Made by a program: the position numbers and the translations under genes
DNA from: Vallitaleaceae bacterium 9-2
GTDB taxonomy: Bacteria > Bacillota > Clostridia > Lachnospirales > Vallitaleaceae
Direction of reading: 5' to 3'
NCBI GenBank assembly: GCA_038396585.1
Contig: CP121691.1
Coordinates: forward strand, 2,294,001-2,358,000
DNA length: 64,000 bases
In this document: positions 1-64,000 of the stretch, one piece after another
How positions within the stretch are numbered: the stretch's first letter is position 1
Layout: each line of letters begins with the position of its first letter
The notes under the pieces: generated by a model
Told to the model about the DNA's origin: nothing
What the model saw: only the letters and a program-made list of their open reading frames with translations
Database searches by the model: none

Positions 1-577
1 AATCACAAATCAACTGCGTATGTTTCTTCTTAATCATATCTCGAGTCCCTGCAATAACAAGCGTCTTAGCTTTAATTGCACTTAATTCATGAGGGTCAAT
101 ATTAGGGTCATGGACCATAAGTCTAAATAACTCTGCCATATGCTTGGCTTTTTTATTAAAAAAAGCCAACGGGCACATTACCCAATACAGCAACGTAATT
201 GGAACTTGATAGATTGGTTTTACCCCCTTTGCAGATAGATTGGACCCATTAAGAATCAATTTGTCCACTCGATTCGGATACATCATGGCAAACAACGTTG
301 CAATATTACCCCCATCTGAAAAACCTAATAGGTGGGCTTTTTCTATATCATGTTCTTCAAAAAAAGCATATAGGTCTTTTACAAATTGTCGAATGGTAAA
401 TGGTGCTTCTCCTCGAGGGCTTTTGCCGTGCCCTCTGGTATCAATTGCAATCACGTGATAAAAGTGCTTAAAATAGTCTATTTGATGTGTAAAGTACGAA
501 TGATCTTCTCCATTCCCATGAAGTAGAATCAATACTTCCCCTTTTCCAGCTTCTTCATAATATAGATTAATCTTCAT
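1..577 (-). CDS. Alpha/beta hydrolase (partial, 3' end off the left edge)
   Basis: About 192 codons are visible; the C-terminus lies beyond the window. The protein begins MKINLYYEEAGKGEV and shows the alpha/beta-hydrolase fold markers in order: LLHGNG (oxyanion region, residues 19-23), IDTRGHG (45-51) and the nucleophile elbow GFSDGG with Ser87. A late strand, VIAGTRD, probably carries the acid residue. The catalytic His would lie outside the window. The ATG at 577 follows AGGGAGAGG and overlaps the stop of the upstream gene by 11 bp, so the two hydrolases are probably translationally coupled. Likely a cytoplasmic esterase or lipase-like enzyme; the substrate cannot be read from sequence. Confidence 0.85.
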   Translation of the reverse strand, partial: MKINLYYEEAGKGEVLILLHGNGEDHSYFTHQIDYFKHFYHVIAIDTRGHGKSPRGEAPFTIRQFVKDLYAFFEEHDIEKAHLLGFSDGGNIATLFAMMYPNRVDKLILNGSNLSAKGVKPIYQVPITLLYWVMCPLAFFNKKAKHMAELFRLMVHDPNIDPHELSAIKAKTLVIAGTRDMIKKKHTQLICD

Positions 578-1484
578 CCTCTCCCTCTAAAAAATCTTTA
601 ACAAGACCTGTATAATTTGGCGAAAATTCATGCCCCAAATGCTCTATCCATTGTTTTGAAACCTTAACACCATCGAATTTTAACTTCTGGTATAGTCTTA
701 GGCTTTGGTCAAAGCAATCACGATCATCCTTGCCACACATAATGAATACTCTTGTCTTCTTAGACCTTAGTGCTAAGGTCAACGCTTCAATCGAGGTATC
801 GCTCAATGGAATCCATGGTGATTGAAGAATAAGTGTATCGCATTCAATTGCTTCATCCAACATAGCCTTTAAGATAACATGGCACCCAGCAGAAAATCCA
901 CATAGCACCGTCTCTTCATATTGATGCCACATCGTGGATTCCAAGACTTTTTTTAATTGTTCTTCATCCGCTAGGTTATCTTCCCAGCGATAGATTCCAT
1001 AAGAATCAATATGTTTAGATTGTACATATTCGACTTGGTAACCTAACGCTTCTAAAAATCCCCAAGCATTTTGACTGTCTTGAATATTTTGTTGGTTACC
1101 ATGTAACGCCAAGGCTAGACAGTTTTTTTCCTTGGCATTCCATGTACAAATGGTCTGAGCTGATTTTTCCGCCTCATAAAAACGTTCATCCGATATACTT
1201 TTACACCGCTTAAATCGCTCTGTATCCCGTATGTTATCTAGGTCATCATCCTCAAACACTTGGGGACGATACCATAACCCACGCTCTACAATCGCCTCTT
1301 CAAGGTATGTAAGCGCTTCTTCATCCTTATCTATTATTGATGCTAGACAATACAAAAAGTTATAATACTGGGAGTCCAACTGTTCCCATTGCCCACTATG
1401 ATTTTTCAAATATAGATAAGCTTGTTCAGGACCTGTTTCTTCCAATAAATTCAAAGCGTGATTCAATGCATTTTCTTGGGTCAT
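567..1484 (-). CDS. Alpha/beta hydrolase with N-terminal helical extension
   Basis: 305 aa. The first ~90 residues look alpha-helical (TPR-like spacing of Leu, Ala and Tyr) and the rest is an alpha/beta hydrolase domain. It contains LALHGN (oxyanion strand), the nucleophile motif GFSAGC near residue 198, an acid loop MCGKDDRD and a terminal histidine in EHLGHEF, so the Ser-Asp-His triad looks complete. The ATG at 1484 is preceded by TAAGGAGG. It sits 14 bp after the upstream serine-hydrolase gene and overlaps the next hydrolase, so the three probably form one operon. Substrate unknown. Confidence 0.8.
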   Translation of the reverse strand: MTQENALNHALNLLEETGPEQAYLYLKNHSGQWEQLDSQYYNFLYCLASIIDKDEEALTYLEEAIVERGLWYRPQVFEDDDLDNIRDTERFKRCKSISDERFYEAEKSAQTICTWNAKEKNCLALALHGNQQNIQDSQNAWGFLEALGYQVEYVQSKHIDSYGIYRWEDNLADEEQLKKVLESTMWHQYEETVLCGFSAGCHVILKAMLDEAIECDTLILQSPWIPLSDTSIEALTLALRSKKTRVFIMCGKDDRDCFDQSLRLYQKLKFDGVKVSKQWIEHLGHEFSPNYTGLVKDFLEGEDED

Positions 1485-1498
1485 CGTTACCTCCTTAT

Positions 1499-2470
1499 TT
1501 AAGACAGAAATGGTATAATCTCTTTTTGAATAAGTTCAACACGATCCTTTGCTCGTGGCATAAAGCTTGATGCAATAGCAACTACAACACTAGTACGTGG
1601 ACATATGTAGATTACATTACCGCCATCTCCAATTGCGGCATAAGCCGGAGAATTTTCTTGGTCAAAAACCCACCATAGATAGCCATATGCTAATTCACCC
1701 CAGCTACTGTGCTGCCTAGTACTTTCCTCAATCCATGCCTGAGAAATCAAACGCTTTCCCTTCCATATCCCTTGATTTAAATACAATTGTCCAAGTTTTA
1801 GCATATCAACAGGTTTTAACGTTAGCCCCCATCCTGCAGTATTGATTCCTTGGGGATCAACCACCCATTCATCCACATGCTTATTTTTCAAAAAATCTAT
1901 ATGCTCCTCTTTCGTATAAATATAGCGTCGAGCTGGTCTTTGAATATCCAATGGTTGGAATAAAAATTTCCAGGCAAAATCAACTACCGATATACCTGTT
2001 GCCTGTTCAAGAATACCGGATAAAATTTGAACTCCTACCGTAGAATACTTAAAGGTTCCTACCTCTTTTTTCCCTCCCAGTAAATCTAGCGCTGCTTTTG
2101 TCCAATCCTCACTAGAATATACTTTTGTATATGGTTCATATTGATACTTATAGGGGGCTGTCATCGTCAAAAGATCATAGATTGTAACTTCATAAATTCT
2201 TTTTTCTCGTCTTTTGACAACGTATTCCGGGAAAAAATCCAAAACCTTCTGGCGAACATCTATTATCGCTCCTTGATCGATAGCAATACCGATAAGCATA
2301 GACAAAAGACTTTTTGTAACCGATGCTACATGAACGTTATCTTCTCGTCTATACCCTTGATAATACTGCTCGTACAGGCACCTTTCTCCTTGTGCAATAA
2401 CTATTCCCGTCATGTTATGATACTCTTTTCTTATAAGGTTATCTAAAGACTTCCATTGATATTGTCGCAT
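1499..2470 (-). CDS. Beta-lactamase-family serine hydrolase
   Basis: 323 aa, class C beta-lactamase/penicillin-binding fold. The active-site motif S50-V-T-K53 (in VASVTKSLLSM) is clear. The second motif is YST (in FKYSTVG) where most relatives have YxN. Near the C-terminus GDGGNVIY takes the place of the KTG/HxG box. No signal peptide is visible, so it is probably a cytoplasmic esterase/peptidase-like enzyme rather than a secreted beta-lactamase. The ATG at 2470 lacks an obvious Shine-Dalgarno sequence; the start is chosen because the N-terminal residues continue the domain. First gene of the hydrolase cluster. Confidence 0.8.
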   Translation of the reverse strand: MRQYQWKSLDNLIRKEYHNMTGIVIAQGERCLYEQYYQGYRREDNVHVASVTKSLLSMLIGIAIDQGAIIDVRQKVLDFFPEYVVKRREKRIYEVTIYDLLTMTAPYKYQYEPYTKVYSSEDWTKAALDLLGGKKEVGTFKYSTVGVQILSGILEQATGISVVDFAWKFLFQPLDIQRPARRYIYTKEEHIDFLKNKHVDEWVVDPQGINTAGWGLTLKPVDMLKLGQLYLNQGIWKGKRLISQAWIEESTRQHSSWGELAYGYLWWVFDQENSPAYAAIGDGGNVIYICPRTSVVVAIASSFMPRAKDRVELIQKEIIPFLS

Positions 2471-2612
2471 AAAATATCGTTATTTTTTCTACGTAGATTC
2501 CTTGGTTTATATGTTACCAAGAAATAACTTCCTCCTCTTCTCGTCATTTAGATCTTGATCTAAGTTGAGTCTAACCCAATATAAAATGTATTTCAAGCAA
2601 ACTTTTAAAAGA

Positions 2613-3470
2613 TTATCTTTTCTTTTCTAAAGTTGCAATGACAAGCTGAGGGCGGTTATTAATACGCAAAGGAAAAAGGCTATTGCCTAAACCTCGACTG
2701 ACAATCATCTGACCTGAATCTTTCGAATATAGACCATTAGCATATTTTGGGAAAACCCCTTGATGCGGGGCTAATATCGGACCAACCAAAGGAAGACGAA
2801 TCTGACCTCCATGGGCATGACCGCTAAAGGTCAAGTCAATGCCTTGATCGACATATATTTCAAACATCTCAGGACGATGGGATAGCAAAATCGTATAAGG
2901 ATCATCAGGTTTTATTAAGGATGCCAATGTACGCTTCATATAATGTGCATCGGATTCTTCTTGATTGTCTTTTTCAAAGAAGGGATCATTGACACCTAAA
3001 AGTCTTATCTGCTCTTCTTGATGTTCAAGCGTTATCCCTTCATTATCTAGCATGACAACACCCGCTTGAAGCATATCTTGCTTAAGTTTATCAAACGCTG
3101 TGCTAACACGTGCTTCATGATTTCCCGTAACATAATAAACTGGAGCGATACTCACAGCTCCATTGACAAATTCCATCGCAATCTCTACATCCGTACTATA
3201 AGAATCAATAAGGTCTCCAGTAATAACAATAATATCTGGTGCCTCCTTTTTAATCGCTTTTAACAAAGCTTCTTGGTTAGCGCCAAATCGCGTGTTGTGC
3301 AAATCCGATACGTGGGCTATGGAAAATCCTTCAAAGCTTTTAGGTAACTCCTTGCTTCTTGCAGTTATATAAGTTAATTGAATCGAAGTGTTCCCCCAAT
3401 GTAGCCATACGCTCAAGATAATAAGCAACACTACACCAATGGTTAGTCTTCTATTGTTTATATTAATCAT
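2613..3470 (-). CDS. Membrane-anchored metallophosphoesterase (YkuE-like)
   Basis: 285 aa. One N-terminal membrane segment (about residues 9-24) is followed by a calcineurin-like phosphoesterase domain with every metal-binding block visible in order: SDLHN, ITGDLID, TGNHE, LLSHRP and SGHAHGGQ. This arrangement is typical of the YkuE/YpbG group of Gram-positive bacteria, membrane-tethered di-metal phosphatases often thought to act on lipid or nucleotide phosphates. The ATG at 3470 follows CGGAGT. It stands alone between the hydrolase cluster and CRISPR array 1. Confidence 0.85.
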   Translation of the reverse strand: MININNRRLTIGVVLLIILSVWLHWGNTSIQLTYITARSKELPKSFEGFSIAHVSDLHNTRFGANQEALLKAIKKEAPDIIVITGDLIDSYSTDVEIAMEFVNGAVSIAPVYYVTGNHEARVSTAFDKLKQDMLQAGVVMLDNEGITLEHQEEQIRLLGVNDPFFEKDNQEESDAHYMKRTLASLIKPDDPYTILLSHRPEMFEIYVDQGIDLTFSGHAHGGQIRLPLVGPILAPHQGVFPKYANGLYSKDSGQMIVSRGLGNSLFPLRINNRPQLVIATLEKKR

Positions 3471-3505
3471 GTCTTACTCCGTTTCACAATTTTGCGCGTA
3501 GGCTT

Positions 3506-4065
3506 TTGTTGCTATAATATATAGGACTGTTCAAGTAAGTCCTGGATTATGGAACGTATTAGCTTTCAACAGATTTCAATACATCCTATGTTACTGTTCA
3601 ACATTAAAACAATTCTAGGTCATACACGTGTTACGACAACATTTCAATACATCGTATGTTACTGTTCAACATGTTGAGTTTGACGATCAGGACACAGACT
3701 ATTCCGATTTCAATACATCGTATGTTACTGTTCAACTACCGCTGTCGCTGGGGTCACTGTGCAATATGCGCATTTCAATACATCGTATGTTACTGTTCAA
3801 CTTGTACTTATACATCTTGTGGCAAGGGCCGTTGATGGATTTCAATACATCGTATGTTACTGTTCAACTATTCACGCTTTTATGGATTGCAATCGTCATT
3901 GGTATTTCAATACATCGTATGTTACTGTTCAACTTCTAGGGAATGGTCGGATACCTATGGACAATATATATTTCAATACATCGTATGTTACTGTTCAACA
4001 AAAGACCTCCTTTCAATAGAAATATTTAATAAGGCATTTCAATACATCGTATGTTACTGTTCAAC
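3506..4065 (-). CRISPR. CRISPR array 1 (8 repeats, 7 spacers, plus a decayed end repeat)
   Basis: Eight 30-nt repeats start at 3573, 3641, 3707, 3772, 3839, 3904, 3970 and 4036, with spacers of 35-38 nt. In crRNA sense (minus strand) the repeat starts GTTGAACAGTAAC and ends GATGTATTGAAAT, giving the 8-nt 5' handle ATTGAAAT typical of Cas6-processed I-B/III arrays. The leader therefore lies on the right, next to cas2. The most distal repeat (3573) carries a C for G in the central CGTATG. A further, badly decayed repeat ending ACTGTTCAA is at 3506-3535, exactly one spacer length away. Confidence 0.97.
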
Positions 4066-4255
4066 CAAGACAAACACAGGCTTTATCATTTTTCCTGTAA
4101 GCTCTATACGCTTTATTCTAGCCTATTTCGTCCTTTTTTTCCAATTAAACTTTGATTAAAGACTATAAGATACCAAAACATTCCCAAGACTATATACATA
4201 GGCTATTTACGAATTTGTCAGAATATTCACACCTGGAAAGTATGTATGGTTTTAT
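4066..4255 (-). promoter_or_regulatory. CRISPR leader 1
   Basis: AT-rich stretch between array 1 and the end of cas2. It shares blocks with the leaders of arrays 2 and 3: a T-run followed by CCAA about 75 nt from the first repeat, and TTGTCAGAATATTCA followed by CCTGGAA near the distal end (plus-strand reading). Unlike the other two it has no clear TTGACA box, so array 1 may rely more on read-through from the cas operon. Confidence 0.75.
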
Positions 4256-4258
4256 GCA

Positions 4259-4552
4259 TTAAATGAACAAACCATCTTCCGGTTCTTTTTTACTCGTTCC
4301 AATAATTTCCTCATCAAACATATATTCTCCCAACATTTTTATGATTGTTATGTGATCTTCTTCGGGGTCAATAATAGTGCATATTTCTTTTTTTAAACGC
4401 ATTAATTTTGATGGTGTAATCTCACCTCGAAACACTGATAATTGATGGTGCTGAAGATATTTTTTGCAAATTTTAAAGACTTTTCCAACTCTTTTTTCTC
4501 CGACATCATAGAAGACAAATACATATCCATAATTTTTTTTGGATCGCTCCAT
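4259..4552 (-). CDS. cas2: CRISPR-associated endonuclease Cas2
   Basis: 97 aa from the ATG at 4552, which is preceded by AAGGAG at good spacing. A longer reading from a TTG at 4582 is less likely. The first beta strand FVFYDV carries the conserved Asp, followed by RVGKVFKICKKYL and VFRGEIT, the usual Cas2 ferredoxin-like core. Cas2 dimers bridge two Cas1 dimers in the spacer-integration complex. It is the last gene of the type I-B operon, 30 bp after cas1, and is followed directly by leader 1. Confidence 0.95.
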   Translation of the reverse strand: MERSKKNYGYVFVFYDVGEKRVGKVFKICKKYLQHHQLSVFRGEITPSKLMRLKKEICTIIDPEEDHITIIKMLGEYMFDEEIIGTSKKEPEDGLFI

Positions 4553-4582
4553 CTCTTTCTCCTTAATTTTCCTTAAACTCAA

Positions 4583-5584
4583 TTAACATTTTTTGTTCAC
4601 TGAAAACGCATGATACGCTTTACCTTCCATCAAGTATTTAATCATTTTATATCCTTCATATTTAATAGCTGTCTCATATCGAACTTTTCGATGTAATCGA
4701 CTATGTTCAAACGTTGTTGATATGCGTTCCTCAAATGCTTTGATTACGATTTTGCGGCCAGCTTCATTGAGTAAGCAGTAATTTAAAGCGCTGTCAAAAT
4801 GTTTATCCACACGAAGTTTTCGATTGTTGACCAAGTCAAAAATCGTCTTAAAAACTAACTCCGACTTAAATACTTCTGCCAAGTCTAAGCTTAGCGAAAA
4901 TCTAGCTTCTGACGGTTCATGAAGAAAACTTATCGTTTGATCCAGATGGGTGTGATATAGCATAGTTATTGTTTTGGCGTATAACATTGAATTCAAAAAC
5001 GAGATGAGTGCATTGATTGGATTATCCGGTGGTCGCCGTACCCGTTTTGAAAAAACAAAGTCTTCATGTAAAACCATCGGAAAAGTGCCATAAAATAGAG
5101 ACCACAGTTTTCCTTCAACAGACATAATCTGTCGAATATCTTGTGCTGGTCTTAACCAATTAGAGATTTCCCCACAAAAATCTATAACTGGCTTTACTTC
5201 CTTTTTTTCATGACGATAGTAATGATACAATAACGCAGATATATTTTCTGCAGTTCCTCTTACGATTTCCCTAGCAATTTCCAATCTTCTATCATCCGAG
5301 TACGCCAATGCTTGCTGAACTTTTAGCCGTCCACTTAGTAAGTAGTCTTTGGGATAATATGTTCCGATATAATGTCCATAGTAGTCAAAAAAATGCATGA
5401 CGATTCCTGCCATACTTAAAACCTGTAGTAATTTTGTGTTGATTGTCACCTCATTGAATAAATATAGCTCTCGAATATTCTCAATCGGCATATGGGTCAA
5501 GCGACCGGAAGTATCTCGGAAACTAATACTATTTTCCCGTCTTTTTAATTCTCCTGTTGAAAATATATACTTTGTCTTCCCCAT
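4583..5584 (-). CDS. cas1: CRISPR-associated integrase Cas1 (type I-B)
   Basis: 333 aa. The N-terminal beta domain contains IENIRELYLFNEV. The helical catalytic domain keeps the metal ligands: Glu in MSVEGK, His in YHTHLDQ and Asp in LSLDLAEVF. Cas1 with Cas2 integrates new spacers at the leader end of the arrays. The ATG at 5584 is preceded by AGGAGGAG. It lies 19 bp downstream of the true end of cas4. Since the III-B operon has no adaptation genes, this Cas1 probably feeds all three arrays. Confidence 0.97.
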   Translation of the reverse strand: MGKTKYIFSTGELKRRENSISFRDTSGRLTHMPIENIRELYLFNEVTINTKLLQVLSMAGIVMHFFDYYGHYIGTYYPKDYLLSGRLKVQQALAYSDDRRLEIAREIVRGTAENISALLYHYYRHEKKEVKPVIDFCGEISNWLRPAQDIRQIMSVEGKLWSLFYGTFPMVLHEDFVFSKRVRRPPDNPINALISFLNSMLYAKTITMLYHTHLDQTISFLHEPSEARFSLSLDLAEVFKSELVFKTIFDLVNNRKLRVDKHFDSALNYCLLNEAGRKIVIKAFEERISTTFEHSRLHRKVRYETAIKYEGYKMIKYLMEGKAYHAFSVNKKC

Positions 5585-5603
5585 TTTCTCCTCCTATCTA
5601 TTG

Positions 5604-6097
5604 CTACAAATAGCAATATTCATAATAGGCACATTTTTTACATGTCGGTTTATCTAAAACATCCGGAACAAGCGTTCCTGAGATTAAAGATTCAATATCC
5701 TGTATTAGCTGTAGCAAATCATCTTCTAATACATCCGTCAATTCAACATAATGTATTTTTTTGCTTGCTTTTTGGTCTCAAGTATTTCTATTTTTCCTTT
5801 TCGATTGATTCCTTTTTGTTTAAGAATATGCAGATAAAAAAGAACTTGCCACTGGACCGCTTCCATATCTGCATCTGACTTTTTGATTTCAACAAGATAC
5901 TCTTGAGTCAACTTATCAATCCGTATATTTTCAACAGCCAGCTCATGAACCTTGCTCTTTTCCAATTCCAACTGATGTAGCACTCGCCCAATCTGTACAT
6001 CTTCTGAATTATCCTCAAGATTCAGTCGATTGCCCGCCAAATAACATTGGCGCTTACAATGAAAATAATAATTAATCAACGTTCCATTAACTTTCAT
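5604..6097 (-). CDS. cas4: Cas4 exonuclease, interrupted by a frameshift at an A7 run
   Basis: Two frames together give a full-length Cas4 of about 165 aa. The first part starts at the ATG at 6097 (AGGTG upstream; a GTG at 6106 is an alternative). It carries the first cluster cysteines in YFHCKRQC and the nuclease motifs GRVLHQLE and LVEIKKSD. Reading stops early after KQAKKYIMLN. In the -1 frame the sequence continues HYVELTDVLEDD and ends with the iron-sulfur cysteines CKKCAYYEYC at the stop 5604-5606. The switch falls at seven T's at 5756-5762 (seven A's in the mRNA). Cas4 selects PAM-containing prespacers for Cas1-Cas2. Whether the gene works depends on slippage, or on the frameshift being a sequence error. 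Confidence 0.9.
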
Positions 6098-6106
6098 CCT
6101 TATCAC

Positions 6107-8704
6107 CTACATAAAATCATCTTCTGTGAATGCATCTTCAAATAACTTCATCGCTTCCATCAAATCAAAATGTCCATCTTTTATGTAACGCTCCCCATCG
6201 TCCAAGTACAAAAGATCACCAATACGATCTTGAAAGCCACTCGCCTGCCGCCTATATCCATTGCGCATTTTCGGCGTATAAATCTGATAACAAAAATAGT
6301 CCATCTGGCTACGTACATACGATAACTTGATTTGCTTTTTGGCATATGGCATCTTTTGATCTTCCAATAAATCTTTGTAATTTTGCCAAACTTCATCGCC
6401 GCGTATTGTAGTGCTCACTCCGTCAATAGTTATGTCTTCGTTTGTGTTAATGAAAAGTGTTATGGTATCTTTTTCCTCAATAAGTGCCATGTGCTGATGA
6501 ATCCCTTGGTAATCCAACATTTGCACTTTATTTTTTACATGTTTAAAATTCGCTTCATTATATTGCTCTTTTTCTCGCTGAACCTCTTGTAATACTTCGA
6601 CATAAAATTGATAAAAATCTTTCTCCAATAGAATCTGTCGGTACTTTTCCATTCGCAGGTTAAACTGCATACGATGATCTTTTTTATAAATAACCTTTGC
6701 TTCATCCATATCAAAAAAATACACCACGCTACCTTCTTTTTTACACGAACGGTTAACTCTTCCTAAAAATTGCTCATCGGCATCTAGATATGCGATTGAC
6801 TTATAGCCAACATCCATATCAATATCCACTCCGGCTTCAATAACTTGTGTCGTCACTAAGATACAATCCAAGAGATTACCCTTTACTTGCTCAAGAATAT
6901 GTCGACGTGTACTTCGATTGTCACGCCCTGTCAATCCCAAGATTTCCATTCTTTGAGGCAGCTTATCTCTTTGGCGTATCAGTTCGTCATAAAAAAACAT
7001 TGCAGATTTAACCGTTAAAAACTCAACAAGTATTTTAGTAGGTCCTCGTTCCTCTCTTATAGATACAATATGTGCCAATAATTGCTCAAAGTCTTTTTCT
7101 TTTCCTAAAAACAACGGCGTATCGACTAAACTATAGTCCAATTTTACACGGTTTTTAAACACCGGATGCAAAAAATATGTCTCAGGATTTTTAATCAGAT
7201 TGGTATAGCTTGCCACTTCTGTGTCTAAGAGCGTATTAAGTTTAGGTAAGGTCGCCGACATAATGATTAGTTTCATATTGAGAAGTTTTCCGTATAGATC
7301 AAAAAAATGAATGATCTCTTTCCACAAACGAATAGAATAGCTTTGAATCTCATCTATAATAACCACACTGTTCACTAACTTTGCAAACGGAATATTAGCC
7401 TCTTTTTTTGTGTCAAATAAGAGCTTGAAAAATTGTACATGGGTTGTCACCACTAATGGATAATGCATAAATAAAAAGTTCATATACTCCTTATTATAAT
7501 CATTGGCTTTTTCGTCTGGATGCATTGATGGGATGGGTGTAATCGAGTTAAGCACCTGTGGTTTAATCACACCATCTAAAGCATCTATAAGCGCTTGTTC
7601 TGTCTGTTCAATCAAGGTATTAAAAGGAAATATATATAGGAGTTTATTCGTCGCCTTATTTTGCTCACACATTTTTAATGCTAGATTAAGGGAGGTATTG
7701 GTCTTGCCGCTTCCTGTCGGCGCCTCTAAGTAATATATGGACTGATTCGGTTCTTGAATGTAGCTTTGCTCTGCTTCTAAAAAAAGTTCACTTCGCAAGT
7801 CATTAATCGACTTTGGTATACCCTTCGTCCCTTGTTGCCTATAGTGATTAATCTTCTGATAAAGTCCTGAATGGCGATATGTATACAGACACTCCTTCAA
7901 GACATCCTGAAGCCTTCCCATCTCATGAATCGGAACATATACCTCTGAGACAAATTCACCTGTTGCGGCATAATCACACGTTATCAACAGCGAATAAAAA
8001 AGCCTCGTCAAAACATAGTTTTGTCCCTCACTAAAGGATTTTGCATCAATACATTTTATATTTTTTTCTATGTAAGACCTATACATCTCGTATAAGATGT
8101 CTTCAATCGGTAGGTTTAACCCCTCTAGTTTTGTCTTAATCTCCAATGTATTGTTAGCGACTTGCTCGATGAATTTGTCCCAACGATACGCAAAGTCTAT
8201 CAGGCTATCGAGTTGTCCATGGTGTTTACTAATCATATACCCAAAAAGATACACCATGTAATCACAGGCACCCATCTCTGATGGGTCTAAACCATCTCTC
8301 GCCTTGACCTTGTCCATTTCTCGTTGCATAATCCAGTAGTACAAAAAAGTTGAAAGCATCGAATGCTTGCTGTCACTTGAGCGCCCCTCTACATCTTTAA
8401 AGTCGGGATTATGCATTTTTTTCCATTGAAAAGCAGGATTTATCTTGCCTAAATCATGTAGATAAATCCCGTTAACAAACGCTTTATATACAAAGTCCTT
8501 TGCCTGTGTCGACAAACCGCTTTGATCTATGATGTTCTTAATACATGCTTTTAAATCACTTTCATTCAATGCACGTTCCAGGTATTGTTGCGTTAAGGTC
8601 ATATGCGCCTTGAGTTTTTCAGCTTTTTTTCCCAACTGTGTATGCGCTTCAAAGCGATGAAACTCTTGTATATACTCTTCAATGTCCACATATAACTTAT
8701 ACAT
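6107..8704 (-). CDS. cas3: Cas3 helicase-nuclease (HD domain plus SF2 helicase)
   Basis: 865 aa. The N-terminal HD phosphohydrolase domain has YLHDLGK near residue 80, followed by conserved His in SDSKHSM and SKHHGQ. The helicase domain shows Walker A PTGSGKT (near residue 330), the DExH-type box IIDEIQS (near 450), MSATLP, VIEAGVDIDMD and LGRVNRS. Cas3 is recruited by Cascade to unwind and shred target DNA. The ATG at 8704 has GAGGGG upstream. Its stop abuts cas4. All nuclease and ATPase motifs look intact, so the I-B interference module should be active. Confidence 0.97.
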   Translation of the reverse strand: MYKLYVDIEEYIQEFHRFEAHTQLGKKAEKLKAHMTLTQQYLERALNESDLKACIKNIIDQSGLSTQAKDFVYKAFVNGIYLHDLGKINPAFQWKKMHNPDFKDVEGRSSDSKHSMLSTFLYYWIMQREMDKVKARDGLDPSEMGACDYMVYLFGYMISKHHGQLDSLIDFAYRWDKFIEQVANNTLEIKTKLEGLNLPIEDILYEMYRSYIEKNIKCIDAKSFSEGQNYVLTRLFYSLLITCDYAATGEFVSEVYVPIHEMGRLQDVLKECLYTYRHSGLYQKINHYRQQGTKGIPKSINDLRSELFLEAEQSYIQEPNQSIYYLEAPTGSGKTNTSLNLALKMCEQNKATNKLLYIFPFNTLIEQTEQALIDALDGVIKPQVLNSITPIPSMHPDEKANDYNKEYMNFLFMHYPLVVTTHVQFFKLLFDTKKEANIPFAKLVNSVVIIDEIQSYSIRLWKEIIHFFDLYGKLLNMKLIIMSATLPKLNTLLDTEVASYTNLIKNPETYFLHPVFKNRVKLDYSLVDTPLFLGKEKDFEQLLAHIVSIREERGPTKILVEFLTVKSAMFFYDELIRQRDKLPQRMEILGLTGRDNRSTRRHILEQVKGNLLDCILVTTQVIEAGVDIDMDVGYKSIAYLDADEQFLGRVNRSCKKEGSVVYFFDMDEAKVIYKKDHRMQFNLRMEKYRQILLEKDFYQFYVEVLQEVQREKEQYNEANFKHVKNKVQMLDYQGIHQHMALIEEKDTITLFINTNEDITIDGVSTTIRGDEVWQNYKDLLEDQKMPYAKKQIKLSYVRSQMDYFCYQIYTPKMRNGYRRQASGFQDRIGDLLYLDDGERYIKDGHFDLMEAMKLFEDAFTEDDFM

Positions 8705-8716
8705 CTCTATTCCCCT

Positions 8717-9475
8717 CTAAATAAACTGAATAGTCTTTTCCTCGCAAGAATAAAAAACTGATTGTGCAGGATACTTGCTTATTGTCTGATTGGTTGCCAC
8801 CAATGTTTTTAGGATATATCGATTCGGTCGTTTGGTTAAGCCTACCGGCAGCTGCTCCTTGTATAGATAAAGGGCTTGTCTAGGTCCTCGCATGCTTCGA
8901 TCACTATTAAAGGTAACATTATCAAGCACAAACAAACTATGACATAGCGTCACTTTTTCTATCAGCTTAAACTCCACTTCCTTGGCATTTAATATGGTCG
9001 CCGGATGATCATTTTTACCTAGATATGGAACGTAGGTACATTTATTATGTAGCACATGCGCCTTTAATATATCCATTAACTTTGTATCGTCTGTATAGAG
9101 ATAGATTCTCCACTGCGGCTCTTCCAACCAATACTCTCGAACCACCAGATTCCCACCTTGTTCCTTACTCGCATAACCTACACTATTATTAAAAACCTGC
9201 ATTTTTTTTGAAAACATTCCATTTGAAGTCAGAGGTTCAATCGCCACCTCCAAGGACCGCAACCGATCATAAAAATCCGGAAATTCTTTTGCCACTTTGT
9301 GCTCTTGATTGTATCGATAGTGCTCCTCATAACCATTGAGCCCCAGCATTGCCCCAAGCATTCCATAGACAGCGACTTTATGAATATGCCCATAGGTCAT
9401 GTAGACAAACTCGTTCACATCCGGTTGCTTAAACATGGCTGTTCTTCCTGTTAACGTAAACTGTAACCCTATCAT
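8717..9475 (-). CDS. cas5b: Cas5 (type I-B Cascade subunit)
   Basis: 252 aa RAMP protein. The N-terminus has the Cas5 signature: FTLTGRTAMFKQPDVN followed by YGHIHKVAVYGMLGAMLG. Cas5 caps the 5' handle of the crRNA in Cascade and contacts Cas8. The ATG at 9475 directly follows the cas7 stop (TAA ATG), so translation is coupled; only a weak GAAGTGA precedes it. 12 bp separate it from cas3. Confidence 0.95.
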   Translation of the reverse strand: MIGLQFTLTGRTAMFKQPDVNEFVYMTYGHIHKVAVYGMLGAMLGLNGYEEHYRYNQEHKVAKEFPDFYDRLRSLEVAIEPLTSNGMFSKKMQVFNNSVGYASKEQGGNLVVREYWLEEPQWRIYLYTDDTKLMDILKAHVLHNKCTYVPYLGKNDHPATILNAKEVEFKLIEKVTLCHSLFVLDNVTFNSDRSMRGPRQALYLYKEQLPVGLTKRPNRYILKTLVATNQTISKYPAQSVFYSCEEKTIQFI

Positions 9476-10381
9476 TTAGATCACTTCTTTCGTAAAAATA
9501 CTCATATGCTTCACCTTATCCCCTGTTATCCCCTCCACTTTGACAGAATATGGATTGTAATAGAGTTGAATACGCTGAATATCTTCACGGTCTAATAGCT
9601 CCGGTTTTTCAAAGCGAATAATATCAAGGTCATCCTTTTTCTCAAAAGAAATATATTCGGAAAGACTTGGTAAATAAGTGTCGATGTCGGTTTCAACGAA
9701 CATAGTAAACTCATTTTCACATCCAACTTTACTATTGGTCGCAAGGGCTGTTGCCGAAGTCAGTGACGCATCTACAAAGGATGTATACGCCGCTTCTGTA
9801 AATCCTTCAAAGTTATCAATGAGTTCTTTGTATCCCTCATAAGCCAAAGGATTAATCACAACCGGATAAAAATAATGGGCTTCATTGCTGACAATCTTTT
9901 TCCCCAATGTGGAATTATCTTTGTCATCTCCCGTACTAAATGGGGATAAAATATCCTGGACTTCTACTTCGCTATGCTCATATTTATTAAATCCTTGTCC
10001 AACTTGAATCGCTCCTGTAATCGATATATTGTTACCTTTTTCCGCAAATGTTGCTCCAAAACACATCACATCAAGCGCTGAAAAAAGGTTTACGAGAACC
10101 TCTGTTGACGGAGTGTTTTTCTCAAGCGGTCCAAAGAGCTGACTGTAGCGTCCTTCCAGCGTTCTAGGCTGTAATTTTCCATCTTTACCAATCACATGGG
10201 ACTTAATATATAGTATGCTTTCTCCTTGAGTTTCCCAATATTTTTTCATGCTATACTTTAACGCTTTATCACTTCCAAAAATCATATCATCACTGGTGGT
10301 CTTAGGTCTTCCCGTAAAGTCAGCGTTCCAGTTTGACATAATACTCTTGACCCCAACAACTCCATAGACGCGCTTATTCAT
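9476..10381 (-). CDS. cas7b: Cas7 (Csh2-type backbone of type I-B Cascade)
   Basis: About 301 aa from the ATG at 10381, which has GGGAGG 8 nt upstream; ATGs at 10387 and 10405 are alternatives. The protein starts MNKRVYGVVGVKSIMSNWN, continues NADFTGRP and SDKALKYSMKKYW, and matches the Csh2/Cas7 I-B family well. Cas7 polymerises along the crRNA spacer. It overlaps the end of cas8b by 8 bp. Confidence 0.95.
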   Translation of the reverse strand: MNKRVYGVVGVKSIMSNWNADFTGRPKTTSDDMIFGSDKALKYSMKKYWETQGESILYIKSHVIGKDGKLQPRTLEGRYSQLFGPLEKNTPSTEVLVNLFSALDVMCFGATFAEKGNNISITGAIQVGQGFNKYEHSEVEVQDILSPFSTGDDKDNSTLGKKIVSNEAHYFYPVVINPLAYEGYKELIDNFEGFTEAAYTSFVDASLTSATALATNSKVGCENEFTMFVETDIDTYLPSLSEYISFEKKDDLDIIRFEKPELLDREDIQRIQLYYNPYSVKVEGITGDKVKHMSIFTKEVI

Positions 10382-12107
10382 CTGCATTACCTCCCACTTT
10401 TTCATAGAATAGGTTACTCGCTGTATAGCCTGTTAACAGCATCTTTACATCCACTTTGTTATCCGTACATGTATAGGCTTGAATCATTGCCATAGCGTTA
10501 TTAAACTTACGATAATTTCGCGAAATATCATGATTGTATTTCATAAAGGCAAAGCGTATCTCCTTGATCAATTGCGCCGGACGTTTTGTTTCTAAAAACA
10601 TATTGGCCATGCTGTGCTTTGTCGATTGCGATTTTGAACGGTCTAGCATATAACTAATGATTTGTCCTGATAGATAATAAAACTCATCATCCGTGTCACA
10701 ATCTTGGGTTACCGGTTCTTCTAATTTCGTCGATAACATCTTGCGTAATTGAAGTATTTTTCCTGCCATATCTTCATCCCCTCCTTTTTGACTGATTAAT
10801 GCTATATATAGATTCATGGCTTCTGCCGCCTTCCATTTTGGATAATCCTTATCGTGTAAGCGCTGGCAAATGGCGTGTGGCAGAATCTCTAAGGCAGATC
10901 TTAATCCGTTTTTTTGCCCAAGGCGAAAGTATTGCTTAAATCCTTCCCTAGAAGCTAATAAAAACTGCTTCATAGTCGGATTAATCTTTGTGATATCGCT
11001 TGCCTCTTGATAATAGACATAATGTAACCGCCCTTGAAAAATAAGCTGGTCTAATTTTTTTTCGATCATAAAGGGCTCTTCAAGGATATAGTCTTCCATA
11101 AGTTGTCGTTCTTCGCCACTTCCATGACTTACCCTTTGAACATTGGTTACAATAAGAGGCGCTTCTTTTTCAACAAATGGAACAAAGCTATAGTCGATAA
11201 TTGTAGGAGCCATGCCCTGCTCTAATTGTATATAATGATACCCCTTTTGCCCATATGCTCGCTGATCACTAATCCCTTCTACAAAATCCGAATCCCCTTT
11301 AATATATAAGGGACCACTTTTTCTTGTCCCTAGCCAATCAAAAAAATACTTGTGCATAAGAATCTGGCGACTTTCAACAAAAAAAGGAATGGTATTATCC
11401 CGAGTCTTATGCTCTAAATATGGCTTCTTACTATTAAGTCCCATATTATTATTGGTCAATCCATAGATTTTTCCGTCGATAGTCTTATTATATGCATTTT
11501 TATTATACAGATTAGGGATAAAATATCGTCGTCCTTCTTGTTGATATAGCTCAGAAGGCGCATCAAAAAAAAGCTTGATATAATTGGAAAAATCTACTCC
11601 TTCAAGTTCTGCAAGTATGGTGTCCAGTTTATCAAGTATAATCGCCTTGTTAATCTTTACTTTATCTGAATCAACCGGAACCGCTAAGGTATGGTATAAT
11701 TCCAAAGATTTCTTTTTTGAATTGTATTTTTGAATGGGGTCTTCAAGTGTTATATAATATTTTTCTATGCTATCAAGAAGTTGATGTTTTTCCAGAGCAT
11801 CTTTTCCCATTAACTGATCTTTTTTCATAAAAAATGTCAAATAATTATTTGAATGTATTTTTTTAGTTGGATCAATCGGCTTATTCATTGCAATCAACGT
11901 TGAATAATAATCCCTCATTGCAAACCATGCATATTCTTTATCCGCTAGATGCCCGTCCTTGCTGTTATAGACCTTGACTATCTGTATATTTCCCTCATCA
12001 TCCAATCGTACATATGCTCCGCTTTTCAAAACATAATTATCCGTAATTAAACGAACACCTTTTTGTTCATATGCCTGGCTAAACTGCTGAACTAATTGGT
12101 CAATCAT
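10374..12107 (-). CDS. cas8b: Cas8b (Csh1/TM1802-type large subunit)
   Basis: 577 aa. Position and content fit the Csh1/TM1802 family of I-B large subunits, which recognise the PAM and recruit Cas3. Visible features are an N-terminal block with KIHSNNYLTFFMKKDQL, a basic middle region and a helical C-terminus typical of the small-subunit-like domain in Cas8 proteins. Family sequence identity is low, so the call rests on length, on location between cas6 and cas7, and on those blocks. The ATG at 12107 overlaps the cas6 stop (ATGA). Confidence 0.9.
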   Translation of the reverse strand: MIDQLVQQFSQAYEQKGVRLITDNYVLKSGAYVRLDDEGNIQIVKVYNSKDGHLADKEYAWFAMRDYYSTLIAMNKPIDPTKKIHSNNYLTFFMKKDQLMGKDALEKHQLLDSIEKYYITLEDPIQKYNSKKKSLELYHTLAVPVDSDKVKINKAIILDKLDTILAELEGVDFSNYIKLFFDAPSELYQQEGRRYFIPNLYNKNAYNKTIDGKIYGLTNNNMGLNSKKPYLEHKTRDNTIPFFVESRQILMHKYFFDWLGTRKSGPLYIKGDSDFVEGISDQRAYGQKGYHYIQLEQGMAPTIIDYSFVPFVEKEAPLIVTNVQRVSHGSGEERQLMEDYILEEPFMIEKKLDQLIFQGRLHYVYYQEASDITKINPTMKQFLLASREGFKQYFRLGQKNGLRSALEILPHAICQRLHDKDYPKWKAAEAMNLYIALISQKGGDEDMAGKILQLRKMLSTKLEEPVTQDCDTDDEFYYLSGQIISYMLDRSKSQSTKHSMANMFLETKRPAQLIKEIRFAFMKYNHDISRNYRKFNNAMAMIQAYTCTDNKVDVKMLLTGYTASNLFYEKVGGNADE

Positions 12108-12814
12108 GATCGCTTCCCCTCCTTATAATAATTAGCCACTACGTACCCCATACCAAGTGACGTCTTCTCCCCAATTCCCGTAGCAAGTGCCAAATTGGCA
12201 AGCTTTTGTGCTTCTGGATTATCTGCAATCTGTATCTTCACCTTATGTGCCAGAAAATGTATGGATTTATAGGGAATCTTAATTGGAATACGATTGGTCT
12301 TGATTAAACCCTTGCAAAATTGAGACACTTGAATCTTTTCCTCATAATAGTTATGGTATTTTTTCTCTAGCAGCCCTACGATACGTTTTTCAATAAATTC
12401 CAAAGGATTGTGTTCAGGAAGAACATAGCCTTCATCCGATGTTAAGACAATCGGAGTGATGGATACCAACTCTCGTATATGACCTTCGTCTTTCTTTTTC
12501 AAATCCGTTGCTATCAAATCCATCACTTCAAAGCTTGACGCTTTCATGCATTGTATTATCTGGTGGGCAAATGATTCTTCCAAACATCGGACACGAAAAA
12601 CATAGATTCTACCTTTTTGATACGCCCTATTTTTCTCTACAGGATATAAGCCTGAGAAATTATAGTACTTAGGCATTAAATCTTTATGTGCTTTTTTAAG
12701 TTCTCTACTATTTAACATGGAATAATTAAGCGCTTCACTTAGAACTGTAAAGCTATTAAGATAAGGTATGTCCTTTTTAAGAACAACCGTAAACACAACC
12801 TCATAAATCAACAT
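12104..12814 (-). CDS. cas6: CRISPR repeat endoribonuclease Cas6
   Basis: 236 aa, two RAMP domains ending in the glycine-rich loop GIGEKTSLGMG that marks Cas6. Cas6 cuts pre-crRNA within each repeat, leaving the ATTGAAAT 5' handle. It is the first gene of the I-B operon. No other cas6 is present, so the III-B complex 1.3 kb away, which uses arrays with the same repeat, probably depends on it. Its stop overlaps the cas8b start by 4 bp. Confidence 0.95.
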   Translation of the reverse strand: MLIYEVVFTVVLKKDIPYLNSFTVLSEALNYSMLNSRELKKAHKDLMPKYYNFSGLYPVEKNRAYQKGRIYVFRVRCLEESFAHQIIQCMKASSFEVMDLIATDLKKKDEGHIRELVSITPIVLTSDEGYVLPEHNPLEFIEKRIVGLLEKKYHNYYEEKIQVSQFCKGLIKTNRIPIKIPYKSIHFLAHKVKIQIADNPEAQKLANLALATGIGEKTSLGMGYVVANYYKEGKRS

Positions 12815-13006
12815 ATCTTTCCCCTTCTATAGATAGTCTTATATCTATGCAATTATTTATTAACTCTTTATACAAATGCCTTTTTATTATATCTTCTATA
12901 ATATAGCTAATCATATAAGCATTTTTTTGTCAATATCATTATGGTTTTTTCTGTTTTTTCTGTTTTTTACATTATTTTTATTCTGAAAACTAGCGCATAT
13001 ATTTGG
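12815..13006 (-). promoter_or_regulatory. Probable promoter region of the type I-B operon
   Basis: Very AT-rich gap between the trailer end of array 2 and cas6. On the minus strand a TTGACA lies at 12929-12934 with AT-rich candidates for a -10 box downstream, none at ideal spacing. A GGGGAAAG ribosome binding site precedes cas6. Since array 2 is transcribed in the same direction, read-through from leader 2 may also feed the operon. No terminator hairpin is visible here. Confidence 0.45.
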
Positions 13007-13944
13007 GCAAAGGTACATTTGATGTTACGGTTCAACTAGATGGACCATCCTGTATATTTGTTATATACTGCCTATTTCAATACATCGTATGTTACTGTTC
13101 AACTCTAAAGCATTTTCTTGTCAAAATACCATTAACAAATTTCAATACAACGTTGTGGGTAAATTAGCCATATTTCAATACATCGTATGTTACTGTTCAA
13201 CTAATGTAAGCGTCGAAAGTGGACCTTCCTTTGCATCATTTCAATACATCGTATGTTACTGTTCAACTAATGGTAACAGTATCAATCCAGCCTTTCTAAC
13301 CGAATTTCAATACATCGTATGTTACTGTTCAACAGTCTTTACAGAATCAACCGTTTGAACAACATCATTATTTCAATACATCGTATGTTACTGTTCAACC
13401 AAGTTGAATCCGAAGGGAGAAAAAATGGATAGAATATTTCAATACATCGTATGTTACTGTTCAACCGGCACTATGTTTGACGGAATGTTTATTGTAGGCA
13501 TATTTCAATACATCGTATGTTATTCAATACATCGTATGTTACTGTTCAACTGAAGAACCCCCTCAAATATCTTCACGATGAACAACATTTCAATACATCG
13601 TATGTTACTGTTCAACAGGCAATATGGAATTGGCTGAATATATTTTTGGTATATTTCAATACATCGTATGTTACTGTTCAACCAAGGATATGCCAATGGG
13701 TCATGGGAAAGAGATATAATTTCAATACATCGTATGTTACTGTTCAACTGCCCCAGTTATTAATAATTAGCATCGGAATTCCGAATTTCAATACATCGTA
13801 TGTTACTGTTCAACAAAACATTGGTCGGAAAATGTTCTGTTAACTGTTATTTCAATACATCGTATGTTACTGTTCAACTGTTCTTGACCATGGCGATGTC
13901 CAAGATGTTCCTATATTTCAATACATCGTATGTTACTGTTCAAC
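13007..13944 (-). CRISPR. CRISPR array 2 (13 full repeats, three partial or decayed ones)
   Basis: Full repeats start at 13074, 13172, 13238, 13304, 13370, 13436, 13522, 13587, 13653, 13719, 13785, 13849 and 13915; ordinary spacers are 34-37 nt. The repeat is the same as in array 1. A decayed terminal repeat is at 13007-13036. A repeat fragment (ATTTCAATACA) sits at 13139 inside a 68-nt interval. At 13502-13550 a 20-nt truncated repeat is joined directly to a 29-nt repeat, so one spacer is lost. The leader is on the right; crRNA is read on the minus strand. Confidence 0.97.
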
Positions 13945-14119
13945 CAATGGAAAAAGGGCATCTCAAAAACAGAAAATTTCTTTCTGCCCCCAATTTTCAG
14001 GTTATCACACGTTTTTTTCCAAGTGTTTTCTCTTTTTAGTTAATCACAAGACTAATCACTTGTCAAGCCATGCTAGACTATGCTTTCCATAATTGTCAGA
14101 ATTTTCATGCTTGGAACTT
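13945..14119 (-). promoter_or_regulatory. CRISPR leader 2
   Basis: Sequence between array 2 and the end of cmr5. It shares long blocks with leader 3, in plus-strand order: GTTTTTTTCCAAGT, then TGTCAAG-CAT, then TTGTC-GAA followed by CTTGGAACTTTT. On the minus strand TTGACA occurs at 14061-14066, with a plausible weak -10 (TTAACT) after 17 bp, which would start pre-crRNA transcription toward the array. Confidence 0.75.
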
Positions 14120-14509
14120 TTAATCACTCTCCATAGCTTCAGCCGTATTTTTTAACCAAATCGAATATTCTAATATTTCTTTCAGCACAAGCCTTTGATG
14201 CGTATGTGATGCATTAATTAACTCTACTATACATTCATTTTCATCAGTCGCCTGTATAAAAGGCAATCCTATAATGAATTCAATATACCAATTGTAAAGT
14301 GATGTTTCTTCTATATCCCCCTTACCTTTTTGCTGTTTTAAGTAGCACAACGTCGATATTATTCCATGTTCTTTAAATAGTATTGGAAGGCGCCGACATA
14401 AAGATTTCAACTCTGATTTTGACTCTTTATTGCATTTTTCTTCGATATGATAATATGCCCATAAAGCCCGTTTTCGATTCATCTGAATAGGTAAGCTATC
14501 AATATTCAT
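14120..14509 (-). CDS. cmr5: Cmr5 (type III-B small subunit)
   Basis: 129 aa, all-helical. The block LCRRLPILFKEHGIISTLCYL matches the Cmr5 pattern (R..LP.L...G...TL.YL; shown here without the rest). Cmr5 subunits line the inside of the Cmr filament and cover target RNA. The ATG at 14509 follows GAGGAGG and overlaps the end of cmr4. It is the last gene of the III-B operon. A second Cmr5-like domain is fused to Cmr6 in the same operon, which is unusual. Confidence 0.85.
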   Translation of the reverse strand: MNIDSLPIQMNRKRALWAYYHIEEKCNKESKSELKSLCRRLPILFKEHGIISTLCYLKQQKGKGDIEETSLYNWYIEFIIGLPFIQATDENECIVELINASHTHQRLVLKEILEYSIWLKNTAEAMESD

Positions 14510-15380
14510 GATTTACCTCCTCAATAACCTTAAGTCTACCTTTTCCAAGTGTCGTCCAACCTCCAACAAACATCTGAAAATTTTTGCTCGTCTGTTGATG
14601 CCACTTTTTCAAGAGGATTTGCTCACTAATCTCATTCTTATTATCTTTCTTCGAACTATTTTTATAAAACACCTCTTGTGAAAAACCATGAATATGTCCA
14701 TAAAAAATCGTTCCTTCTGGCAATAACTCTACACTAAACAACCCTGAATCCTTAGCCGTACCTGTTGACTCGCTAACTCGAATTTGCGTTTTTTGCTCTG
14801 TAAAAAAGTTGGTAAAAACCTCCAAATTGTTGTGTGCCAAAATAACCAATCGTTCTTGAATATGTTTAAAAAAAGCTGATTTAAACGTGAGATCTTTTAG
14901 CAAGACACACTCAAAAGGATAATCCGCCAAATACATTCTATCTGGATATGTCGAGAAAACGAGGGCTTTATCTATACTATCTCTACTTTCACTTTCTGTA
15001 ATCAGCATCTTTAGATCGTCCATAAGTTCAGTGTGAGTATCCTTGTCTATCAAATGCATATCTTGATATATTTGTTCCAATATAGGGCGCGAAGTTATAA
15101 AAGCATGAATTTTTTCAGAACATTCTACAGGAAAAGCCACCATGTTCAAATCGCTAAAAGCTAAAACACCTGGTTGTCTATCTCCTCCATAAAGTCGCTT
15201 CTGGGTATCTCCTATGCTTCCAAGGGTTTTATGGCGGTATGCACCTTTGATTGTTGTACTATCAATTTTAGGCATCCCATCTCTATGATTTCTTTGAATC
15301 GGCATATCTATCTGACTATTGCCCGAACTGGCTCCAACATGAATCGGTGTCAGTGCTTGATAGAATCGTGTTATTGTCAT
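14499..15380 (-). CDS. cmr4: Cmr4, catalytically competent copy (III-B backbone RNase)
   Basis: 293 aa RAMP protein. The N-terminus reads LTPIHVGASSGNSQIDMPIQR. The Asp before MPIQR corresponds to the slicer residue D26 of Pyrococcus furiosus Cmr4, so this copy should cut target RNA. Other Cmr4 marks are STTIKGAYR, TGTAKDSGLF and GGWTTLGKGRLKV near the C-terminus. The start overlaps the stop of the upstream CARF gene (ATGA), with GGAGGG before it. A second, diverged Cmr4 is encoded at 20500-21384. Confidence 0.92.
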   Translation of the reverse strand: MTITRFYQALTPIHVGASSGNSQIDMPIQRNHRDGMPKIDSTTIKGAYRHKTLGSIGDTQKRLYGGDRQPGVLAFSDLNMVAFPVECSEKIHAFITSRPILEQIYQDMHLIDKDTHTELMDDLKMLITESESRDSIDKALVFSTYPDRMYLADYPFECVLLKDLTFKSAFFKHIQERLVILAHNNLEVFTNFFTEQKTQIRVSESTGTAKDSGLFSVELLPEGTIFYGHIHGFSQEVFYKNSSKKDNKNEISEQILLKKWHQQTSKNFQMFVGGWTTLGKGRLKVIEEVNHEY

Positions 15381-16738
15381 CGTCTATCCCTCCAATCCAT
15401 ATCTTCATAAAGTTCTAGAAGTTTTTCCTGAATCTCATCTATACCCCAAATCTGAATATTTGAACGATATGCTGCACGAACTGTGGTCATAATATATTCT
15501 ATATCGTCTTCTTTTTTTGCCATATTACCGATTTCCTCATATCCTTTTTTTGACAAAGGCGTTATCAACACAGGTTTTCCATAGACTCCACCAGTCTCAT
15601 ACGCTGTATACATCCTAGCTTTTAATGTATCTGATGGCGCAATTCCTGCTTTGCATTCAATAATCACCAATTGCCCACTAACCGTCGTTATCACAATATC
15701 AAACTCACAAAGATCCGACCTATATTTTGACTTATCACCTCTTTTTTTGATGTTTACACTATGATATAAACCTGTAAAAAACTTCTCTTTCCCCCTATGA
15801 ATGGATTGAATTGCATCTTTTGTCGCAACCAAAGCCATTTTTTCAAGCAAATATCCCCCCATATTTTTCTTATATTTTTTTATATCATCGTTAATGCTAG
15901 CAATGTATTCATCTTCCATACCCCTCTTTACTAACATATCATCCAGTACTTTTGGCTTTTTATTCAATTGTAATATATCTTCAACAAACTCAGTACCTTG
16001 TTTTTCAGTATCCTTCTGATGTACCTTTTGATTCAACTGTCGATAAGCCTTTTCCATGATACCCTTTTCATCCTCTGCCGATATAGGACTTTCTAAATAA
16101 TTCACTGTTGAAGTTTGACTGGTCGTATACCCTGCAAGTTCAAGGATGCCATCCAGCATTATATCACTTCTTGAATAATCTATCGAAAACGCTTCAAATT
16201 CCCAACCTTTATTAGAATTTGTATAATATATCTGTTGTGTGTTCCCTTCCATATACATAATAACATCTTGACCATGGCGCTTCTGTTGCTTTTGCACCCA
16301 AGTCATAATATCTAAAAGCAGATTACGCTGACCTCCCGTTACATTCCATAACGTTTTCCTAGGCAATAATTTTTTAGGATTTTTTAAATCGGCTGTTAGC
16401 GTATCTTGTTGATAAAAGGTGTCATCCAATTCTTTTGTTAGATTACTTAGATTATTTTCCAATTCCACATTTTTTATTGTACACTTCATATTATTACTTT
16501 TTTTCTGAATATATTTGCTAAAGTTTTCGTCCCATTTGGGATTATCAAACCGCTTCATCTTGCTACTTGCTTCGCTTTTCATCTTTTTGGTCAAATTAAT
16601 GATAGATAATTGACTGGAAGGATTTCTCCAATTATCTATCATCGTCAATGGCAAGTAGTTAACCACTTGATTTAAGGTAGAACAGATAACATAATTCTCC
16701 ACATCTTTAAATACCTCATCATGTTTATTCATACGCAT
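15377..16738 (-). CDS. CARF-like effector with PD-(D/E)XK nuclease (Card1/Can2-type)
   Basis: 453 aa. Residues 1-150 resemble a CARF/Rossmann-like sensor (YVICSTLNQVV; SQLSIINLTKK), and WNVTGGQRN resembles the N-TGG-T/K motif of the DUF1887 (Card1/Can2) family. The C-terminal third carries a PD-(D/E)XK centre: CEFDIVI, then LVIIECKAG with the E-x-K pair. Known relatives are activated by cyclic tetra- or hexa-adenylate made by Cas10 and degrade RNA and/or DNA. The gene is embedded between cmr3 and cmr4 with short overlaps on both sides, so it is made with the complex. The nuclease call is firm; the CARF call is an inference from location and motifs. Confidence 0.75.
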   Translation of the reverse strand: MRMNKHDEVFKDVENYVICSTLNQVVNYLPLTMIDNWRNPSSQLSIINLTKKMKSEASSKMKRFDNPKWDENFSKYIQKKSNNMKCTIKNVELENNLSNLTKELDDTFYQQDTLTADLKNPKKLLPRKTLWNVTGGQRNLLLDIMTWVQKQQKRHGQDVIMYMEGNTQQIYYTNSNKGWEFEAFSIDYSRSDIMLDGILELAGYTTSQTSTVNYLESPISAEDEKGIMEKAYRQLNQKVHQKDTEKQGTEFVEDILQLNKKPKVLDDMLVKRGMEDEYIASINDDIKKYKKNMGGYLLEKMALVATKDAIQSIHRGKEKFFTGLYHSVNIKKRGDKSKYRSDLCEFDIVITTVSGQLVIIECKAGIAPSDTLKARMYTAYETGGVYGKPVLITPLSKKGYEEIGNMAKKEDDIEYIMTTVRAAYRSNIQIWGIDEIQEKLLELYEDMDWRDRR

Positions 16739-17832
16739 TCTTCTCCTCCCTCAAAAGGTGCTATCAAAAATTGATTATAGCCCTTATATGTTCCTTCGAG
16801 TTGATTGACAATAGCCGTAAGCTTTTCAGTCCATTCTTTTGTGTTATTTTTATTGCCTCCTGTATTTTTAAGAATAAGGATACTTCCTGGGGCCAAAATC
16901 TTTTGCAAATTATTTGCCTTGTTTTCAGCCATACTATAGCTACCCATATGCTTGGGGCGTTCTGATGCCCCGCCACACACTTCTATGTTATCTTTACACA
17001 GCTTTTCTCTAAGCGCTTCATGTACGGCATAGGTCATGGGTGTTGTAAGAATAAGCTTTACATAACTTCTTTTAGTTTCAAACATTGGCTGTTCAAATAC
17101 AGGATGTGCCTGTTTTTGCCAATATATATAAGCCATTTTTCTTTCTCCACCTAATTGAAGTACTCGATTGTTTTTTTGAGGTAAGTACTCCATTCGTCCA
17201 CTCATAACATATCTTGCCTGACTATCTCTAAAAGCAACTTGTTCGATTCGATAAAGGTGGTTATCCTTTGCCTGTCGATTATTTTGCTCTATTTCAATAC
17301 CTATTTTTTCTTCTATACAAAAAAGCCTCTCCCATGAGACCAGATTTTCACTATCAATCTTTTCATTATTACAATACTGTTTAAACCCTTGTTGGGAAAG
17401 ATACATTTGAGATGCTCGTGTATATGTATCATAGATATCATCTTTGGGTGTCAATGGTCGATATATCCATTTCTCCGCACTGATTTCAATTTTTTTATAC
17501 TCAGCTTTTTTAATCGCTTTTGAATTATAAAATAAATCTATAGGTGCCGGAATCCAAAATGTACGATGACTAAAAAGTCCACTTTTTTCAATTTGAAGGT
17601 ATGTGTCCATCGGTGGTGTCTTTTTATTGCGTATTGAATCTAAGGCTGTCTCAAAAAGTCCCTCTCTTAAAAAGCACGAAAATAAGCTTCCATACAGTGT
17701 CGATGGATAGGGTGTAATCATAGTAGGCACTTCATTGCTACGCTTTTTCTCGAATCGCGTCATATCTCGAAAAAACAGAACATCCATAGGAATGATCATA
17801 CCGCTAAACGCTTCCAACTTTTTATTCTTCAT
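16729..17832 (-). CDS. cmr3: Cmr3 (type III-B, crRNA 5'-handle binding)
   Basis: 367 aa. The N-terminus shows the Cmr3 pattern: MIIPMDVLFFRDMTRFE followed by TPYPSTLYGSLFS. Later come the segments ILTTPMTYA and GGERKMAY. Cmr3 pairs with Cas10 and holds the 5' handle of the crRNA. The ATG at 17832 follows GGAGG and overlaps the cas10 stop by 11 bp. The 3' end overlaps the CARF nuclease gene. Confidence 0.92.
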   Translation of the reverse strand: MKNKKLEAFSGMIIPMDVLFFRDMTRFEKKRSNEVPTMITPYPSTLYGSLFSCFLREGLFETALDSIRNKKTPPMDTYLQIEKSGLFSHRTFWIPAPIDLFYNSKAIKKAEYKKIEISAEKWIYRPLTPKDDIYDTYTRASQMYLSQQGFKQYCNNEKIDSENLVSWERLFCIEEKIGIEIEQNNRQAKDNHLYRIEQVAFRDSQARYVMSGRMEYLPQKNNRVLQLGGERKMAYIYWQKQAHPVFEQPMFETKRSYVKLILTTPMTYAVHEALREKLCKDNIEVCGGASERPKHMGSYSMAENKANNLQKILAPGSILILKNTGGNKNNTKEWTEKLTAIVNQLEGTYKGYNQFLIAPFEGGEECV

Positions 17833-19375
17833 TACTCTTGACCTCCTCTCTATGAATGCATTCTATCACTTTAAATAGGGAGAAAAAACCATCCCAATCA
17901 ATGTATAAATGTGAGTACTCATATTCTTTAAAAAAATCTAACATTGTCTTTAGATTCGTATATGATATAACAGATATTGAACTTGTTCTCTCTTGTGATA
18001 TACGTTTTATCTCATTATTAATAATGTTCTTAAAAGCAACTTCTTGTGTATGGATTTCAAATGTATTCCCCAACAATCGTAATTGATATTCTAGTTGTGG
18101 TATTTTACTAAGAGAAATTGCTTCTTTATCTTTTCTTGCACTCAAAGCATCAAGTGTGCTTAATGCTGCCAATGTATAAGGTAAATACGAAGTATATAGG
18201 GCACCTGAACGCTGTTTTAAGGTTAAACTCAAGCCATTTTTTCCTTTGTACCTATATTTGTGTTTGGTTGCTTCCAACTGATGACGCGAGAGTTTAATTG
18301 CACTTCTAAAGTCAGTCTCATGATGTGTCATAACTACAGCGACAGATAGCGTCACTAGTTTTTTATACCCTTCTTTTTGTAATAAATTATTGAGTTTATC
18401 CTGTTCTTCTCTTATCTCTGTTAAGACTTTTTCAATATACTGAACCGGACAAAAGAATAAGGCATCATCGCCTCCAATATATATGCGCAACTTGTTACAT
18501 AAGCTTATCGCATCAAATCTTTTTTTAACTTCCTCTTCCCGTTTTTTTACTATGGATTCTATACTCTTATTCATTTCTTGAACTTGCTTTGTTAGCATGA
18601 TTTGATGCTGCTTCAAGTCCGAGCCCTCTTCTAAATATGCTCCTGCCATATGTTTTCCAAAATCATCCACATCAAGCTGTATAATTCCATAGTAAGGCGT
18701 CGTAATAATTCCCTTTTTATACAGCTCGTTAGTAATGCGTTCTTGTGATTTTTCTTTTGATGCACTAACTTCTTGGAAATTAGCTTCGCTCATATTCCGC
18801 AGTGTGTTCCACGCAGCTATATCTGTTGTCGAAGGGAAGGGATGATTGTCATTTGACGCATGTTCACAATAAGAACATAGGGTCTCTTGTCCATCTACTG
18901 GTCGTTTTTTGCATTTCATACAAATCTTTTTGCCTGTAACTATAGTTATATTAGCTTCTTGATGTGCATCGTGCATTAGTGAATAGGCTCGATCAGCCTT
19001 TAACAACTCTAAGCGTTCATAGACTGCTTCATACGCCCGGTCATAGGTTACCTCTATATCTGTCCAGGGATAGATACTAATATATGTTTCTAAGTCCACA
19101 TTATCATTTTTGGGTTTTTTTTCAAAAAAAAGCGCTAGTTCAAATTGATTCTTGTCAGAATAATATTCAAAAAGACAATAATTAGGTATCTGTGTACCTT
19201 TATTTTGAGGAATAATAATCGACTTTGTATTTGACTGGGCTTCTATAAAATCAATATAGCTCTTCATCTGTCTAGTAACCGCCTGACTATTCTTGAATAA
19301 ATCAGCTGTTTTTATAGACTGCATAATATATTCTTGTATACCAGACACGGATATAAGAATCAAATACTTATTCAT
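17822..19375 (-). CDS. cas10: Cas10/Cmr2 without HD domain, intact GGDD cyclase
   Basis: 517 aa from the ATG at 19375, one base after the upstream stop and behind GGGAGGG. The protein starts straight with the first palm-like domain (LILISVSGIQEYIMQSIKTA), so the N-terminal HD nuclease domain of about 200 residues in many Cmr2 proteins is missing. A zinc ribbon CMKC...CSYC is near residue 155. The palm contains IIQLDVDDFG near 235, and IYIGGDDALFF with the catalytic GGDD near 300. The expected activity is target-RNA-triggered synthesis of cyclic oligoadenylates from ATP, which would activate the CARF nuclease in the same operon. It is not expected to cut DNA. Confidence 0.93.
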   Translation of the reverse strand: MNKYLILISVSGIQEYIMQSIKTADLFKNSQAVTRQMKSYIDFIEAQSNTKSIIIPQNKGTQIPNYCLFEYYSDKNQFELALFFEKKPKNDNVDLETYISIYPWTDIEVTYDRAYEAVYERLELLKADRAYSLMHDAHQEANITIVTGKKICMKCKKRPVDGQETLCSYCEHASNDNHPFPSTTDIAAWNTLRNMSEANFQEVSASKEKSQERITNELYKKGIITTPYYGIIQLDVDDFGKHMAGAYLEEGSDLKQHQIMLTKQVQEMNKSIESIVKKREEEVKKRFDAISLCNKLRIYIGGDDALFFCPVQYIEKVLTEIREEQDKLNNLLQKEGYKKLVTLSVAVVMTHHETDFRSAIKLSRHQLEATKHKYRYKGKNGLSLTLKQRSGALYTSYLPYTLAALSTLDALSARKDKEAISLSKIPQLEYQLRLLGNTFEIHTQEVAFKNIINNEIKRISQERTSSISVISYTNLKTMLDFFKEYEYSHLYIDWDGFFSLFKVIECIHREEVKSNEE

Positions 19376-19376
19376 G

Positions 19377-20507
19377 TTAATCCCTCCCTTGTTCAAAAGT
19401 ATTCACCATTGAAAACACACCATAGCCAACACTTTTCTTCGCCCCTAAAGAAATGTCACTGATGCACTGTGAAAAGTATTCTATAACAGTCTTGTTGTCA
19501 ATCAAATCATTTGCTTTTTCAGTCGCTGACTTATCAATGCTAATATGAACTTTAAATTTAGCACCTTTTTTTACACTAATCATCTTGATTGGATTGGCTT
19601 TACTTTGTACGTCCTCTTCCTCTTCACTCATTGGTGTAAATCCATCAAGAGTAAGTTCAAGGGAATTGTTATGCTCTAAGCTTGGATATGCATCCCAAAA
19701 AATAAGTCTGCCTTGTTGTCCCCCCTCTGCTTCCACCTTTCCAAAGAGTTCATTAATTACATCCAAAGTTATGCCTTCAACTTCATGAGTCAGATAGGCT
19801 CTAAACGCTCCTTTTAAAGTGCTTGCAGGTATAAAAGGTATTCCTAAAATATGATCTAATTTCATCGAACTTTCTCGAACACTCGGTTCACCTAAACCTA
19901 TGATAAGGTTTGTCAATAAAGTCATCGTTTGAGAACATATCTCTATATCATATGTAGCGGCATATGTTTTTATCATATTTTCCTTATCTTTGATTGCATT
20001 AGCCACTTGCTCCAACGTTTCTTCTTTTGAGTCCTTCCATACATGTTCCAGATCAATCGTAATCTTATGAGCATCTTTGCTGTTATTTGTTTGATAACGA
20101 AAACCTTTGTCAAATTTCAATTTATAATTTTTACTATAACAAAGACTTTTATGTCTATTTTTTATTTTCTCATACTGTTGGCTTGATTTAGCCTTTTCTT
20201 CATCCCTCACATCTTTATCTAGCAAAGTCAATGCTTCTATCACTTTAATCATATAATCATAGGCTAATTTAGTTGTAATTGGAGACATTAACTCCTTATC
20301 ATCTAAGTATTGTACGAGTAAACTAGAAAAAAAAGGACTTGGTGATTTTTTATATGCCAAAAACTCCAATGTTGGATATAAGCCATTGGTTCGAATAAGG
20401 GTTGGAATATCCCGCGCTACAGATATAAGTTCTTGATTGTTAAGCTTATATTCTTGGCTCTTTTTATCATCAATAAACTTCAGTTGTTGTAAAATGTCCT
20501 TATGCAT
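19377..20507 (-). CDS. cmr6: Cmr5-Cmr6 fusion protein
   Basis: 376 aa from the ATG at 20507 (GGGGGA upstream). An in-frame earlier start at 20531 would lie within the upstream gene. The C-terminal part (about residue 190 onward) is Cmr6: GLGEPSVRESS, GIPFIPASTLKGAFR, ELFG and, at the end, GAKKSVGYGVF. The N-terminal ~110 residues contain ARDIPTLIRTNGLYPTLEFL, which mirrors the Cmr5 signature and aligns by eye with the free Cmr5 of this operon. Between them is a helical, charged linker. Cmr6 caps the 3' end of the crRNA filament. Fusing one small subunit to it would fix a Cmr5 at that end. Confidence 0.8.
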   Translation of the reverse strand: MHKDILQQLKFIDDKKSQEYKLNNQELISVARDIPTLIRTNGLYPTLEFLAYKKSPSPFFSSLLVQYLDDKELMSPITTKLAYDYMIKVIEALTLLDKDVRDEEKAKSSQQYEKIKNRHKSLCYSKNYKLKFDKGFRYQTNNSKDAHKITIDLEHVWKDSKEETLEQVANAIKDKENMIKTYAATYDIEICSQTMTLLTNLIIGLGEPSVRESSMKLDHILGIPFIPASTLKGAFRAYLTHEVEGITLDVINELFGKVEAEGGQQGRLIFWDAYPSLEHNNSLELTLDGFTPMSEEEEDVQSKANPIKMISVKKGAKFKVHISIDKSATEKANDLIDNKTVIEYFSQCISDISLGAKKSVGYGVFSMVNTFEQGRD

Positions 20508-21384
20508 TTTTAGGTCCCCCTTCAATGACACGAATCAAACCTTTGCCTAAAGTTTTATTGCCGCCCATTTGAATAATTTTAATTTTTTGAACGATATTTT
20601 GCAATAATACATCTGGATCAATGTTTTGATTCTTGACTCGTTCTATCTCCTGGACATCCATAAATGTATAGAAAATAGTTTCACTTGGTACATATTCTTC
20701 TGTAAAAAGATGCCCTTCTTTAGCTATTCCACATTCATCATCAATTTCTATTCGTGTGTTCACTTCAGTGCACATTTCCACAAAATACTTAAAATCATTA
20801 TCACTAATAATCACCGGATCCTTCATATGAGCTTCCAATGTTCCTAGCTGCTTTTTTATTTCCCGAAAAGTTTTATCCATTCCTGCTTTCATTTTTTCCA
20901 TACAAAATTCATGCTCTTCTAAAAAAATGTTTTTATCAGAGTCCGTCTCATAAAAAGGGATATATTGCCCCTCTTTTAATAGATTGGTCATTTCTTCCAA
21001 GTGGTTGATATTCATTTTCTCTTGCATCAGGTTTTCTATATCTGTTATAAAACGTTGTAAGACATAGGGACATGTTATCCATCGAAATATACCTTCTCTT
21101 GTCTTTACAGGAAAAAAGAGAATTCTTGCATCAAAAAAAAGTAAGCTCCCTGCATGAGCCTCGTTACTATTTTCATCTTCACCAAATATGGCTTTATCAT
21201 TATTTTGAGAAGCACCTTTTTCACTTCGAGCATAATGACTTCTATAAGCTCCTTTGATACCGGAGGCTTCGATAATTGGAAAACTTGTATGCCTCTCTCG
21301 TTGTATAGGCATCTTAATGTAGCCAAGGTCTTGACCACTACCAATATGTAAAGGTGTTGCACATTTATAGAATAATATGTTCAT
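20500..21384 (-). CDS. cmr4: Second Cmr4 paralogue, slicer Asp replaced by Lys
   Basis: 294 aa. Clearly Cmr4: ATPLHIGSGQDLGYIKMPIQR, then ASGIKGAYR, SLLFFDARILFFPVKT, CGIAKEGHLF and MGGNKTLGKGLIRV. At the position of the catalytic Asp (D26 of P. furiosus Cmr4; Asp in the other copy) it has Lys in YIKMPIQR, so it is predicted not to cut RNA. Its middle region is longer in charged residues than the other copy. The ATG at 21384 follows AGGAGGAAGAG and overlaps cmr1 by 20 bp. It may be a structural backbone subunit alternating with, or replacing, active Cmr4 at fixed filament positions. Confidence 0.88.
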   Translation of the reverse strand: MNILFYKCATPLHIGSGQDLGYIKMPIQRERHTSFPIIEASGIKGAYRSHYARSEKGASQNNDKAIFGEDENSNEAHAGSLLFFDARILFFPVKTREGIFRWITCPYVLQRFITDIENLMQEKMNINHLEEMTNLLKEGQYIPFYETDSDKNIFLEEHEFCMEKMKAGMDKTFREIKKQLGTLEAHMKDPVIISDNDFKYFVEMCTEVNTRIEIDDECGIAKEGHLFTEEYVPSETIFYTFMDVQEIERVKNQNIDPDVLLQNIVQKIKIIQMGGNKTLGKGLIRVIEGGPKNA

Positions 21385-22114
21385 ACTCTTCCTCCTGTTT
21401 TTTTAATTTTTGTAATAATTTTTGAGCATTATCGTTATTTCCTATAAAGCTACTGATTGTAAGAAACAACTCAGTTTTATATTTATACCCTTCTTTCACC
21501 CCTCTAAAACTTCCAATATATATATTTTCTTCCTTTGCTTCTTCATATGAAAAAATTGACGCATTCATGACTTCACACTCTTTATATATTGAATCATTTT
21601 CTTTTTTAAAACGAAACACATAAGTCAACTTCTCTTCCCCTAATATATTTTTCAATAGACTTTTATAACGGTCTCCTGACAAAAAAACAACTTCCTCTGC
21701 ATATCTTTTATCAACCTCTCCTTTGACTTCAATAATCCTATAAACACCATTCAATTTTCTTTTTCCTTTTCCAAGTCCTCCTAACATAGATGCTCTTTGT
21801 AATGCATCTACATACTTCATAAGATATTGTGCATCGGAATTCTTTGCACGAAAAATAAGACTAAATTTCCCGCCTTTTTCTTGAGAGGTGTTCTCTTCGT
21901 CAAACATTAAAATATCTACTTTTGCCTTATGGGATTGTTCATCATTAGCTACTGCACTTCCGAAAAGTTCATTCGCTTCTTCTTTTCCAAAAAGCTGTGT
22001 ATGCCAAAATCGCATTGCTCCTTTGATTGTGGTTGCAGTAATTCTGAGATTATTGTTCCCATCATGCACTTCTCCTTTTGTAATAAATTCACAGGTTACA
22101 TTGACTTTTTTCAT
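21365..22114 (-). CDS. cmr1: Cmr1 (short form; first gene of the III-B operon)
   Basis: 249 aa RAMP protein. It shows ITATTIKGAMRFWHTQLFG, NELFGSAV and the glycine-rich loop LGGLGKGKRKLNG, all typical of Cmr1. At 249 aa it is shorter than many Cmr1 proteins (often above 300), and the N-terminal TP-hG motif is poorly kept (TCEFITKGEV). Cmr1 sits at the 3' end of the crRNA with Cmr6 and helps capture target RNA. The ATG at 22114 follows AAGGAGGGG. Confidence 0.85.
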   Translation of the reverse strand: MKKVNVTCEFITKGEVHDGNNNLRITATTIKGAMRFWHTQLFGKEEANELFGSAVANDEQSHKAKVDILMFDEENTSQEKGGKFSLIFRAKNSDAQYLMKYVDALQRASMLGGLGKGKRKLNGVYRIIEVKGEVDKRYAEEVVFLSGDRYKSLLKNILGEEKLTYVFRFKKENDSIYKECEVMNASIFSYEEAKEENIYIGSFRGVKEGYKYKTELFLTISSFIGNNDNAQKLLQKLKKQEEEYEHIIL

Positions 22115-22352
22115 TGCCCCTCCTTATTGTCATCTCTGAATATATATACATAATAATCATGGTTATAAAATATTTAGTTTTCATTTTTTGGAAATTTTTT
22201 TGTTTTAATTTTCCCTTTCCCCTCAATGTAATATATTACTTTTTATTGTAACAAAGTAAACATTTAAATACAAGAAGAAAGCCTATCTCCATAAATAAAA
22301 GAAATAGACTTTTGTATTAATTTTAGATTCTTCAAAGTCACATAAAAAACAA
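22115..22352 (-). promoter_or_regulatory. Upstream region of the III-B operon
   Basis: 238 bp of very AT-rich sequence between cmr1 and the trailer end of array 3. No consensus promoter stands out by eye and no terminator hairpin separates array 3 from cmr1. Array 3 is transcribed in this direction, so pre-crRNA read-through into cmr1 is possible. Confidence 0.4.
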
Positions 22353-23039
22353 TACATTTTTTATGTATTTTTACTATTCAACAGAGTTGATGGCGGTGCA
22401 TGGACAACGATTTTCACGATTTCAATACATCCTATGTTACTGTTCAACTTGCTTTAGCCAAACATAAAAAAGACAGATAAGGAATTTCAATACATCGTAT
22501 GTTACTGTTCAACTCTTTGATTTTTTCAAAGGTTTCTTGCAAGAACGCTATTTCAATACATCCTATGTTACTGTTCAACTTAGACGATTACCTAAGGCTA
22601 TAGAGACATAAGGGGATTTCAATACCTCCTATGTTACTGTTCAACATTTCTGTCTAACAGATTCTCAGTAGCCAACACTTATTTCAATACATCCTATGTT
22701 ACTGTTCAACACTAGTAATGGAAGATGGTAAGCTTGCATCTGTCCAATTTCAATACATCCTATGTTACTGTTCAACAGAGTTGTAAAACTAGGAAAAGCA
22801 AAAGATTATCAAATTTCAATACATCCTATGTTACTGTTCAACTTCTCAAATGCAGATTGAATCTCATTATTTTCATCAATTTCAATACATCCTATGTTAC
22901 TGTTCAACCAAAATACATAAATGAAGATTATCCAGATTGGTGGATTTCAATACATCCTATGTTACTGTTCAACACTACATTCTAATATTCAAATAGACGT
23001 TAAACTTGAATTTCAATACATCCTATGTTACTGTTCAAC
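22353..23039 (-). CRISPR. CRISPR array 3 (10 repeats plus one decayed repeat)
   Basis: Repeats start at 22419, 22484, 22550, 22616, 22681, 22747, 22813, 22879, 22944 and 23010; spacers are 35-37 nt. A decayed terminal repeat ends at 22382. Nine of the ten repeats carry the C variant in the centre (CATCCTATG on the plus strand); only 22484 has the CATCGTATG form that dominates arrays 1 and 2. 22616 has one further change (ACCTCC). The crRNA is read on the minus strand with the leader on the right. Confidence 0.97.
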
Positions 23040-23218
23040 CAAGAGAAAAACAGGCTTTTGAAAAACGAAATTCTTTCCTAGCCCTTTTATTCTAAGGTTC
23101 TTCATGTTTTTTTCCAAGTAATTTACTCTTATATTGAAGCACATATAAAAACTCCTGTCAAGGCATACTGGTGGAGCTTTAGTGAAGTTGTCTGAAAATT
23201 CATACTTGGAACTTTTCG
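23040..23218 (-). promoter_or_regulatory. CRISPR leader 3
   Basis: Shares with leader 2 the blocks GTTTTTTTCCAAGTA, CCTGTCAAGGCAT, TTGTCTGAAAATTCAT and CTTGGAACTTTT (plus-strand reading). On the minus strand TTGACA at 23156-23161 is the likely -35 of the array promoter. The distal end abuts the terminator of the next gene, so array 3 starts as its own transcription unit. Confidence 0.75.
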
Positions 23219-23262
23219 TAAAAAACCCGACCTCTAATCCACTATGATTTGGAGGTCGGGTT
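23219..23262 (-). terminator. Rho-independent terminator of the VOC gene
   Basis: An 11-bp perfect GC-rich stem (AACCCGACCTC / GAGGTCGGGTT) with the U-run on the minus strand, about 35 bp after the VOC-protein stop. Confidence 0.9.
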
Positions 23263-23295
23263 GAAGGTATCTTATTGTTGTTTTATCGTTCTAAA

Positions 23296-23763
23296 TCATT
23301 GAATAGTACAATTATGGACAAATTCTATCGGCATCATTGTTTTTTCTGATACTTCTTGTTCCGTCATTCCTTGATGTAAAAATTTTAAAACAACTTCTTC
23401 CATCGGCTCTGCTACTTCAATGACGTGATTGTCAGGGTCAAGAAATCGCACTGTCCTTTGTCCCCAAGGGGCTTGGGTAAGGGGTTGAAAACTTTTTATG
23501 GATTCGTGCTGATTCAACAAATTGATAAACGTATCAAACTGACTTTCTTCAAAATACAGTTCAAAACCGTGTCCACATTGTTCATCATACACTAATGTAT
23601 CCTGGGTATCACTTTTCCAGGCTTCACGTGTCATCATAGAAAACCCTTCCAAGATAACATATGTTCCCAAGTCCACACTGATGGTTTGATGTAAAATATC
23701 CGTATAGAATTTTTTGCTTTTTTCAATGTCTGATACAATAATCATAGGGCTATGAAATTTCAT
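23296..23763 (-). CDS. VOC (glyoxalase/bleomycin-resistance) family protein
   Basis: 155 aa from the ATG at 23763 behind AAGGAGTG. It has the paired beta-alpha-beta modules of the vicinal oxygen chelate fold: MIIVSDIEKSKKFYTDIL at the start, then YELYFEE-like FELYFEE, and RFLDPDNHVIEVAE with the metal-ligand-like Glu. The C-terminal ~35 residues (LKFLHQGMTEQEVSEKTMM) form an added helix-turn-helix-like tail. Such proteins bind small metabolites or antibiotics; the substrate is unknown. It is followed by a strong terminator and preceded 52 bp upstream by the end of an AraC-type regulator gene. Confidence 0.85.
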   Translation of the reverse strand: MKFHSPMIIVSDIEKSKKFYTDILHQTISVDLGTYVILEGFSMMTREAWKSDTQDTLVYDEQCGHGFELYFEESQFDTFINLLNQHESIKSFQPLTQAPWGQRTVRFLDPDNHVIEVAEPMEEVVLKFLHQGMTEQEVSEKTMMPIEFVHNCTIQ

Positions 23764-23814
23764 GCAATCACTCCTTTTTTTAATCATAAACTTCATGTTG
23801 ATGCCTTTATTATA

Positions 23815-24633
23815 TCAAAGTCGCTTCGTTGTCTCACTGTAAAAATCGGACATATTCTCCCGATACATTGTCGGTGTTTTATTCATGATCTTTGTAAAGT
23901 CGTGAATAAAATGTGCACTGTCATAATACCCTAGCTCAAAAGCCACTTCTTCAATCGAACATTGCCTTTGTTTAAGCATCTGTACCGCAAGATTGATACG
24001 CTTTACTCTCAGATAATTTTTACTGGATACGCCAACAACTGTATTCAAATATCTATTCATCTGTCGCTGAGAATAATGCACTTCTTTTTCTATAGCTGTA
24101 ATCGTATCTTCTTTGCTCACACATTGCAGTATCTTTAAGATATGGCGTCCACGAATAAGTGTATCTGTTCTTACGACTAAAAGGTCTAAAAAATACATAT
24201 CGAACTGACTAATAAGTTGATTCTGGCAAAGGGCATGTTGCTCTACTAATGCGATCAGCGAATGCTTTATAGCTATATTCACATCCTCCATATATAACTT
24301 CTGATTTAAAAGTTCTTGGCTATTGTTATATATCAATCGTGATAATCCACCTGGGTGAAATTCAATAAAGTACTTTTTTTGTGCTACCGGCGCCCCTGGC
24401 TCGATGTGCGATATTCGATTAAACGGTCCCCATATACGTACGTCAAATCGGTCATGATATTGGCTTATAATAATTGCCCCACCTAAATCCGGGATAAACA
24501 CAGGTGATATATGTGCAATATCTGCTGAAGATGTTGTTATTGAGTAATAAGCAATATAAGGTCGTAGTGCTACGTGTGGTTGAAAATACATAAAATTATT
24601 ATCATTTTTAGGCAGTATGTTACTCATGCGCAT
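23815..24633 (-). CDS. AraC family transcriptional regulator
   Basis: About 272 aa from the ATG at 24633, behind AAGGAAG; the frame is open further upstream. The N-terminal ~150 residues (YFQPHVALRPYIAYYSI; FHPGGLSRLIY) match the DUF6597-type sensor half often found with AraC regulators. The C-terminus has two helix-turn-helix motifs: SQRQMNRYLNTVVG and the recognition segment IEEVAFELGYYDSAHFIHDF. Probably regulates the adjacent VOC gene or itself. The effector is unknown. Confidence 0.88.
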   Translation of the reverse strand: MRMSNILPKNDNNFMYFQPHVALRPYIAYYSITTSSADIAHISPVFIPDLGGAIIISQYHDRFDVRIWGPFNRISHIEPGAPVAQKKYFIEFHPGGLSRLIYNNSQELLNQKLYMEDVNIAIKHSLIALVEQHALCQNQLISQFDMYFLDLLVVRTDTLIRGRHILKILQCVSKEDTITAIEKEVHYSQRQMNRYLNTVVGVSSKNYLRVKRINLAVQMLKQRQCSIEEVAFELGYYDSAHFIHDFTKIMNKTPTMYRENMSDFYSETTKRL

Positions 24634-24731
24634 GCACTTCCTTCGACTTTTTTCTGTACTACTTTCTATATATAGTATACTTGATAACATCAAAAAAGGC
24701 TACTTACGCTATATGTAAGCAACCTTCATTA

Positions 24732-26123
24732 TCAATCGTTTGTAACTAATTTTCTTCCCTGTTTTATATGCTTAATCTCACCAACCGCTTGCATCTGCAT
24801 CAAAATATTACCCATCACCGAAGCCTCAACAGGACCTTTTACCACGTTAATCCCTAGTGTATTTGTTACATGTTCACATAAAAATGCGTCTTGGATACCA
24901 CCACCAACCATGCATAATGTATGCACTTTCTTGTCTGTAATGGTTTCCAGTTCGTCCAATGTCCGCTGATATTCCTTCACAAGACCGTTGTAAGCAACGC
25001 GAGCGATGTCTCCTATGGATGTAAGTTCGACACCATAGTTTTGCATGACACTTTTTTTAATCTCTTTTTTCATACTTAACGGATTCATAAAGCGTTGGTC
25101 ACGAACATCTATCATGTATTGATGCTTGGATTGGCTGGCAAGTCGACTGATTTTGGGATATCCAATTTGTGGATCTGTTTGTTCAAAATCTTTTTTTAAC
25201 TTCTGAATAAAAAATAAGCCATTAATATTTTTTAAAAAGCGAACCGTACCATTGACTCCGCCTTCATTGGTAAACCCAGCAAGACGCGCATGTTCTGTTG
25301 TAATACTCTCTGTTAGTTCCATACCCATCAGAGACCACGTACCACAAATCAAAAATGCAGTATTGTCATCTCTTATCGGTGCTGCTGCGACGGCACACGC
25401 GGTATCATGACCTGCTACAGCAATTACAGGAATCGCACCAAGCCCCGTCTCTTCTTGAATCTCTTGTGTCAATTCTCCAACAATTGTCCCGGGAAGCACG
25501 ATTTTGGGAAGACAGTGTTGATGCATGTTTAGTTGCTCAAAAAAACCTTGTTCATATGTTTTTGTGTGTGCATTTAATAGTCCACTGGTTGAGGCAATCG
25601 TGTACTCATTATACTTTTTACCACACAGATAATAGCCAAATAGATCAGGCATATAAAGCATCGAATCTGCATATTCTTGAATACATGGTTTTTTATGCAG
25701 GTCATAATAGAGTTGATAGATTGTATTAAAAGGCATCTTCCCTATGCCGGTTATCTTGTACATACTTTCTTCTGATATTTTTTCTTCAACTTCATCGATA
25801 ATCTTTGTTGTTCGCTGGTCTCGATAGTGAATTGGATTTCCAATGAGTTGCCCTTGTTTATCAATCCATCCAATATCAACGCCCCAAGTATCTATAGCAA
25901 TTCCTTTTATGGTTATGGCTTTTGTTGCAGCTATTTTTAAGCCTTGCTTCATCTCGTGAAACAGCTTTAAAAAGTCCCAATACAAGGTTTTCCCCAAAAG
26001 CACAGGTACATTTTCAAACCGATGCAATTCTTCGAGATGGATTTTATTATCTTGCATCCAGCCAAACATCATCCGTCCACTTGACGCACCAAAATCAAAA
26101 GCTATATATCCTTCTCTATACAT
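24732..26123 (-). CDS. rhaB: Rhamnulokinase-type FGGY sugar kinase
   Basis: 463 aa. The ATP-binding signature FDFGASSGRMM is the RhaB hallmark. KGIAIDTWGVDIGW, HYRDQRT, VAGHDTACAVAAAP and CMVGGGIQD are all where RhaB has them. Known members phosphorylate L-rhamnulose at C1. The substrate here could be another deoxy-ketose, since neither a RhaA isomerase nor a RhaD aldolase gene is in the window. It is the last gene of the sugar operon, 14 bp after the isomerase gene; the ATG at 26123 follows GAGG. Confidence 0.88.
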   Translation of the reverse strand: MYREGYIAFDFGASSGRMMFGWMQDNKIHLEELHRFENVPVLLGKTLYWDFLKLFHEMKQGLKIAATKAITIKGIAIDTWGVDIGWIDKQGQLIGNPIHYRDQRTTKIIDEVEEKISEESMYKITGIGKMPFNTIYQLYYDLHKKPCIQEYADSMLYMPDLFGYYLCGKKYNEYTIASTSGLLNAHTKTYEQGFFEQLNMHQHCLPKIVLPGTIVGELTQEIQEETGLGAIPVIAVAGHDTACAVAAAPIRDDNTAFLICGTWSLMGMELTESITTEHARLAGFTNEGGVNGTVRFLKNINGLFFIQKLKKDFEQTDPQIGYPKISRLASQSKHQYMIDVRDQRFMNPLSMKKEIKKSVMQNYGVELTSIGDIARVAYNGLVKEYQRTLDELETITDKKVHTLCMVGGGIQDAFLCEHVTNTLGINVVKGPVEASVMGNILMQMQAVGEIKHIKQGRKLVTND

Positions 26124-26137
26124 AAACTAACCTCTTC

Positions 26138-26695
26138 CTATAATTCCAATTCAAGGGGATAATCTCCTAGACGCTCTACCTCAAACCCATTGGCTTTGAA
26201 CTTTTCATAATCAAAAGCTTCCAACTCATCATAAGCAAGTTTATGAAATTCATAAAAGTTTTTCCAATATTCCCATCCACTACCTAAGTCATTCTCCAAA
26301 AATGCACGGGCGCAGTCAATTCCCATTTGCGGTGCCACATAAAATGCACCCATGGCAAGAATATTGACATTATTGCCAGTAATTGCCCGTTTTGCCGCTG
26401 CAACGCTTTCAACTACCGTTGCATGTACATGTGGGCATTTGCTTGCAGCAATATGTATTCCTGTACCTGTTCCGCAAAAAAGTAGTGCGCGTTCAAACTC
26501 ACGTTCCGAAATTTTGGCTCCGACTTTTAAGCCTATACGATGAAACATCTCCGGGTCAGACTCGTCAGCTGATTTTACGCCTATATCTGTCACCTTCCAT
26601 CCCCGTTCTTTTAAATCTGCAACAACGGCTTCTTTTAAAGGAAATCCTGCAAAATCTGCTCCTACTAATACATGTTTTTCTTTTACTGTTTTCAT
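26138..26695 (-). CDS. RpiB/LacA/LacB-family sugar(-phosphate) isomerase
   Basis: 185 aa from the ATG at 26695, with GGAGGA upstream. HVLVGADFAGFPLKEAV and FCGTGTGIHIAASK are the RpiB family's two phosphate/sugar-binding loops, and RAITGNNVNILAMGA closes the active site. The usual catalytic Cys is seen in LLFCGTG. It is longer than RpiB (about 150 aa), with a C-terminal helical tail of about 45 residues rich in acidic and aromatic residues. In this operon it probably interconverts the imported aldose and ketose, or their phosphates, in place of a RhaA-type isomerase. This is an inference. Confidence 0.8.
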   Translation of the reverse strand: MKTVKEKHVLVGADFAGFPLKEAVVADLKERGWKVTDIGVKSADESDPEMFHRIGLKVGAKISEREFERALLFCGTGTGIHIAASKCPHVHATVVESVAAAKRAITGNNVNILAMGAFYVAPQMGIDCARAFLENDLGSGWEYWKNFYEFHKLAYDELEAFDYEKFKANGFEVERLGDYPLELEL

Positions 26696-26747
26696 GACGT
26701 TTTCTTCCTCCATTTTCTTTTGTACATTCCAAGTCATTGATTGTATT

Positions 26748-27194
26748 TTACTTAATCACGCCTTTTCGAATAAGAACACAAGCATAAGTTGCTTCTTCAC
26801 CTGTTTGAACAACGACTGAAGCCTTTTTCGTGCTTTCATAAAAATCAAATCGATTCATATATCCAATGGCTTGTTCTCCACGTGAATCATGCTCTTTCAC
26901 AAGGTCTTTAATCTCACGCCATATTGGAATATCTAGAGTTTCATCACAGAGTTCTTTTTCCATAAGTACTACAGGCGTTTTTACATAGCTGTCTAAAGGA
27001 ATCATCTCTAATATGGCTTTCATAATCTCTAGGGTTCCTGTTGCATCATACCTTACTAAGTTCCCATTATTCGCTTTTGCAAGAGATACTCCCGGAAAGT
27101 TACCATCACCAATGACTAGCACATCATTATGTCCCATTTCATCAAGATACTTTAATAAGTCTGGTGTAAGTATTTTAGGTACATTCTTTAGCAT
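26748..27194 (-). CDS. RbsD/FucU family sugar mutarotase
   Basis: 148 aa. MLKNVPKILTPDLLKYLDEMG and HNDVLVIGDGNFPG are diagnostic of the FucU branch. Near the end, GEEATYACVLIRKGVI is the family C-terminus. These decameric proteins speed up alpha/beta anomer (or pyranose/furanose) exchange of incoming sugars such as L-fucose or D-ribose. The ATG at 27194 follows GGAGGAG, 1 bp after the permease stop. Its presence points to a reducing sugar as the transported substrate. Confidence 0.88.
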   Translation of the reverse strand: MLKNVPKILTPDLLKYLDEMGHNDVLVIGDGNFPGVSLAKANNGNLVRYDATGTLEIMKAILEMIPLDSYVKTPVVLMEKELCDETLDIPIWREIKDLVKEHDSRGEQAIGYMNRFDFYESTKKASVVVQTGEEATYACVLIRKGVIK

Positions 27195-27195
27195 C

Positions 27196-28203
27196 CTATC
27201 TCCTCCTTACTCTACTGTTTTCTGTAAAATAGTTCATAACCATTACTGCAATCAATACACCACCCCAGATCAGCGGAATATAAAAGCTACTGATCTGCGG
27301 AAAACGATTTAACCCGGATGCTAGCATCTGAAGTACCAAAATAGCAAGAACAATGCCACTGATTTTTCCTTTTCCACCGTCTGGATTAACCCCACCTAAC
27401 ACGACAATAAGCACACATTGAAGTGTATATACTTTTCCATAGTCTGCTCGGGCAGAGTTGTAGTTTGCCATCATTATAAGCCCCGATAACGCCGCTGAAA
27501 TTCCTGAGATCATATAAGTTTTGATAAGTACACGTGTTGTTTTAATTCCAGAAAATTTTGCTGCCGTTATATTAGTTCCCGTCAGATACAGTTTTTTTCC
27601 ATACGTTGTGTTGTTTACTAAAAAAGCTACGAGAATGACCATTACAACAAAAATGATAAGCTGATTGGGAATAATGCCAAAAAGCTTATTGGTAATCAAC
27701 TCAGAAAACTCCAAGGGAATGCCGCTAATAGCCTTGCCTTTTGTCAAAATAATTGCAATACCGCTAAACAGTTCAAAGGAGCCTAACGTAGCTAAAATCG
27801 GCGGTATACGAATAACTGAAACCAAAAACCCATTAAATGCTCCTGCTAATGCACCCAATAAAATTGCAAGCATAAAAATCAATGGAATAGCTACTGACAT
27901 TAAACTACCGTCTGAATTAACGAGTTGCTTTAACACGATTGCAGAAAAAATAGCCGTGAAGTTGGCTACCCCAACAACAGACAAATCAATTCCTCCAAGA
28001 ATCATACATAGCATAACGCCCAAGGCCATAAGACCAAATTCAGGAAATTGTGATGCCATGGTTTGAAAATTTATTAATGAATAAAATTTGTCAAACTTAA
28101 ATATAGCCATAAACAACATCCAAACGATCATCAATGTCACAAGACGTGTGATGTAGACATCATTCTTATAGATAGATCTTAGATAATTTTTATACTGTTT
28201 CAT
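27196..28203 (-). CDS. Sugar ABC transporter permease (RbsC/AraH family)
   Basis: 335 aa with 8-10 predicted membrane segments. The family signatures are GLMALGVMLCMILGGIDLSV, AGAFNGFLVSVIRIPPILATLG and VLGGVNPDGGKGKISGIVLA. Forms a heterodimeric channel with the next permease upstream; the two genes overlap by 14 bp. Start behind GGAGGATAG. Confidence 0.9.
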   Translation of the reverse strand: MKQYKNYLRSIYKNDVYITRLVTLMIVWMLFMAIFKFDKFYSLINFQTMASQFPEFGLMALGVMLCMILGGIDLSVVGVANFTAIFSAIVLKQLVNSDGSLMSVAIPLIFMLAILLGALAGAFNGFLVSVIRIPPILATLGSFELFSGIAIILTKGKAISGIPLEFSELITNKLFGIIPNQLIIFVVMVILVAFLVNNTTYGKKLYLTGTNITAAKFSGIKTTRVLIKTYMISGISAALSGLIMMANYNSARADYGKVYTLQCVLIVVLGGVNPDGGKGKISGIVLAILVLQMLASGLNRFPQISSFYIPLIWGGVLIAVMVMNYFTENSRVRRR

Positions 28204-29230
28204 TGCCTATCCTCCGTCCATTTTTGCTTTGTTTTTTTATCTTTCTTTTCTTTTGTATCTTTAGAGCACTGATTCCCGTTCCTACAATAATTAATACACC
28301 TAAGAATAACCCTTGCCAAAATGTTGGAATGCCTAATAAAATCAAGGAGTTTTGTACGAGAACGATTAACATGGTCCCTAAAATACATCCTAATAGCGTA
28401 CCGGCTCCGCCTGTAATAGCAACGCCACCTAGGACAACGCCAGCAATAATCATCATCTCCATGCCAAGCATGTTCGTCGGATGCAATTGTCCCATCATAC
28501 AGACACGAATAAGTCCTGCAAGACTTGAAATCATTCCAACCGCAATATATAAGGTGAGCTTAATTCTTTTTACATTAAATCCTGCACGTTCTGCGCTGAT
28601 TTCATTGCCTCCGATTGCATAAATTCCTCGCCCATACATTGTATGATTTAATATGAAATATACAATAATCAAGACTACCACTAGGACAAGAATTGCACTT
28701 GGCATTCTTGAAGTCAATCCAGACTCGGGATTTTTTGCAACAAAAAGAGACGCTTCGCCAAATGCTTCCATACCTTTTGGTAAGACAGAAATCTGTACAC
28801 TTTCAAGAACCCCTTGCATAATCCCTTTAAATAAACTTGCTGCACCTAATGTTACAATTAAAGGCTGTAGTTTAAACCGAGATATCAATATGCCATTTAC
28901 CGCACCAAAGGCTCCACCAAAAATCAAGCAAAGAATTACAGGCAAAGCCATCCCACCTTGATAATCCATATTGATTAATATCTGTGTCGTTGCATATACA
29001 CTTAATGACGCCAATGCAGGAAAAGACACATCAATCCCGCCTGAGAGTAAAATCATAAATGCCCCAATTGCAAATAATCCCGGAACAATGAGTGCTGAAG
29101 TTAAGTCCACCAAGTTGTTCGGTGTAAAAAATTGACCTGATTGTATTTGTATTAATATACTTATTAAAAGAATAACCAGAAAAATATAAAATTCATTATG
29201 CTGTACTATTTTTTTTATTTTATTCTGCAT
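28190..29230 (-). CDS. Sugar ABC transporter permease (RbsC/AraH family)
   Basis: 346 aa with about 9 predicted membrane segments. It has IMLLSGGIDVSFPALASLSV, GAVNGILISRFKLQPLIVTLGA and VVLGGVAITGGAGTLLGCILG, the conserved loops of RbsC-type permeases. It is the partner of the downstream permease, as in RhaP/RhaQ or LsrC/LsrD pairs. ATG at 29230 preceded by AAAGGAG, 13 bp after the ATPase gene. The C-terminus is highly basic (KKRKIKK). Confidence 0.9.
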   Translation of the reverse strand: MQNKIKKIVQHNEFYIFLVILLISILIQIQSGQFFTPNNLVDLTSALIVPGLFAIGAFMILLSGGIDVSFPALASLSVYATTQILINMDYQGGMALPVILCLIFGGAFGAVNGILISRFKLQPLIVTLGAASLFKGIMQGVLESVQISVLPKGMEAFGEASLFVAKNPESGLTSRMPSAILVLVVVLIIVYFILNHTMYGRGIYAIGGNEISAERAGFNVKRIKLTLYIAVGMISSLAGLIRVCMMGQLHPTNMLGMEMMIIAGVVLGGVAITGGAGTLLGCILGTMLIVLVQNSLILLGIPTFWQGLFLGVLIIVGTGISALKIQKKRKIKKQSKNGRRIGNETV

Positions 29231-29243
29231 CTCCTTTCTCCTT

Positions 29244-30728
29244 TCACATCATCTTTGCTGTCAGTTCTTCTACATTCGTTTCTGAAGTTTTCATTGTTGC
29301 CATAATCTGACCGTCTCTCATGATTAATACATCTGAGGACAATGAAAGAACTTCCGGAATATCATCCGAAATAATAATGATAGCTAGTCCTTGATTGGCA
29401 AGTTTTTTAAGCACTTGATGAATATCATACTTTGACCCAATATCTACACCCACTGAAGGTCCATTCAAAATTAATATATCCAAATCTCTTGCTAACCATT
29501 TTGCTAAAACAATACGCTGCTGATTCCCCCCTGACAATGTATTGCATGCGTTATCAGGATTTGGCGTTGCAATCGATAATTCTTCGACCCACTTTGCAAT
29601 CTCATCATCGACCTTCTTTTTATCCAAAATCTTAAATTGGTTAACCATATTATCGATTTCTGATATAACGATATTATCACCAATACTTCGTTGGAGAAAT
29701 AGCCCTTCTGTAAGTCGATCTTCGGGTACATATCCAATCTTATTGGCCATGGCTACAGACGGGCTGTCAAGTACTACTTTTTTTCCATTTATGATAACCG
29801 TCCCTGAATCCGCTTTTTTCATTCCAAATAAAGATAAGGCAAGCTCTGTTCTTCCTGAGCCTAAAATCCCTGTTATACCCAAGATTTGCCCTTTTGCAAG
29901 TGCAAACGAGACATCCTCATAACATTCGCTTAATGTAAGATTTTTCACTTCAAGTATGGGCTTGTCTTCGATTTTTTTAGGGACAAATGCTTTTTCTACA
30001 AAATTTCTACCTGTCATATAATACGAGAATTTTTCATTATCTAATTCTTTTGTTTTTCCGGTAAAAACCAACTCTCCATTGCGAAGAATTGAAAATTTTT
30101 CACATATTTCAAACATCTCATCTAATTTATGACTTACAAATAAAATTGCAATGCCTTGTTTTTTTAAATCAAAAATTATTTTGAATAAGGCATTGACTTC
30201 TTTTCTTGTCAACGCTGTTGTCGGCTCATCCATGATGATTAACTTCGCATTAAACATAAGGGCTCGACATATAGCAATCAATTGCTTACTTGCAACAGGT
30301 AAGTCGCCTACTTTTGCATCAAGGTCAACACTAAAGTTGATTTTTGCTATCGCTTCTTGTGCAATCTTTCGCATGTTCTTTTTATTTGCTATTTTACGAT
30401 TATTCGCAAGTTCAGTGTTAAAGGCTAGATTTTCCATAACTGACAGGTTAGGGAAGATTGAAAAATCTTGATATATGACCTGTACCCCATTGCGAATCGC
30501 ATCAATCGGCGTGATTTTCTTAAATGTTTTTCCGCTAAATTCTATCTGACCACCATCGGCTGTATGTACACCGGCTATCACTTTAATTAAGGTCGATTTT
30601 CCGCTCCCATTTTCACCTGCTAAACAATGTATTTCACCTGGCGCAATTTCTAGTGAAACCCCTTTAAGTGCTTGAACCCCGGTAAAAGATTTCTCTATTT
30701 CTGAAACTTTTAATACACTCTTTGTCAT
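29244..30728 (-). CDS. Sugar ABC transporter ATPase with two nucleotide-binding domains (RbsA family)
   Basis: 494 aa from the ATG at 30728 (GGAAGG upstream). The first NBD has Walker A AGENGSGKSTLIK and LIIMDEPTTAL. The second has a degenerate P-loop GILGSGRTELA, then NTLSGGNQQRIVLAKWLARD and ILNGPSVGVD where a canonical Walker B would read LDEPT. A weakened second NBD is normal for RbsA-type ATPases. Energises the two permeases. It is separated from the binding-protein gene by a strong intercistronic stem-loop. Confidence 0.92.
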   Translation of the reverse strand: MTKSVLKVSEIEKSFTGVQALKGVSLEIAPGEIHCLAGENGSGKSTLIKVIAGVHTADGGQIEFSGKTFKKITPIDAIRNGVQVIYQDFSIFPNLSVMENLAFNTELANNRKIANKKNMRKIAQEAIAKINFSVDLDAKVGDLPVASKQLIAICRALMFNAKLIIMDEPTTALTRKEVNALFKIIFDLKKQGIAILFVSHKLDEMFEICEKFSILRNGELVFTGKTKELDNEKFSYYMTGRNFVEKAFVPKKIEDKPILEVKNLTLSECYEDVSFALAKGQILGITGILGSGRTELALSLFGMKKADSGTVIINGKKVVLDSPSVAMANKIGYVPEDRLTEGLFLQRSIGDNIVISEIDNMVNQFKILDKKKVDDEIAKWVEELSIATPNPDNACNTLSGGNQQRIVLAKWLARDLDILILNGPSVGVDIGSKYDIHQVLKKLANQGLAIIIISDDIPEVLSLSSDVLIMRDGQIMATMKTSETNVEELTAKMM

Positions 30729-30785
30729 CGTTTCATTTCCTTCCAAAATCAACTGTTTATGATCACATTATTAGTTATTGGCATT

Positions 30786-30822
30786 CTATGCTATGTCTGC
30801 TAAACAATCAGACATAGCATAG
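30786..30822 (-). promoter_or_regulatory. Intercistronic stem-loop between binding-protein and ATPase genes
   Basis: A perfect 14-bp inverted repeat (CTATGCTATGTCTG / CAGACATAGCATAG) with a 9-nt loop. There is no U-run on the minus strand, so it is not a terminator. It probably protects the upstream binding-protein mRNA 3' end, giving more binding protein than ATPase and permease, as in maltose and ribose operons. Confidence 0.8.
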
Positions 30823-30841
30823 ACCCTATATCATGTTGAAT

Positions 30842-31927
30842 TTAAAATCCAAAGCTATCTACATTATCTTTATTGATTACAATCCAGCCTTGACCTTCAA
30901 GAACCTTATCGCTACCTTCTTTAAATACAACATCTTCATATCCTTCAACCCCTAGGTCCATATGATTTGTTATCTCTTCTCCTCGCAACATTTTTACCGC
31001 GATAGAAGCCATTGCTTTTCCTGCTAGCGCCGGGTCCCAAAGAGTTAAGGCATCTACTGAACCTCCCTTTAGGATTTGTGCATTTGCTGCCGGTAATCCT
31101 GTTCCTGCAGTAAAGACTTTTCCAGTAAGCCCTAACTCTTCTATTGCTCTGGCTATACCTGGCGAATCAAAAGATGAGGTTCCCATAATCCCTTTTAAAT
31201 CCGGATATTTTTTTAGAAGTTCTTTTGCTTTTTGGTATGCTACATCTCCATTATCTTCTGATTCAACACGCGGTTCAGCTTCAAGTAATGTCATATTCGG
31301 ATAAGCTTCTTGTTGATGCAATACGCCTCCATCTGCCCATTCATTGTGAGACGCATTAGTAACATGTCCCACCATAGTTGTGTATATTCCCTCTTCTCCC
31401 ATTGCTTTTGCAAGGTTATCCATAATAAACGCTCCGTATTTGTCATTTGAAAATGCTTCAATGTTATAATCGGTATTTTCGATTGAAGCCCCTTCATGGG
31501 ATACCACAATTATTCCAGCTTCTCTTGCTTGCTTTAATACAGGTTCTAAACTTTGTGGATCAACCGGAACAACACAAATTGCATCAACATCAGCGGCAAT
31601 CAAGTCAGCGATAAGTTGTGACTGAAGTGTTGCATCAATTTCAGGTGTTCCTCTTTGATAGATATTTAACCCTGTTTCACTTTGAAATTCTTTTACACCT
31701 TCTTCCATCCGCACAAACCATGGGTTTGTAGCATCCTTGGGTACCACTACGATTTCCCATTCAGATTCATCCGAATCGCTTGCTGTAACATCGCTACTTC
31801 CCTCTGAGGATGATGCTTGAGACTCTCCTGACTTTGCCTGTTGATTCGTTTGGTCACCTTTTGGTGAACATGCCCCCAGTGATAAAACCATCACCATTAC
31901 TAAAAACATTGCAACTAATTTTTTCAT
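30842..31927 (-). CDS. Sugar ABC transporter substrate-binding lipoprotein (RhaS/LsrB-like)
   Basis: 361 aa. Lipoprotein signal MKKLVAMFLVMVMVLSLGAC with the cleavage Cys at residue 20, then a Ser/Glu-rich linker. The binding domain is a periplasmic-binding-protein-like family 4 fold: VPKDATNPWFVRMEEGV, DVDAICVVPVDPQSLEPVL, MGTSSFDSPGIARA and GGSVDALTLWDPALAGKA. The closest known groups are RhaS (rhamnose) and LsrB (AI-2). With a RhaB-type kinase and FucU mutarotase in the operon, a deoxy-sugar ligand is more likely than AI-2. First gene of the transport operon, downstream of palindromic operators. Confidence 0.88.
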   Translation of the reverse strand: MKKLVAMFLVMVMVLSLGACSPKGDQTNQQAKSGESQASSSEGSSDVTASDSDESEWEIVVVPKDATNPWFVRMEEGVKEFQSETGLNIYQRGTPEIDATLQSQLIADLIAADVDAICVVPVDPQSLEPVLKQAREAGIIVVSHEGASIENTDYNIEAFSNDKYGAFIMDNLAKAMGEEGIYTTMVGHVTNASHNEWADGGVLHQQEAYPNMTLLEAEPRVESEDNGDVAYQKAKELLKKYPDLKGIMGTSSFDSPGIARAIEELGLTGKVFTAGTGLPAANAQILKGGSVDALTLWDPALAGKAMASIAVKMLRGEEITNHMDLGVEGYEDVVFKEGSDKVLEGQGWIVINKDNVDSFGF

Positions 31928-31996
31928 ATCTTCCTCCTATTTTTTTATTTATTTAATTAGGTGAAACCCCCTAAAAAAATCAAACGCATTAAATTC

Positions 31997-32024
31997 AAAA
32001 TCATTAAATCGATTTAATGATTTT
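31997..32024. promoter_or_regulatory. LacI-type operator O1 (28-bp perfect palindrome)
   Basis: Perfect palindrome with centre TTAAATCGATTTAA and arms AAAATCA / TGATTTT, 70 bp upstream of the binding-protein gene. The central CG and inverted arms are typical LacI-family operator geometry. Predicted site of the regulator encoded at 32182-33225. Confidence 0.85.
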
Positions 32025-32145
32025 TCAAAAAAAATAATTCCTTCTTTTGTGTTATCGAATGTTAATCCCTTTTGTCATAAGCATTTGTCACTTCATTCTT
32101 TTATAAACTTACTTTGCCATATATTCTCTTGACTAAACTGCTTCA

Positions 32146-32171
32146 CAATCGTTAAATCGATTTAATGATTG
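32146..32171. promoter_or_regulatory. LacI-type operator O2
   Basis: Near-perfect palindrome CAATCGTTAAATCG followed by ATTTAATGATTG (one mismatch in the arms), same centre as O1, 122 bp further upstream. Spacing to O1 would permit looping. Confidence 0.8.
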
Positions 32172-32181
32172 CGTAAAAAAA

Positions 32182-33225
32182 TTATATCGATTTACGTATA
32201 ACAAATTCTTGCTGTAACAAAAGATGTGGCATATATACATTTTTTTTCGTCAACAGCTGTGTAACGATGTCCCATGCTGCGCTTCCTATTTGATTTGCAT
32301 CTTGTGCAATGGTTGTAAGTGCCGGTTCTAAAAAAGCAGAAATCGACAAATTATCATATCCTACTACACCAAAATCATCCGGTACTGAATATCCTTCATC
32401 TTTTATCGCACCAATCATGCCGATAGCAACTAAATCTGATGTTGTGATAAACACCTCTGGTAGTTCCTCAATTGTTTTGGTTGCTAATAATTGTTTCATC
32501 AAATCGTAACCTGCCGTTGTTTTGTTTAACTGAAGGTTTTTTTCAACAAAAATGTAGTCTTTTTTTATCTCAAGGTGATGCTCACGCATTCCTTCCATAT
32601 AACCATCGTATCGATCTTTTAAGTTTGTCATTGTTAAGGTTTCTGTTACAAAGCCAATACGTGTATAATTTTTTTTCGTCAAATAATTAATCACTTGCTT
32701 AACCATAGAACGATTATCAAACTCTACCGATGGGAAAATATTTTTTCCATTTTCGTAGCTTCTATCACCTAATATTATCGGAATACCCATTTTTTTCACG
32801 TTAGATAGGAGTGCTTTGTCATCATTACTTCCACCTATGATAACAATGGCATCCACACTTTTATTAACTAATACGTCTAATTCAATACGTTCACGTTCCA
32901 AGTCATATTGAAAACTGCATAGCATAACTGTATACCCATCTTCATAGGCCATATCAATAAAACTACGTGCAATTTGAGAGTAGTATTCATTGGTGATATC
33001 TGGAACAAGCAAACCTATCATTTTAGATTCACTTCGTCTAAGCCCTCTAGCCATTGCATTCGGGGTATAATTTAATTCCTTTATTGCCTTAAAAACTTTA
33101 TTCTTTGTTTTCTCTGAAATTGGCGCAGTATCGTTAATCACATGTGACACTGTTCCTTTTGTGACTCCAGCTTTTTTGGCAACATCTGCCATTGTCGATT
33201 TTTTCGCTATATTTTTATTGTTCAT
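32182..33225 (-). CDS. LacI family transcriptional regulator of the sugar operon
   Basis: 347 aa. The N-terminal helix-turn-helix TMADVAKKAGVTKGTVSHVI with hinge NYTPNAMARGLR is classical LacI. The rest is a sugar-binding core (MIGLLVPDITNEYYSQIARS; GVVGYDNLSISAFLEPALTT). The ATG at 33225 follows AAGGTGA. It lies directly upstream of the transporter in the same direction. Four matching palindromes flank it and the operon, so it most likely represses both the operon and itself until the sugar is present. Confidence 0.93.
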   Translation of the reverse strand: MNNKNIAKKSTMADVAKKAGVTKGTVSHVINDTAPISEKTKNKVFKAIKELNYTPNAMARGLRRSESKMIGLLVPDITNEYYSQIARSFIDMAYEDGYTVMLCSFQYDLERERIELDVLVNKSVDAIVIIGGSNDDKALLSNVKKMGIPIILGDRSYENGKNIFPSVEFDNRSMVKQVINYLTKKNYTRIGFVTETLTMTNLKDRYDGYMEGMREHHLEIKKDYIFVEKNLQLNKTTAGYDLMKQLLATKTIEELPEVFITTSDLVAIGMIGAIKDEGYSVPDDFGVVGYDNLSISAFLEPALTTIAQDANQIGSAAWDIVTQLLTKKNVYMPHLLLQQEFVIRKSI

Positions 33226-33237
33226 AATTCACCTTTG

Positions 33238-33251
33238 TTAAAACGTTTTAA
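33238..33251. promoter_or_regulatory. LacI-type operator O3 in the lacI 5' UTR
   Basis: Palindrome TTAAAACGTTTTAA between the lacI promoter and its ATG, matching the O1/O2 centre except at the inner positions. Suggests autoregulation. Confidence 0.7.
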
Positions 33252-33265
33252 TGATTTATATGTGC

Positions 33266-33294
33266 ATTATATACATTTTATTCCTATTTGTCAA
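33266..33294 (-). promoter_or_regulatory. Consensus promoter of the LacI-family gene
   Basis: TTGACA (33289-33294 complement) and TATAAT (33266-33271 complement) separated by exactly 17 bp, a full-consensus sigma-A promoter. Transcription would start near 33260 and pass through O3. Confidence 0.88.
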
Positions 33295-33297
33295 CCG

Positions 33298-33311
33298 TTA
33301 AATCGGTTTAA
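33298..33311. promoter_or_regulatory. LacI-type operator O4 upstream of the lacI -35 box
   Basis: TTAAATCGGTTTAA, one base from the O1 centre, overlapping the stop codon of the DUF2200 gene and lying 3 bp upstream of the -35 box. With O3 it brackets the promoter. Confidence 0.65.
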
Positions 33312-33651
33312 TGATTTTCTCCATTGGTTTTCCTTTGGCTAATTCATCAATCAACTTATCTAGATAGCGTATTCTTCGCATGATTGGTTCTTGCACTTCT
33401 TCAACTCGAATCCCACATATTACACCTTTAATTTGTGATGAAGCTGGGTTAAAGTTTAGCGCCTCTTCAAAAAACACCTCAACAGATACGTTTTGTCTGA
33501 CCAATTTTTCTACCTCTTCTTGACGATATCCCGTCAACCAGCATATGATTTGATCTACTTCTTCTTTCGTACGCCCCTTTTTTTCCGCTTTAGCTATATA
33601 TAATGGATATACTTTCGAAAAGGGCATCGTATAAATTTTGTGTTTTCCCAT
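33298..33651 (-). CDS. DUF2200 family protein
   Basis: 117 aa from the ATG at 33651 behind [27 protein letters not shown], then [17 protein letters not shown] and [20 protein letters not shown] are diagnostic of DUF2200, a small cytoplasmic family of unknown function common in Bacillota. It follows the DUF1801 gene by 20 bp and is probably co-transcribed with it. Its stop codon lies inside a LacI-type operator. Confidence 0.85.
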
Positions 33652-33671
33652 ACAAATCTCTCCTTTATTCA

Positions 33672-34025
33672 TTAGTGATGTTGCCCTGTTTGGTAACACC
33701 ACCGAGTAATTTTTTCGATTAAGTCTATCGGTATCGGTTCTGTATAAGGGAATTGAATCGCACCTTTGCTTGTCTTATAAGCTTTTAGTGCCTCTGAAAA
33801 GTGAATAATCGCCTCTGGTCCAGGATAAAGACCAATATGTTTTTTAAATGCTGCAAAATGAATGATATTATGGTGTTGCCAAAAAGTCGGCATCCCCCAT
33901 GCAATCCGTTCTTGTGCCTCTGGAATCACTTGTATAATAGCATCCCTCACTTGATACAACAAAGGACGTATCTGATTATCTTGTTTTTCAATATAGTCAA
34001 CGATGCAGTTCTTATCATTTACCAT
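33672..34025 (-). CDS. DUF1801 (YdhG-like) family protein
   Basis: 117 aa. [26 protein letters not shown] and [13 protein letters not shown] are the DUF1801 core (shown broken; a frataxin-like small domain). Function is not established; relatives are described as iron-chaperone-like. It starts at 34025 and precedes the DUF2200 gene by 20 bp on the same strand. Confidence 0.85.
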
Positions 34026-34060
34026 CTTATCATCCCTTTCGCAGTATTAATACTATGTAA

Positions 34061-34552
34061 TTACTGTATCGACGATCCGCAATATTCACATTCGCCTGCT
34101 TCGCCAACAATCGTATTGTTCGCTCCACAGCTCTTACAAGCAATAACTTTTGTCGTTGGGTTTGTTGTAGGAGAAGCTTTAACCGATTTGTCATAACTCT
34201 TTACCTGAACATTAATATGTGTCTCAGTGTATTCTTCTTGGACAAGGATTTTTCCTTCTCTAAAGTTTTTGGATGCTTTCTGTAATAGCAGGCCTCCGCC
34301 CAAAGTATATCCAAAAAGTACTATTATTGACCCATCAAATCCTGTCTCATTGATAAGGAGGAATCCAGTTAATGACATAAGATAAAACAAAATCGCCAAA
34401 ATAAAGAGAAGTACACTTACAACTTGTCTAAGTTTTTCCCATCGAGTCGCTCTTTCACTAAGCAAAAAAAATCCAAGGGGAAAAAAGAAAATAAATGATG
34501 CAATAATAGCCCCCCAATGATGTTGTTTTGCTATGCGCTTATTTTTTTTCAT
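34061..34552 (-). CDS. Small membrane protein with C-terminal zinc ribbon
   Basis: 163 aa. Two or three predicted membrane segments (WGAIIASFIFFFPLGFFLL; VVSVLLFILAILFYLMSLTG) are followed by a cytoplasmic tail ending in a four-Cys ribbon CKSCGANN...CEYCGSSI. It is a paralogue of the next gene upstream, which has the same ribbon and layout. Last gene of the SPFH-linked operon. Function unknown; zinc ribbons in this operon probably mediate protein contacts. Confidence 0.75.
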   Translation of the reverse strand: MKKNKRIAKQHHWGAIIASFIFFFPLGFFLLSERATRWEKLRQVVSVLLFILAILFYLMSLTGFLLINETGFDGSIIVLFGYTLGGGLLLQKASKNFREGKILVQEEYTETHINVQVKSYDKSVKASPTTNPTTKVIACKSCGANNTIVGEAGECEYCGSSIQ

Positions 34553-34573
34553 GTTATTTTCCTTTCTACATAT

Positions 34574-35194
34574 TTATGCAATTGGCGATCCACAGTATTC
34601 ACATTCGCCTGTCGCTTCAGTTATTGTATTGTTTGCCCCACAACTTGTACAAACCACCACTCTTTTCTCAGGCGTTTTTTTCGTAGCATCGACACTTTTT
34701 AGCGCACTGTTAAGTATTCCATCCATAAATTCGTCATCAAAAAAATTAGTGGTCATCGTTTCCCATTCAATTTGTTCTTCCTTGCTGTTTATCTGCACAT
34801 TTCGTTGTGTTTCTTTAATCGATTGAGTGTTTTGATGCACATTTTGTTGCGTTTCCTTAATCGATTGAGCGTTTTGATGCACATGTACACTTTGCGATTG
34901 TCTTCGAAGTTTCTTTGAAAATCTATGTGTCAAAAAGCCTGCAACTATAAAAATCAATGCCCAAAAACCACCCGCGAAACCACCTTCAAGAGATATGGAT
35001 AAGGAAAATAAACTCACGCCAAAAACATATAGAAGTATTGAAACTACAAACATCACATCAATCAAAATCCTATTTGACTTTTTTATAATCATCTCCCGTT
35101 TTATGAGAAGAGCAATACCAATTGGGAAAAAAACTATCATTGTAAATATTATGAATGGCCAAGAATATGGCCATGCTATTTTTTGATCATACAT
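34574..35194 (-). CDS. Membrane protein with C-terminal zinc ribbon (paralogue)
   Basis: 206 aa. Two N-terminal hydrophobic hairpins (PFIIFTMIVFFPIGIALLI; VMFVVSILLYVFGVSLF and a third segment). Then come two near-identical tandem repeats (HQNAQSIKETQQN / HQNTQSIKETQRN) and the ribbon CTSCGANN...CEYCGSPI. The tandem repeat is probably a recent duplication. Same operon and architecture as the downstream paralogue. Confidence 0.75.
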   Translation of the reverse strand: MYDQKIAWPYSWPFIIFTMIVFFPIGIALLIKREMIIKKSNRILIDVMFVVSILLYVFGVSLFSLSISLEGGFAGGFWALIFIVAGFLTHRFSKKLRRQSQSVHVHQNAQSIKETQQNVHQNTQSIKETQRNVQINSKEEQIEWETMTTNFFDDEFMDGILNSALKSVDATKKTPEKRVVVCTSCGANNTITEATGECEYCGSPIA

Positions 35195-35211
35195 ATTAAT
35201 TTTCCTTTCTG

Positions 35212-35883
35212 TTAAAAACTTCCACTTTTTTTCATTTGTCTTGAACGAAGCTCTATCAGATTTTGGACTTCATTTATTTTTTGTTTTATTATAGCTTCCT
35301 CACTTGACTCCAACAAAGTCATCAATTCTTCTAGTCCCGATAAAATCTCATCCTCGGTACCGTTTAACCTACTTCGATTACTATACTCAAGACCTTCCAT
35401 TAACCGATTTAATTCAGATGCATATTCTGAGTTTTCATATTTTACCATTATTTCTTGCGCCTTATGAAGACTCTTTTTTATTGATAAAGAACTATCCATA
35501 TAATCCTGATTGCTTTTTTTAGCTCTCGTATCAAAGTACAACAACCACACATCAATAATTGCAACGATTGCTATCATAAGTAGATTAATTAAGATATATT
35601 GCTTAATGAATACAGGTCCAATATTTACAAAAAGAATAGATAAAATAAGCACCACTGCCAAGTGTATTGCTGACAGGGTAATATGTGCTGCACCGAGAAT
35701 ACTTTCCCCAAACTTCAATACTTTGACTGTACCCATTACTTCCACTACTAATAAAAACAGTAAGGATAACCATCGCATAGGTAAAGTAAAGATATGATCA
35801 AAAGTTAACAGGTAAAAAATAATTGTAACCCCTATAATAATGCCACCACAAATTAACGTAATTACTCCACGGTTATTTTTCAT
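35212..35883 (-). CDS. Multi-pass membrane protein with helical cytoplasmic tail
   Basis: 223 aa from the ATG at 35883, behind GGGGGAG and overlapping no other start. Four to five predicted membrane segments occupy the first ~135 residues. The tail (about 150-223) is charged and helical with repeated Glu/Leu spacing, a likely coiled coil. Its position between the SPFH gene and the ribbon proteins suggests one membrane complex like Bacillus YdjFGHI. I recognise no named family. Confidence 0.7.
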   Translation of the reverse strand: MKNNRGVITLICGGIIIGVTIIFYLLTFDHIFTLPMRWLSLLFLLVVEVMGTVKVLKFGESILGAAHITLSAIHLAVVLILSILFVNIGPVFIKQYILINLLMIAIVAIIDVWLLYFDTRAKKSNQDYMDSSLSIKKSLHKAQEIMVKYENSEYASELNRLMEGLEYSNRSRLNGTEDEILSGLEELMTLLESSEEAIIKQKINEVQNLIELRSRQMKKSGSF

Positions 35884-35893
35884 TGTCTCCCCC

Positions 35894-37111
35894 TTATCTT
35901 GTCGATGTTCCGCATTCTGGACAGAACTTAGCATTCGCATCAAGTGTTGCTTGGCAGTTCGGGCATTGATTCACTACACTTTGTCCACATTCTGGGCAAA
36001 ACTTGCTGTTTTTGGGTAGCGTCACTCCACAATTTTCACATTGTTTGCCTACAGGTGTCCCACACTCAATACAAAACTTTGAGTTTTCATTTATCTTCGC
36101 ACCACATTCCACACATTTCATCATATCTTTTGCTTGTTCTACAAGTGTTGTATCATGTCCACAATGCTTACAAAAACGCACATCTTGTTCAATAGAAGCA
36201 TGGCACTTTGGGCATTGTTTTTGTCTGGACGTATTAATCGTATTGCTCAGTCCACCAAACTGTTGTCCAACCATGCTTCCAACACCTGCGCCTACGCCTA
36301 AACCGATACCCGCGCCCATCAAACCACTTTGCATAGAGCCGGGATTGGTTGCTGCACCTTCAAGTGTATCAAAAGAGCGTTCTTGTTGATAGTTATATCC
36401 CACAATATCCATCTCAGCTTTTTTTGCCAACGCTTGCTTAAGTTTCTTGACTGCTTGATCTTCTTCTGGAACGTTGATGTCATTTACATAAAATGAAACA
36501 AGACGTATTCCATATTCCTCAAATGTTGGACGGATACGTTCCAATAAAAAGCTTGATATTTCATCCAGATATGCATTTATTTCAAGTATACTAATATTTT
36601 CATGAATTAAATAAGAAGAAATTGCATCCTTAGCCCGTGTTAAATACACACCTCTAAAATATTTTACTAGGTGGCTTTTATCCAGTTGCGGAAGATTCCC
36701 CATTAATTTAACCAAAAACTTATGTGAATCTTCTATGCGAATACCAAATTGCCCAAATGCCCTAACCGGAATAAAAATATTATATTTTGGATCTTGTAAT
36801 TGAATAGGTGTAGATGTCCCCCACTTAACATCCAAAGAAAAAACTTTGTTAACAAACCATACTTCTGCACTAAAAGGAGACCGTTTACCAAATGGAAGAT
36901 TAACCAATTTATTCAATACCGGAATATTTTCTGTGCTTAGCGTATGCCTCCCCGCTTGAAAGACATCACACACCTTACCACCTTTAAATAAAATAGCTTC
37001 CTGTGATTCATGTACAATTAATTGCGACCACGTTCCCAATTCACTATTTGGATATTTCCATGCAAACACATCTGGATTCCCATCATACTTAATAACATCA
37101 ACAATTGCCAT
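35894..37111 (-). CDS. SPFH-domain protein with C-terminal zinc-ribbon array (YdjI-like)
   Basis: 405 aa. Residues 1-245 form an SPFH-like domain of the YdjI ('virion core protein' homologue) group: WSQLIVHESQEAILFKGGK, FQAGRHTLSTENIP, and YGIRLVSFYVNDINVPEED. A Gly-rich hinge (GAGIGLGVGAGVGSMVGQQ) follows, then five CxxC-type ribbon units between about 295 and 405. In Bacillus, ydjI lies with pspA-like genes and responds to membrane stress. Heads a four-gene operon with membrane and ribbon proteins. Confidence 0.85.
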   Translation of the reverse strand: MAIVDVIKYDGNPDVFAWKYPNSELGTWSQLIVHESQEAILFKGGKVCDVFQAGRHTLSTENIPVLNKLVNLPFGKRSPFSAEVWFVNKVFSLDVKWGTSTPIQLQDPKYNIFIPVRAFGQFGIRIEDSHKFLVKLMGNLPQLDKSHLVKYFRGVYLTRAKDAISSYLIHENISILEINAYLDEISSFLLERIRPTFEEYGIRLVSFYVNDINVPEEDQAVKKLKQALAKKAEMDIVGYNYQQERSFDTLEGAATNPGSMQSGLMGAGIGLGVGAGVGSMVGQQFGGLSNTINTSRQKQCPKCHASIEQDVRFCKHCGHDTTLVEQAKDMMKCVECGAKINENSKFCIECGTPVGKQCENCGVTLPKNSKFCPECGQSVVNQCPNCQATLDANAKFCPECGTSTR

Positions 37112-37307
37112 ATTATATTCACCTCATTTAAATCACTTTGTGATTTTATATTTTTTGCTCATGAATTTTATAAATTCATATGCTTTTTTCTATCATACTC
37201 TGCGTATAATTCTACTACGTAATGTGCTTTTTTTCAATAGCTTCCCCGTTTTTTCGGCATTTGCTATAAAATCACTTCAGCTTTTTAAGTTTAGCTCTTC
37301 TATATTA
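37112..37307. other. Intergenic region upstream of the SPFH operon
   Basis: AT-rich gap between divergent units. It must hold the SPFH operon promoter (minus strand), but no consensus boxes stand out. A long AT stretch at 37135-37200 has no open frame of note. Confidence 0.4.
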
Positions 37308-37336
37308 TTGACAAACCTCTATACATTATGTAAACT
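37308..37336 (+). promoter_or_regulatory. Sigma-A promoter of the methyltransferase leader
   Basis: TTGACA at 37308-37313 and TAAACT at 37331-37336 with a 17-bp spacer. The predicted start is near 37343, about 250 nt before the coding region, leaving a long untranslated leader. Confidence 0.75.
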
Positions 37337-37342
37337 AAGCAC

Positions 37343-37559
37343 ATATTAAATTAGAAAAAGGTGATGGATCCGACATATCCGATGACATCAAATCATTGCC
37401 ATGGGTATGCTTGGAAAAGAGTAGATAAAATCAATTAAACAGGTCAAAAGTCAGCTGTTATACAGCTTTGTTTTTGTTCGTTATTTTGATTTTATTTTAC
37501 TCTTTTTTGCCTCTCACGTTAAGAGAAAAAGCCGTAGAGTAGAATCTACGACTTTTTTT
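37343..37559 (+). promoter_or_regulatory. Untranslated leader with two terminator-like stems (candidate riboswitch or attenuator)
   Basis: The leader has three parts. The 5' part (37360-37415) has short paired segments (GATGGATC, GATGACATC). An extended stem follows, between AAAAGAGTAGATAAAATCAA near 37413-37433 and its near-complement ending ACTCTTTT near 37507, with an inner hairpin CAGCTGTTATACAGCT. A second intrinsic terminator lies at 37532-37559. This arrangement fits a regulated leader. The aptamer does not match any riboswitch consensus I know. Confidence 0.5.
37532..37559 (+). terminator. Intrinsic terminator in front of the methyltransferase gene
   Basis: Hairpin CGTAGA-GTAGAA-TCTACG followed by AC and seven T's, 33 bp before the ATG of the methyltransferase. 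It would stop transcription unless disrupted. Confidence 0.8.
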
Positions 37560-37592
37560 GTTTATTTTTTTACTTTGAAAGGAGCATAATAA

Positions 37593-38423
37593 ATGCAAGA
37601 AAAATTAAAGATACTTTTAACCCCACCAGCTTTGTATGAAAAAACAACCACCGCTTTTTGGAATGACACACATATTTCTAAGCAGATGCTCAAAGCACAT
37701 TTGAACCCTAATATTGAAGGTGCAAGTAGAACAAAAAAGTTCATAGATGAATCTGTCGCATGGATACATCAGATGATTCCACCAACAAGCAATCCCTTGC
37801 TACTAGATGTTGGTTGTGGTCCCGGAATATATGCCGAAAAATTTGCTCACTTAGGTTATCAGGTAACCGGTATTGATTTTTCAAAGCGTTCTATTGAATA
37901 CGGCCGTTCATCTGCAAAAAAACAGAATCTTACCATCAATTATCTATACGAAGACTACTTACAGATACACCTGCAAAAAGAATACGACCTCATCACAATG
38001 ATCTATTGCGATTATGGCGCATTAACCAAAAATGAGCGAAGTATACTTTTAAAAAAACTATATCATCATCTAAAGCCAACAAAAAAAATGTTACTTGATG
38101 TATTCTCCACTAAAAAATTCATTGACTTCAAAGAAATACAAACTTGGCAAAGCTATCCACAGGGCGGCTTTTGGAATAGAGCACCGCATATCGCCTTACA
38201 TCGCTACTGTAAATACCATGACAATGTAACTCTCGAACAGACGACTATTTTTACCGAACAAACAATGGCAACATATAATCTATGGACAACATATTTTACC
38301 ATGCACTCATTAATCAAAGAGGTAACCGATGCCGGTTTTAAAGTATGCAATGTCTATGGTGATGTTAAAGGAACTCCATACGAAGACAACCAAACGACTT
38401 TAGCTATTTTAGTAGAAAAATAA
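37593..38423 (+). CDS. Class I SAM-dependent methyltransferase
   Basis: 276 aa. Motif I LLLDVGCGPGIYAEKF near residue 70, motif II VTGIDFSKRSI, then YDLITMIYCDYGAL (motif IV region). The N-terminal ~60 residues (FWNDTHISKQMLKAHLNP) are a helical cap shared by a family of small-molecule methyltransferases in Bacillota. The ATG is preceded by GAAAGGAG. It is the only gene behind the terminator-bearing leader at 37343-37559, so its expression is likely conditional. Substrate unknown. Confidence 0.85.
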   Translation: MQEKLKILLTPPALYEKTTTAFWNDTHISKQMLKAHLNPNIEGASRTKKFIDESVAWIHQMIPPTSNPLLLDVGCGPGIYAEKFAHLGYQVTGIDFSKRSIEYGRSSAKKQNLTINYLYEDYLQIHLQKEYDLITMIYCDYGALTKNERSILLKKLYHHLKPTKKMLLDVFSTKKFIDFKEIQTWQSYPQGGFWNRAPHIALHRYCKYHDNVTLEQTTIFTEQTMATYNLWTTYFTMHSLIKEVTDAGFKVCNVYGDVKGTPYEDNQTTLAILVEK

Positions 38424-38433
38424 TGCGCTACCG

Positions 38434-40095
38434 TTATTTATGGTATAGCGTAGCACTACTGGTCTTTGCCGTTTCACTTTCTGCATTGAACACTAATAGA
38501 TTATCCTCAATCGTATACGATATATAATACTCGCCATTTTCCTCATCAACTCCTGATGATTGTGGTGTACCCATAGCCGAAATCACTTCTTCTATTGTCA
38601 TACCAACAGTTACCTCGCCAACCACAGCTCCCTCACCAAGGAAAATGGCATTGACTTGCTCTGTCTCCAGATCAAACGAAAATGCAATTAAGTGATCTTC
38701 ATATCGCCAAAATTCACTTCCTTGGAAATCACCTGAAACATATGCATCGCCAAAGAATTCTAGGATTTGATCCTTCGAGCTTGCGATATACTCTAGCACG
38801 CTATCTGTCTGAGGCTCAATCGCAGCTTCATCCACATCTTCTGTTGCCATTGGTTCGCTATTACCATCTAATGCATTGATCTGCATTTGGATCTGATTTT
38901 TTATGTAATCTAAGTTTACATGACGTTCTTCAAGCTGAATCGCATAAGAATCACGTTCGTTGACTAATACATCAAGTTTGGCAATATTTTCGATGGCTGT
39001 CTCAGGGATTTCTCTAAACACCTTGATTGTCTGTGTAAAGCCGCCTTGCTCTGGTGCAAGGGTTACTTCTTGCTCTCCAGCTTCAATAACATATGCTGAA
39101 AACAAACCTTGTTGGCTAAATTGCGTTACTGTCGTCTCAAGTATCGCTCTTTGGTCACTTGGTATATCCCCAAGAAAAGGTACATATTCCGTGAATGCTA
39201 TTTCATAATAGTTTGTATCTGCATCTTTGACTTCAAGTATTTCTAATAAACCATCATAACTTGTTCTCAAATCCTGTACCACATAAGCATTTAATACAAA
39301 CACTTCTTTTGAAGGCACTTGAGATTTAATCTCGTCAATCTCCGTTTCCTTAGCCTTTATCAAATCATTAAACTCTTGAATCTCTTCTTTTTTTCCTTCT
39401 AGAGAATCTAATTGCACAGTCAATTCCTTAAGCTTCTCTTGATCCGCTTGTTCAAGTAGACTGTATTCCGATATGATCTCATATACTGTTGTCAACTCTT
39501 GTGCTTCTGCAGCTTGTCTTATTTTATCAATATAATACGCATTAATTTCCTGCTCATCAAAAACAGATAAATACGTTGCGAGCGATTTTTTAATTGAGCT
39601 TTTTTCCGGGGACTTAGCAAATAATTCTAAGACTTTTTCAACAGAGATATTTTTAGTCTTAGACTCCTCAAGATTGTGAAGGATCGTCGTCTTGATAAAT
39701 TCAGACCCTTCTGTGTCTGGATTAAAAACATATTCTTCTAAGGCATGCACTTCATCTTGACTTGTCTGATTCATTATAATCTTAACAGCTGTGGTTACTA
39801 ACTCTTTTTTTTCATTCTCTTGTGTATCTTCATAGTAATCAATAAATTTAATAATCTTTTCGTACTCCCCATTTTCAGCGAGCACCTGTAAATCTTGTGA
39901 CGTAATCGTATCCATCTTTTCTTGATAATCTGTTCCAGCAACACTTGAAATACTTACGATTAAGACAATCGAAGCAAGAATAACTAATCCCGATACTTTT
40001 TTTGGCATGCCTTTTTTAAAAATCAGCTTAATAATTAGAGAAATAACCCCTCCTAATAATCCTAGTAAACCTAATAAAAATAACGCTGTGTCCAT
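38434..40095 (-). CDS. Membrane-anchored coiled-coil protein with C-terminal DUF4309-like domain
   Basis: 553 aa. Two N-terminal membrane segments (FLLGLLGLLGGVISLIIKL; GLVILASIVLIVSISS) are followed by a mostly helical, acidic region of about 350 residues. Coiled-coil stretches lie near 225-255 and 365-400. The C-terminal ~110 residues have beta-rich repeats (VGEVTVGMTIEEVISAMGTP; NLLVFNAESETAKTSSATL) resembling DUF4309/SmpA-like modules. The bulk is probably extracellular. No named function. The downstream gene is convergent. Confidence 0.6.
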   Translation of the reverse strand: MDTALFLLGLLGLLGGVISLIIKLIFKKGMPKKVSGLVILASIVLIVSISSVAGTDYQEKMDTITSQDLQVLAENGEYEKIIKFIDYYEDTQENEKKELVTTAVKIIMNQTSQDEVHALEEYVFNPDTEGSEFIKTTILHNLEESKTKNISVEKVLELFAKSPEKSSIKKSLATYLSVFDEQEINAYYIDKIRQAAEAQELTTVYEIISEYSLLEQADQEKLKELTVQLDSLEGKKEEIQEFNDLIKAKETEIDEIKSQVPSKEVFVLNAYVVQDLRTSYDGLLEILEVKDADTNYYEIAFTEYVPFLGDIPSDQRAILETTVTQFSQQGLFSAYVIEAGEQEVTLAPEQGGFTQTIKVFREIPETAIENIAKLDVLVNERDSYAIQLEERHVNLDYIKNQIQMQINALDGNSEPMATEDVDEAAIEPQTDSVLEYIASSKDQILEFFGDAYVSGDFQGSEFWRYEDHLIAFSFDLETEQVNAIFLGEGAVVGEVTVGMTIEEVISAMGTPQSSGVDEENGEYYISYTIEDNLLVFNAESETAKTSSATLYHK

Positions 40096-40262
40096 AAAAT
40101 CCTCCTTGTAGTATATCGTTTTATGTTATTTATAAACACCCCGGATATAGTTTATCAGCATTATTTAAAGTTGGCAATTTTTTTATTTCATCTTAAGCAT
40201 ATTTTTTTGAAGCTATTATATTCCTCAAATCCGCTTATGTTATATTTACCTCTAGATGATCG

Positions 40263-40823
40263 TTAACATGTAAAAAGCTCTACTCCTGTCAACTCCATAT
40301 ATATTTCATTAAGCTCTTTGGGTGTCTCTTGCATCCCTGTCTTTACCCAGCGTTTAATCACACTAACTAAAGCCGATGCATAGAATGTGCCAAGATAGCT
40401 ATATGCCTTATCTGAAACCGGACAAGACGCATTCAGCTTTTCAGTTAACCCAAGTGCGTCCAACTGATTTTCAAAATCATTAAGTACACTTAGCATATCG
40501 TTTTGTTCCAAAAGTTTCAAAAAAGACATATTCTCAGACCATACATCAAAATAAAATGCTCCCATTGTTTTGTAATCAAAACTCCTGTCTTCATCATAGG
40601 CCTTTAATCCATTCTCAAAAACTGAAAATATATAATACGTCAACACATCTGTCTTCGTATTAAAATGCGCATAAAAGGTGTTGCGTACAACGCCTGCACT
40701 TCGTGTAAGTTCTGATATTGTAATACTTTGAAAAGGTTTTTCTTCCATTAATTTGAACATCGCTTCAACAAGTAAATCAATCGACCTTTTTCCGTTCATA
40801 TTAACCGGTTTTTGTTTTAACAT
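40263..40823 (-). CDS. TetR/AcrR family transcriptional regulator
   Basis: About 186 aa from the ATG at 40823 (AAGGAG upstream). N-terminal helix-turn-helix LMEEKPFQSITISELTRSAG and VVRNTFYAHFNTKTDVL, then a helical ligand domain. It is divergent from a flavodoxin-fold oxidoreductase gene, and the intergenic region holds an inverted repeat (40861-40892), so it probably represses that gene and itself. Confidence 0.88.
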   Translation of the reverse strand: MLKQKPVNMNGKRSIDLLVEAMFKLMEEKPFQSITISELTRSAGVVRNTFYAHFNTKTDVLTYYIFSVFENGLKAYDEDRSFDYKTMGAFYFDVWSENMSFLKLLEQNDMLSVLNDFENQLDALGLTEKLNASCPVSDKAYSYLGTFYASALVSVIKRWVKTGMQETPKELNEIYMELTGVELFTC

Positions 40824-40860
40824 AAGCACTCCTTATTAGACAAATCTGTTAAAATGTGCG

Positions 40861-40892
40861 TATTTACACATTCTTGTGAATCTGTGTAAATA
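40861..40892. promoter_or_regulatory. Inverted repeat, likely TetR operator
   Basis: TATTTACACA and its exact complement TGTGTAAATA separated by 12 bp, 38 bp from the tetR start and 13 bp from the -35 box of the divergent gene. Confidence 0.75.
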
Positions 40893-40904
40893 CTTCTAAT
40901 TGTA

Positions 40905-40933
40905 TTGACGCATTTATTTTTCCATATTATACT
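40905..40933 (+). promoter_or_regulatory. Promoter of the NAD(P)H oxidoreductase gene
   Basis: TTGACG (40905-40910) and TATACT (40928-40933) with 17-bp spacing. The start point near 40940 leaves a 70-nt leader. Confidence 0.8.
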
Positions 40934-41009
40934 ACGTCTATCTTAATTGAGCAAATGCTTAAATTTAAGCAAACGTATATTTTAAATTGATTGCAGAAAG
41001 GAGCCTCAA

Positions 41010-41600
41010 ATGAAAACAACTATAATATTATCCCATCCATGGCATGGCAGTTTTAACAAGGCTATTATGGATAGTGTTGTCAACCAATTAGAACAAGCAA
41101 AAAAAGCCTATCAAGTTATTGACCTAAATAAAGTAGCCTTTAATCCAGTGCTTGAAGAAAAGGACCTAGCATTATTCTCAAAAGGTGAAACAACAGACCC
41201 TATGGTTCAAAAATACCAACATATGCTTATGGAAACTGATGAACTTGTCTTTATCTTTCCAGTCTGGTGGTTTGGCATTCCAGCCATCTTGAAAGGCTTT
41301 TTCGATAAAGTTATGTTAAAAGACTTCGCTTATATAGAAGGAAAAACAGGACTAAAAGGTTTACTGACCCATATTAAGCGAACTACTGTCATCACCACAT
41401 CTGAACTACCTACATGGTACCTCATCTTATTCTCAGGCAACCCAATTAAAGGTACCTTTATACGATCCACTTTACGTGGCATTGGTCTTAAGAAAGTTAA
41501 ATGGCTCAATAGTGGGATGACAAGTTCAGGTAAAAAAATCACACGTACTAATTTTCTTCATAAAGTCAAGATGCGATTTTCCAGGTATCAATTAGTTTAA
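41010..41600 (+). CDS. NAD(P)H oxidoreductase, flavodoxin-like fold (NQO1/KefF type)
   Basis: 196 aa. TTIILSHPWHGSFNKAI is the FMN phosphate loop, and ELVFIFPVWWFGIPAILKGFFDKVM is the isoalloxazine/dimer loop (given here as family signature, shortened in the protein as FPVWWFGIPA). These enzymes reduce quinones or electrophiles at the expense of NAD(P)H. Good RBS AAAGGAG. Controlled from a TTGACG/TATACT promoter next to a TetR-type palindrome, so it is probably induced by a toxic electrophile or quinone. Confidence 0.87.
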   Translation: MKTTIILSHPWHGSFNKAIMDSVVNQLEQAKKAYQVIDLNKVAFNPVLEEKDLALFSKGETTDPMVQKYQHMLMETDELVFIFPVWWFGIPAILKGFFDKVMLKDFAYIEGKTGLKGLLTHIKRTTVITTSELPTWYLILFSGNPIKGTFIRSTLRGIGLKKVKWLNSGMTSSGKKITRTNFLHKVKMRFSRYQLV

Positions 41601-41723
41601 AATACAAAATACATAAGACTCACTCCTTTATATAATTGGTCAATAAACTTGACTTTAACTCTAAATTATAATACCATATATTAGTACGATTTAGGACTAT
41701 TTTATATTGGGAGGGTAACTACG

Positions 41724-42161
41724 ATGAGTAAACAAATTAAACATCAAATAAAAGCTGTTACAACCGCAATGAGCAGGACTAATGAACTTTATGGTTATTG
41801 GGCAAAAAAAGAAGGTCTTAATTATAACTCACTTGCGATTTTAGATGCAATAAATACTAGTGAAATTTGCACTCAAAAAAAAATCTGTGATGAGTGGCTA
41901 ATTCCAAAGCAAACTGTAAACACAATTTGTAAAGAATTATTAGAAAATAGGTATATTTATTTTGAAGAAAACTCAGCCGACAAAAGAAGCAAAATCATCA
42001 AACTGACTACTGATGGACAAAATTATGTCGATGGTCTTCTAGGTGGCTTATATCAAATTGAAGAAAAAGTAATGGAAAAGATGGGCAAAGAAATGTGTGA
42101 ATGGTTTGTTAAATGCACTGAAACATATTACACACTGTTTGAAAGAGAAGTGAAAAAATGA
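41724..42161 (+). CDS. MarR family transcriptional regulator
   Basis: 145 aa winged helix. KKICDEWLIPKQTVNTICKE is the recognition helix region, and ENRYIYFEENSADKRSKIIKLT the wing with the typical D-R-S/K tip. The RBS is GGGAGGG. The stop overlaps the start of the MATE transporter gene (ATGA), so it very likely controls its own operon and the efflux pump. Confidence 0.9.
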   Translation: MSKQIKHQIKAVTTAMSRTNELYGYWAKKEGLNYNSLAILDAINTSEICTQKKICDEWLIPKQTVNTICKELLENRYIYFEENSADKRSKIIKLTTDGQNYVDGLLGGLYQIEEKVMEKMGKEMCEWFVKCTETYYTLFEREVKK

Positions 42162-43489
42162 ATAGCTCTCTTGCAAAAAAACATTCTTTTTTTTCTTTAA
42201 TACTATTTACTTTACCAAATATTATAATGATGTTTTTTCTTTCTCTCTATATAATAGTTGATGGAATTTTTATTGCTAGATTTGTTGGTACAACAGCATT
42301 ATCTGCAGTAAATATGATTTATCCACTTATTAGTCTCCAAATGGCAATTGGCATTATGGTTTCTTCAGGCGGAAGTGCAATCATTGCAAAGAAATTGGGA
42401 GAAAAGAAAGCGCACGAAAGTCGGCAGAACTTTTCACTTATAATTGCTGTTATTACATTTGTAGGTATTATTATTGCACTATTAGGTAATTTATTTATTA
42501 ATCAAATAATTATACTCTTAGGTGCTAATGAAATACAATTTGACCTCTGTAGAACTTATGGACGCATTCTACTAATGTTTTCTCCATTTTTCTTTTTGCA
42601 AACAGCATTTCAAGCTTTTTTTGTAACAGCAGGAAAACCAACGATCGGATTAATAGTGACCGTCATTGCAGGTTTCGTTAATATTATACTTGATTATATT
42701 TTAATAGTAATATTCCAAATGGGTATAGCTGGGGCTGCCATTGGGACAGGTATTGGGTACTGTATCCCTGCTATCATTGGTCTGTTTTACTTTGGAGTTC
42801 TACGTACAAATACACTACATTTTACAAAGCCTACCTTCGATTTAAACGTTTTGTATAAGGCTTGTTCAAATGGAACCTCAGAAATGATTTCAAATTTATC
42901 GAACGCCGTAACTACCTTTCTTTTCAATTATGCTTTTATGAAATATTATGACGTAGATGGTGTGGCCGCTATTACGATAGTTTTATATTTTCAATTTGTT
43001 TTTACTTCAATCTATTTTGGTTATTCAATGGGTGTAGCTCCTATTATCAGCTTCAAATATGGTTCTGGTGATACTTTACAATTAAAGAAAATATTCAAAT
43101 TTAGCATTATATTTTTATCTTTTTCTTCTATTTTTGCCTATACAGTATCAACATCCATTCTTGATTCTATTTTAATTATATTCACCCAAAAAGAATCCAA
43201 CGTATTTGATATAATAACAAATGGATTCCCTATATTTTCAATAACATTTCTATTTATGAGCTTTAATATTTTTACCTCTGCTCTTTTTACTGCCTTTTCT
43301 GACGGAAGAATTTCTGGTATTATCTCTTTCTGCAGAACATTTGTTTTTCTAGTAGGTGCTATTCTACTATTGCCTATGTTTTTATCAGAAAAAGGTATAT
43401 GGTTATCCGTGCCTATTGCAGAAGCATTAGGAATTATTGTTTCCATATTCTTTTTAATAGTAAATAAGAAAAAATACAAATTCTTATAA
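42158..43489 (+). CDS. MATE family multidrug efflux transporter
   Basis: 443 aa with 12 predicted membrane segments in two six-helix bundles. FVGTTALSAVNMIYPLISL and GMAG-like GIAGAAIGTGIGY loops match MATE (NorM/DinF-MepA branch). The second half repeats the pattern (YDVDGVAAITIVLYF). Exports cationic drugs using sodium or proton gradients. Partner of the MarR gene it overlaps. The coding sequence is notably richer in AT than the genes left of 40 kb. Confidence 0.92.
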   Translation: MNSSLAKKHSFFSLILFTLPNIIMMFFLSLYIIVDGIFIARFVGTTALSAVNMIYPLISLQMAIGIMVSSGGSAIIAKKLGEKKAHESRQNFSLIIAVITFVGIIIALLGNLFINQIIILLGANEIQFDLCRTYGRILLMFSPFFFLQTAFQAFFVTAGKPTIGLIVTVIAGFVNIILDYILIVIFQMGIAGAAIGTGIGYCIPAIIGLFYFGVLRTNTLHFTKPTFDLNVLYKACSNGTSEMISNLSNAVTTFLFNYAFMKYYDVDGVAAITIVLYFQFVFTSIYFGYSMGVAPIISFKYGSGDTLQLKKIFKFSIIFLSFSSIFAYTVSTSILDSILIIFTQKESNVFDIITNGFPIFSITFLFMSFNIFTSALFTAFSDGRISGIISFCRTFVFLVGAILLLPMFLSEKGIWLSVPIAEALGIIVSIFFLIVNKKKYKFL

Positions 43490-43510
43490 ATCTATAGCTT
43501 ATTTTATTAC

Positions 43511-43542
43511 AAAAAAGGCTCAAGTGATTTCTCACTTGAGCC
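43511..43542 (-). terminator. Terminator of the acetyltransferase pair
   Basis: Perfect 11-bp stem GGCTCAAGTGA / TCACTTGAGCC with a 4-nt loop; on the minus strand it is followed by six T's. It may also hinder plus-strand transcripts from the MATE gene. Confidence 0.85.
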
Positions 43543-43591
43543 TAAAGGGCTAATTGTTCTTTGGTGGCTTATCCTCGACATTTGAATGTAT

Positions 43592-44221
43592 TTAATAAAA
43601 ATTTTTCATCTTCTCCTCATAATCTTTTAACTGGTTTTTCCATTTTTTCTTGTCTTTTTTTGTTATCTCACGAATTATTCTACACGGATTTCCTGCTGCA
43701 ATTACATTGCAAGGAATATCTTTTATCACTACTGAACCCGAACCAATTACCACATTATCTCCGATAGTTACTCCTGGATTAATAATAACGTTCCCTCCTA
43801 TCCAGACATCCGAACCAATTGTAACTGGTTTGGCATATTCAAGCTCCATGTTTCTTACTTCGGCATCAATTGGATGCCCTGCTGTATATATGCTTACATG
43901 TGGGGCAAGAAAAACATTATCTCCAAAGATAACATAGTTTTCATCAAGTATTGTTAGGTCTGTATTTGCATAAAAATGTTTTCCAAATTTCACCCTATCA
44001 CCATGATCAAAGTAAACCGGCGGCGTAAGTATCATATCGTCAGGAGCACTATGGAAACATTTTTTTAATTCTTCAAAGGCAGTTTTGTCATGCCAAAATT
44101 CTGATTCATTGAATTTTTTCTGTGCCAAATGTACTCTATCAAAACTGTCACCTCCAACACGATATGGATTATAAAGTTGTTCCGAAATCATTCTTTCCCA
44201 TTCTTTTTTATTGATGTCCAT
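43592..44221 (-). CDS. Maltose/galactoside O-acetyltransferase (hexapeptide repeat family)
   Basis: 209 aa from the ATG at 44221 behind GGAGGG. An N-terminal Mac-type domain (MISEQLYNPY; KFNESEFWHD) is followed by a left-handed beta helix. The catalytic loop contains HVSIYTAGHPID with the active His, then VWIGGNVIINPGVTIGDN and GSGSVVIKDIPCNVIAAGNP. Acetylates a sugar hydroxyl from acetyl-CoA. Second gene of a tandem pair. Confidence 0.9.
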   Translation of the reverse strand: MDINKKEWERMISEQLYNPYRVGGDSFDRVHLAQKKFNESEFWHDKTAFEELKKCFHSAPDDMILTPPVYFDHGDRVKFGKHFYANTDLTILDENYVIFGDNVFLAPHVSIYTAGHPIDAEVRNMELEYAKPVTIGSDVWIGGNVIINPGVTIGDNVVIGSGSVVIKDIPCNVIAAGNPCRIIREITKKDKKKWKNQLKDYEEKMKNFY

Positions 44222-44247
44222 CTTTCCCTCCAATTTTTTTCTGTAAT

Positions 44248-44868
44248 TTATCTCAAGTTACTTTCTTCATCCAGATCATTTTTTGAAATCTCTCTGCCTT
44301 TATAGTAATATTTCATATCACTTTCATTAATCTCGCGGATTACCTTGCAAGGATTCCCTACTGCCACTGAATTTGCAGGAATATCATCAATCACTACACT
44401 TCCAGCTCCAATTACAGAATTTTCTCCAATTGTCACCCCCGGACATATTGTAACTCCAGCACCAATCCAGCAATTATCTTTAATTGTAACCTCATCTGCA
44501 TACATATATTCTCTCATATCTGGATTGATGGGATGTCCAACTGTTGCAATCGTTACTGCAGGTCCAAACATTACTTTCTTTCCTATAAGTATCTTTTCAT
44601 CATCTACAAAATTACAATTAAAATTGACATAGGACCCCTCTCCAATTTCTATATTATTTCCATAACAACAATAAAATGGCGGTTCAATCCAAGCTTTAAT
44701 TTCTTTTCCAAACAGATTATTCATATGCTGTTGTCTACTTGGTATATCATCAGGTGTACTTGCATTGAATTTCATCATATTCTTTTTGCATTTAACTCTC
44801 TCTTCTGGCAGTCCCTCACAATAATCTGTAAAAAGTTTTCCAGATGTAATTCGCTCTCTCATTGTCAT
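44248..44868 (-). CDS. Galactoside O-acetyltransferase-like protein (hexapeptide repeat family)
   Basis: 206 aa from the ATG at 44868 (GGAGGA 9 nt upstream; ATGs at 44877 and 44862 are possible). The Mac domain reads MRERITSGKLFTDYCEGLPE; the beta helix has the catalytic TVGHPINPDMRE and GAGVTICPGVTIGENSVIGA. It is a diverged paralogue of the next gene, 26 bp away. Two such enzymes in tandem, divergent from an AraC regulator, suggest control by a sugar or cell-wall signal. Confidence 0.88.
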   Translation of the reverse strand: MTMRERITSGKLFTDYCEGLPEERVKCKKNMMKFNASTPDDIPSRQQHMNNLFGKEIKAWIEPPFYCCYGNNIEIGEGSYVNFNCNFVDDEKILIGKKVMFGPAVTIATVGHPINPDMREYMYADEVTIKDNCWIGAGVTICPGVTIGENSVIGAGSVVIDDIPANSVAVGNPCKVIREINESDMKYYYKGREISKNDLDEESNLR

Positions 44869-44877
44869 AATCAACAT

Positions 44878-45282
44878 TCCTCCATAACTTGTTTTCTCTT
44901 GTTAAATCATTTACCCATTTATATTGTTTATAATACCTATACACGGCTGATAATTTAATCATTTCATCTAGATTTATTATAAAATATAAAACGATTATCG
45001 GAACTCTAAATAAAGCACCCCATAATTACGGAAAACATGGCGAAACAACACCCCCATACAATCTTATTTTCTTGCACAGTTGCAATAGTCTACCATTGGA
45101 ATATCTTCCTTTGTATCTATGAATATAATAGTATCTTTTCTTTATAAACTTATATTCCCTATTTCTATCATGTAATAAGTATGTTATAATTTTAATGCAT
45201 TAATTTATTTTTTTCAGCCAAAATCATACCACTTTATATAACAATCATGCGCAAACATAATAATTGAGGAGGACTATAACTT
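44878..45282. other. Intergenic region between acetyltransferases and AraC gene
   Basis: 405 bp, strongly AT-rich, containing the divergent promoters. TATAAT-like boxes are abundant (for example GTTATAATTTTA near 45190), but none pairs with a clear -35. I see no gene, RNA or repeat here. Confidence 0.4.
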
Positions 45283-46176
45283 ATGAATTTGAATGTGCTA
45301 AAAGATTCATCTGAAATTATTTATTATAATAATCCATCTATTCCCATTTATGTAAAAAAAAGTAACTTGAGCTCATTCACTCATAAAGAAGCTCTCTGTC
45401 ACTGGCATGAAGATGTAGAATTTCTAATACCTGTCAAAGGGCACATTTCATATAATATTAATGGTCAAAATATTATTGTAAATAAAGATGAAGCCATCTG
45501 GGTCAATTCCAGACAAATGCATTATGGATTTTCCAATGATTACACAGATTGTGATTATATATGTCTTGTGTTTAACCCAAAAACACTATTCACTCTTCTA
45601 AGTGTCCAACAACAGTACGTCACTCCAGTTTTAGAATGTAGTATAACTGAGCTGATAATAAAAGCTGACAATGAATTAAGTAGAAATCTTCTTAACTCTA
45701 TTCGTCAGCTATATCACCTTTATGAATTTGAACCCACTAATATTGAATTAAAAGCAATGAGTCTCCTTTATCAAATCTGGGAATATCTTTTTTTACTATT
45801 GAAACCTTATTTCCCTCAGGATCTTTCTAAATATGATTCTAATTTAACCACAATGAAACAAATGTTATCATTTATCTATAATAATTACGATTCCAAAATT
45901 TCACTTTCTGATATAGCCATGGCAGCTAATATTGGCAAAAGTAAATGCTGTAAACTATTCAAACAATATTTAAATCACTCTCCAAATCAATATTTAAATT
46001 CTTATCGGCTTGATAAAAGCATTCTACTTTTAAGGGATTCCACTTTAACTATTACCGATGTTGCATTTGCATGCGGTTATTCCAATCCAAGCTATTTCTC
46101 AGAGATATTTATTAAATTTAAAGGATGTACACCGTCTGAGTACAGGTCAAAGTATAACTCATTGAATATAACTTAA
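45283..46176 (+). CDS. AraC family regulator with N-terminal cupin
   Basis: 297 aa. N-terminal cupin: HWHEDVEFLIPVKGHISYNI and IWVNSRQMHYG. C-terminal pair of helix-turn-helix motifs: ISLSDIAMAANIGKSKCCKL and ITDVAFACGYSNPSYFSEIF. Typical of carbohydrate-responsive AraC regulators. RBS TGAGGAGGA. It is divergent from the acetyltransferase pair, its likely target. Confidence 0.9.
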   Translation: MNLNVLKDSSEIIYYNNPSIPIYVKKSNLSSFTHKEALCHWHEDVEFLIPVKGHISYNINGQNIIVNKDEAIWVNSRQMHYGFSNDYTDCDYICLVFNPKTLFTLLSVQQQYVTPVLECSITELIIKADNELSRNLLNSIRQLYHLYEFEPTNIELKAMSLLYQIWEYLFLLLKPYFPQDLSKYDSNLTTMKQMLSFIYNNYDSKISLSDIAMAANIGKSKCCKLFKQYLNHSPNQYLNSYRLDKSILLLRDSTLTITDVAFACGYSNPSYFSEIFIKFKGCTPSEYRSKYNSLNIT

Positions 46177-46205
46177 ATCATGTAACTCAAGTATTTTATT
46201 GGTAT

Positions 46206-46330
46206 TTACTTCCATAAATATTGTGCACCTTCTAACACAATAATCTTTTTCAAAAGTCCACTTGCTTTAACTCTCTTTCCTATTATTAATCTTTCATACT
46301 CCTGACCTGCTCCCCAAAATCTAATCCAAT
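46206..46330 (-). pseudogene. 3' fragment of an unidentified gene next to IS3
   Basis: A minus-strand frame reading FWGAGQEYERLIIGKRVK and ending LEGAQYLWK at a TAA (46206-46208). It looks protein-like but has no start, and stops lie just upstream near the IS3 end. Probably the remains of a gene broken when the IS arrived. I do not recognise the family. Confidence 0.35.
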
Positions 46331-46399
46331 ATAAATGTTAGTCACTTTATGATTGAGTAGCACCCTTTTTTTGGTCCATATTTAAAGTTAAAATGTTCA

Positions 46400-47239
46400 T
46401 TATGAAATCGATTTTTCGTTATGATTTTGGGCAAATTCGGATGGTGTCATGTGTGTTAGTCCAGAGTGAGGTCTGAATTCATTGTAGTCCAATCTCCATG
46501 CCTCGATTTTTCCTTTTGCGTCATCTAATGATATGAACCAACTTACATTTAGACATTCGTCTCTAAGGCTCCCGTTAAAGGATTCGATGACTGCATTATC
46601 TGTTGGTGTCCCTGGCCTTGAGAATTCGAGTTTGACTTTGTTGAAGTAAGCCCAAGAATCTAATGATCTAGAAATAAACTCCGGGCCATTATCCACTTTG
46701 ATTTTTTTCGGGAATCCCCTTTCAAGGCATATCTCACTTAACTTAAGTGCAACATGTTCACCCTTGATGGATTTATCAACATGTATTCCCACACATTCTC
46801 TGATGAAAGTATCAATGATAGTTAATGCTCTGAACCTTTTTCCGTTAAAAGTCTGATCTGAGACGAAGTCCATTGCCCAGCATTCGTTTATTGCTACAGG
46901 TTTATTTTTATCTGGTACCCTAGGAGAACTAATTCTTTTTCGCCCACTTTTGTTTCGAAGATTTAAGCCCTCTTGTTTATAAATACGGTACACTCGCTTA
47001 TGATTTACTTGCCAGCCTTCACGTTGAAGCAAGACATGGATCCTACGATACCCATACCTAATCCTTGTTGTTGCAATTTCTTTGATTCTCATTCTGAGGA
47101 AGGCCTGCTCATCCTTAATGCTACTGTATCTCAGTGTTGAACGATTATGCTTTAAAACTTTACATGCCCTACGCTCACTAACCTGAAAACATACCTGTAG
47201 GTAGTGAACTAATTCATTTTTTTCCGCAGGCTTTACAGC
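46400..47239 (-). CDS. IS3-family transposase OrfB (integrase core)
   Basis: About 280 aa in the frame entered by -1 shift at the A-AAA-AAG site. It starts AVKPAEKNELVHYLQVC, then the helical SERRACKVLKHNRSTLRYSS region; the first in-frame ATG is at 47092. The DDE triad is intact: Asp in CWAMDFVSDQ, Asp in KVDNGPEF and Glu in NAVIESFNGSLRDE. As the OrfAB fusion it catalyses copy-out transposition. Nothing visible prevents activity. Confidence 0.9.
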   Translation of the reverse strand, partial: AVKPAEKNELVHYLQVCFQVSERRACKVLKHNRSTLRYSSIKDEQAFLRMRIKEIATTRIRYGYRRIHVLLQREGWQVNHKRVYRIYKQEGLNLRNKSGRKRISSPRVPDKNKPVAINECWAMDFVSDQTFNGKRFRALTIIDTFIRECVGIHVDKSIKGEHVALKLSEICLERGFPKKIKVDNGPEFISRSLDSWAYFNKVKLEFSRPGTPTDNAVIESFNGSLRDECLNVSWFISLDDAKGKIEAWRLDYNEFRPHSGLTHMTPSEFAQNHNEKSIS

Positions 47240-47511
47240 TTTTTTGATATGACATCTTGTAGCATTGACTTATCTAGACTTAAATCGGCAACCAATTGTT
47301 TGAGCTTTCTATTTTCCTCTTCGAGTTGCTTGAGCCTTTTCATATCACTGGGCAACATACCTTCATATTTTTTCTTCCAACGATAAAAAGTTTGTTGGGT
47401 GACTCCAAGTTTTCTGCATACTTCTTCAACTGGAGTACCTAATTCTGCTTGCTTTAGAGCAAAGGCAATTTGTTCTTCTGTGTATCTTGTTTTTTTCATA
47501 GATTGGACCAC
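47233..47511 (-). CDS. IS3-family OrfA (helix-turn-helix, leucine zipper)
   Basis: 92 aa. RYTEEQIAFALKQAELGTPV and GVTQQTFYRWKKKYEG form the DNA-binding helix-turn-helix. LKQLEEENRKLKQLVADLSL is the leucine zipper. The end of the frame, SKKL, contains the slippery heptamer A-AAA-AAG (47239-47245 complement), where ribosomes shift -1 into orfB. Confidence 0.92.
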   Translation of the reverse strand: MVQSMKKTRYTEEQIAFALKQAELGTPVEEVCRKLGVTQQTFYRWKKKYEGMLPSDMKRLKQLEEENRKLKQLVADLSLDKSMLQDVISKKL

Positions 47512-47636
47512 TCCTTTTGTATAATTTTATCACTTTTTTAACATTTAAAGTGGACTAATTTATTGGGGCGAGTTCAAAAAATTTGATTTGGTGATTGAAA
47601 AAAATGAGGAGAACTAGGAAGATCGTTAAATAATAA

Positions 47637-47677
47637 AAAAAGGCTTGCTTCTTATTATAGAGAAACAAGCCTTTTTA
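47637..47677. terminator. Bidirectional terminator
   Basis: Stem AAAAAGGCTTG / CAAGCCTTTTT with runs of A before and T after, so it can act on both strands. The short in-frame tail just left of it (VIEKNEEN then stop, plus strand, 47597-47620) may be the end of a gene cut by the IS3 insertion. Confidence 0.75.
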
Positions 47678-47956
47678 AAGTAATATCTACTCTCATAATG
47701 AATCTCATTATGTTCAAATAAAATTATAGAGATAACTCCTGTGTTTTCTCGGTTTATCTTAATCAAAAGTTACTTTTAAAAATGAAAAATTATTAGTCGC
47801 TATAGATTTAGGTTTAAGATTTAATCTTTCGATAATCAATTTGTCGAAATCAAATATAGAAATACTTAGAATATATCGAGTACCGAAAGAAAAGTATCAA
47901 ATAATTTTACTAGTTCGGATATTTTGTAAGATAGTTGAAACTATTTTAATACTTTT
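47678..47956. other. Intergenic region right of IS3
   Basis: 280 bp of AT-rich sequence with no supportable gene. It follows the end of the ABC permease gene on the minus strand. Confidence 0.4.
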
Positions 47957-48721
47957 TTAAAAATCCGTCTCATTAAATTTTTTGAATCCGAATATCAGTG
48001 GTACTAATAACCAAAATAAAAGAACCAAAATGCTAAATAAAATAGTATTATCTAAATTAAACATCCCTATTTTGATTAATGTACTTAATGATTTTTCAGG
48101 AAGGAACGATAAAAACAAATCTGAAAACCCTTCAGGAAATAGCTTAACCAGAGCAGGAATAAACATTATTCCTAATGAAAAAGTAATTCCGCCAGAAACT
48201 GATTGGAAATAAAACGACCCAGTTGCACTAAGAATACTATAGAATATAACCATAAATAGTGTTCCTATTAGTTTACTAAGTACAGTTTGATGAAATAAAG
48301 GTATTGTTTGCATTTCGTACATAGATAAAACTAATTGGTCTAGTCCTAAAATAGTCAAAATCAATATAACGCCTACTCCTATACTTAATAGTAATACAAA
48401 TAAAATTTTAGACAAATAAAACTTATGGCGAAGTGGGGTTATTGCTAAAGACGTGTAAACTTGTTCAGTAGTAAATTCTTTAGCAATAAAGTTCGCAAAA
48501 AATATAACAAGCATAATTGTTACTACATCCATTCCTAATAAAGATACATCCAATAATTCTATTGATGATAAATCTATAATCTGTTTCTTTTGAGTAACAT
48601 TTAAAGTAAATAAAAAAGTTAAACTAAAAAAAATACTTAATACTCCTAAAATTATTACGTAATTTCTATTTTTCTTTAAATTAAATGTTTTTTTAAAATC
48701 TGCTTTAATCAAATATCTCAT
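47957..48721 (-). CDS. ABC-2 type transporter permease
   Basis: 254 aa with six predicted membrane segments. N-terminus MRYLIKADFKKTFNLKKNRN, then alternating hydrophobic stretches (VTIMLVIFFANFIAKEFTTE; IGVGVILILTILGL). The motif around FIAKEFTTEQVYTSLAITPL is typical of ABC-2 exporters of the bacitracin/lantibiotic-immunity type. Preceded by AAAAGGAG, 1 bp after the ATPase gene, with which it forms an exporter. Confidence 0.85.
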   Translation of the reverse strand: MRYLIKADFKKTFNLKKNRNYVIILGVLSIFFSLTFLFTLNVTQKKQIIDLSSIELLDVSLLGMDVVTIMLVIFFANFIAKEFTTEQVYTSLAITPLRHKFYLSKILFVLLLSIGVGVILILTILGLDQLVLSMYEMQTIPLFHQTVLSKLIGTLFMVIFYSILSATGSFYFQSVSGGITFSLGIMFIPALVKLFPEGFSDLFLSFLPEKSLSTLIKIGMFNLDNTILFSILVLLFWLLVPLIFGFKKFNETDF

Positions 48722-48722
48722 T

Positions 48723-49634
48723 TTATATCTCCTTTTGTTCTGAAATGTAATCTACTTTACCTTCCGTAATATCAATAAAAAATTCTTCTAATGTTGGTTG
48801 TACATCCTTGAGTTGATAGAGTATTTGATGATTCTTACTTGCTAATGAACCAATAAGTCGTGAATCCAGTCCTCTAACCTCTAATCCTTCCAAACGTCTA
48901 ATTGTATTTCCACCGTTTAATTTTAGAACTTTTTCCATCTCTTCTAAATTTTCAGCTTCAACATAGCTATAAGTAGTTAAAGTTTTTTCATTTAACTCGT
49001 CTATACTCATATTAGCAAGCAACTTTCCACGAGCAATAATAATTACTCTATCTGCTACTGCTTGGATTTCGCCCATAAGGTGGCTAGAAACAATCACCGT
49101 TTTCCCTTCAGATGATAACTTCTTGAGTAGTCTGCGAATCCAATGAATTCCATCAACATCCAAACCATTAAAAGGCTCATCAAGAATCACAACATCAGGA
49201 TCATTAATCAATGCTGTGGCGATCCCTAATCTTTGCTTCATGCCTAACGAATAGGTTTTAACTTTATTGTCTTTAACACTTTCTAGTCCTGTCATTTTTA
49301 AAACCTCGTAAATTCTTTTTTGACTAATATTTGCAGCTATTGAAAAAAAATACAAATGCTGTTTAGCAGTTAAATCTACATCTATTGTTGCAGGATCTAT
49401 CAAAGTTCCAATTTTTTTAGTCGGGTTTTTATATGATTTATAATCGTTATCATCAACCGAAATATCTCCTGAAGTAGGATGAACTAAAGAAATTATCATT
49501 TTCATTGTTGTAGATTTCCCAGATCCATTAGGTCCCAAAAAACCTGTTACTACTCCTGGTGTAAATGTTATATTTAAATTATTTACTGCAGTTTTATTTT
49601 TATATTTTTTAGTTAGATTATTTAATCGTATCAT
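48723..49634 (-). CDS. ABC transporter ATP-binding protein (antibiotic-export type)
   Basis: 303 aa. Walker A GFLGPNGSGKSTTMKMI, signature TYSLGMKQRLGIATALI, Walker B VVILDEPFNGLD and the H-loop VIVSSHLMGE. The C-terminal ~80 residues (VEAENLEEMEKVLKLNGG) resemble the extension of BcrA/DrrA-type ATPases. It overlaps the end of the MerR gene by 17 bp, so the regulator and exporter are one operon. Confidence 0.92.
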   Translation of the reverse strand: MIRLNNLTKKYKNKTAVNNLNITFTPGVVTGFLGPNGSGKSTTMKMIISLVHPTSGDISVDDNDYKSYKNPTKKIGTLIDPATIDVDLTAKQHLYFFSIAANISQKRIYEVLKMTGLESVKDNKVKTYSLGMKQRLGIATALINDPDVVILDEPFNGLDVDGIHWIRRLLKKLSSEGKTVIVSSHLMGEIQAVADRVIIIARGKLLANMSIDELNEKTLTTYSYVEAENLEEMEKVLKLNGGNTIRRLEGLEVRGLDSRLIGSLASKNHQILYQLKDVQPTLEEFFIDITEGKVDYISEQKEI

Positions 49635-50403
49635 TTATTTTATTCCTCACTTTACTATAATATCCATAGGCCTCATCAATAAATTCGTTACAATAATTGT
49701 ATAGAAGTAAATCTTCTTCTGGCCATTCATTACTTTTACTTAATCCATCAGCAAAAACATTTCCCATTGCATGCTCTTTACTGCTAGCTAATGAAATGAA
49801 ATTAGACCATTTTTCACCTAATTCATAAATTTGTTGACTATCAATAGAAACATTACTACTCTTCAAAAATACTGCCTCTAAAATTAGTTTTTTCCACAGC
49901 CAGTAAATTTCGATCATTTCTTTTATTCTCGAATCGTTGTCCTTAAATGAATCTATTACTTCTTTACTATAATTTACTTCAGAGTGTTCAAGTATCGTTT
50001 GTTTGTTTAATTTCAATGTTAACTCAATCATTATATCTAAATCAAGGTCAACATTATTTGAAGCAATAATTGAAGTCACAGCTTCGATTATTGCTATATT
50101 CATTTTAATTTCCATTTCTTTTTGAAAAAGAATATCTGATTGCCTTTTTAATAGTTTTATAACATCTTCCTTATTGTCAATATCAGAAAGATGATTTTTT
50201 ATAATATTTAAAGGAACACCTAACTTTTTGTAAAATAATATCTGCTGAAGTTTTATTAAGTCTTTTTTAGTATAGTATCTTTTTTTGCTACTTTCTTGTC
50301 TATTCGCCTTTAATAAACCTATTTTATCGTAATATTGAATTGCTCTAATGGTAGTGCCTGAAATTTCAGCTAATTCTCCTACAAAATAAATTTTTTCAGT
50401 CAT
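49618..50403 (-). CDS. MerR family regulator of the ABC exporter
   Basis: 261 aa. The winged helix-turn-helix YFVGELAEISGTTIRAIQYY, then GLLKANRQESSKKRYYTKKD and IKLQQILFYKKLGVPL are textbook MerR. The long C-terminal effector domain (about 170 aa, helical) resembles the TipAS/antibiotic-binding class. Its own promoter has the lengthened 19-bp spacer MerR activators need (50424-50454). Drug-responsive control of the downstream exporter is likely. Confidence 0.9.
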   Translation of the reverse strand: MTEKIYFVGELAEISGTTIRAIQYYDKIGLLKANRQESSKKRYYTKKDLIKLQQILFYKKLGVPLNIIKNHLSDIDNKEDVIKLLKRQSDILFQKEMEIKMNIAIIEAVTSIIASNNVDLDLDIMIELTLKLNKQTILEHSEVNYSKEVIDSFKDNDSRIKEMIEIYWLWKKLILEAVFLKSSNVSIDSQQIYELGEKWSNFISLASSKEHAMGNVFADGLSKSNEWPEEDLLLYNYCNEFIDEAYGYYSKVRNKINDTIK

Positions 50404-50423
50404 AGTATAACCTCCTTATCATT

Positions 50424-50454
50424 ATTAAAACATATTACGTCGCGTCATATGCAA
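50424..50454 (-). promoter_or_regulatory. MerR-type promoter with 19-bp spacer
   Basis: TTGCAT (-35, 50449-50454 complement) and TTTAAT (-10, 50424-50429 complement) are 19 bp apart. The spacer holds an imperfect palindrome, ATATGACG-CG-ACGTAATAT. This geometry is typical of promoters untwisted by MerR-family activators. Confidence 0.7.
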
Positions 50455-50523
50455 GGGTTTATTGTTTTCTAAAATATGATTACCAATTAGAATGAATATT
50501 TCCCAAATATTCAATAATAAAAC

Positions 50524-50567
50524 AAAAAAATTGAAAAAAGTGTTTCCACCATTTTTCAATTTTTTTA
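50524..50567 (-). terminator. Terminator after the aminoglycoside nucleotidyltransferase gene
   Basis: Long AT-rich stem AAAAAAATTGAAAAA / TTTTTCAATTTTTTT overlapping the stop codon, with T's on both strands' far sides. Confidence 0.75.
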
Positions 50568-51316
50568 TAATTTTTTTAATCTGTTATTTAAATAGTTTAT
50601 AGTTAAATTTACATTTTCATTAGTCCATTCAATATTCTCTCCAAGATAACTACGAACTGCTAACAAAATTCTCTCCCTATGTTCTAATGGAGAAGATTCA
50701 GCCACTGCATTTCCCGCAATATCTTTTGGTATGATTTTACCCGTGTCCATAGTTAAAATCATACGGCATAAAGTTAATATAGAGTTGGTTTCATCATCCT
50801 GATAATTATCTATTAATTCCTCTGACGAATCCATAATGGCTCTTCTCACATCAGAAAATGGAATATCAGGTAGTAATTCCTCTAAGTCATAATTTCCGTA
50901 TATTCTTGTATTTTTTCGTTTTGCTTGGTAAAGCATTATGGTTAAATCTGAATTTAATTCCTTCTGAGGAATGTATCCTTGTTCATAAAGCTCTTGTAAC
51001 CATTCTCCATAAATAAATTCTTGTTTGGGAGGATGATTCCACGGTACCATTTCTTGCTGAATAATAATTGTTAATTCAATATATCGTAAGTTGCTTTTAT
51101 CTCCTATTTTTTTGAAATAGGTCTAATTTTTTGTATAAGTATTTCTTTACTTTGATCTGTCAATGGTTCAGATACGACGACTAAAAAGTCAAGATCACTA
51201 TTTGGTTTTAGTCCACTCTCAACTCCTGATCCAAACATGTAAGTACCAATAAGGTTATTTTTTAAATGTTTCCGAAGTATTTTTTTCACTTTATTAATTT
51301 GTTCGTATGTATTCAA
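50565..51316 (-). pseudogene. ANT(9)-like aminoglycoside nucleotidyltransferase, frameshifted at an A7 run
   Basis: Two frames together give about 250 aa of spectinomycin-adenylyltransferase-type protein. The first piece has the nucleotidyltransferase motif FGSGVESGLKPNSDLDFLVVV (split here as GSG...SDLDF), starting from a TTG at 51316 behind AGGAGG (a GTG at 51331 is possible). It stops at TAG after RPISKK. In the -1 frame the sequence continues IGDKSNLRYIELT, then MVPWNHPPKQEFIYGEWLQE, DVRRAIMDS and LTLCRMILT, as in ANT(9). The shift falls in seven T's at 51107-51113. The gene is inactive unless slippage or a sequence error explains it. Confidence 0.85.
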
Positions 51317-51331
51317 ATATATCCTCCTCAC

Positions 51332-51877
51332 TATTTTGATTAGTACCTATTTTATATCCATAGTTGTTAATTAAATAAACTTAATTTAGTTTATTTATAG
51401 ATTTCATTGGCTTCTAAATTTTTTATCTAGATAATAATTATTTTAGTTAATTTTATTCTAGATTATATATGATATGATCTTTCATTTCCATAAAACTAAA
51501 GTAAGTGTAAACCTATTCATTGTTTTAAAAATATCTCTTGCCAGTCACGTTACGTTATTAGTTATAGTTATTATAACATGTATTCACGAACGAAAATCGA
51601 TGAAAAAATTAATTATTAAGGGTTCCAAAGAAATCAAAAGAATAAAAAATATCCATATTATTATTAAATCTCAAATTTTTGCTAACAGATCATTATAAAA
51701 GTACTACCACTGGTAATAAAAAATGTAATTCAGTAGGCCTTTTTATGAAAAAAAGTATTAATTACTTTAAAATGGCGGTTTAAAAGTCATCATTTTTATG
51801 TTATCTAACTTTTGATAGAAAAGTAATTTCTTTAAGATATTAGTATTTAAATGGCGACTATTGGAGGTTAAGTTGCC
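51332..51877. other. AT-rich region between the ANT gene and IS256
   Basis: About 545 bp. It contains the ANT promoter side (minus strand) and scattered plus-strand frames (the longest at 51474-51698 has no RBS or recognisable motif). I see no convincing gene. Confidence 0.35.
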
Positions 51878-52009
51878 ATGAAATATACTAATTATTTTCA
51901 ATTCTTTCTTAGTGTTATTATTAAAAACAATTATCTATCATTTATAGATAAATATAACTATCAACGTGAATTCTCGTGTCAAATTGATAAAGTCCGTATA
52001 ATGGTGTAA
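51878..52009 (+). pseudogene. Small ORF interrupted by IS256
   Basis: An ATG behind TTGGAGG opens MKYTNYFQFFLSVIIKNN and runs about 36 codons to the left edge of IS256 before stopping inside the element. If the IS and one copy of the target repeat are removed, the frame joins the plus-strand frame from 53548 onward. That part overlaps a terminator, so coding there is doubtful. Confidence 0.3.
51977..51987 (+). repeat. Direct repeat left of IS256
   Basis: TGTCAAATTGA, repeated at 53537-53547. Consistent with a target-site duplication (the family usually makes 8-9 bp; two or three bases may be chance). Confidence 0.8.
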
Positions 52010-52095
52010 AAAGAAAATTCAAAAATAATGAGCCAAGTGCTCATCCTCGGTTATAATAAAATCACCACAATAATACAAAATCGAGGAGAAAACAA

Positions 52096-53307
52096 ATGGC
52101 TCAATTAAATATTACACTGGACACAGAACTTTTGCACGGACTTTTTAAAAAAGATACCAAAGATGAAGCTTTTTCTAAACTCTTAGAAGCAATCCTTAAC
52201 CAGGTGCTTCTTGCACAGTCCTCTGAACAACTGGGCGCCGAACCTTACGAACGGTCTGATGACCGTATCGCTTATCGTAATGGCTTCAGAGATAGGGATT
52301 TAACTACCCGTATTGGAACGATTACTTTACGAGTTCCGCGTCATAGAAACGGAAATTTTAGCACTACTATGTTTCAGCGTTACCAACGTAGTGAACAAGC
52401 TCTGGTTCTTGCGATGATTGAAATGGTCATCAATGGTGTATCAACAAGAAAGATTGAGAATATCACCGAAGAATTGTGTGGTAAGTCTTTCTCAAAATCA
52501 ACAGTATCTAAACTTTGTGAACACTTGGATCCCATTGTTAATAAGTTTAAATCCAGACCGCTTGAAAAGCATTACCCTTTCGTTATCGTTAATGCTTTAT
52601 ACCTCAAGGTACGTGACGACGGAAGAGTTCGTTCGAAAGGCCTACTCATTGCAACAGCTGTAAACGAAACTGGTAACCGTGAAGTTATTGGCTTTCAAAT
52701 GGCTGATACAGAATCAGAAAGCAGCTGGGGAGAATTCTTCTCTTCCCTTAAACAACGCGGATTATCCAATGTAGATCTTGTTGTTTCAGATAACCATAAA
52801 GGCCTTGTTAATGCAATAAAGAAACATTTTCAAGGTACGGCTTGGCAACGTTGTCAAACACACTTCGCAAGAAATGTACTTGATAAAGCTCCCAAGAAGC
52901 AACAGCCTCAGCTGAAGCAGCATTTGAAAAGTATTTACAATGCTATAAGCCTTCAAGAAGCAAGACGGCTAATGAAGGAAACACTTCAAACCTTTGAAGA
53001 AAAAGCACCTAAATCCATGATTGTTCTGGAAGAAGGCTTTGATGATATCATGGCGGTTATGGAACTTCCTGAAAAGTACCGTAAAAGACTCAGAACAAGT
53101 AATAGTATCGAACGTCTCAACGAAGAAATAAGACGGCGAGACCGTGTTATTCGTATTTATCCAAATGAAGCTTCTGCCATAAGATTAATTGGCGCTTTAC
53201 TTATAGAGCAAGATGAAAAATGGTCATCCGGCAGAAAATACTTGGATATGGATGAATATTATGCACATATCAACGAACAAACAGAAACTAAGGAAGATGC
53301 TGCATAG
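52096..53307 (+). CDS. IS256-family (Mutator-like) transposase with Asp166-to-Asn change
   Basis: 403 aa, normal family length. YRNGFRDRDLTTRIGTITLRV, MVINGVSTRKIENITEELCG and WQRCQTHFARNVL are IS256 signatures. The second catalytic Asp (DLVVSDNHKGL) and the Glu (TSNSIERLNEEIRRR) are present. The first is not: IVNALYLKVRDDG has Asn (codon AAT at 52591-52593) where the family has Asp, a single G-to-A change. The enzyme is therefore probably dead. RBS CGAGGAG. Confidence 0.9.
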   Translation: MAQLNITLDTELLHGLFKKDTKDEAFSKLLEAILNQVLLAQSSEQLGAEPYERSDDRIAYRNGFRDRDLTTRIGTITLRVPRHRNGNFSTTMFQRYQRSEQALVLAMIEMVINGVSTRKIENITEELCGKSFSKSTVSKLCEHLDPIVNKFKSRPLEKHYPFVIVNALYLKVRDDGRVRSKGLLIATAVNETGNREVIGFQMADTESESSWGEFFSSLKQRGLSNVDLVVSDNHKGLVNAIKKHFQGTAWQRCQTHFARNVLDKAPKKQQPQLKQHLKSIYNAISLQEARRLMKETLQTFEEKAPKSMIVLEEGFDDIMAVMELPEKYRKRLRTSNSIERLNEEIRRRDRVIRIYPNEASAIRLIGALLIEQDEKWSSGRKYLDMDEYYAHINEQTETKEDAA

Positions 53308-53536
53308 TTCGCATTTATTCCACGGTATTGTTGACAGCGAGCCTCTAACTGCCATGGTAAAAAGCATCAGAAGCATCCCCTTTTGTGCTACGAGAGTGGA
53401 CAGGTCAAGAGGAATGCTTGGCAAGATAGCCTACCATGTCAGCACTCACTGTAAACACCCTTTCGCGGCATAAACGCTGTTTTACATAAATTTCAACGTA
53501 ACCCGAGGGAATTTACACACAAATATGGACTTGACT
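53308..53536. other. Right end of IS256
   Basis: Noncoding tail of the element with the right inverted repeat at its end. Small frames on both strands here have no support. Confidence 0.6.
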
Positions 53537-53547
53537 TGTCAAATTGA
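53537..53547 (+). repeat. Direct repeat right of IS256
   Basis: TGTCAAATTGA, the second copy of the repeat at 51977-51987. Confidence 0.8.
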
Positions 53548-53557
53548 AAGAAATAAT

Positions 53558-53601
53558 AAAGCATGTAAACAGATAAATCAATCTGCTTACGTGCTTTTTT
53601 T
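53558..53601 (+). terminator. Terminator at the left of the ICE end
   Basis: Stem AAGCATGTAAACAGAT / ATCTGCTTACGTGCTT (with some G-U pairs) followed by a run of T's on the plus strand. Confidence 0.75.
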
Positions 53602-53735
53602 GTTGTTAAATCATTTATTTCAAAGATTTTCAACTATTTATGCAACAAATCCCTCTATCCTGTCGGGACTAAGTGTGAAGGGAGATAGAGATACAAGCTC
53701 ACTTCCTTTTACGACAAGAAAGGGGGTGAGAAGCT

Positions 53736-54158
53736 ATGAAGCCATCTAATTTCCAAACCACAATCGAGAATCAGTTTGATTATATTTGTAAACGAGCTAT
53801 GGAAGATGAACGAAAAGATTATTATAAATATCTTTCCAGACTTTCAAAACATGAGATTTCATTTTCAGATGTAGGAGATCATATTGTCAGTCAATTTTTC
53901 ACACTAGATAACAGAAACGAGACAACGGATTTTCAAATTTGTACACTCAATGGGATAATCGTAGGTATAGAACATGACTTATTGAGTGAAGCATTACGTG
54001 AGTTGCCAGAAAGGAAACGTGAAATTCTACTGATGTATTATTTTATGGACATGAGTGATTCTGAAATTGCTGAATTATTGAAATTAAATCGCTCCACAGT
54101 TTATAGACATAGGACAAGCGGACTAGATTACATTAAGAAATTTATGGAGGAAGAATAA
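53736..54158 (+). CDS. ICE sigma-70-like regulator (Tn916 Orf7 family)
   Basis: 140 aa. FQTTIENQFDYICKRAMEDE at the N-terminus, then RELPERKREILLMYYFMDM and SDSEIAELLKLNRSTVYRHR, a sigma-region-4 helix-turn-helix. This matches Orf7 of Tn916, part of the circuit that switches on conjugation genes. RBS AAGGGGGTGAG. A short hairpin (CTCTATC / GATAGAG, 53653-53693) precedes it. The next gene starts 1 bp after the stop. Confidence 0.92.
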   Translation: MKPSNFQTTIENQFDYICKRAMEDERKDYYKYLSRLSKHEISFSDVGDHIVSQFFTLDNRNETTDFQICTLNGIIVGIEHDLLSEALRELPERKREILLMYYFMDMSDSEIAELLKLNRSTVYRHRTSGLDYIKKFMEEE

Positions 54159-54159
54159 A

Positions 54160-54390
54160 ATGAGAAAAGCTTATCAGATGATTCCTTTTTCCTTAATTGT
54201 AAAGGCCACAGGTGGCGATACAGAAGCACTCAATCATATTCTAAAGTATTATAAGGGTTATATTGCTAAACGTTCCCTACGCCTAGTGAAAGACGAATAC
54301 GGACATCAAAGTATGGTCGTTGATGAAGTCTTACGAGGAAGAATGGAAACAAGACTGATTACAAAGATTTTAGCATTTGAAATTAAATAA
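54160..54390 (+). CDS. ICE helix-turn-helix protein (Tn916 Orf8 family)
   Basis: 76 aa. MIPFSLIVKATGGDTEALNH, then ILKYYKGYIAKRSLR and DEVLRGRMETRLITKILAFE match Orf8 of Tn916-like elements, annotated as a helix-turn-helix domain of conjugative transposons. RBS GGAGGAAG. Paired with the Orf7 gene. Confidence 0.92.
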   Translation: MRKAYQMIPFSLIVKATGGDTEALNHILKYYKGYIAKRSLRLVKDEYGHQSMVVDEVLRGRMETRLITKILAFEIK

Positions 54391-54531
54391 TACCCATTCT
54401 CTTTTCGTGGAAGTGTGCTATTAAGTTCCACGCTTCCCGAGTAGAGAGGGTTTGTTACTCAATCAAAACATATTGCTTTTTCAGTATGTTTTGATAGGCT
54501 AACGAGCCATAGTTCTTTGACAACTTAATAA
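54391..54531 (+). other. Spacer region after Orf8
   Basis: 140 bp, noncoding. Holds the hairpin CAAAACATATTG / CAGTATGTTTTG (near 54463-54493) and a TTGACA at 54518-54523 whose start would fall at the edge of the structured region. Confidence 0.5.
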
Positions 54532-54788
54532 AGTAATCGAATACATTTCGATAAGAAAAAAGCCAACGGACTAATACGCCATGACCTATCAAGATAGCGA
54601 GCGGTTCATGTTAGTGATCCGTGAGCAATCTTTTGCAGGATTGTGGCCATGACTTTCTTATCGTGATAATGATACTCCCGTATAGCCACAGTCCGAGCGT
54701 TAAAAGCGTCGCAGGCAATGGGTGCGGCTACATGAGAACCATGCAGGGGTAAAATTCCCGTGAGCTTTGCTAAAGCTGTTCGATTACT
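54532..54788 (+). ncRNA. Highly structured noncoding region of the ICE (candidate RNA)
   Basis: A closed, multi-branch fold is written in the sequence. The outer stem AGTAATCGAA (54532-54541) pairs perfectly with TTCGATTACT (54779-54788). An inner stem CGATAAGAAA (54549-54558) pairs with TTTCTTATCG (54654-54663). Smaller hairpins include AGCTTTGCTAAAGCT (54763-54777), GGGGTAAAATTCCC, and TAGCC pairing with GGCTA. No open reading frame explains it. It may be an RNA made before integrase, or a DNA site for relaxase or recombination proteins. GC content is higher than in the flanking sequence. Confidence 0.55.
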
Positions 54789-54882
54789 CGGGTTATTTTT
54801 ATAACTACATTATTATAAAATCTTTGATATAATTATAGGTGAATATTGGATTTTTCCTAGCCTATAATGGAAAGGAGTATTT

Positions 54883-55083
54883 ATGGTAACAATCACTAAA
54901 AAAGACTTAATTGAGCTAGGATATGGAACTTCTTTTTCGGCTGATATTATAAAAAAAGCAAAAGAATTAATGATTACTAAAGGACATTCTTACTATGAAT
55001 CCAGAAAATTGGATAGAGTCCCTCGTGAAGCTGTAGAAGAAATTCTTGGAATTAAGTTTTCAAATGAAAACATGTCTGATTAG
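54883..55083 (+). CDS. DUF3173 protein (ICE excision/integration accessory)
   Basis: 66 aa. MVTITKKDLIELGYGTSFSA, then IIKKAKELMITKGHSYYESR and KLDRVPREAVEEILGI are the DUF3173 family, regularly found just upstream of tyrosine integrases in Tn5801-type elements. Likely an excisionase-like DNA-binding protein; this is inferred from position. RBS AAAGGAG; 26 bp before the integrase gene. Confidence 0.85.
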   Translation: MVTITKKDLIELGYGTSFSADIIKKAKELMITKGHSYYESRKLDRVPREAVEEILGIKFSNENMSD

Positions 55084-55109
55084 TTTTTGCACGGTAAGGA
55101 GTAAAAACT

Positions 55110-56303
55110 ATGGCTAAAGACCCAATTAAAAAAGCAAAGAATGGAACATATTATTTTCGTGCAAATTTAGGTTACGATTTCACGGGAAAAAAGATACAGA
55201 AATATCGTAGTGGTTTCACTACTAAAAAAGAAGCAAGAGAAGAGTACTCAAAGCTAATTCTAATGAAACCAGAAGAATTGAGCGAAACTAAAGATAAAAT
55301 GATGTTTGAAGATTACATTTTAGAAATATTTCTTCCTTGGTATAAAACGCAAGTAAAACTAAGAACTTATGAGAATCGCTTACCAAGTGTTAATAAGCAT
55401 TTTCCTTACTTTTACAAAATGGCCGTTTCTGATATTAAACCAATTCACGTACAGAATTGGCAATTGAAACTATCAAAGAATCTCAAATCTTCCTATGTAA
55501 GAGCGGTTCAAGGGCTATTTTCCATTGCTATGGATAGAGCAATTGTACTAGGTATTACAACAACCAACCCGTCTAAAATTATAGGTAATGTAAAAAAACA
55601 AAAACCCAAGATAGAATTTTGGACAAAAGAAGAATTTGAAAAGATAATTTCTTTGATTTATAAAGAAGATTACTACCAACATTTTCTTTTTATTTCTCTA
55701 TGGTTCTTGTTTATGACAGGAATGAGAATTGGTGAAGCTACTGCCATCCAGTGGGAAGATATTGATTTTGATTCAGGAGTACTGACTATCAATAAAAATC
55801 TTTACTATAAAAATCAAACAAATTATCGTTTTGTTGAACCGAAAACAAAGTCAAGTGTCCACAGTATTGTATTAGATGAGGGTACTTTAAATTTCTTATC
55901 AGAATGGAAGAATATCCAGCAAAACTTAATCAAAACAAACTTTGTAATGACTTATAATGGTATTCCTACACAGAAACATACTCTCTCTCATGCAATTGAC
56001 CGATATGCTAAATTGGCAGGTGTTCATAGAATCACAATTCACGGATTGCGTCACTCCCACGCTTCATTATTAATCAGTATGGGAGAAAATCCTCTTATCA
56101 TTAAAGATCGTTTAGGACATGAAGATATTCAAACGACATTAGGAACTTATGAACATCTTTATCCTAACAGTAATTTTGAAGTAGCGAATAAGTTAAATGG
56201 AGTTATTACCTTTAAAGAAGCAAAGCAAAACTATGATTCTTCTCCTAAAAATCAATTTACTGTAGATTATATAAGGAATAAAAAAATTAAAATAGTGCAA
56301 TGA
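55110..56303 (+). CDS. int: Tyrosine-type site-specific integrase
   Basis: 397 aa. The N-terminal AP2-like arm-binding domain (GTYYFRANLGYDFTGKKIQK) is followed by a SAM-like core-binding domain and the catalytic domain. The catalytic domain has Arg in MTGMRIGEATAIQWED, HGLRHSHASLL (H-x-x-R), LGHEDIQTTLGTYEHLY (His and the Tyr nucleophile). All catalytic residues are present. RBS TAAGGAG. Lies 67 bp from the guaA stop on the opposite strand, as in Tn5801-like ICEs. Confidence 0.95.
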   Translation: MAKDPIKKAKNGTYYFRANLGYDFTGKKIQKYRSGFTTKKEAREEYSKLILMKPEELSETKDKMMFEDYILEIFLPWYKTQVKLRTYENRLPSVNKHFPYFYKMAVSDIKPIHVQNWQLKLSKNLKSSYVRAVQGLFSIAMDRAIVLGITTTNPSKIIGNVKKQKPKIEFWTKEEFEKIISLIYKEDYYQHFLFISLWFLFMTGMRIGEATAIQWEDIDFDSGVLTINKNLYYKNQTNYRFVEPKTKSSVHSIVLDEGTLNFLSEWKNIQQNLIKTNFVMTYNGIPTQKHTLSHAIDRYAKLAGVHRITIHGLRHSHASLLISMGENPLIIKDRLGHEDIQTTLGTYEHLYPNSNFEVANKLNGVITFKEAKQNYDSSPKNQFTVDYIRNKKIKIVQ

Positions 56304-56326
56304 GAGTGCAGTTTTTAAAAAGCAAA

Positions 56327-56361
56327 AGCTCCAAACCCTTGTTATATAAGGGTTTGAAGCT
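56327..56361 (-). terminator. Terminator of guaA supplied from the ICE side of att
   Basis: Stem AGCTTCAAACCCTT / AAGGGTTTGGAGCT, then TTTGCTTTTT on the minus strand. It lies between the att core and int, so after integration guaA ends at a terminator carried by the element. Confidence 0.8.
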
Positions 56362-56370
56362 CTCCTGTAA

Positions 56371-57906
56371 CTATTCCCACTCGATAGTAGCTGGTGGCTT
56401 ACTCGTAATATCATAGCAGATTCGATTGACATGGTCGACTTCATTAACGATACGATTACTTACTTTCGCAAGGATGTCGTAAGGTATTCTGGACCAGTCT
56501 GCTGTCATAAAGTCTGAGGTATCAACGGAACGTAAGGCTACAGTATAGCTATATGTACGTTCATCCCCCATAACTCCAACGCTTCGAAGGTTGGTTAATA
56601 CGGCAAAGTATTGGCCTAAACCGGATGCGATGCCTGCTTTTTTAACTTCTTCTCTAAAGATATAGTCCGCTTCACGAAGAATATCAAGCTTATCTTTACT
56701 CACAGGACCGATGACACGAATCGCAAGTCCCGGACCTGGGAACGGCTGACGTGCAACTAGGAATTCAGGAATACCAAGGGCACGACCGACATTACGGACT
56801 TCATCTTTGAAAAGGTCACGTAAAGGCTCAATGATTTCTTTAAAATCAACGTGCTCAGGTAGTCCACCTACATTGTGGTGGCTCTTGATAACGGCAGCGT
56901 CTTTGGTTCCGCTTTCGATTACGTCCGGATAGATAGTTCCTTGGACAAGGAAGTCTACTGTTCCTATTTTTTTCGCTTCCGCTTCAAAGACACGGATGAA
57001 TTCTTCACCGATAATCTTACGTTTTTTCTCTGGGTCATCAACACCAGCTAACTTGCCTAAGAATTGGTCTTCGCAGTTAACACGGATGATGTTCATGTCA
57101 AATTCTTCGCCAAAGACACGTTCCACATCATCTCCTTCGTTTTTACGAAGTAATCCGTGGTCTACAAAGATACAGGTTAATTGTTTTCCAACGGCTCGAT
57201 GAATAAGCACAGCTGCTACGGAGGAGTCTACACCGCCTGAAAGTGCCAATAAGACTTTTTTATCGCCGATTTTTTCACGTAGCTTTGCAACTTGTTCTTC
57301 TGCAAAATCGCTCATGATCCAGTCCTGGCTACATCCGCAGACATCTACCAAGAAGTTCACAAGCATCTTTTGCCCTTCTGGCGTGTGGTTAACTTCTGGA
57401 TGGAATTGAACTCCATAAAGCTTTTTCTCTTCATTAGCCATCGCTGCTACCGGACATGTATCAGTCTTAGCAGTAACAACAAAGCCTTCTGGTGGGTTGC
57501 TTACAAAGTATGTATGGCTCATCCAAGATGTCGTTTCCTTAGATACGTTTTTGAAAAGTATATGGTTGGTATCCACTTCCATATCTGTTTTACCGTATTC
57601 ACGTTGTGGAGCTTTGGCTACTTCCGCTCCCAATGTATATCCCATCAATTGAGATCCATAGCAGATACCAAGGATTGGAATTTCTAAGTCAAAAATCTTA
57701 GGGTCAATCTTAGGTGCGCTTTCTTCATATACCACGCTAGGTCCTCCGGTAAAAATAATCCCCTTCGGATTGCGCGCTACAATTTCTTCAATAGGTGTCT
57801 CATAATGCATAACTTCTGCATACACATTTGCTTCACGTACACGTCTAGCAATTAACTGATTATATTGTCCACCAAAGTCTAAAACAATGACTAACTCATG
57901 ATTCAT
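56371..57906 (-). CDS. guaA: GMP synthase (glutamine-hydrolysing)
   Basis: 511 aa. The N-terminal class I amidotransferase has [29 protein letters not shown] with the catalytic Cys, and [11 protein letters not shown]. The ATP-pyrophosphatase has [17 protein letters not shown], and the C-terminal dimerisation domain ends [18 protein letters not shown]. Converts XMP to GMP. The 3' end is the integration target of the neighbouring ICE and stays intact. ATG at 57906 behind AGGAGG. Confidence 0.98.
56372..56382 (-). other. ICE attachment-site core at the 3' end of guaA
   Basis: GAGTGGGAATA on the minus strand, overlapping the last codons of guaA (IEWE, stop). This is the 11-bp core known for Tn5801-type ICEs. 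Assigned from family knowledge plus the adjacent integrase. Confidence 0.75.
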
Positions 57907-57942
57907 GGATCAACCTCCTAAATTATAAAACATTTGTACTCT

Positions 57943-57971
57943 ACTATATCCTAGGCGAAATCAAAAGTCAA
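57943..57971 (-). promoter_or_regulatory. guaA promoter
   Basis: TTGACT (57966-57971 complement) and TATAGT (57943-57948 complement), 17 bp apart; the predicted start is about 30 nt before the ATG. No purine riboswitch is visible in this short leader. Confidence 0.85.
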
Positions 57972-58026
57972 ACTATTTTCTTCATTCTTAACAAAATGTT
58001 CGCATTAGGGGTTTTAACCCTTATAC

Positions 58027-58956
58027 CTAGAACAAAAAGCGAATAAGAAAAATCATATAGGGTAAGGACACCCCAAGGAGTAATGTAGACACAAAAACCG
58101 CTTCTGATGATTCCATAACATGGGTGTCATACTCTTGGCAAAGAATCACTGCATTGGCTGCCATCGGCATTCCGCTTAGGATGATAACAACCGAGGCAAT
58201 CATTGTATCCACACCTGCAAGCCATAAGATGATAGCTAATAAGGTCGGTATGACAATCAATTTGATAAAGCTAAATATAAAAATCATCCGCTTCTTAAAG
58301 ATTGAACGAATATCCACCCCATAAAGAGATGCACCTATTACAAGAAGAGATAGTGGTGTTGTCATATCTCCAACATCTGCAAGAAGTTCGTTGACAAAAG
58401 TTGGTAACTGAATCGATGCAAAAAATAAAATCAGACCAATCACCGTGGCTATCAGACCAGGATTTAAAAATACCTTAAGTTCAAGTTTTTGGTGCTGGTC
58501 CGTTCCATGGGTGATAAATGTAATCCCCAAAGTAAAGACCAGGATATTAAATGGCAAGTTTAAAATAGCTGCAAAAAAGAGTGCGTCATTGCCAAGTACT
58601 GCACTTAATACAGGATATCCAACAAAGGCGACATTGCCAAATAAAATCATGAATCGATAGAGACCAACATCCTCATAAGGAACTCGTAGCAGTTTTGTCA
58701 ATACGATGGCTGCTATGATTAAAAATCCGTATTGCACAATGGCAATCAGCATCACGCGTAGGACATCTTCGCGCGTAATCTCTACCGTGTTGACCATACT
58801 CGAGATCAACATCGCCGGTAATGTAAATGAAAAAATAAGGTTTGAAATATGTTTTGCTGCTTCTTGTTTGATTCCTTTAACTCCCACAAGGATATATCCT
58901 GCAAAAAGCAGAATAAATAGTTGTGCAAGTTTTAATAATACATTTTGAATATCCAT
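58027..58956 (-). CDS. AEC family (auxin efflux carrier-like) transporter
   Basis: 309 aa with ten predicted membrane segments. FILLFAGYILVGVKGIK, ISNLIFSFTLPAMLISSMV and FMILFGNVAFVGYPVLSAVLG are typical of AEC permeases. The C-terminal half repeats the fold (MPMAANAVILCQEYD-like block GMPMAANAVILCQEYDTHV). Members move organic acids such as malate or malonate. It follows leuA by 27 bp on the same strand and may be co-transcribed; substrate not predictable. Confidence 0.88.
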   Translation of the reverse strand: MDIQNVLLKLAQLFILLFAGYILVGVKGIKQEAAKHISNLIFSFTLPAMLISSMVNTVEITREDVLRVMLIAIVQYGFLIIAAIVLTKLLRVPYEDVGLYRFMILFGNVAFVGYPVLSAVLGNDALFFAAILNLPFNILVFTLGITFITHGTDQHQKLELKVFLNPGLIATVIGLILFFASIQLPTFVNELLADVGDMTTPLSLLVIGASLYGVDIRSIFKKRMIFIFSFIKLIVIPTLLAIILWLAGVDTMIASVVIILSGMPMAANAVILCQEYDTHVMESSEAVFVSTLLLGVSLPYMIFLIRFLF

Positions 58957-58983
58957 TGTTACCCTTTCCAGTTATGTAAAAAA

Positions 58984-60657
58984 CTAGTGATCAAACCCAT
59001 TAAGTGCACTCATAATTGCCCGTATGGATGCGTTGTCAATATTGGAATCTTGGCCGATACCATAATGTAGCACACCATCTTGGTTTTTCAACTGGATATA
59101 TGCAGCCGCATCTGCTGTTGCCGCCTCGCTTAAGGCATGCTCATTATAATTGACCAAGGAATATGTTCCTTCTAGCATTGGTGCAATGGCATTAAAGAAG
59201 GCTGATACAGGACCATTGCCCTCGCCTGACACTTCTTTTTTGATACCATTGATAATCACCGATGCTTTTACAGACATATGTCCATTTTCTTTGTTATCAT
59301 ACGCATATGAAAAATGTACTAATGCATTGGGTTCAACTACATTAATAAACGTCTTATTAAAAATATCAAATATTTCCTGATTCGTCAATTCCCTACTTAA
59401 GCGGTCTGCTTCTTTTTGTACATGATAGCTGATCTCAGGATGCATCGCCTTAGGACATTGATAACCATAATCTGCTTCAAGGATGTAAGCAACTCCGCCT
59501 TTTCCTGATTGGCTATTAATACGTATAATCGGTTCGTACATACGCCCGATATCTGCTGGATCAATGGGAAGATATGGTACATCCCATACTTTTTCTTCAC
59601 GCTCTTTATACACTTGAAGCCCTTTTCGAATCGCATCTTGATGGGAGCCTGAAAACGCAGTATAGACGAGCTTACCTGCATATGGGTGACGTTCATGGAC
59701 ATGCATTCCTGTACAGGTTTCATAGGTATCAATCACTCGGTTAATATCTTCCATATATAATCCAGGTTCAATACCTTGAGAATACATATTCATAGCCATG
59801 GTCAATATATCAAGGTTTCCTGTTCGCTCCCCATTGCCAAACAATGTTCCTTCAACACGGTCTGCACCTGCTAATATCCCAAGCTCTGTTGCCGCTACGC
59901 CCGTTCCTCGATCATTATGGGTATGCAAACTAATAAGTACAGACTCACGGTTATTCAAGTTCTTGCAAAACCACTCAATCTCATCTGCAAATACATTAGG
60001 TGTTGTCATCTCAACTGTTGCAGGAAGATTGATAATTGCTTTATGATCCGGTGTCGGTTGCCATGTATCAATAACGGCTTGAACTACCTCTAGTGCATAC
60101 TCCATTTCTGTACCTGTAAAACTTTCCGGTGAGTATTCAAAGGTAAAATCCGTATCTGGGTACTGCGCCGCGTATTTTTGCAACAACTGCGCGCCTTCCA
60201 CAGCAATCGCTTTAATCTCTTCTTTGGTTTTCTTAAACACCATCTCGCGTTGAGCTGTTGACGTAGAATTATATACATGAACAACTGCTGCATGAACACC
60301 TTCTAAGGCTTCAAAAGTTTTGGCTATCAAGTGCTCTCTCGCCTGAACAAGAACCTGAACCTTAACATCTTCTGGGATACGGTTTTCTTCAATTAAGCGA
60401 CGTAAAAATTTATATTCTGTATCTGAAGCTGAAGGAAATCCAATCTCAATCTCTTTGAATCCCATATCAACAAGCATTTGAAAAAACTTCATCTTCGCCT
60501 CAATGCCCATAGGGTTTGGCAGAGATTGATTTCCATCGCGAAGGTCAACACTACAAAACAGCGGCGCCTTGGTTAGCTCATTATTTGGCCATGTTCTGTC
60601 AACGTATTTAAATACTGGGTATTGCTTGTACTTTCCAATGTTCTTGTTCATTTTCAT
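58984..60657 (-). CDS. leuA: 2-isopropylmalate synthase (long form)
   Basis: 557 aa. VDLRDGNQSLPNPM is the acetyl-CoA/metal site, IEIGFPSASDTEYKF follows, and the metal-binding motif LHTHNDRGTG is intact. The C-terminal ~130 residues form the leucine-feedback domain. Condenses acetyl-CoA with 2-oxoisovalerate, the first step of leucine synthesis. Length fits the long LeuA type. GGAGGATAAGG precedes ATG at 60657; a second ATG two codons on is possible. Expression is set by the T-box leader just upstream. Confidence 0.96.
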   Translation of the reverse strand: MKMNKNIGKYKQYPVFKYVDRTWPNNELTKAPLFCSVDLRDGNQSLPNPMGIEAKMKFFQMLVDMGFKEIEIGFPSASDTEYKFLRRLIEENRIPEDVKVQVLVQAREHLIAKTFEALEGVHAAVVHVYNSTSTAQREMVFKKTKEEIKAIAVEGAQLLQKYAAQYPDTDFTFEYSPESFTGTEMEYALEVVQAVIDTWQPTPDHKAIINLPATVEMTTPNVFADEIEWFCKNLNNRESVLISLHTHNDRGTGVAATELGILAGADRVEGTLFGNGERTGNLDILTMAMNMYSQGIEPGLYMEDINRVIDTYETCTGMHVHERHPYAGKLVYTAFSGSHQDAIRKGLQVYKEREEKVWDVPYLPIDPADIGRMYEPIIRINSQSGKGGVAYILEADYGYQCPKAMHPEISYHVQKEADRLSRELTNQEIFDIFNKTFINVVEPNALVHFSYAYDNKENGHMSVKASVIINGIKKEVSGEGNGPVSAFFNAIAPMLEGTYSLVNYNEHALSEAATADAAAYIQLKNQDGVLHYGIGQDSNIDNASIRAIMSALNGFDH

Positions 60658-60680
60658 ATCCTTATCCTCCTAATAAAATC

Positions 60681-60945
60681 AAAAAAACCTCTCATCTCTA
60701 TAAACTATAGAGACGAAAGGTTAACTTCCGCGTTACCACTCAAATTCATTCCTCAGAATGCACTCACTAGATACCAACATATCTTCTTGATATAACGGTC
60801 AATCCCGGCTATGTCTACTCAGCTTCAACACGCAACTCCAAGGCTAGTTCATTATCTATCCAATGTTGTTTCACACCTACCAACAACTCTCTGAAAAATT
60901 CAAGAAAACTACTGCTCCTTTTCACAGTTTTTGTTCCATTCAGTT
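60681..60945 (-). promoter_or_regulatory. T-box riboswitch (leucine) of leuA
   Basis: Minus-strand leader with the T-box sequence TGGTAACGCGG (60728-60738), a slight variant of TGGNACCGCG. It ends in a strong terminator, AACCTTTCGTCTCTAT / ATAGAGATGAGAGGTT plus seven U's (60681-60722). Stem I contains AGAGAG and, in GAACTAGCC, a candidate specifier codon CUA (Leu, 60845-60847). Uncharged tRNA-Leu would stabilise the antiterminator and switch leuA on. Confidence 0.9.
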
Positions 60946-60952
60946 TTAAAGA

Positions 60953-60981
60953 ATAATACACTATCTCTATACCTTTGTCAA
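60953..60981 (-). promoter_or_regulatory. leuA T-box promoter
   Basis: TTGACA (60976-60981 complement) and TATTAT (60953-60958 complement) with a 17-bp spacer; start expected near 60945. Confidence 0.88.
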
Positions 60982-60986
60982 GCTTT

Positions 60987-61670
60987 TTATAAAAATTGAT
61001 GGATAACCATAAAAATAATAATGACAAGAAGAGACGGCAACATGTTCATCACCTTAATTGTCTTGATCTCAAGAATATTCAAAGCGAGGGCAATCAAAAG
61101 TAGACCTCCCACAGCACTCAGTTCTGTAATCATAGCATCTGTAAGGTAGTGTTGCAGATATCCGGCAAGTAATGTCAACCCTCCCTGAAAGATAAACAAA
61201 GGGATCACACTAAAAATCACACCGATACCAAGGGTTGAAGCAAGTGCTAATGCAGCAAATCCATCCATAGTCGCTTTTGTGAGTAATAAGTCCGGTGATT
61301 GGCTCACCCCTTCTTGAATGGCTCCCAATATGGTCATCGACCCCATACAAAAGAGCAAAAAAGATGTAATTAATCCTGTTGAAAAGTTAGAATCTTTTGA
61401 ATTGATTCGCTCCTTAAACCGTTCACTTAGACGATTTAACTGTCGGTCCAAATCAAAGCCTTCGCCTATGATACTTCCAATAATAATACTAAAGACCATA
61501 AACAGCTGTTGATTTGATTGTATAGCCATTGAGACACCTAATATCAAGGTAAAAATACCTATGCCTGTAAATGCAATATCAATAAACCGTTTCGGTACCT
61601 TTGAATGAAATAATACACCAATCGTTCCACCAATGATAACTGTAGCCACATTGACCAATGTGCCTATCAT
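60987..61670 (-). CDS. DUF554 family membrane protein
   Basis: 227 aa with about seven membrane segments. MIGTLVNVATVIIGGTIGVL, IIIGSIIGEGFDLDRQLNRL and CMGSMTILGAIQEGVSQSPD identify DUF554 (YdfK-like). Function unknown; suggested to be transporters. The start overlaps the stop of the DAHP synthase gene (ATGA), so the two are coupled. The end lies just before the leuA promoter. Confidence 0.9.
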   Translation of the reverse strand: MIGTLVNVATVIIGGTIGVLFHSKVPKRFIDIAFTGIGIFTLILGVSMAIQSNQQLFMVFSIIIGSIIGEGFDLDRQLNRLSERFKERINSKDSNFSTGLITSFLLFCMGSMTILGAIQEGVSQSPDLLLTKATMDGFAALALASTLGIGVIFSVIPLFIFQGGLTLLAGYLQHYLTDAMITELSAVGGLLLIALALNILEIKTIKVMNMLPSLLVIIIFMVIHQFL

Positions 61671-62695
61671 AATTTTTCTGCGATATTCATAATCATCCTA
61701 TATGTTTCATCATAGGATAGACAAGGGTCTGTAATCGATTTTCCATAACACCCGCCATCAACACTTTGACTTCCGCCTTCGATATAACTTTCAATCATAA
61801 GACCTTTGACAAAATTTTTGATACGTGGGTCATAATTACGATTACGAATAATCTCATTGGCGATACGCGGTTGTTCATCGTATTGTTTATTGGAATTGGC
61901 ATGATTGGTATCAATAATAACTGCAGGAAATTGTAATTCACGTTCTTCATACTGATCAATTAAAAAACGAATATCTTCATAATGATAATTAGGAAAGTTA
62001 CGTCCGTATTGGTCAACAAATCCACGTAAAATCGAATGTGTCAGCGGATTGCCTGACGTTTTGACTTCATATCCTCTAAAAATAAAATTATGCTCGATTT
62101 GTGCTGCTCGAATGGCATTAAGCATCACCGTGATATCGCCTCCTGTCGGATTTTTCATCCCTACGGGGATATCTAATCCACTCACGGTCAGACGATGCTG
62201 TTGGTTTTCAACACTTCTAGCCCCAATAGCTACATAACTTAGTATATCATCAAGATATGCATAGTTTTCCGGATACAGCATCTCATCTGCACTGGTCATG
62301 CCTGATATCTCAGCTGCTTTGATGTGGAGATGACGAATTGCTTTGATTCCGCCAACCATATCTGAACCTTTTAACGGATTTGGCTGATGTAGCATCCCTT
62401 TATAGCCTTCTCCTGTCGTTCTTGGCTTATTGGTATATATTCTCGGAATAATAATAACCTTATCCTCAACTTTTTCTTGAAGCGTCGTTAAACGTTCAAT
62501 ATAGTCAAGCACTGCACTTTCATTATCTGCAGAACAAGGTCCAACAATCAAGATAAACTTGTCACTATCTCCGACAAATACATCTTTAATTGCTTGATCT
62601 CGCTCAGCTTTTTTAGCCTTAATTGCATCAGATACTGGTAATTCTTCCATAATTTCTTTTGGACTTGGAAGTTCTATAATATAATCTAAACTCAT
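61667..62695 (-). CDS. aroF: 3-deoxy-7-phosphoheptulonate synthase (DAHP synthase, AroFGH type)
   Basis: 342 aa, class I AroFGH type. ILIVGPCSADNESAVLDYIE, PRIYTNKPRTTGEGYKGM (PEP and E4P loops), GARSVENQQHR, MKNPTGGD and VIIDTNHANSNKQ with the metal His are all present. The C-terminal EGGSQSVDGGCYGKSITDPC is the family ending. Joins PEP and erythrose 4-phosphate in the first step of aromatic amino acid synthesis. Feedback specificity (Phe, Tyr or Trp) cannot be told by eye. Confidence 0.96.
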   Translation of the reverse strand: MSLDYIIELPSPKEIMEELPVSDAIKAKKAERDQAIKDVFVGDSDKFILIVGPCSADNESAVLDYIERLTTLQEKVEDKVIIIPRIYTNKPRTTGEGYKGMLHQPNPLKGSDMVGGIKAIRHLHIKAAEISGMTSADEMLYPENYAYLDDILSYVAIGARSVENQQHRLTVSGLDIPVGMKNPTGGDITVMLNAIRAAQIEHNFIFRGYEVKTSGNPLTHSILRGFVDQYGRNFPNYHYEDIRFLIDQYEERELQFPAVIIDTNHANSNKQYDEQPRIANEIIRNRNYDPRIKNFVKGLMIESYIEGGSQSVDGGCYGKSITDPCLSYDETYRMIMNIAEKL

Positions 62696-62723
62696 TTCTT
62701 TTCCTCCATTTTATACTGTCTAT

Positions 62724-62752
62724 ACTTTATATGAGAAAAAAGAATTTGTCAA
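62724..62752 (-). promoter_or_regulatory. Promoter of the DAHP synthase gene
   Basis: TTGACA (62747-62752 complement) and TAAAGT (62724-62729 complement), 17 bp apart. The leader is short, with GGAGGAAA before the ATG. Confidence 0.75.
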
Positions 62753-62799
62753 CCCTTTGTTACTATACCACTTTAAACCAAGAAAGCCATCGTTTTTAT

Positions 62800-64000
62800 C
62801 TAGAGTTTAAACGGTAACTTGACTTTCATTGTTGTGCCATGTCCCACTTGGCTCTTCACACTTATTTTACCATGGTAAAGTTCAACGATATGCTTAACAA
62901 TCGATAGCCCAAGCCCGGTACCGCCTTGTTTTCTAGACCGTCCTTTGTCCACACGATAAAACCGCTCAAATAGACGCTCCAGATGTTCTTGTTCAATTCC
63001 TATACCTGTATCGGTGATCTCAATATTTAGATGTTGATAATCCCTTGAACTAGTGCATGCTATATGAACTGAACCTTCTTCCGTATATTTAATACTATTG
63101 TCTATAAGATTAATCAACAATTGCTTCATTCGATTTTTATTACACTCCAAGTTCGGCAAATCTTCTTGAACATTAACCTCTAACTTCAATCCTTTTTTTT
63201 GTGCTTTCATCGATAGAATGTCAACGACTTCGTCAATAATGGTTGCCACAGAATATGTGTCCACTTGTCGGTCAATTTTCATGCTTTCGATTTCAGATAA
63301 TAAAAGAATGTCCTCGATAAGTAGGGCCAAACGTTCGGCCTCAATATCAATGATGTCTAAAAAGCGTTCAGCTACGTCCGGGTCTTGCATCGCACCATGT
63401 TTTAATGTATCTACAAATCCCTTAATGGATGTTAGAGGTGTCTTAAGTTCGTGGGTGACATTTGATACAAATTCCTGGCGGATAAGCTCCAGCTTACGTA
63501 TTTTCGTCACATCTTCTATAATAATCAAAATTCCATGTAAGGTGTTTTGGCTTGTACGACTTTTAATAGGCGAAGCAGAGATTTTTAAAACAATCGTATC
63601 TGCCCCTTGACTAATTGTCGTTTCTTCTTCGATGTATTCACCCTCTTCAATAGACTGCTCTATGACTTTAAACATATGGGTATTACGAATGACTTCATAG
63701 AAAAGCTTGCCTTCAATTTCTGGATTAATCCCAAGTATTTCACTAAACGGTTGGTTGGAAAATACGATTTTGTAGGACTCATCAATAGCTGCTAATCCCA
63801 AGTCCATGCTGACTAAAATAGATTCTAGCTCGGCATTTTTTTGTTCAATCTGCCACATGTTTTTGCGCATGGTAAACGTCATCAGATTAAATGCATCTGC
63901 AAGTTTTCCCAATTGATGTCGATCATCTACATAGACTTTGTGGTCATAATCTCCGGATGTGATTTTTTCTGCAACTTGGGTCAATTCATTAATCGGCTGC
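62800..64000 (-). CDS. PhoR-like sensor histidine kinase (partial, 5' end off the right edge)
   Basis: About 400 residues are visible, and the frame is open to the edge (QPINELTQVAEK before the first visible Met). Domain order: end of HAMP (AEKITSGDYDHKVYV; LADAFNLM), PAS (ILVSMDLGLAAIDES; IVFSNQPF), HisKA with the phosphorylated His in FVSNVTHELKTPLTSIKG, and HATPase with NLIDNSIKYT (N box), DTGIGIE (G1) and GTGLGLSI (G2). Typical of PhoR/WalK kinases for phosphate or envelope sensing. The sensor and membrane segments lie beyond the window. Confidence 0.93.
   Translation of the reverse strand, partial: QPINELTQVAEKITSGDYDHKVYVDDRHQLGKLADAFNLMTFTMRKNMWQIEQKNAELESILVSMDLGLAAIDESYKIVFSNQPFSEILGINPEIEGKLFYEVIRNTHMFKVIEQSIEEGEYIEEETTISQGADTIVLKISASPIKSRTSQNTLHGILIIIEDVTKIRKLELIRQEFVSNVTHELKTPLTSIKGFVDTLKHGAMQDPDVAERFLDIIDIEAERLALLIEDILLLSEIESMKIDRQVDTYSVATIIDEVVDILSMKAQKKGLKLEVNVQEDLPNLECNKNRMKQLLINLIDNSIKYTEEGSVHIACTSSRDYQHLNIEITDTGIGIEQEHLERLFERFYRVDKGRSRKQGGTGLGLSIVKHIVELYHGKISVKSQVGHGTTMKVKLPFKL

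What the first reader, a model, noticed from the sequence alone, without database searches (positions are those of the whole stretch)
19377..20507. Cmr5-like domain fused to Cmr6, in addition to a free Cmr5
The N-terminal part of this 376-aa protein contains ARDIPTLIRTNGLYPTLEFL, matching the R--LP-L---G---TL-YL pattern of the free Cmr5 at 14120. The C-terminal part is plain Cmr6. With the duplicated Cmr4, this gives two backbone and two small-subunit types in one operon, which would allow a defined subunit order along the crRNA instead of a repeated homopolymer.
Basis: partly seen in the sequence, partly recalled or inferred. Interest (0 to 1): 0.75.

Follow-up and report, generated by a model that had tools for sequence, protein, structure and literature searches.

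The report
Cmr5–Cmr6 fusion in duplicated Cmr operon
In some clostridial bacteria an RNA-cutting CRISPR immune complex has two copies of its repeating backbone and small subunits, one small subunit is welded to the end cap, and in two of three lineages one backbone copy has lost its conserved cutting residue, so the complex may be built from ordered, non-identical parts.

Summary
The gene (minus strand, ATG at 20507) has an N-terminal Cmr5 (Cas11) domain and a Cmr6 (Cas7) domain. Residues 1-120 alone pass Pfam's Cmr5 cut-off; on a Cmr5 profile they score 30 bits, against at most 10.4 for 5000 shuffles and 2.7 for 57 ordinary Cmr6 N-termini. A modest-confidence fold model matches solved Cmr5 structures first. 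The fusion recurs in a same-species genome and in another family of the order. A same-family genome keeps Cmr5a and Cmr6 separate but fuses its second Cmr5 to Cmr4b. All three lineages carry two Cmr4 and two Cmr5 in one operon; a tree places the duplication before they split. Here Cmr4a has K and Cmr4b D; in the distant relative Cmr4a has D and Cmr4b E; all 50 single-copy Cmr4s examined have D. No paper searched mentions this architecture. Best reading: a type III-B variant with a head module (Cmr1, Cmr4a, Cmr5-Cmr6) and a base module (Cmr2, Cmr3, Cmr4b, Cmr5), probably a mixed backbone with fewer cutting sites. Ordered assembly is inferred, not shown.

The parts
19377..20507 (-). Cmr5-Cmr6 fusion protein, 376 aa (384 aa from the GTG at 20531)
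20196..20507 (-). Cmr5 (Cas11) domain, residues 1-104 of the fusion
   Evidence: PF09701 28.4 bits on residues 1-120; shuffle and Cmr6 controls; profile comparison; fold search
19941..20195 (-). Residues 105-189: about 26 residues of linker, then the N-terminal stretch shared with other Cmr6 proteins
   Evidence: Alignments; 9 of the 14 amino-acid-changing differences between the two same-species genomes fall here
19380..19940 (-). Cmr6 RAMP domain, residues 190-376
   Evidence: TIGR01898 86.8 bits over cut-off 51.1
20500..21384 (-). Cmr4a: K24 at the position of the slicer aspartate; otherwise conserved
   Evidence: TIGR02580 234 bits; phmmer alignment to P. furiosus Cmr4; 34 of 36 conserved positions kept
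14499..15380 (-). Cmr4b: slicer aspartate kept (D25) but otherwise divergent
   Evidence: TIGR02580 139.9 bits; 22 of 36 conserved positions kept
14120..14509 (-). Free Cmr5 (Cmr5b)
   Evidence: PF09701 52 bits
17822..19396 (-). Cmr2/Cas10: short, no HD domain found, GGDD motif present
   Evidence: PF22335 62.6 bits, PADLOC Cas10 94.6 bits; motif read
16729..17832 (-). Cmr3 (Cas5)
   Evidence: PF09700 111.6 bits
15377..16738 (-). CARF-PD-(D/E)xK protein, probable cOA-activated nuclease
   Evidence: PADLOC CARF4--CARF_PDDEXK 250 bits
21365..22114 (-). Cmr1-like RAMP protein
   Evidence: PF03787 37.1 bits over cut-off; Cmr1 models only weak
13074..13944 (.). CRISPR array next to the base end of the operon
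22419..23039 (.). CRISPR array next to the head end of the operon, near-identical repeat

Best explanation
This is a type III-B (Cmr) effector operon in which the adjacent cmr4-cmr5 pair was duplicated and one cmr5 was then fused to cmr6. Shown from sequence: both Cmr4s, both Cmr5s, the fusion, the loss of the slicer aspartate in one Cmr4, a duplication older than the split of three lineages, and a Cas10 with GGDD and no HD domain in the same operon as a CARF-nuclease gene. Inferred: one complex forms with Cmr3 and Cas10 at the crRNA 5' end, Cmr4b with free Cmr5b near that base, and Cmr4a near the 3' end under the Cmr6/Cmr1 cap, where the tethered Cmr5a either caps the small-subunit filament or fills the 3' slot that lacks Cas11 in other Cmr complexes. 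Target RNA would then be cut only under Cmr4b in this species, giving fewer cuts, slower target release and longer Cas10 signalling to the CARF nuclease.
For: Fusion and domain identity. Same architecture in G011 and G042, and Cmr4b-Cmr5b fused instead in G015. In all three lineages the genes stay grouped as Cmr4a with Cmr5a and Cmr6, and Cmr4b with Cmr5b. Cmr4a and Cmr4b separate in 97% of bootstrap trees. Slicer aspartate lost in one paralogue in two lineages against 0 of 50 single-copy Cmr4s; the mutated Cmr4a is otherwise 34/36 conserved. Aspartate mutation abolishes cutting (PMC7192623, PMC8682760); slicing-dead Cmr4 over-activates the system (PMC9368842). In type III-Dv, fused non-identical subunits form a complex with no repeated subunits (PMC11026444).
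Against: No complex structure, stoichiometry or cutting data exist. Which Cmr5 pairs with which Cmr4 was not modelled. G015 keeps both aspartates, so dead/live division is not universal in the group. The Cmr4a/Cmr4b grouping and Cmr5 tree involve long branches. E in G042 Cmr4b may retain some activity.
Confidence: 0.5

Rival explanations
1. The two Cmr4/Cmr5 sets build two alternative homopolymeric complexes that share Cmr1, Cmr2, Cmr3 and Cmr6: a Cmr4b complex that slices and a Cmr4a complex that only senses and signals.
For: One Cmr4 has lost the slicer residue while staying well conserved. Only one copy each of Cmr1, Cmr2, Cmr3 and Cmr6 is present.
Against: In this species Cmr6 always carries a Cmr5a, so every complex with this Cmr6 would contain a Cmr5a domain. 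One operon with overlapping genes suggests joint production. In G015 Cmr4b is fused to Cmr5b, which fits a building block rather than a switch.
Confidence: 0.25
2. The duplication is largely redundant: Cmr4a and Cmr4b mix at random, the fusion is a neutral accident of two adjacent genes, and the slicer loss is tolerated drift.
For: In canonical operons cmr5 and cmr6 are adjacent, so fusion needs only loss of a stop codon. G015 does without this fusion. The sister genomes differ at few sites, so tests of selection are weak.
Against: Two sets kept in three distant lineages with the same module layout, paralogues separated early, fusion kept at 37% identity between families, and few changes in the Cmr5 and Cmr6 domains compared with the linker.
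Confidence: 0.19
3. The N-terminal region is not a Cmr5 domain but a helical Cmr6 extension with a chance resemblance to the Cmr5 core motif.
For: The match is confident only over the RxIPxLIxxNGLxxTL core. TIGR01881 is below its cut-off. The model from fusion proteins alone was uninformative (pLDDT 32).
Against: Above the Pfam cut-off; three times the score of the best of 5000 shuffles; none of 57 ordinary Cmr6 N-termini match. In G015 the same domain is a separate 94-aa gene between cmr4a and cmr6 that itself matches PF09701 at 29.7 bits. Solved Cmr5s are the top eight structure hits, though none passes E 0.001.
Confidence: 0.06

Closest known systems
Canonical type III-B (Cmr) effector, Cmr1-Cmr6
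   Same: All six subunit families, an HD-less Cas10 with GGDD as in the Vibrio metoecus Cmr (PMC8682760), and a neighbouring CARF effector gene.
   Different: Two Cmr4 and two Cmr5 in one operon, one Cmr5 fused to Cmr6, one Cmr4 without the slicer aspartate. The V. metoecus paper uses the stoichiometry Cmr1:1, Cmr2:1, Cmr3:1, Cmr4:4, Cmr5:3, Cmr6:1 with a single Cmr4 and Cmr5 type.
Type III-Dv effector (Synechocystis)
   Same: Cas11 fused to another subunit, non-identical Cas7 subunits, and linkers of about 20 residues (PMC11026444).
   Different: There the fusion is Cas7-Cas5-Cas11, with Cas7-2x and Csx19 and no repeated subunits. Here the fusion is Cas11-Cas7 (Cmr5-Cmr6) in III-B proteins with a Cmr3-type Cas5.
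Type III-E Cas7-11e and III-I Cas7-11i single-chain effectors
   Same: Cas7 and Cas11 domains in one polypeptide.
   Different: Those carry three or more Cas7 domains in one chain and come from III-D lines (PMC12669027). Here one Cas7 and one Cas11 domain are joined and the other subunits stay separate.
Cmr6 proteins with an N-terminal cold-shock-type domain (PDB 9arw)
   Same: Cmr6 carrying an additional N-terminal domain.
   Different: The added domain there is named CSD, not Cas11.

Membership tests
Cmr5 / Cas11 (PF09701), for residues 1-104 of the fusion | Match to the curated Cmr5 family model | tested here: met
   PF09701 28.4 bits, cut-off 21; TIGR01881 25.1 bits, below its cut-off 27.9
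Cmr5 / Cas11 (PF09701), for residues 1-104 of the fusion | Small all-helical Cas11 fold | tested here: inconclusive
   All-helical model, pLDDT 61 with Cmr5 relatives in the alignment; best PDB matches are Cmr5 chains at E 0.36 to 1.6
Cmr5 / Cas11 (PF09701), for residues 1-104 of the fusion | Packs along the Cas7 backbone in the effector | not testable with these tools
   Needs a complex structure
Cmr6 (TIGR01898), for residues 190-376 | Match to the curated Cmr6 model | tested here: met
   86.8 bits, cut-off 51.1
Type III-B CRISPR effector | Cmr1, Cmr2, Cmr3, Cmr4, Cmr5, Cmr6 in one locus | tested here: met
   Cmr1 only by the RAMP family and weak Cmr1 matches; Cmr2 and Cmr3 pass Pfam or PADLOC models though not the TIGR cut-offs
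Type III-B CRISPR effector | Single Cmr4 type forming a slicing homopolymer | tested here: not met
   Two Cmr4 genes in the operon, one with K at the catalytic position. This is the usual arrangement rather than a strict criterion, so it marks a variant, not exclusion from III-B
Type III-Dv, III-E or III-I | Csx10-type Cas5 or a gRAMP chain of several Cas7 domains | tested here: not met
   Cas5 is Cmr3; the III-I gRAMP model hits only locally at 24.3 bits against a cut-off of 800

The most novel reading that the evidence does not exclude
A type III-B complex with a fixed, ordered heteropolymeric backbone: Cas11 tethered at the 3' cap, dead Cas7 subunits toward one end and cutting Cas7 subunits toward the other, so that cutting sites and signalling time are set by genetically distinct positions. 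This would be an independent route, inside III-B, toward the fused effectors known from III-D, III-E and III-I.
Probability: 0.35. Interest if true: 0.78.

Novelty: new variant of a known kind. Interest (0 to 1): 0.6.

Why it matters
Type III-B backbones are treated as homopolymers of one slicing Cas7. Here are natural operons with two Cas7 backbone types, one of them lacking the catalytic residue, and a Cas11 welded to the 3' cap. That makes testable whether Cas7 order along the crRNA can be genetically fixed, and how the number and place of cuts set the length of cOA signalling. It would also suggest that the fusion path to single-chain effectors, known from III-D, III-E and III-I, began separately in III-B.

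Tried and rejected
(1) Full-length AlphaFold2 on the three fusion proteins alone: pLDDT 32, useless. (2) A joint alignment of the fusion with free Cmr5 and Cmr6 rows misplaced the Cmr5 rows and was not used for folding. (3) The whole-collection genome scan found only the same-species UBA4039 contig, because its patterns were too specific; viral contigs, phages and plasmids gave no fusion. The Nostoc plasmid hit spanning residues 54-363 is a 643-aa RAMP protein beside a separate small hypothetical protein. (4) Weak Cmr5 matches in long frames in G507 and G516 are unrelated proteins. (5) G838 has three Cmr5 matches, but on three different contigs, and the low-scoring Cmr5 of G057 sits in an operon with an ordinary single set. 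(6) The dN/dS value printed for Cmr2 is an artefact: the two genes differ in length and were compared without alignment; ignore it.

Full report
WHAT IS THERE. The gene lies on the minus strand, ATG at 20507, stop at 19377, 376 aa, with an in-frame GTG at 20531. It belongs to a run of eight same-strand genes with overlapping ends: Cmr1-like, Cmr4a, the fusion, Cmr2/Cas10, Cmr3, a CARF-PD-(D/E)xK protein, Cmr4b and a free Cmr5. CRISPR arrays with near-identical 30-nt repeats flank the operon on both sides, and a third lies at about 3573-4065. Spacers are mostly 36 nt. A Cas6-like gene and genes that read like a type I-B system follow downstream (assignment by eye, no family search was run on them).

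IS THE N-TERMINUS REALLY CMR5? Pfam Cmr5 matches residues 17-96 of residues 1-120 at 28.4 bits (cut-off 21). TIGR01881 falls just short of its cut-off, 25.1 against 27.9. Against a profile of free Cmr5s the real sequence scores 30.2 bits and the best of 5000 shuffles 10.4. The N-termini of 57 other Cmr6 proteins score at most 2.7, while the three fusion sequences score 17 to 30. Profile-profile comparison gives 95% probability, confined to the conserved RxIPxLIxxNGLxxTL core. AlphaFold2 on residues 1-112 with Cmr5 relatives in the alignment gave an all-helical model of modest confidence (pLDDT 61). Its eight best matches in the PDB are Cmr5 chains, at individually weak E values. Because relatives were in the alignment, this supports but does not prove the fold.

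IS IT CONSERVED? The same-species genome G011 (the sequence returned as UBA4039, a Clostridiales MAG) is 96% identical over the fusion. G042, from another family of the order, has the same operon in the same order, with a 331-aa fusion 37% identical to the window's. G015, of the window's own family, has Cmr4a, a separate 94-aa Cmr5a, a separate 236-aa Cmr6, Cmr2, Cmr3, the CARF protein, and a 450-aa Cmr4b whose C-terminus is a Cmr5 domain. No Cmr1 gene was seen beside it. Canonical operons in the class run Cmr1-Cmr2-Cmr3-CARF-Cmr4-Cmr5-Cmr6 with one Cmr4 and one Cmr5 (L020, L024). In samples of 295, 391 and 398 genomes at order, class and phylum level, the only Cmr5 domains found in frames longer than 250 aa, apart from two chance matches checked, are those of G000, G011, G042 and G015. 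Two Cmr4 in one operon also occur only in these four among 62 genomes examined; second Cmr4s elsewhere lie on other contigs or far away, or are pieces of a single gene.

HOW IT AROSE. In a Cmr4 tree the three Cmr4a separate from the three Cmr4b in 97% of bootstrap trees, and all six form one group with weak support (80/60). In a Cmr5 tree the 5a and 5b sets separate at SH-aLRT 96, with long branches. The simplest reading is one duplication of a cmr4-cmr5 pair before these lineages split, then fusion of Cmr5a with Cmr6 in one line and of Cmr4b with Cmr5b in another. Inheritance by gene transfer is not excluded.

THE UNREPORTED POINT: THE SLICER RESIDUE. Cmr4 cuts target RNA with an aspartate (D26 in P. 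furiosus); D26N or D26A abolishes cutting (PMC7192623, PMC8682760). All 50 single-copy Cmr4s aligned have D there. In the window Cmr4a has K24, aligned to that position by phmmer against P. furiosus Cmr4, while Cmr4b keeps D25. In G042 the loss is in the other paralogue (Cmr4a D, Cmr4b E). G015 keeps both. Window Cmr4a keeps 34 of the 36 most conserved Cmr4 positions, so it is not a decayed gene; window Cmr4b keeps only 22 but retains the aspartate. E in place of D could retain some activity; that is not known.

HOW IT MOST LIKELY WORKS. Shown: the gene content, fusion, duplication, residue changes, a Cas10 with GGDD and no HD domain, and a CARF nuclease gene in the operon. Inferred: the two gene clusters correspond to the two ends of one complex. 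[quoted passage not shown]). A Cmr5 tethered to Cmr6 by about 26 residues could cap the Cas11 filament or cover that seed. With one Cmr4 type unable to cut, the target would be cut at fewer 6-nt steps. Since cutting shuts off Cas10 and slicing-dead Cmr4 causes autoimmunity in S. islandicus (PMC9368842), partial loss would be expected to lengthen signalling.

WHAT IT IS NOT. It is not III-Dv, III-E or III-I: Cas5 is Cmr3 and no multi-Cas7 chain is present. It resembles III-Dv in having fused and non-identical subunits. The 2025 classification (PMC12669027) was searched for III-B, Cas11, fused and Cmr5/Cmr6, and the passages shown describe no such III-B variant. Targeted literature searches found no Cmr5-Cmr6 fusion. 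The library is open-access only, so earlier description elsewhere cannot be excluded.

SELECTION. Between G000 and G011 the Cmr5 domain (104 residues) has 3 and the Cmr6 domain (187 residues) 2 amino-acid-changing differences, against 9 in the 85-residue stretch between them. Counts are small, but they fit two constrained domains joined by a looser stretch.

Noticed in passing
L018:2765-4117 (G015): A second, different fusion in a related operon: Cmr4b carries a C-terminal Cmr5 domain (450 aa).
   Followed up: partly
L018:9316-10140 and upstream (L073): The G015 operon starts with Cmr4a; no Cmr1 gene is seen upstream, where an ABC transporter lies instead.
   Followed up: no
20500-21384 and L016:4123-5007: The slicer aspartate of Cmr4 is lost in opposite paralogues in two lineages (D to K in Cmr4a here, D to E in Cmr4b of G042).
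   Followed up: yes
13436-13550: The array near 13500 contains a partial repeat (TTCAATACATCGTATGTTATTCAATACATCG), apparently a local duplication or deletion within a repeat.
   Followed up: no
15377-16738: CARF-PD-(D/E)xK protein encoded between Cmr3 and Cmr4b; missed by Pfam and NCBIfam but matched by PADLOC at 250 bits. Related genes sit between Cmr3 and Cmr4 in several canonical clostridial operons.
   Followed up: partly
L022:6808-7833; L023:8770-9987: Other Cmr6 proteins of the class carry an N-terminal stretch that reads like a cold-shock domain (GIIKKYFADKGFGFIKYNGGDIFFH), so Cmr6 has gained different N-terminal domains more than once.
   Followed up: no
21368-22114: The Cmr1-like protein is short (249 aa) and barely matches Cmr1 models; it may be a reduced form.
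   Followed up: no
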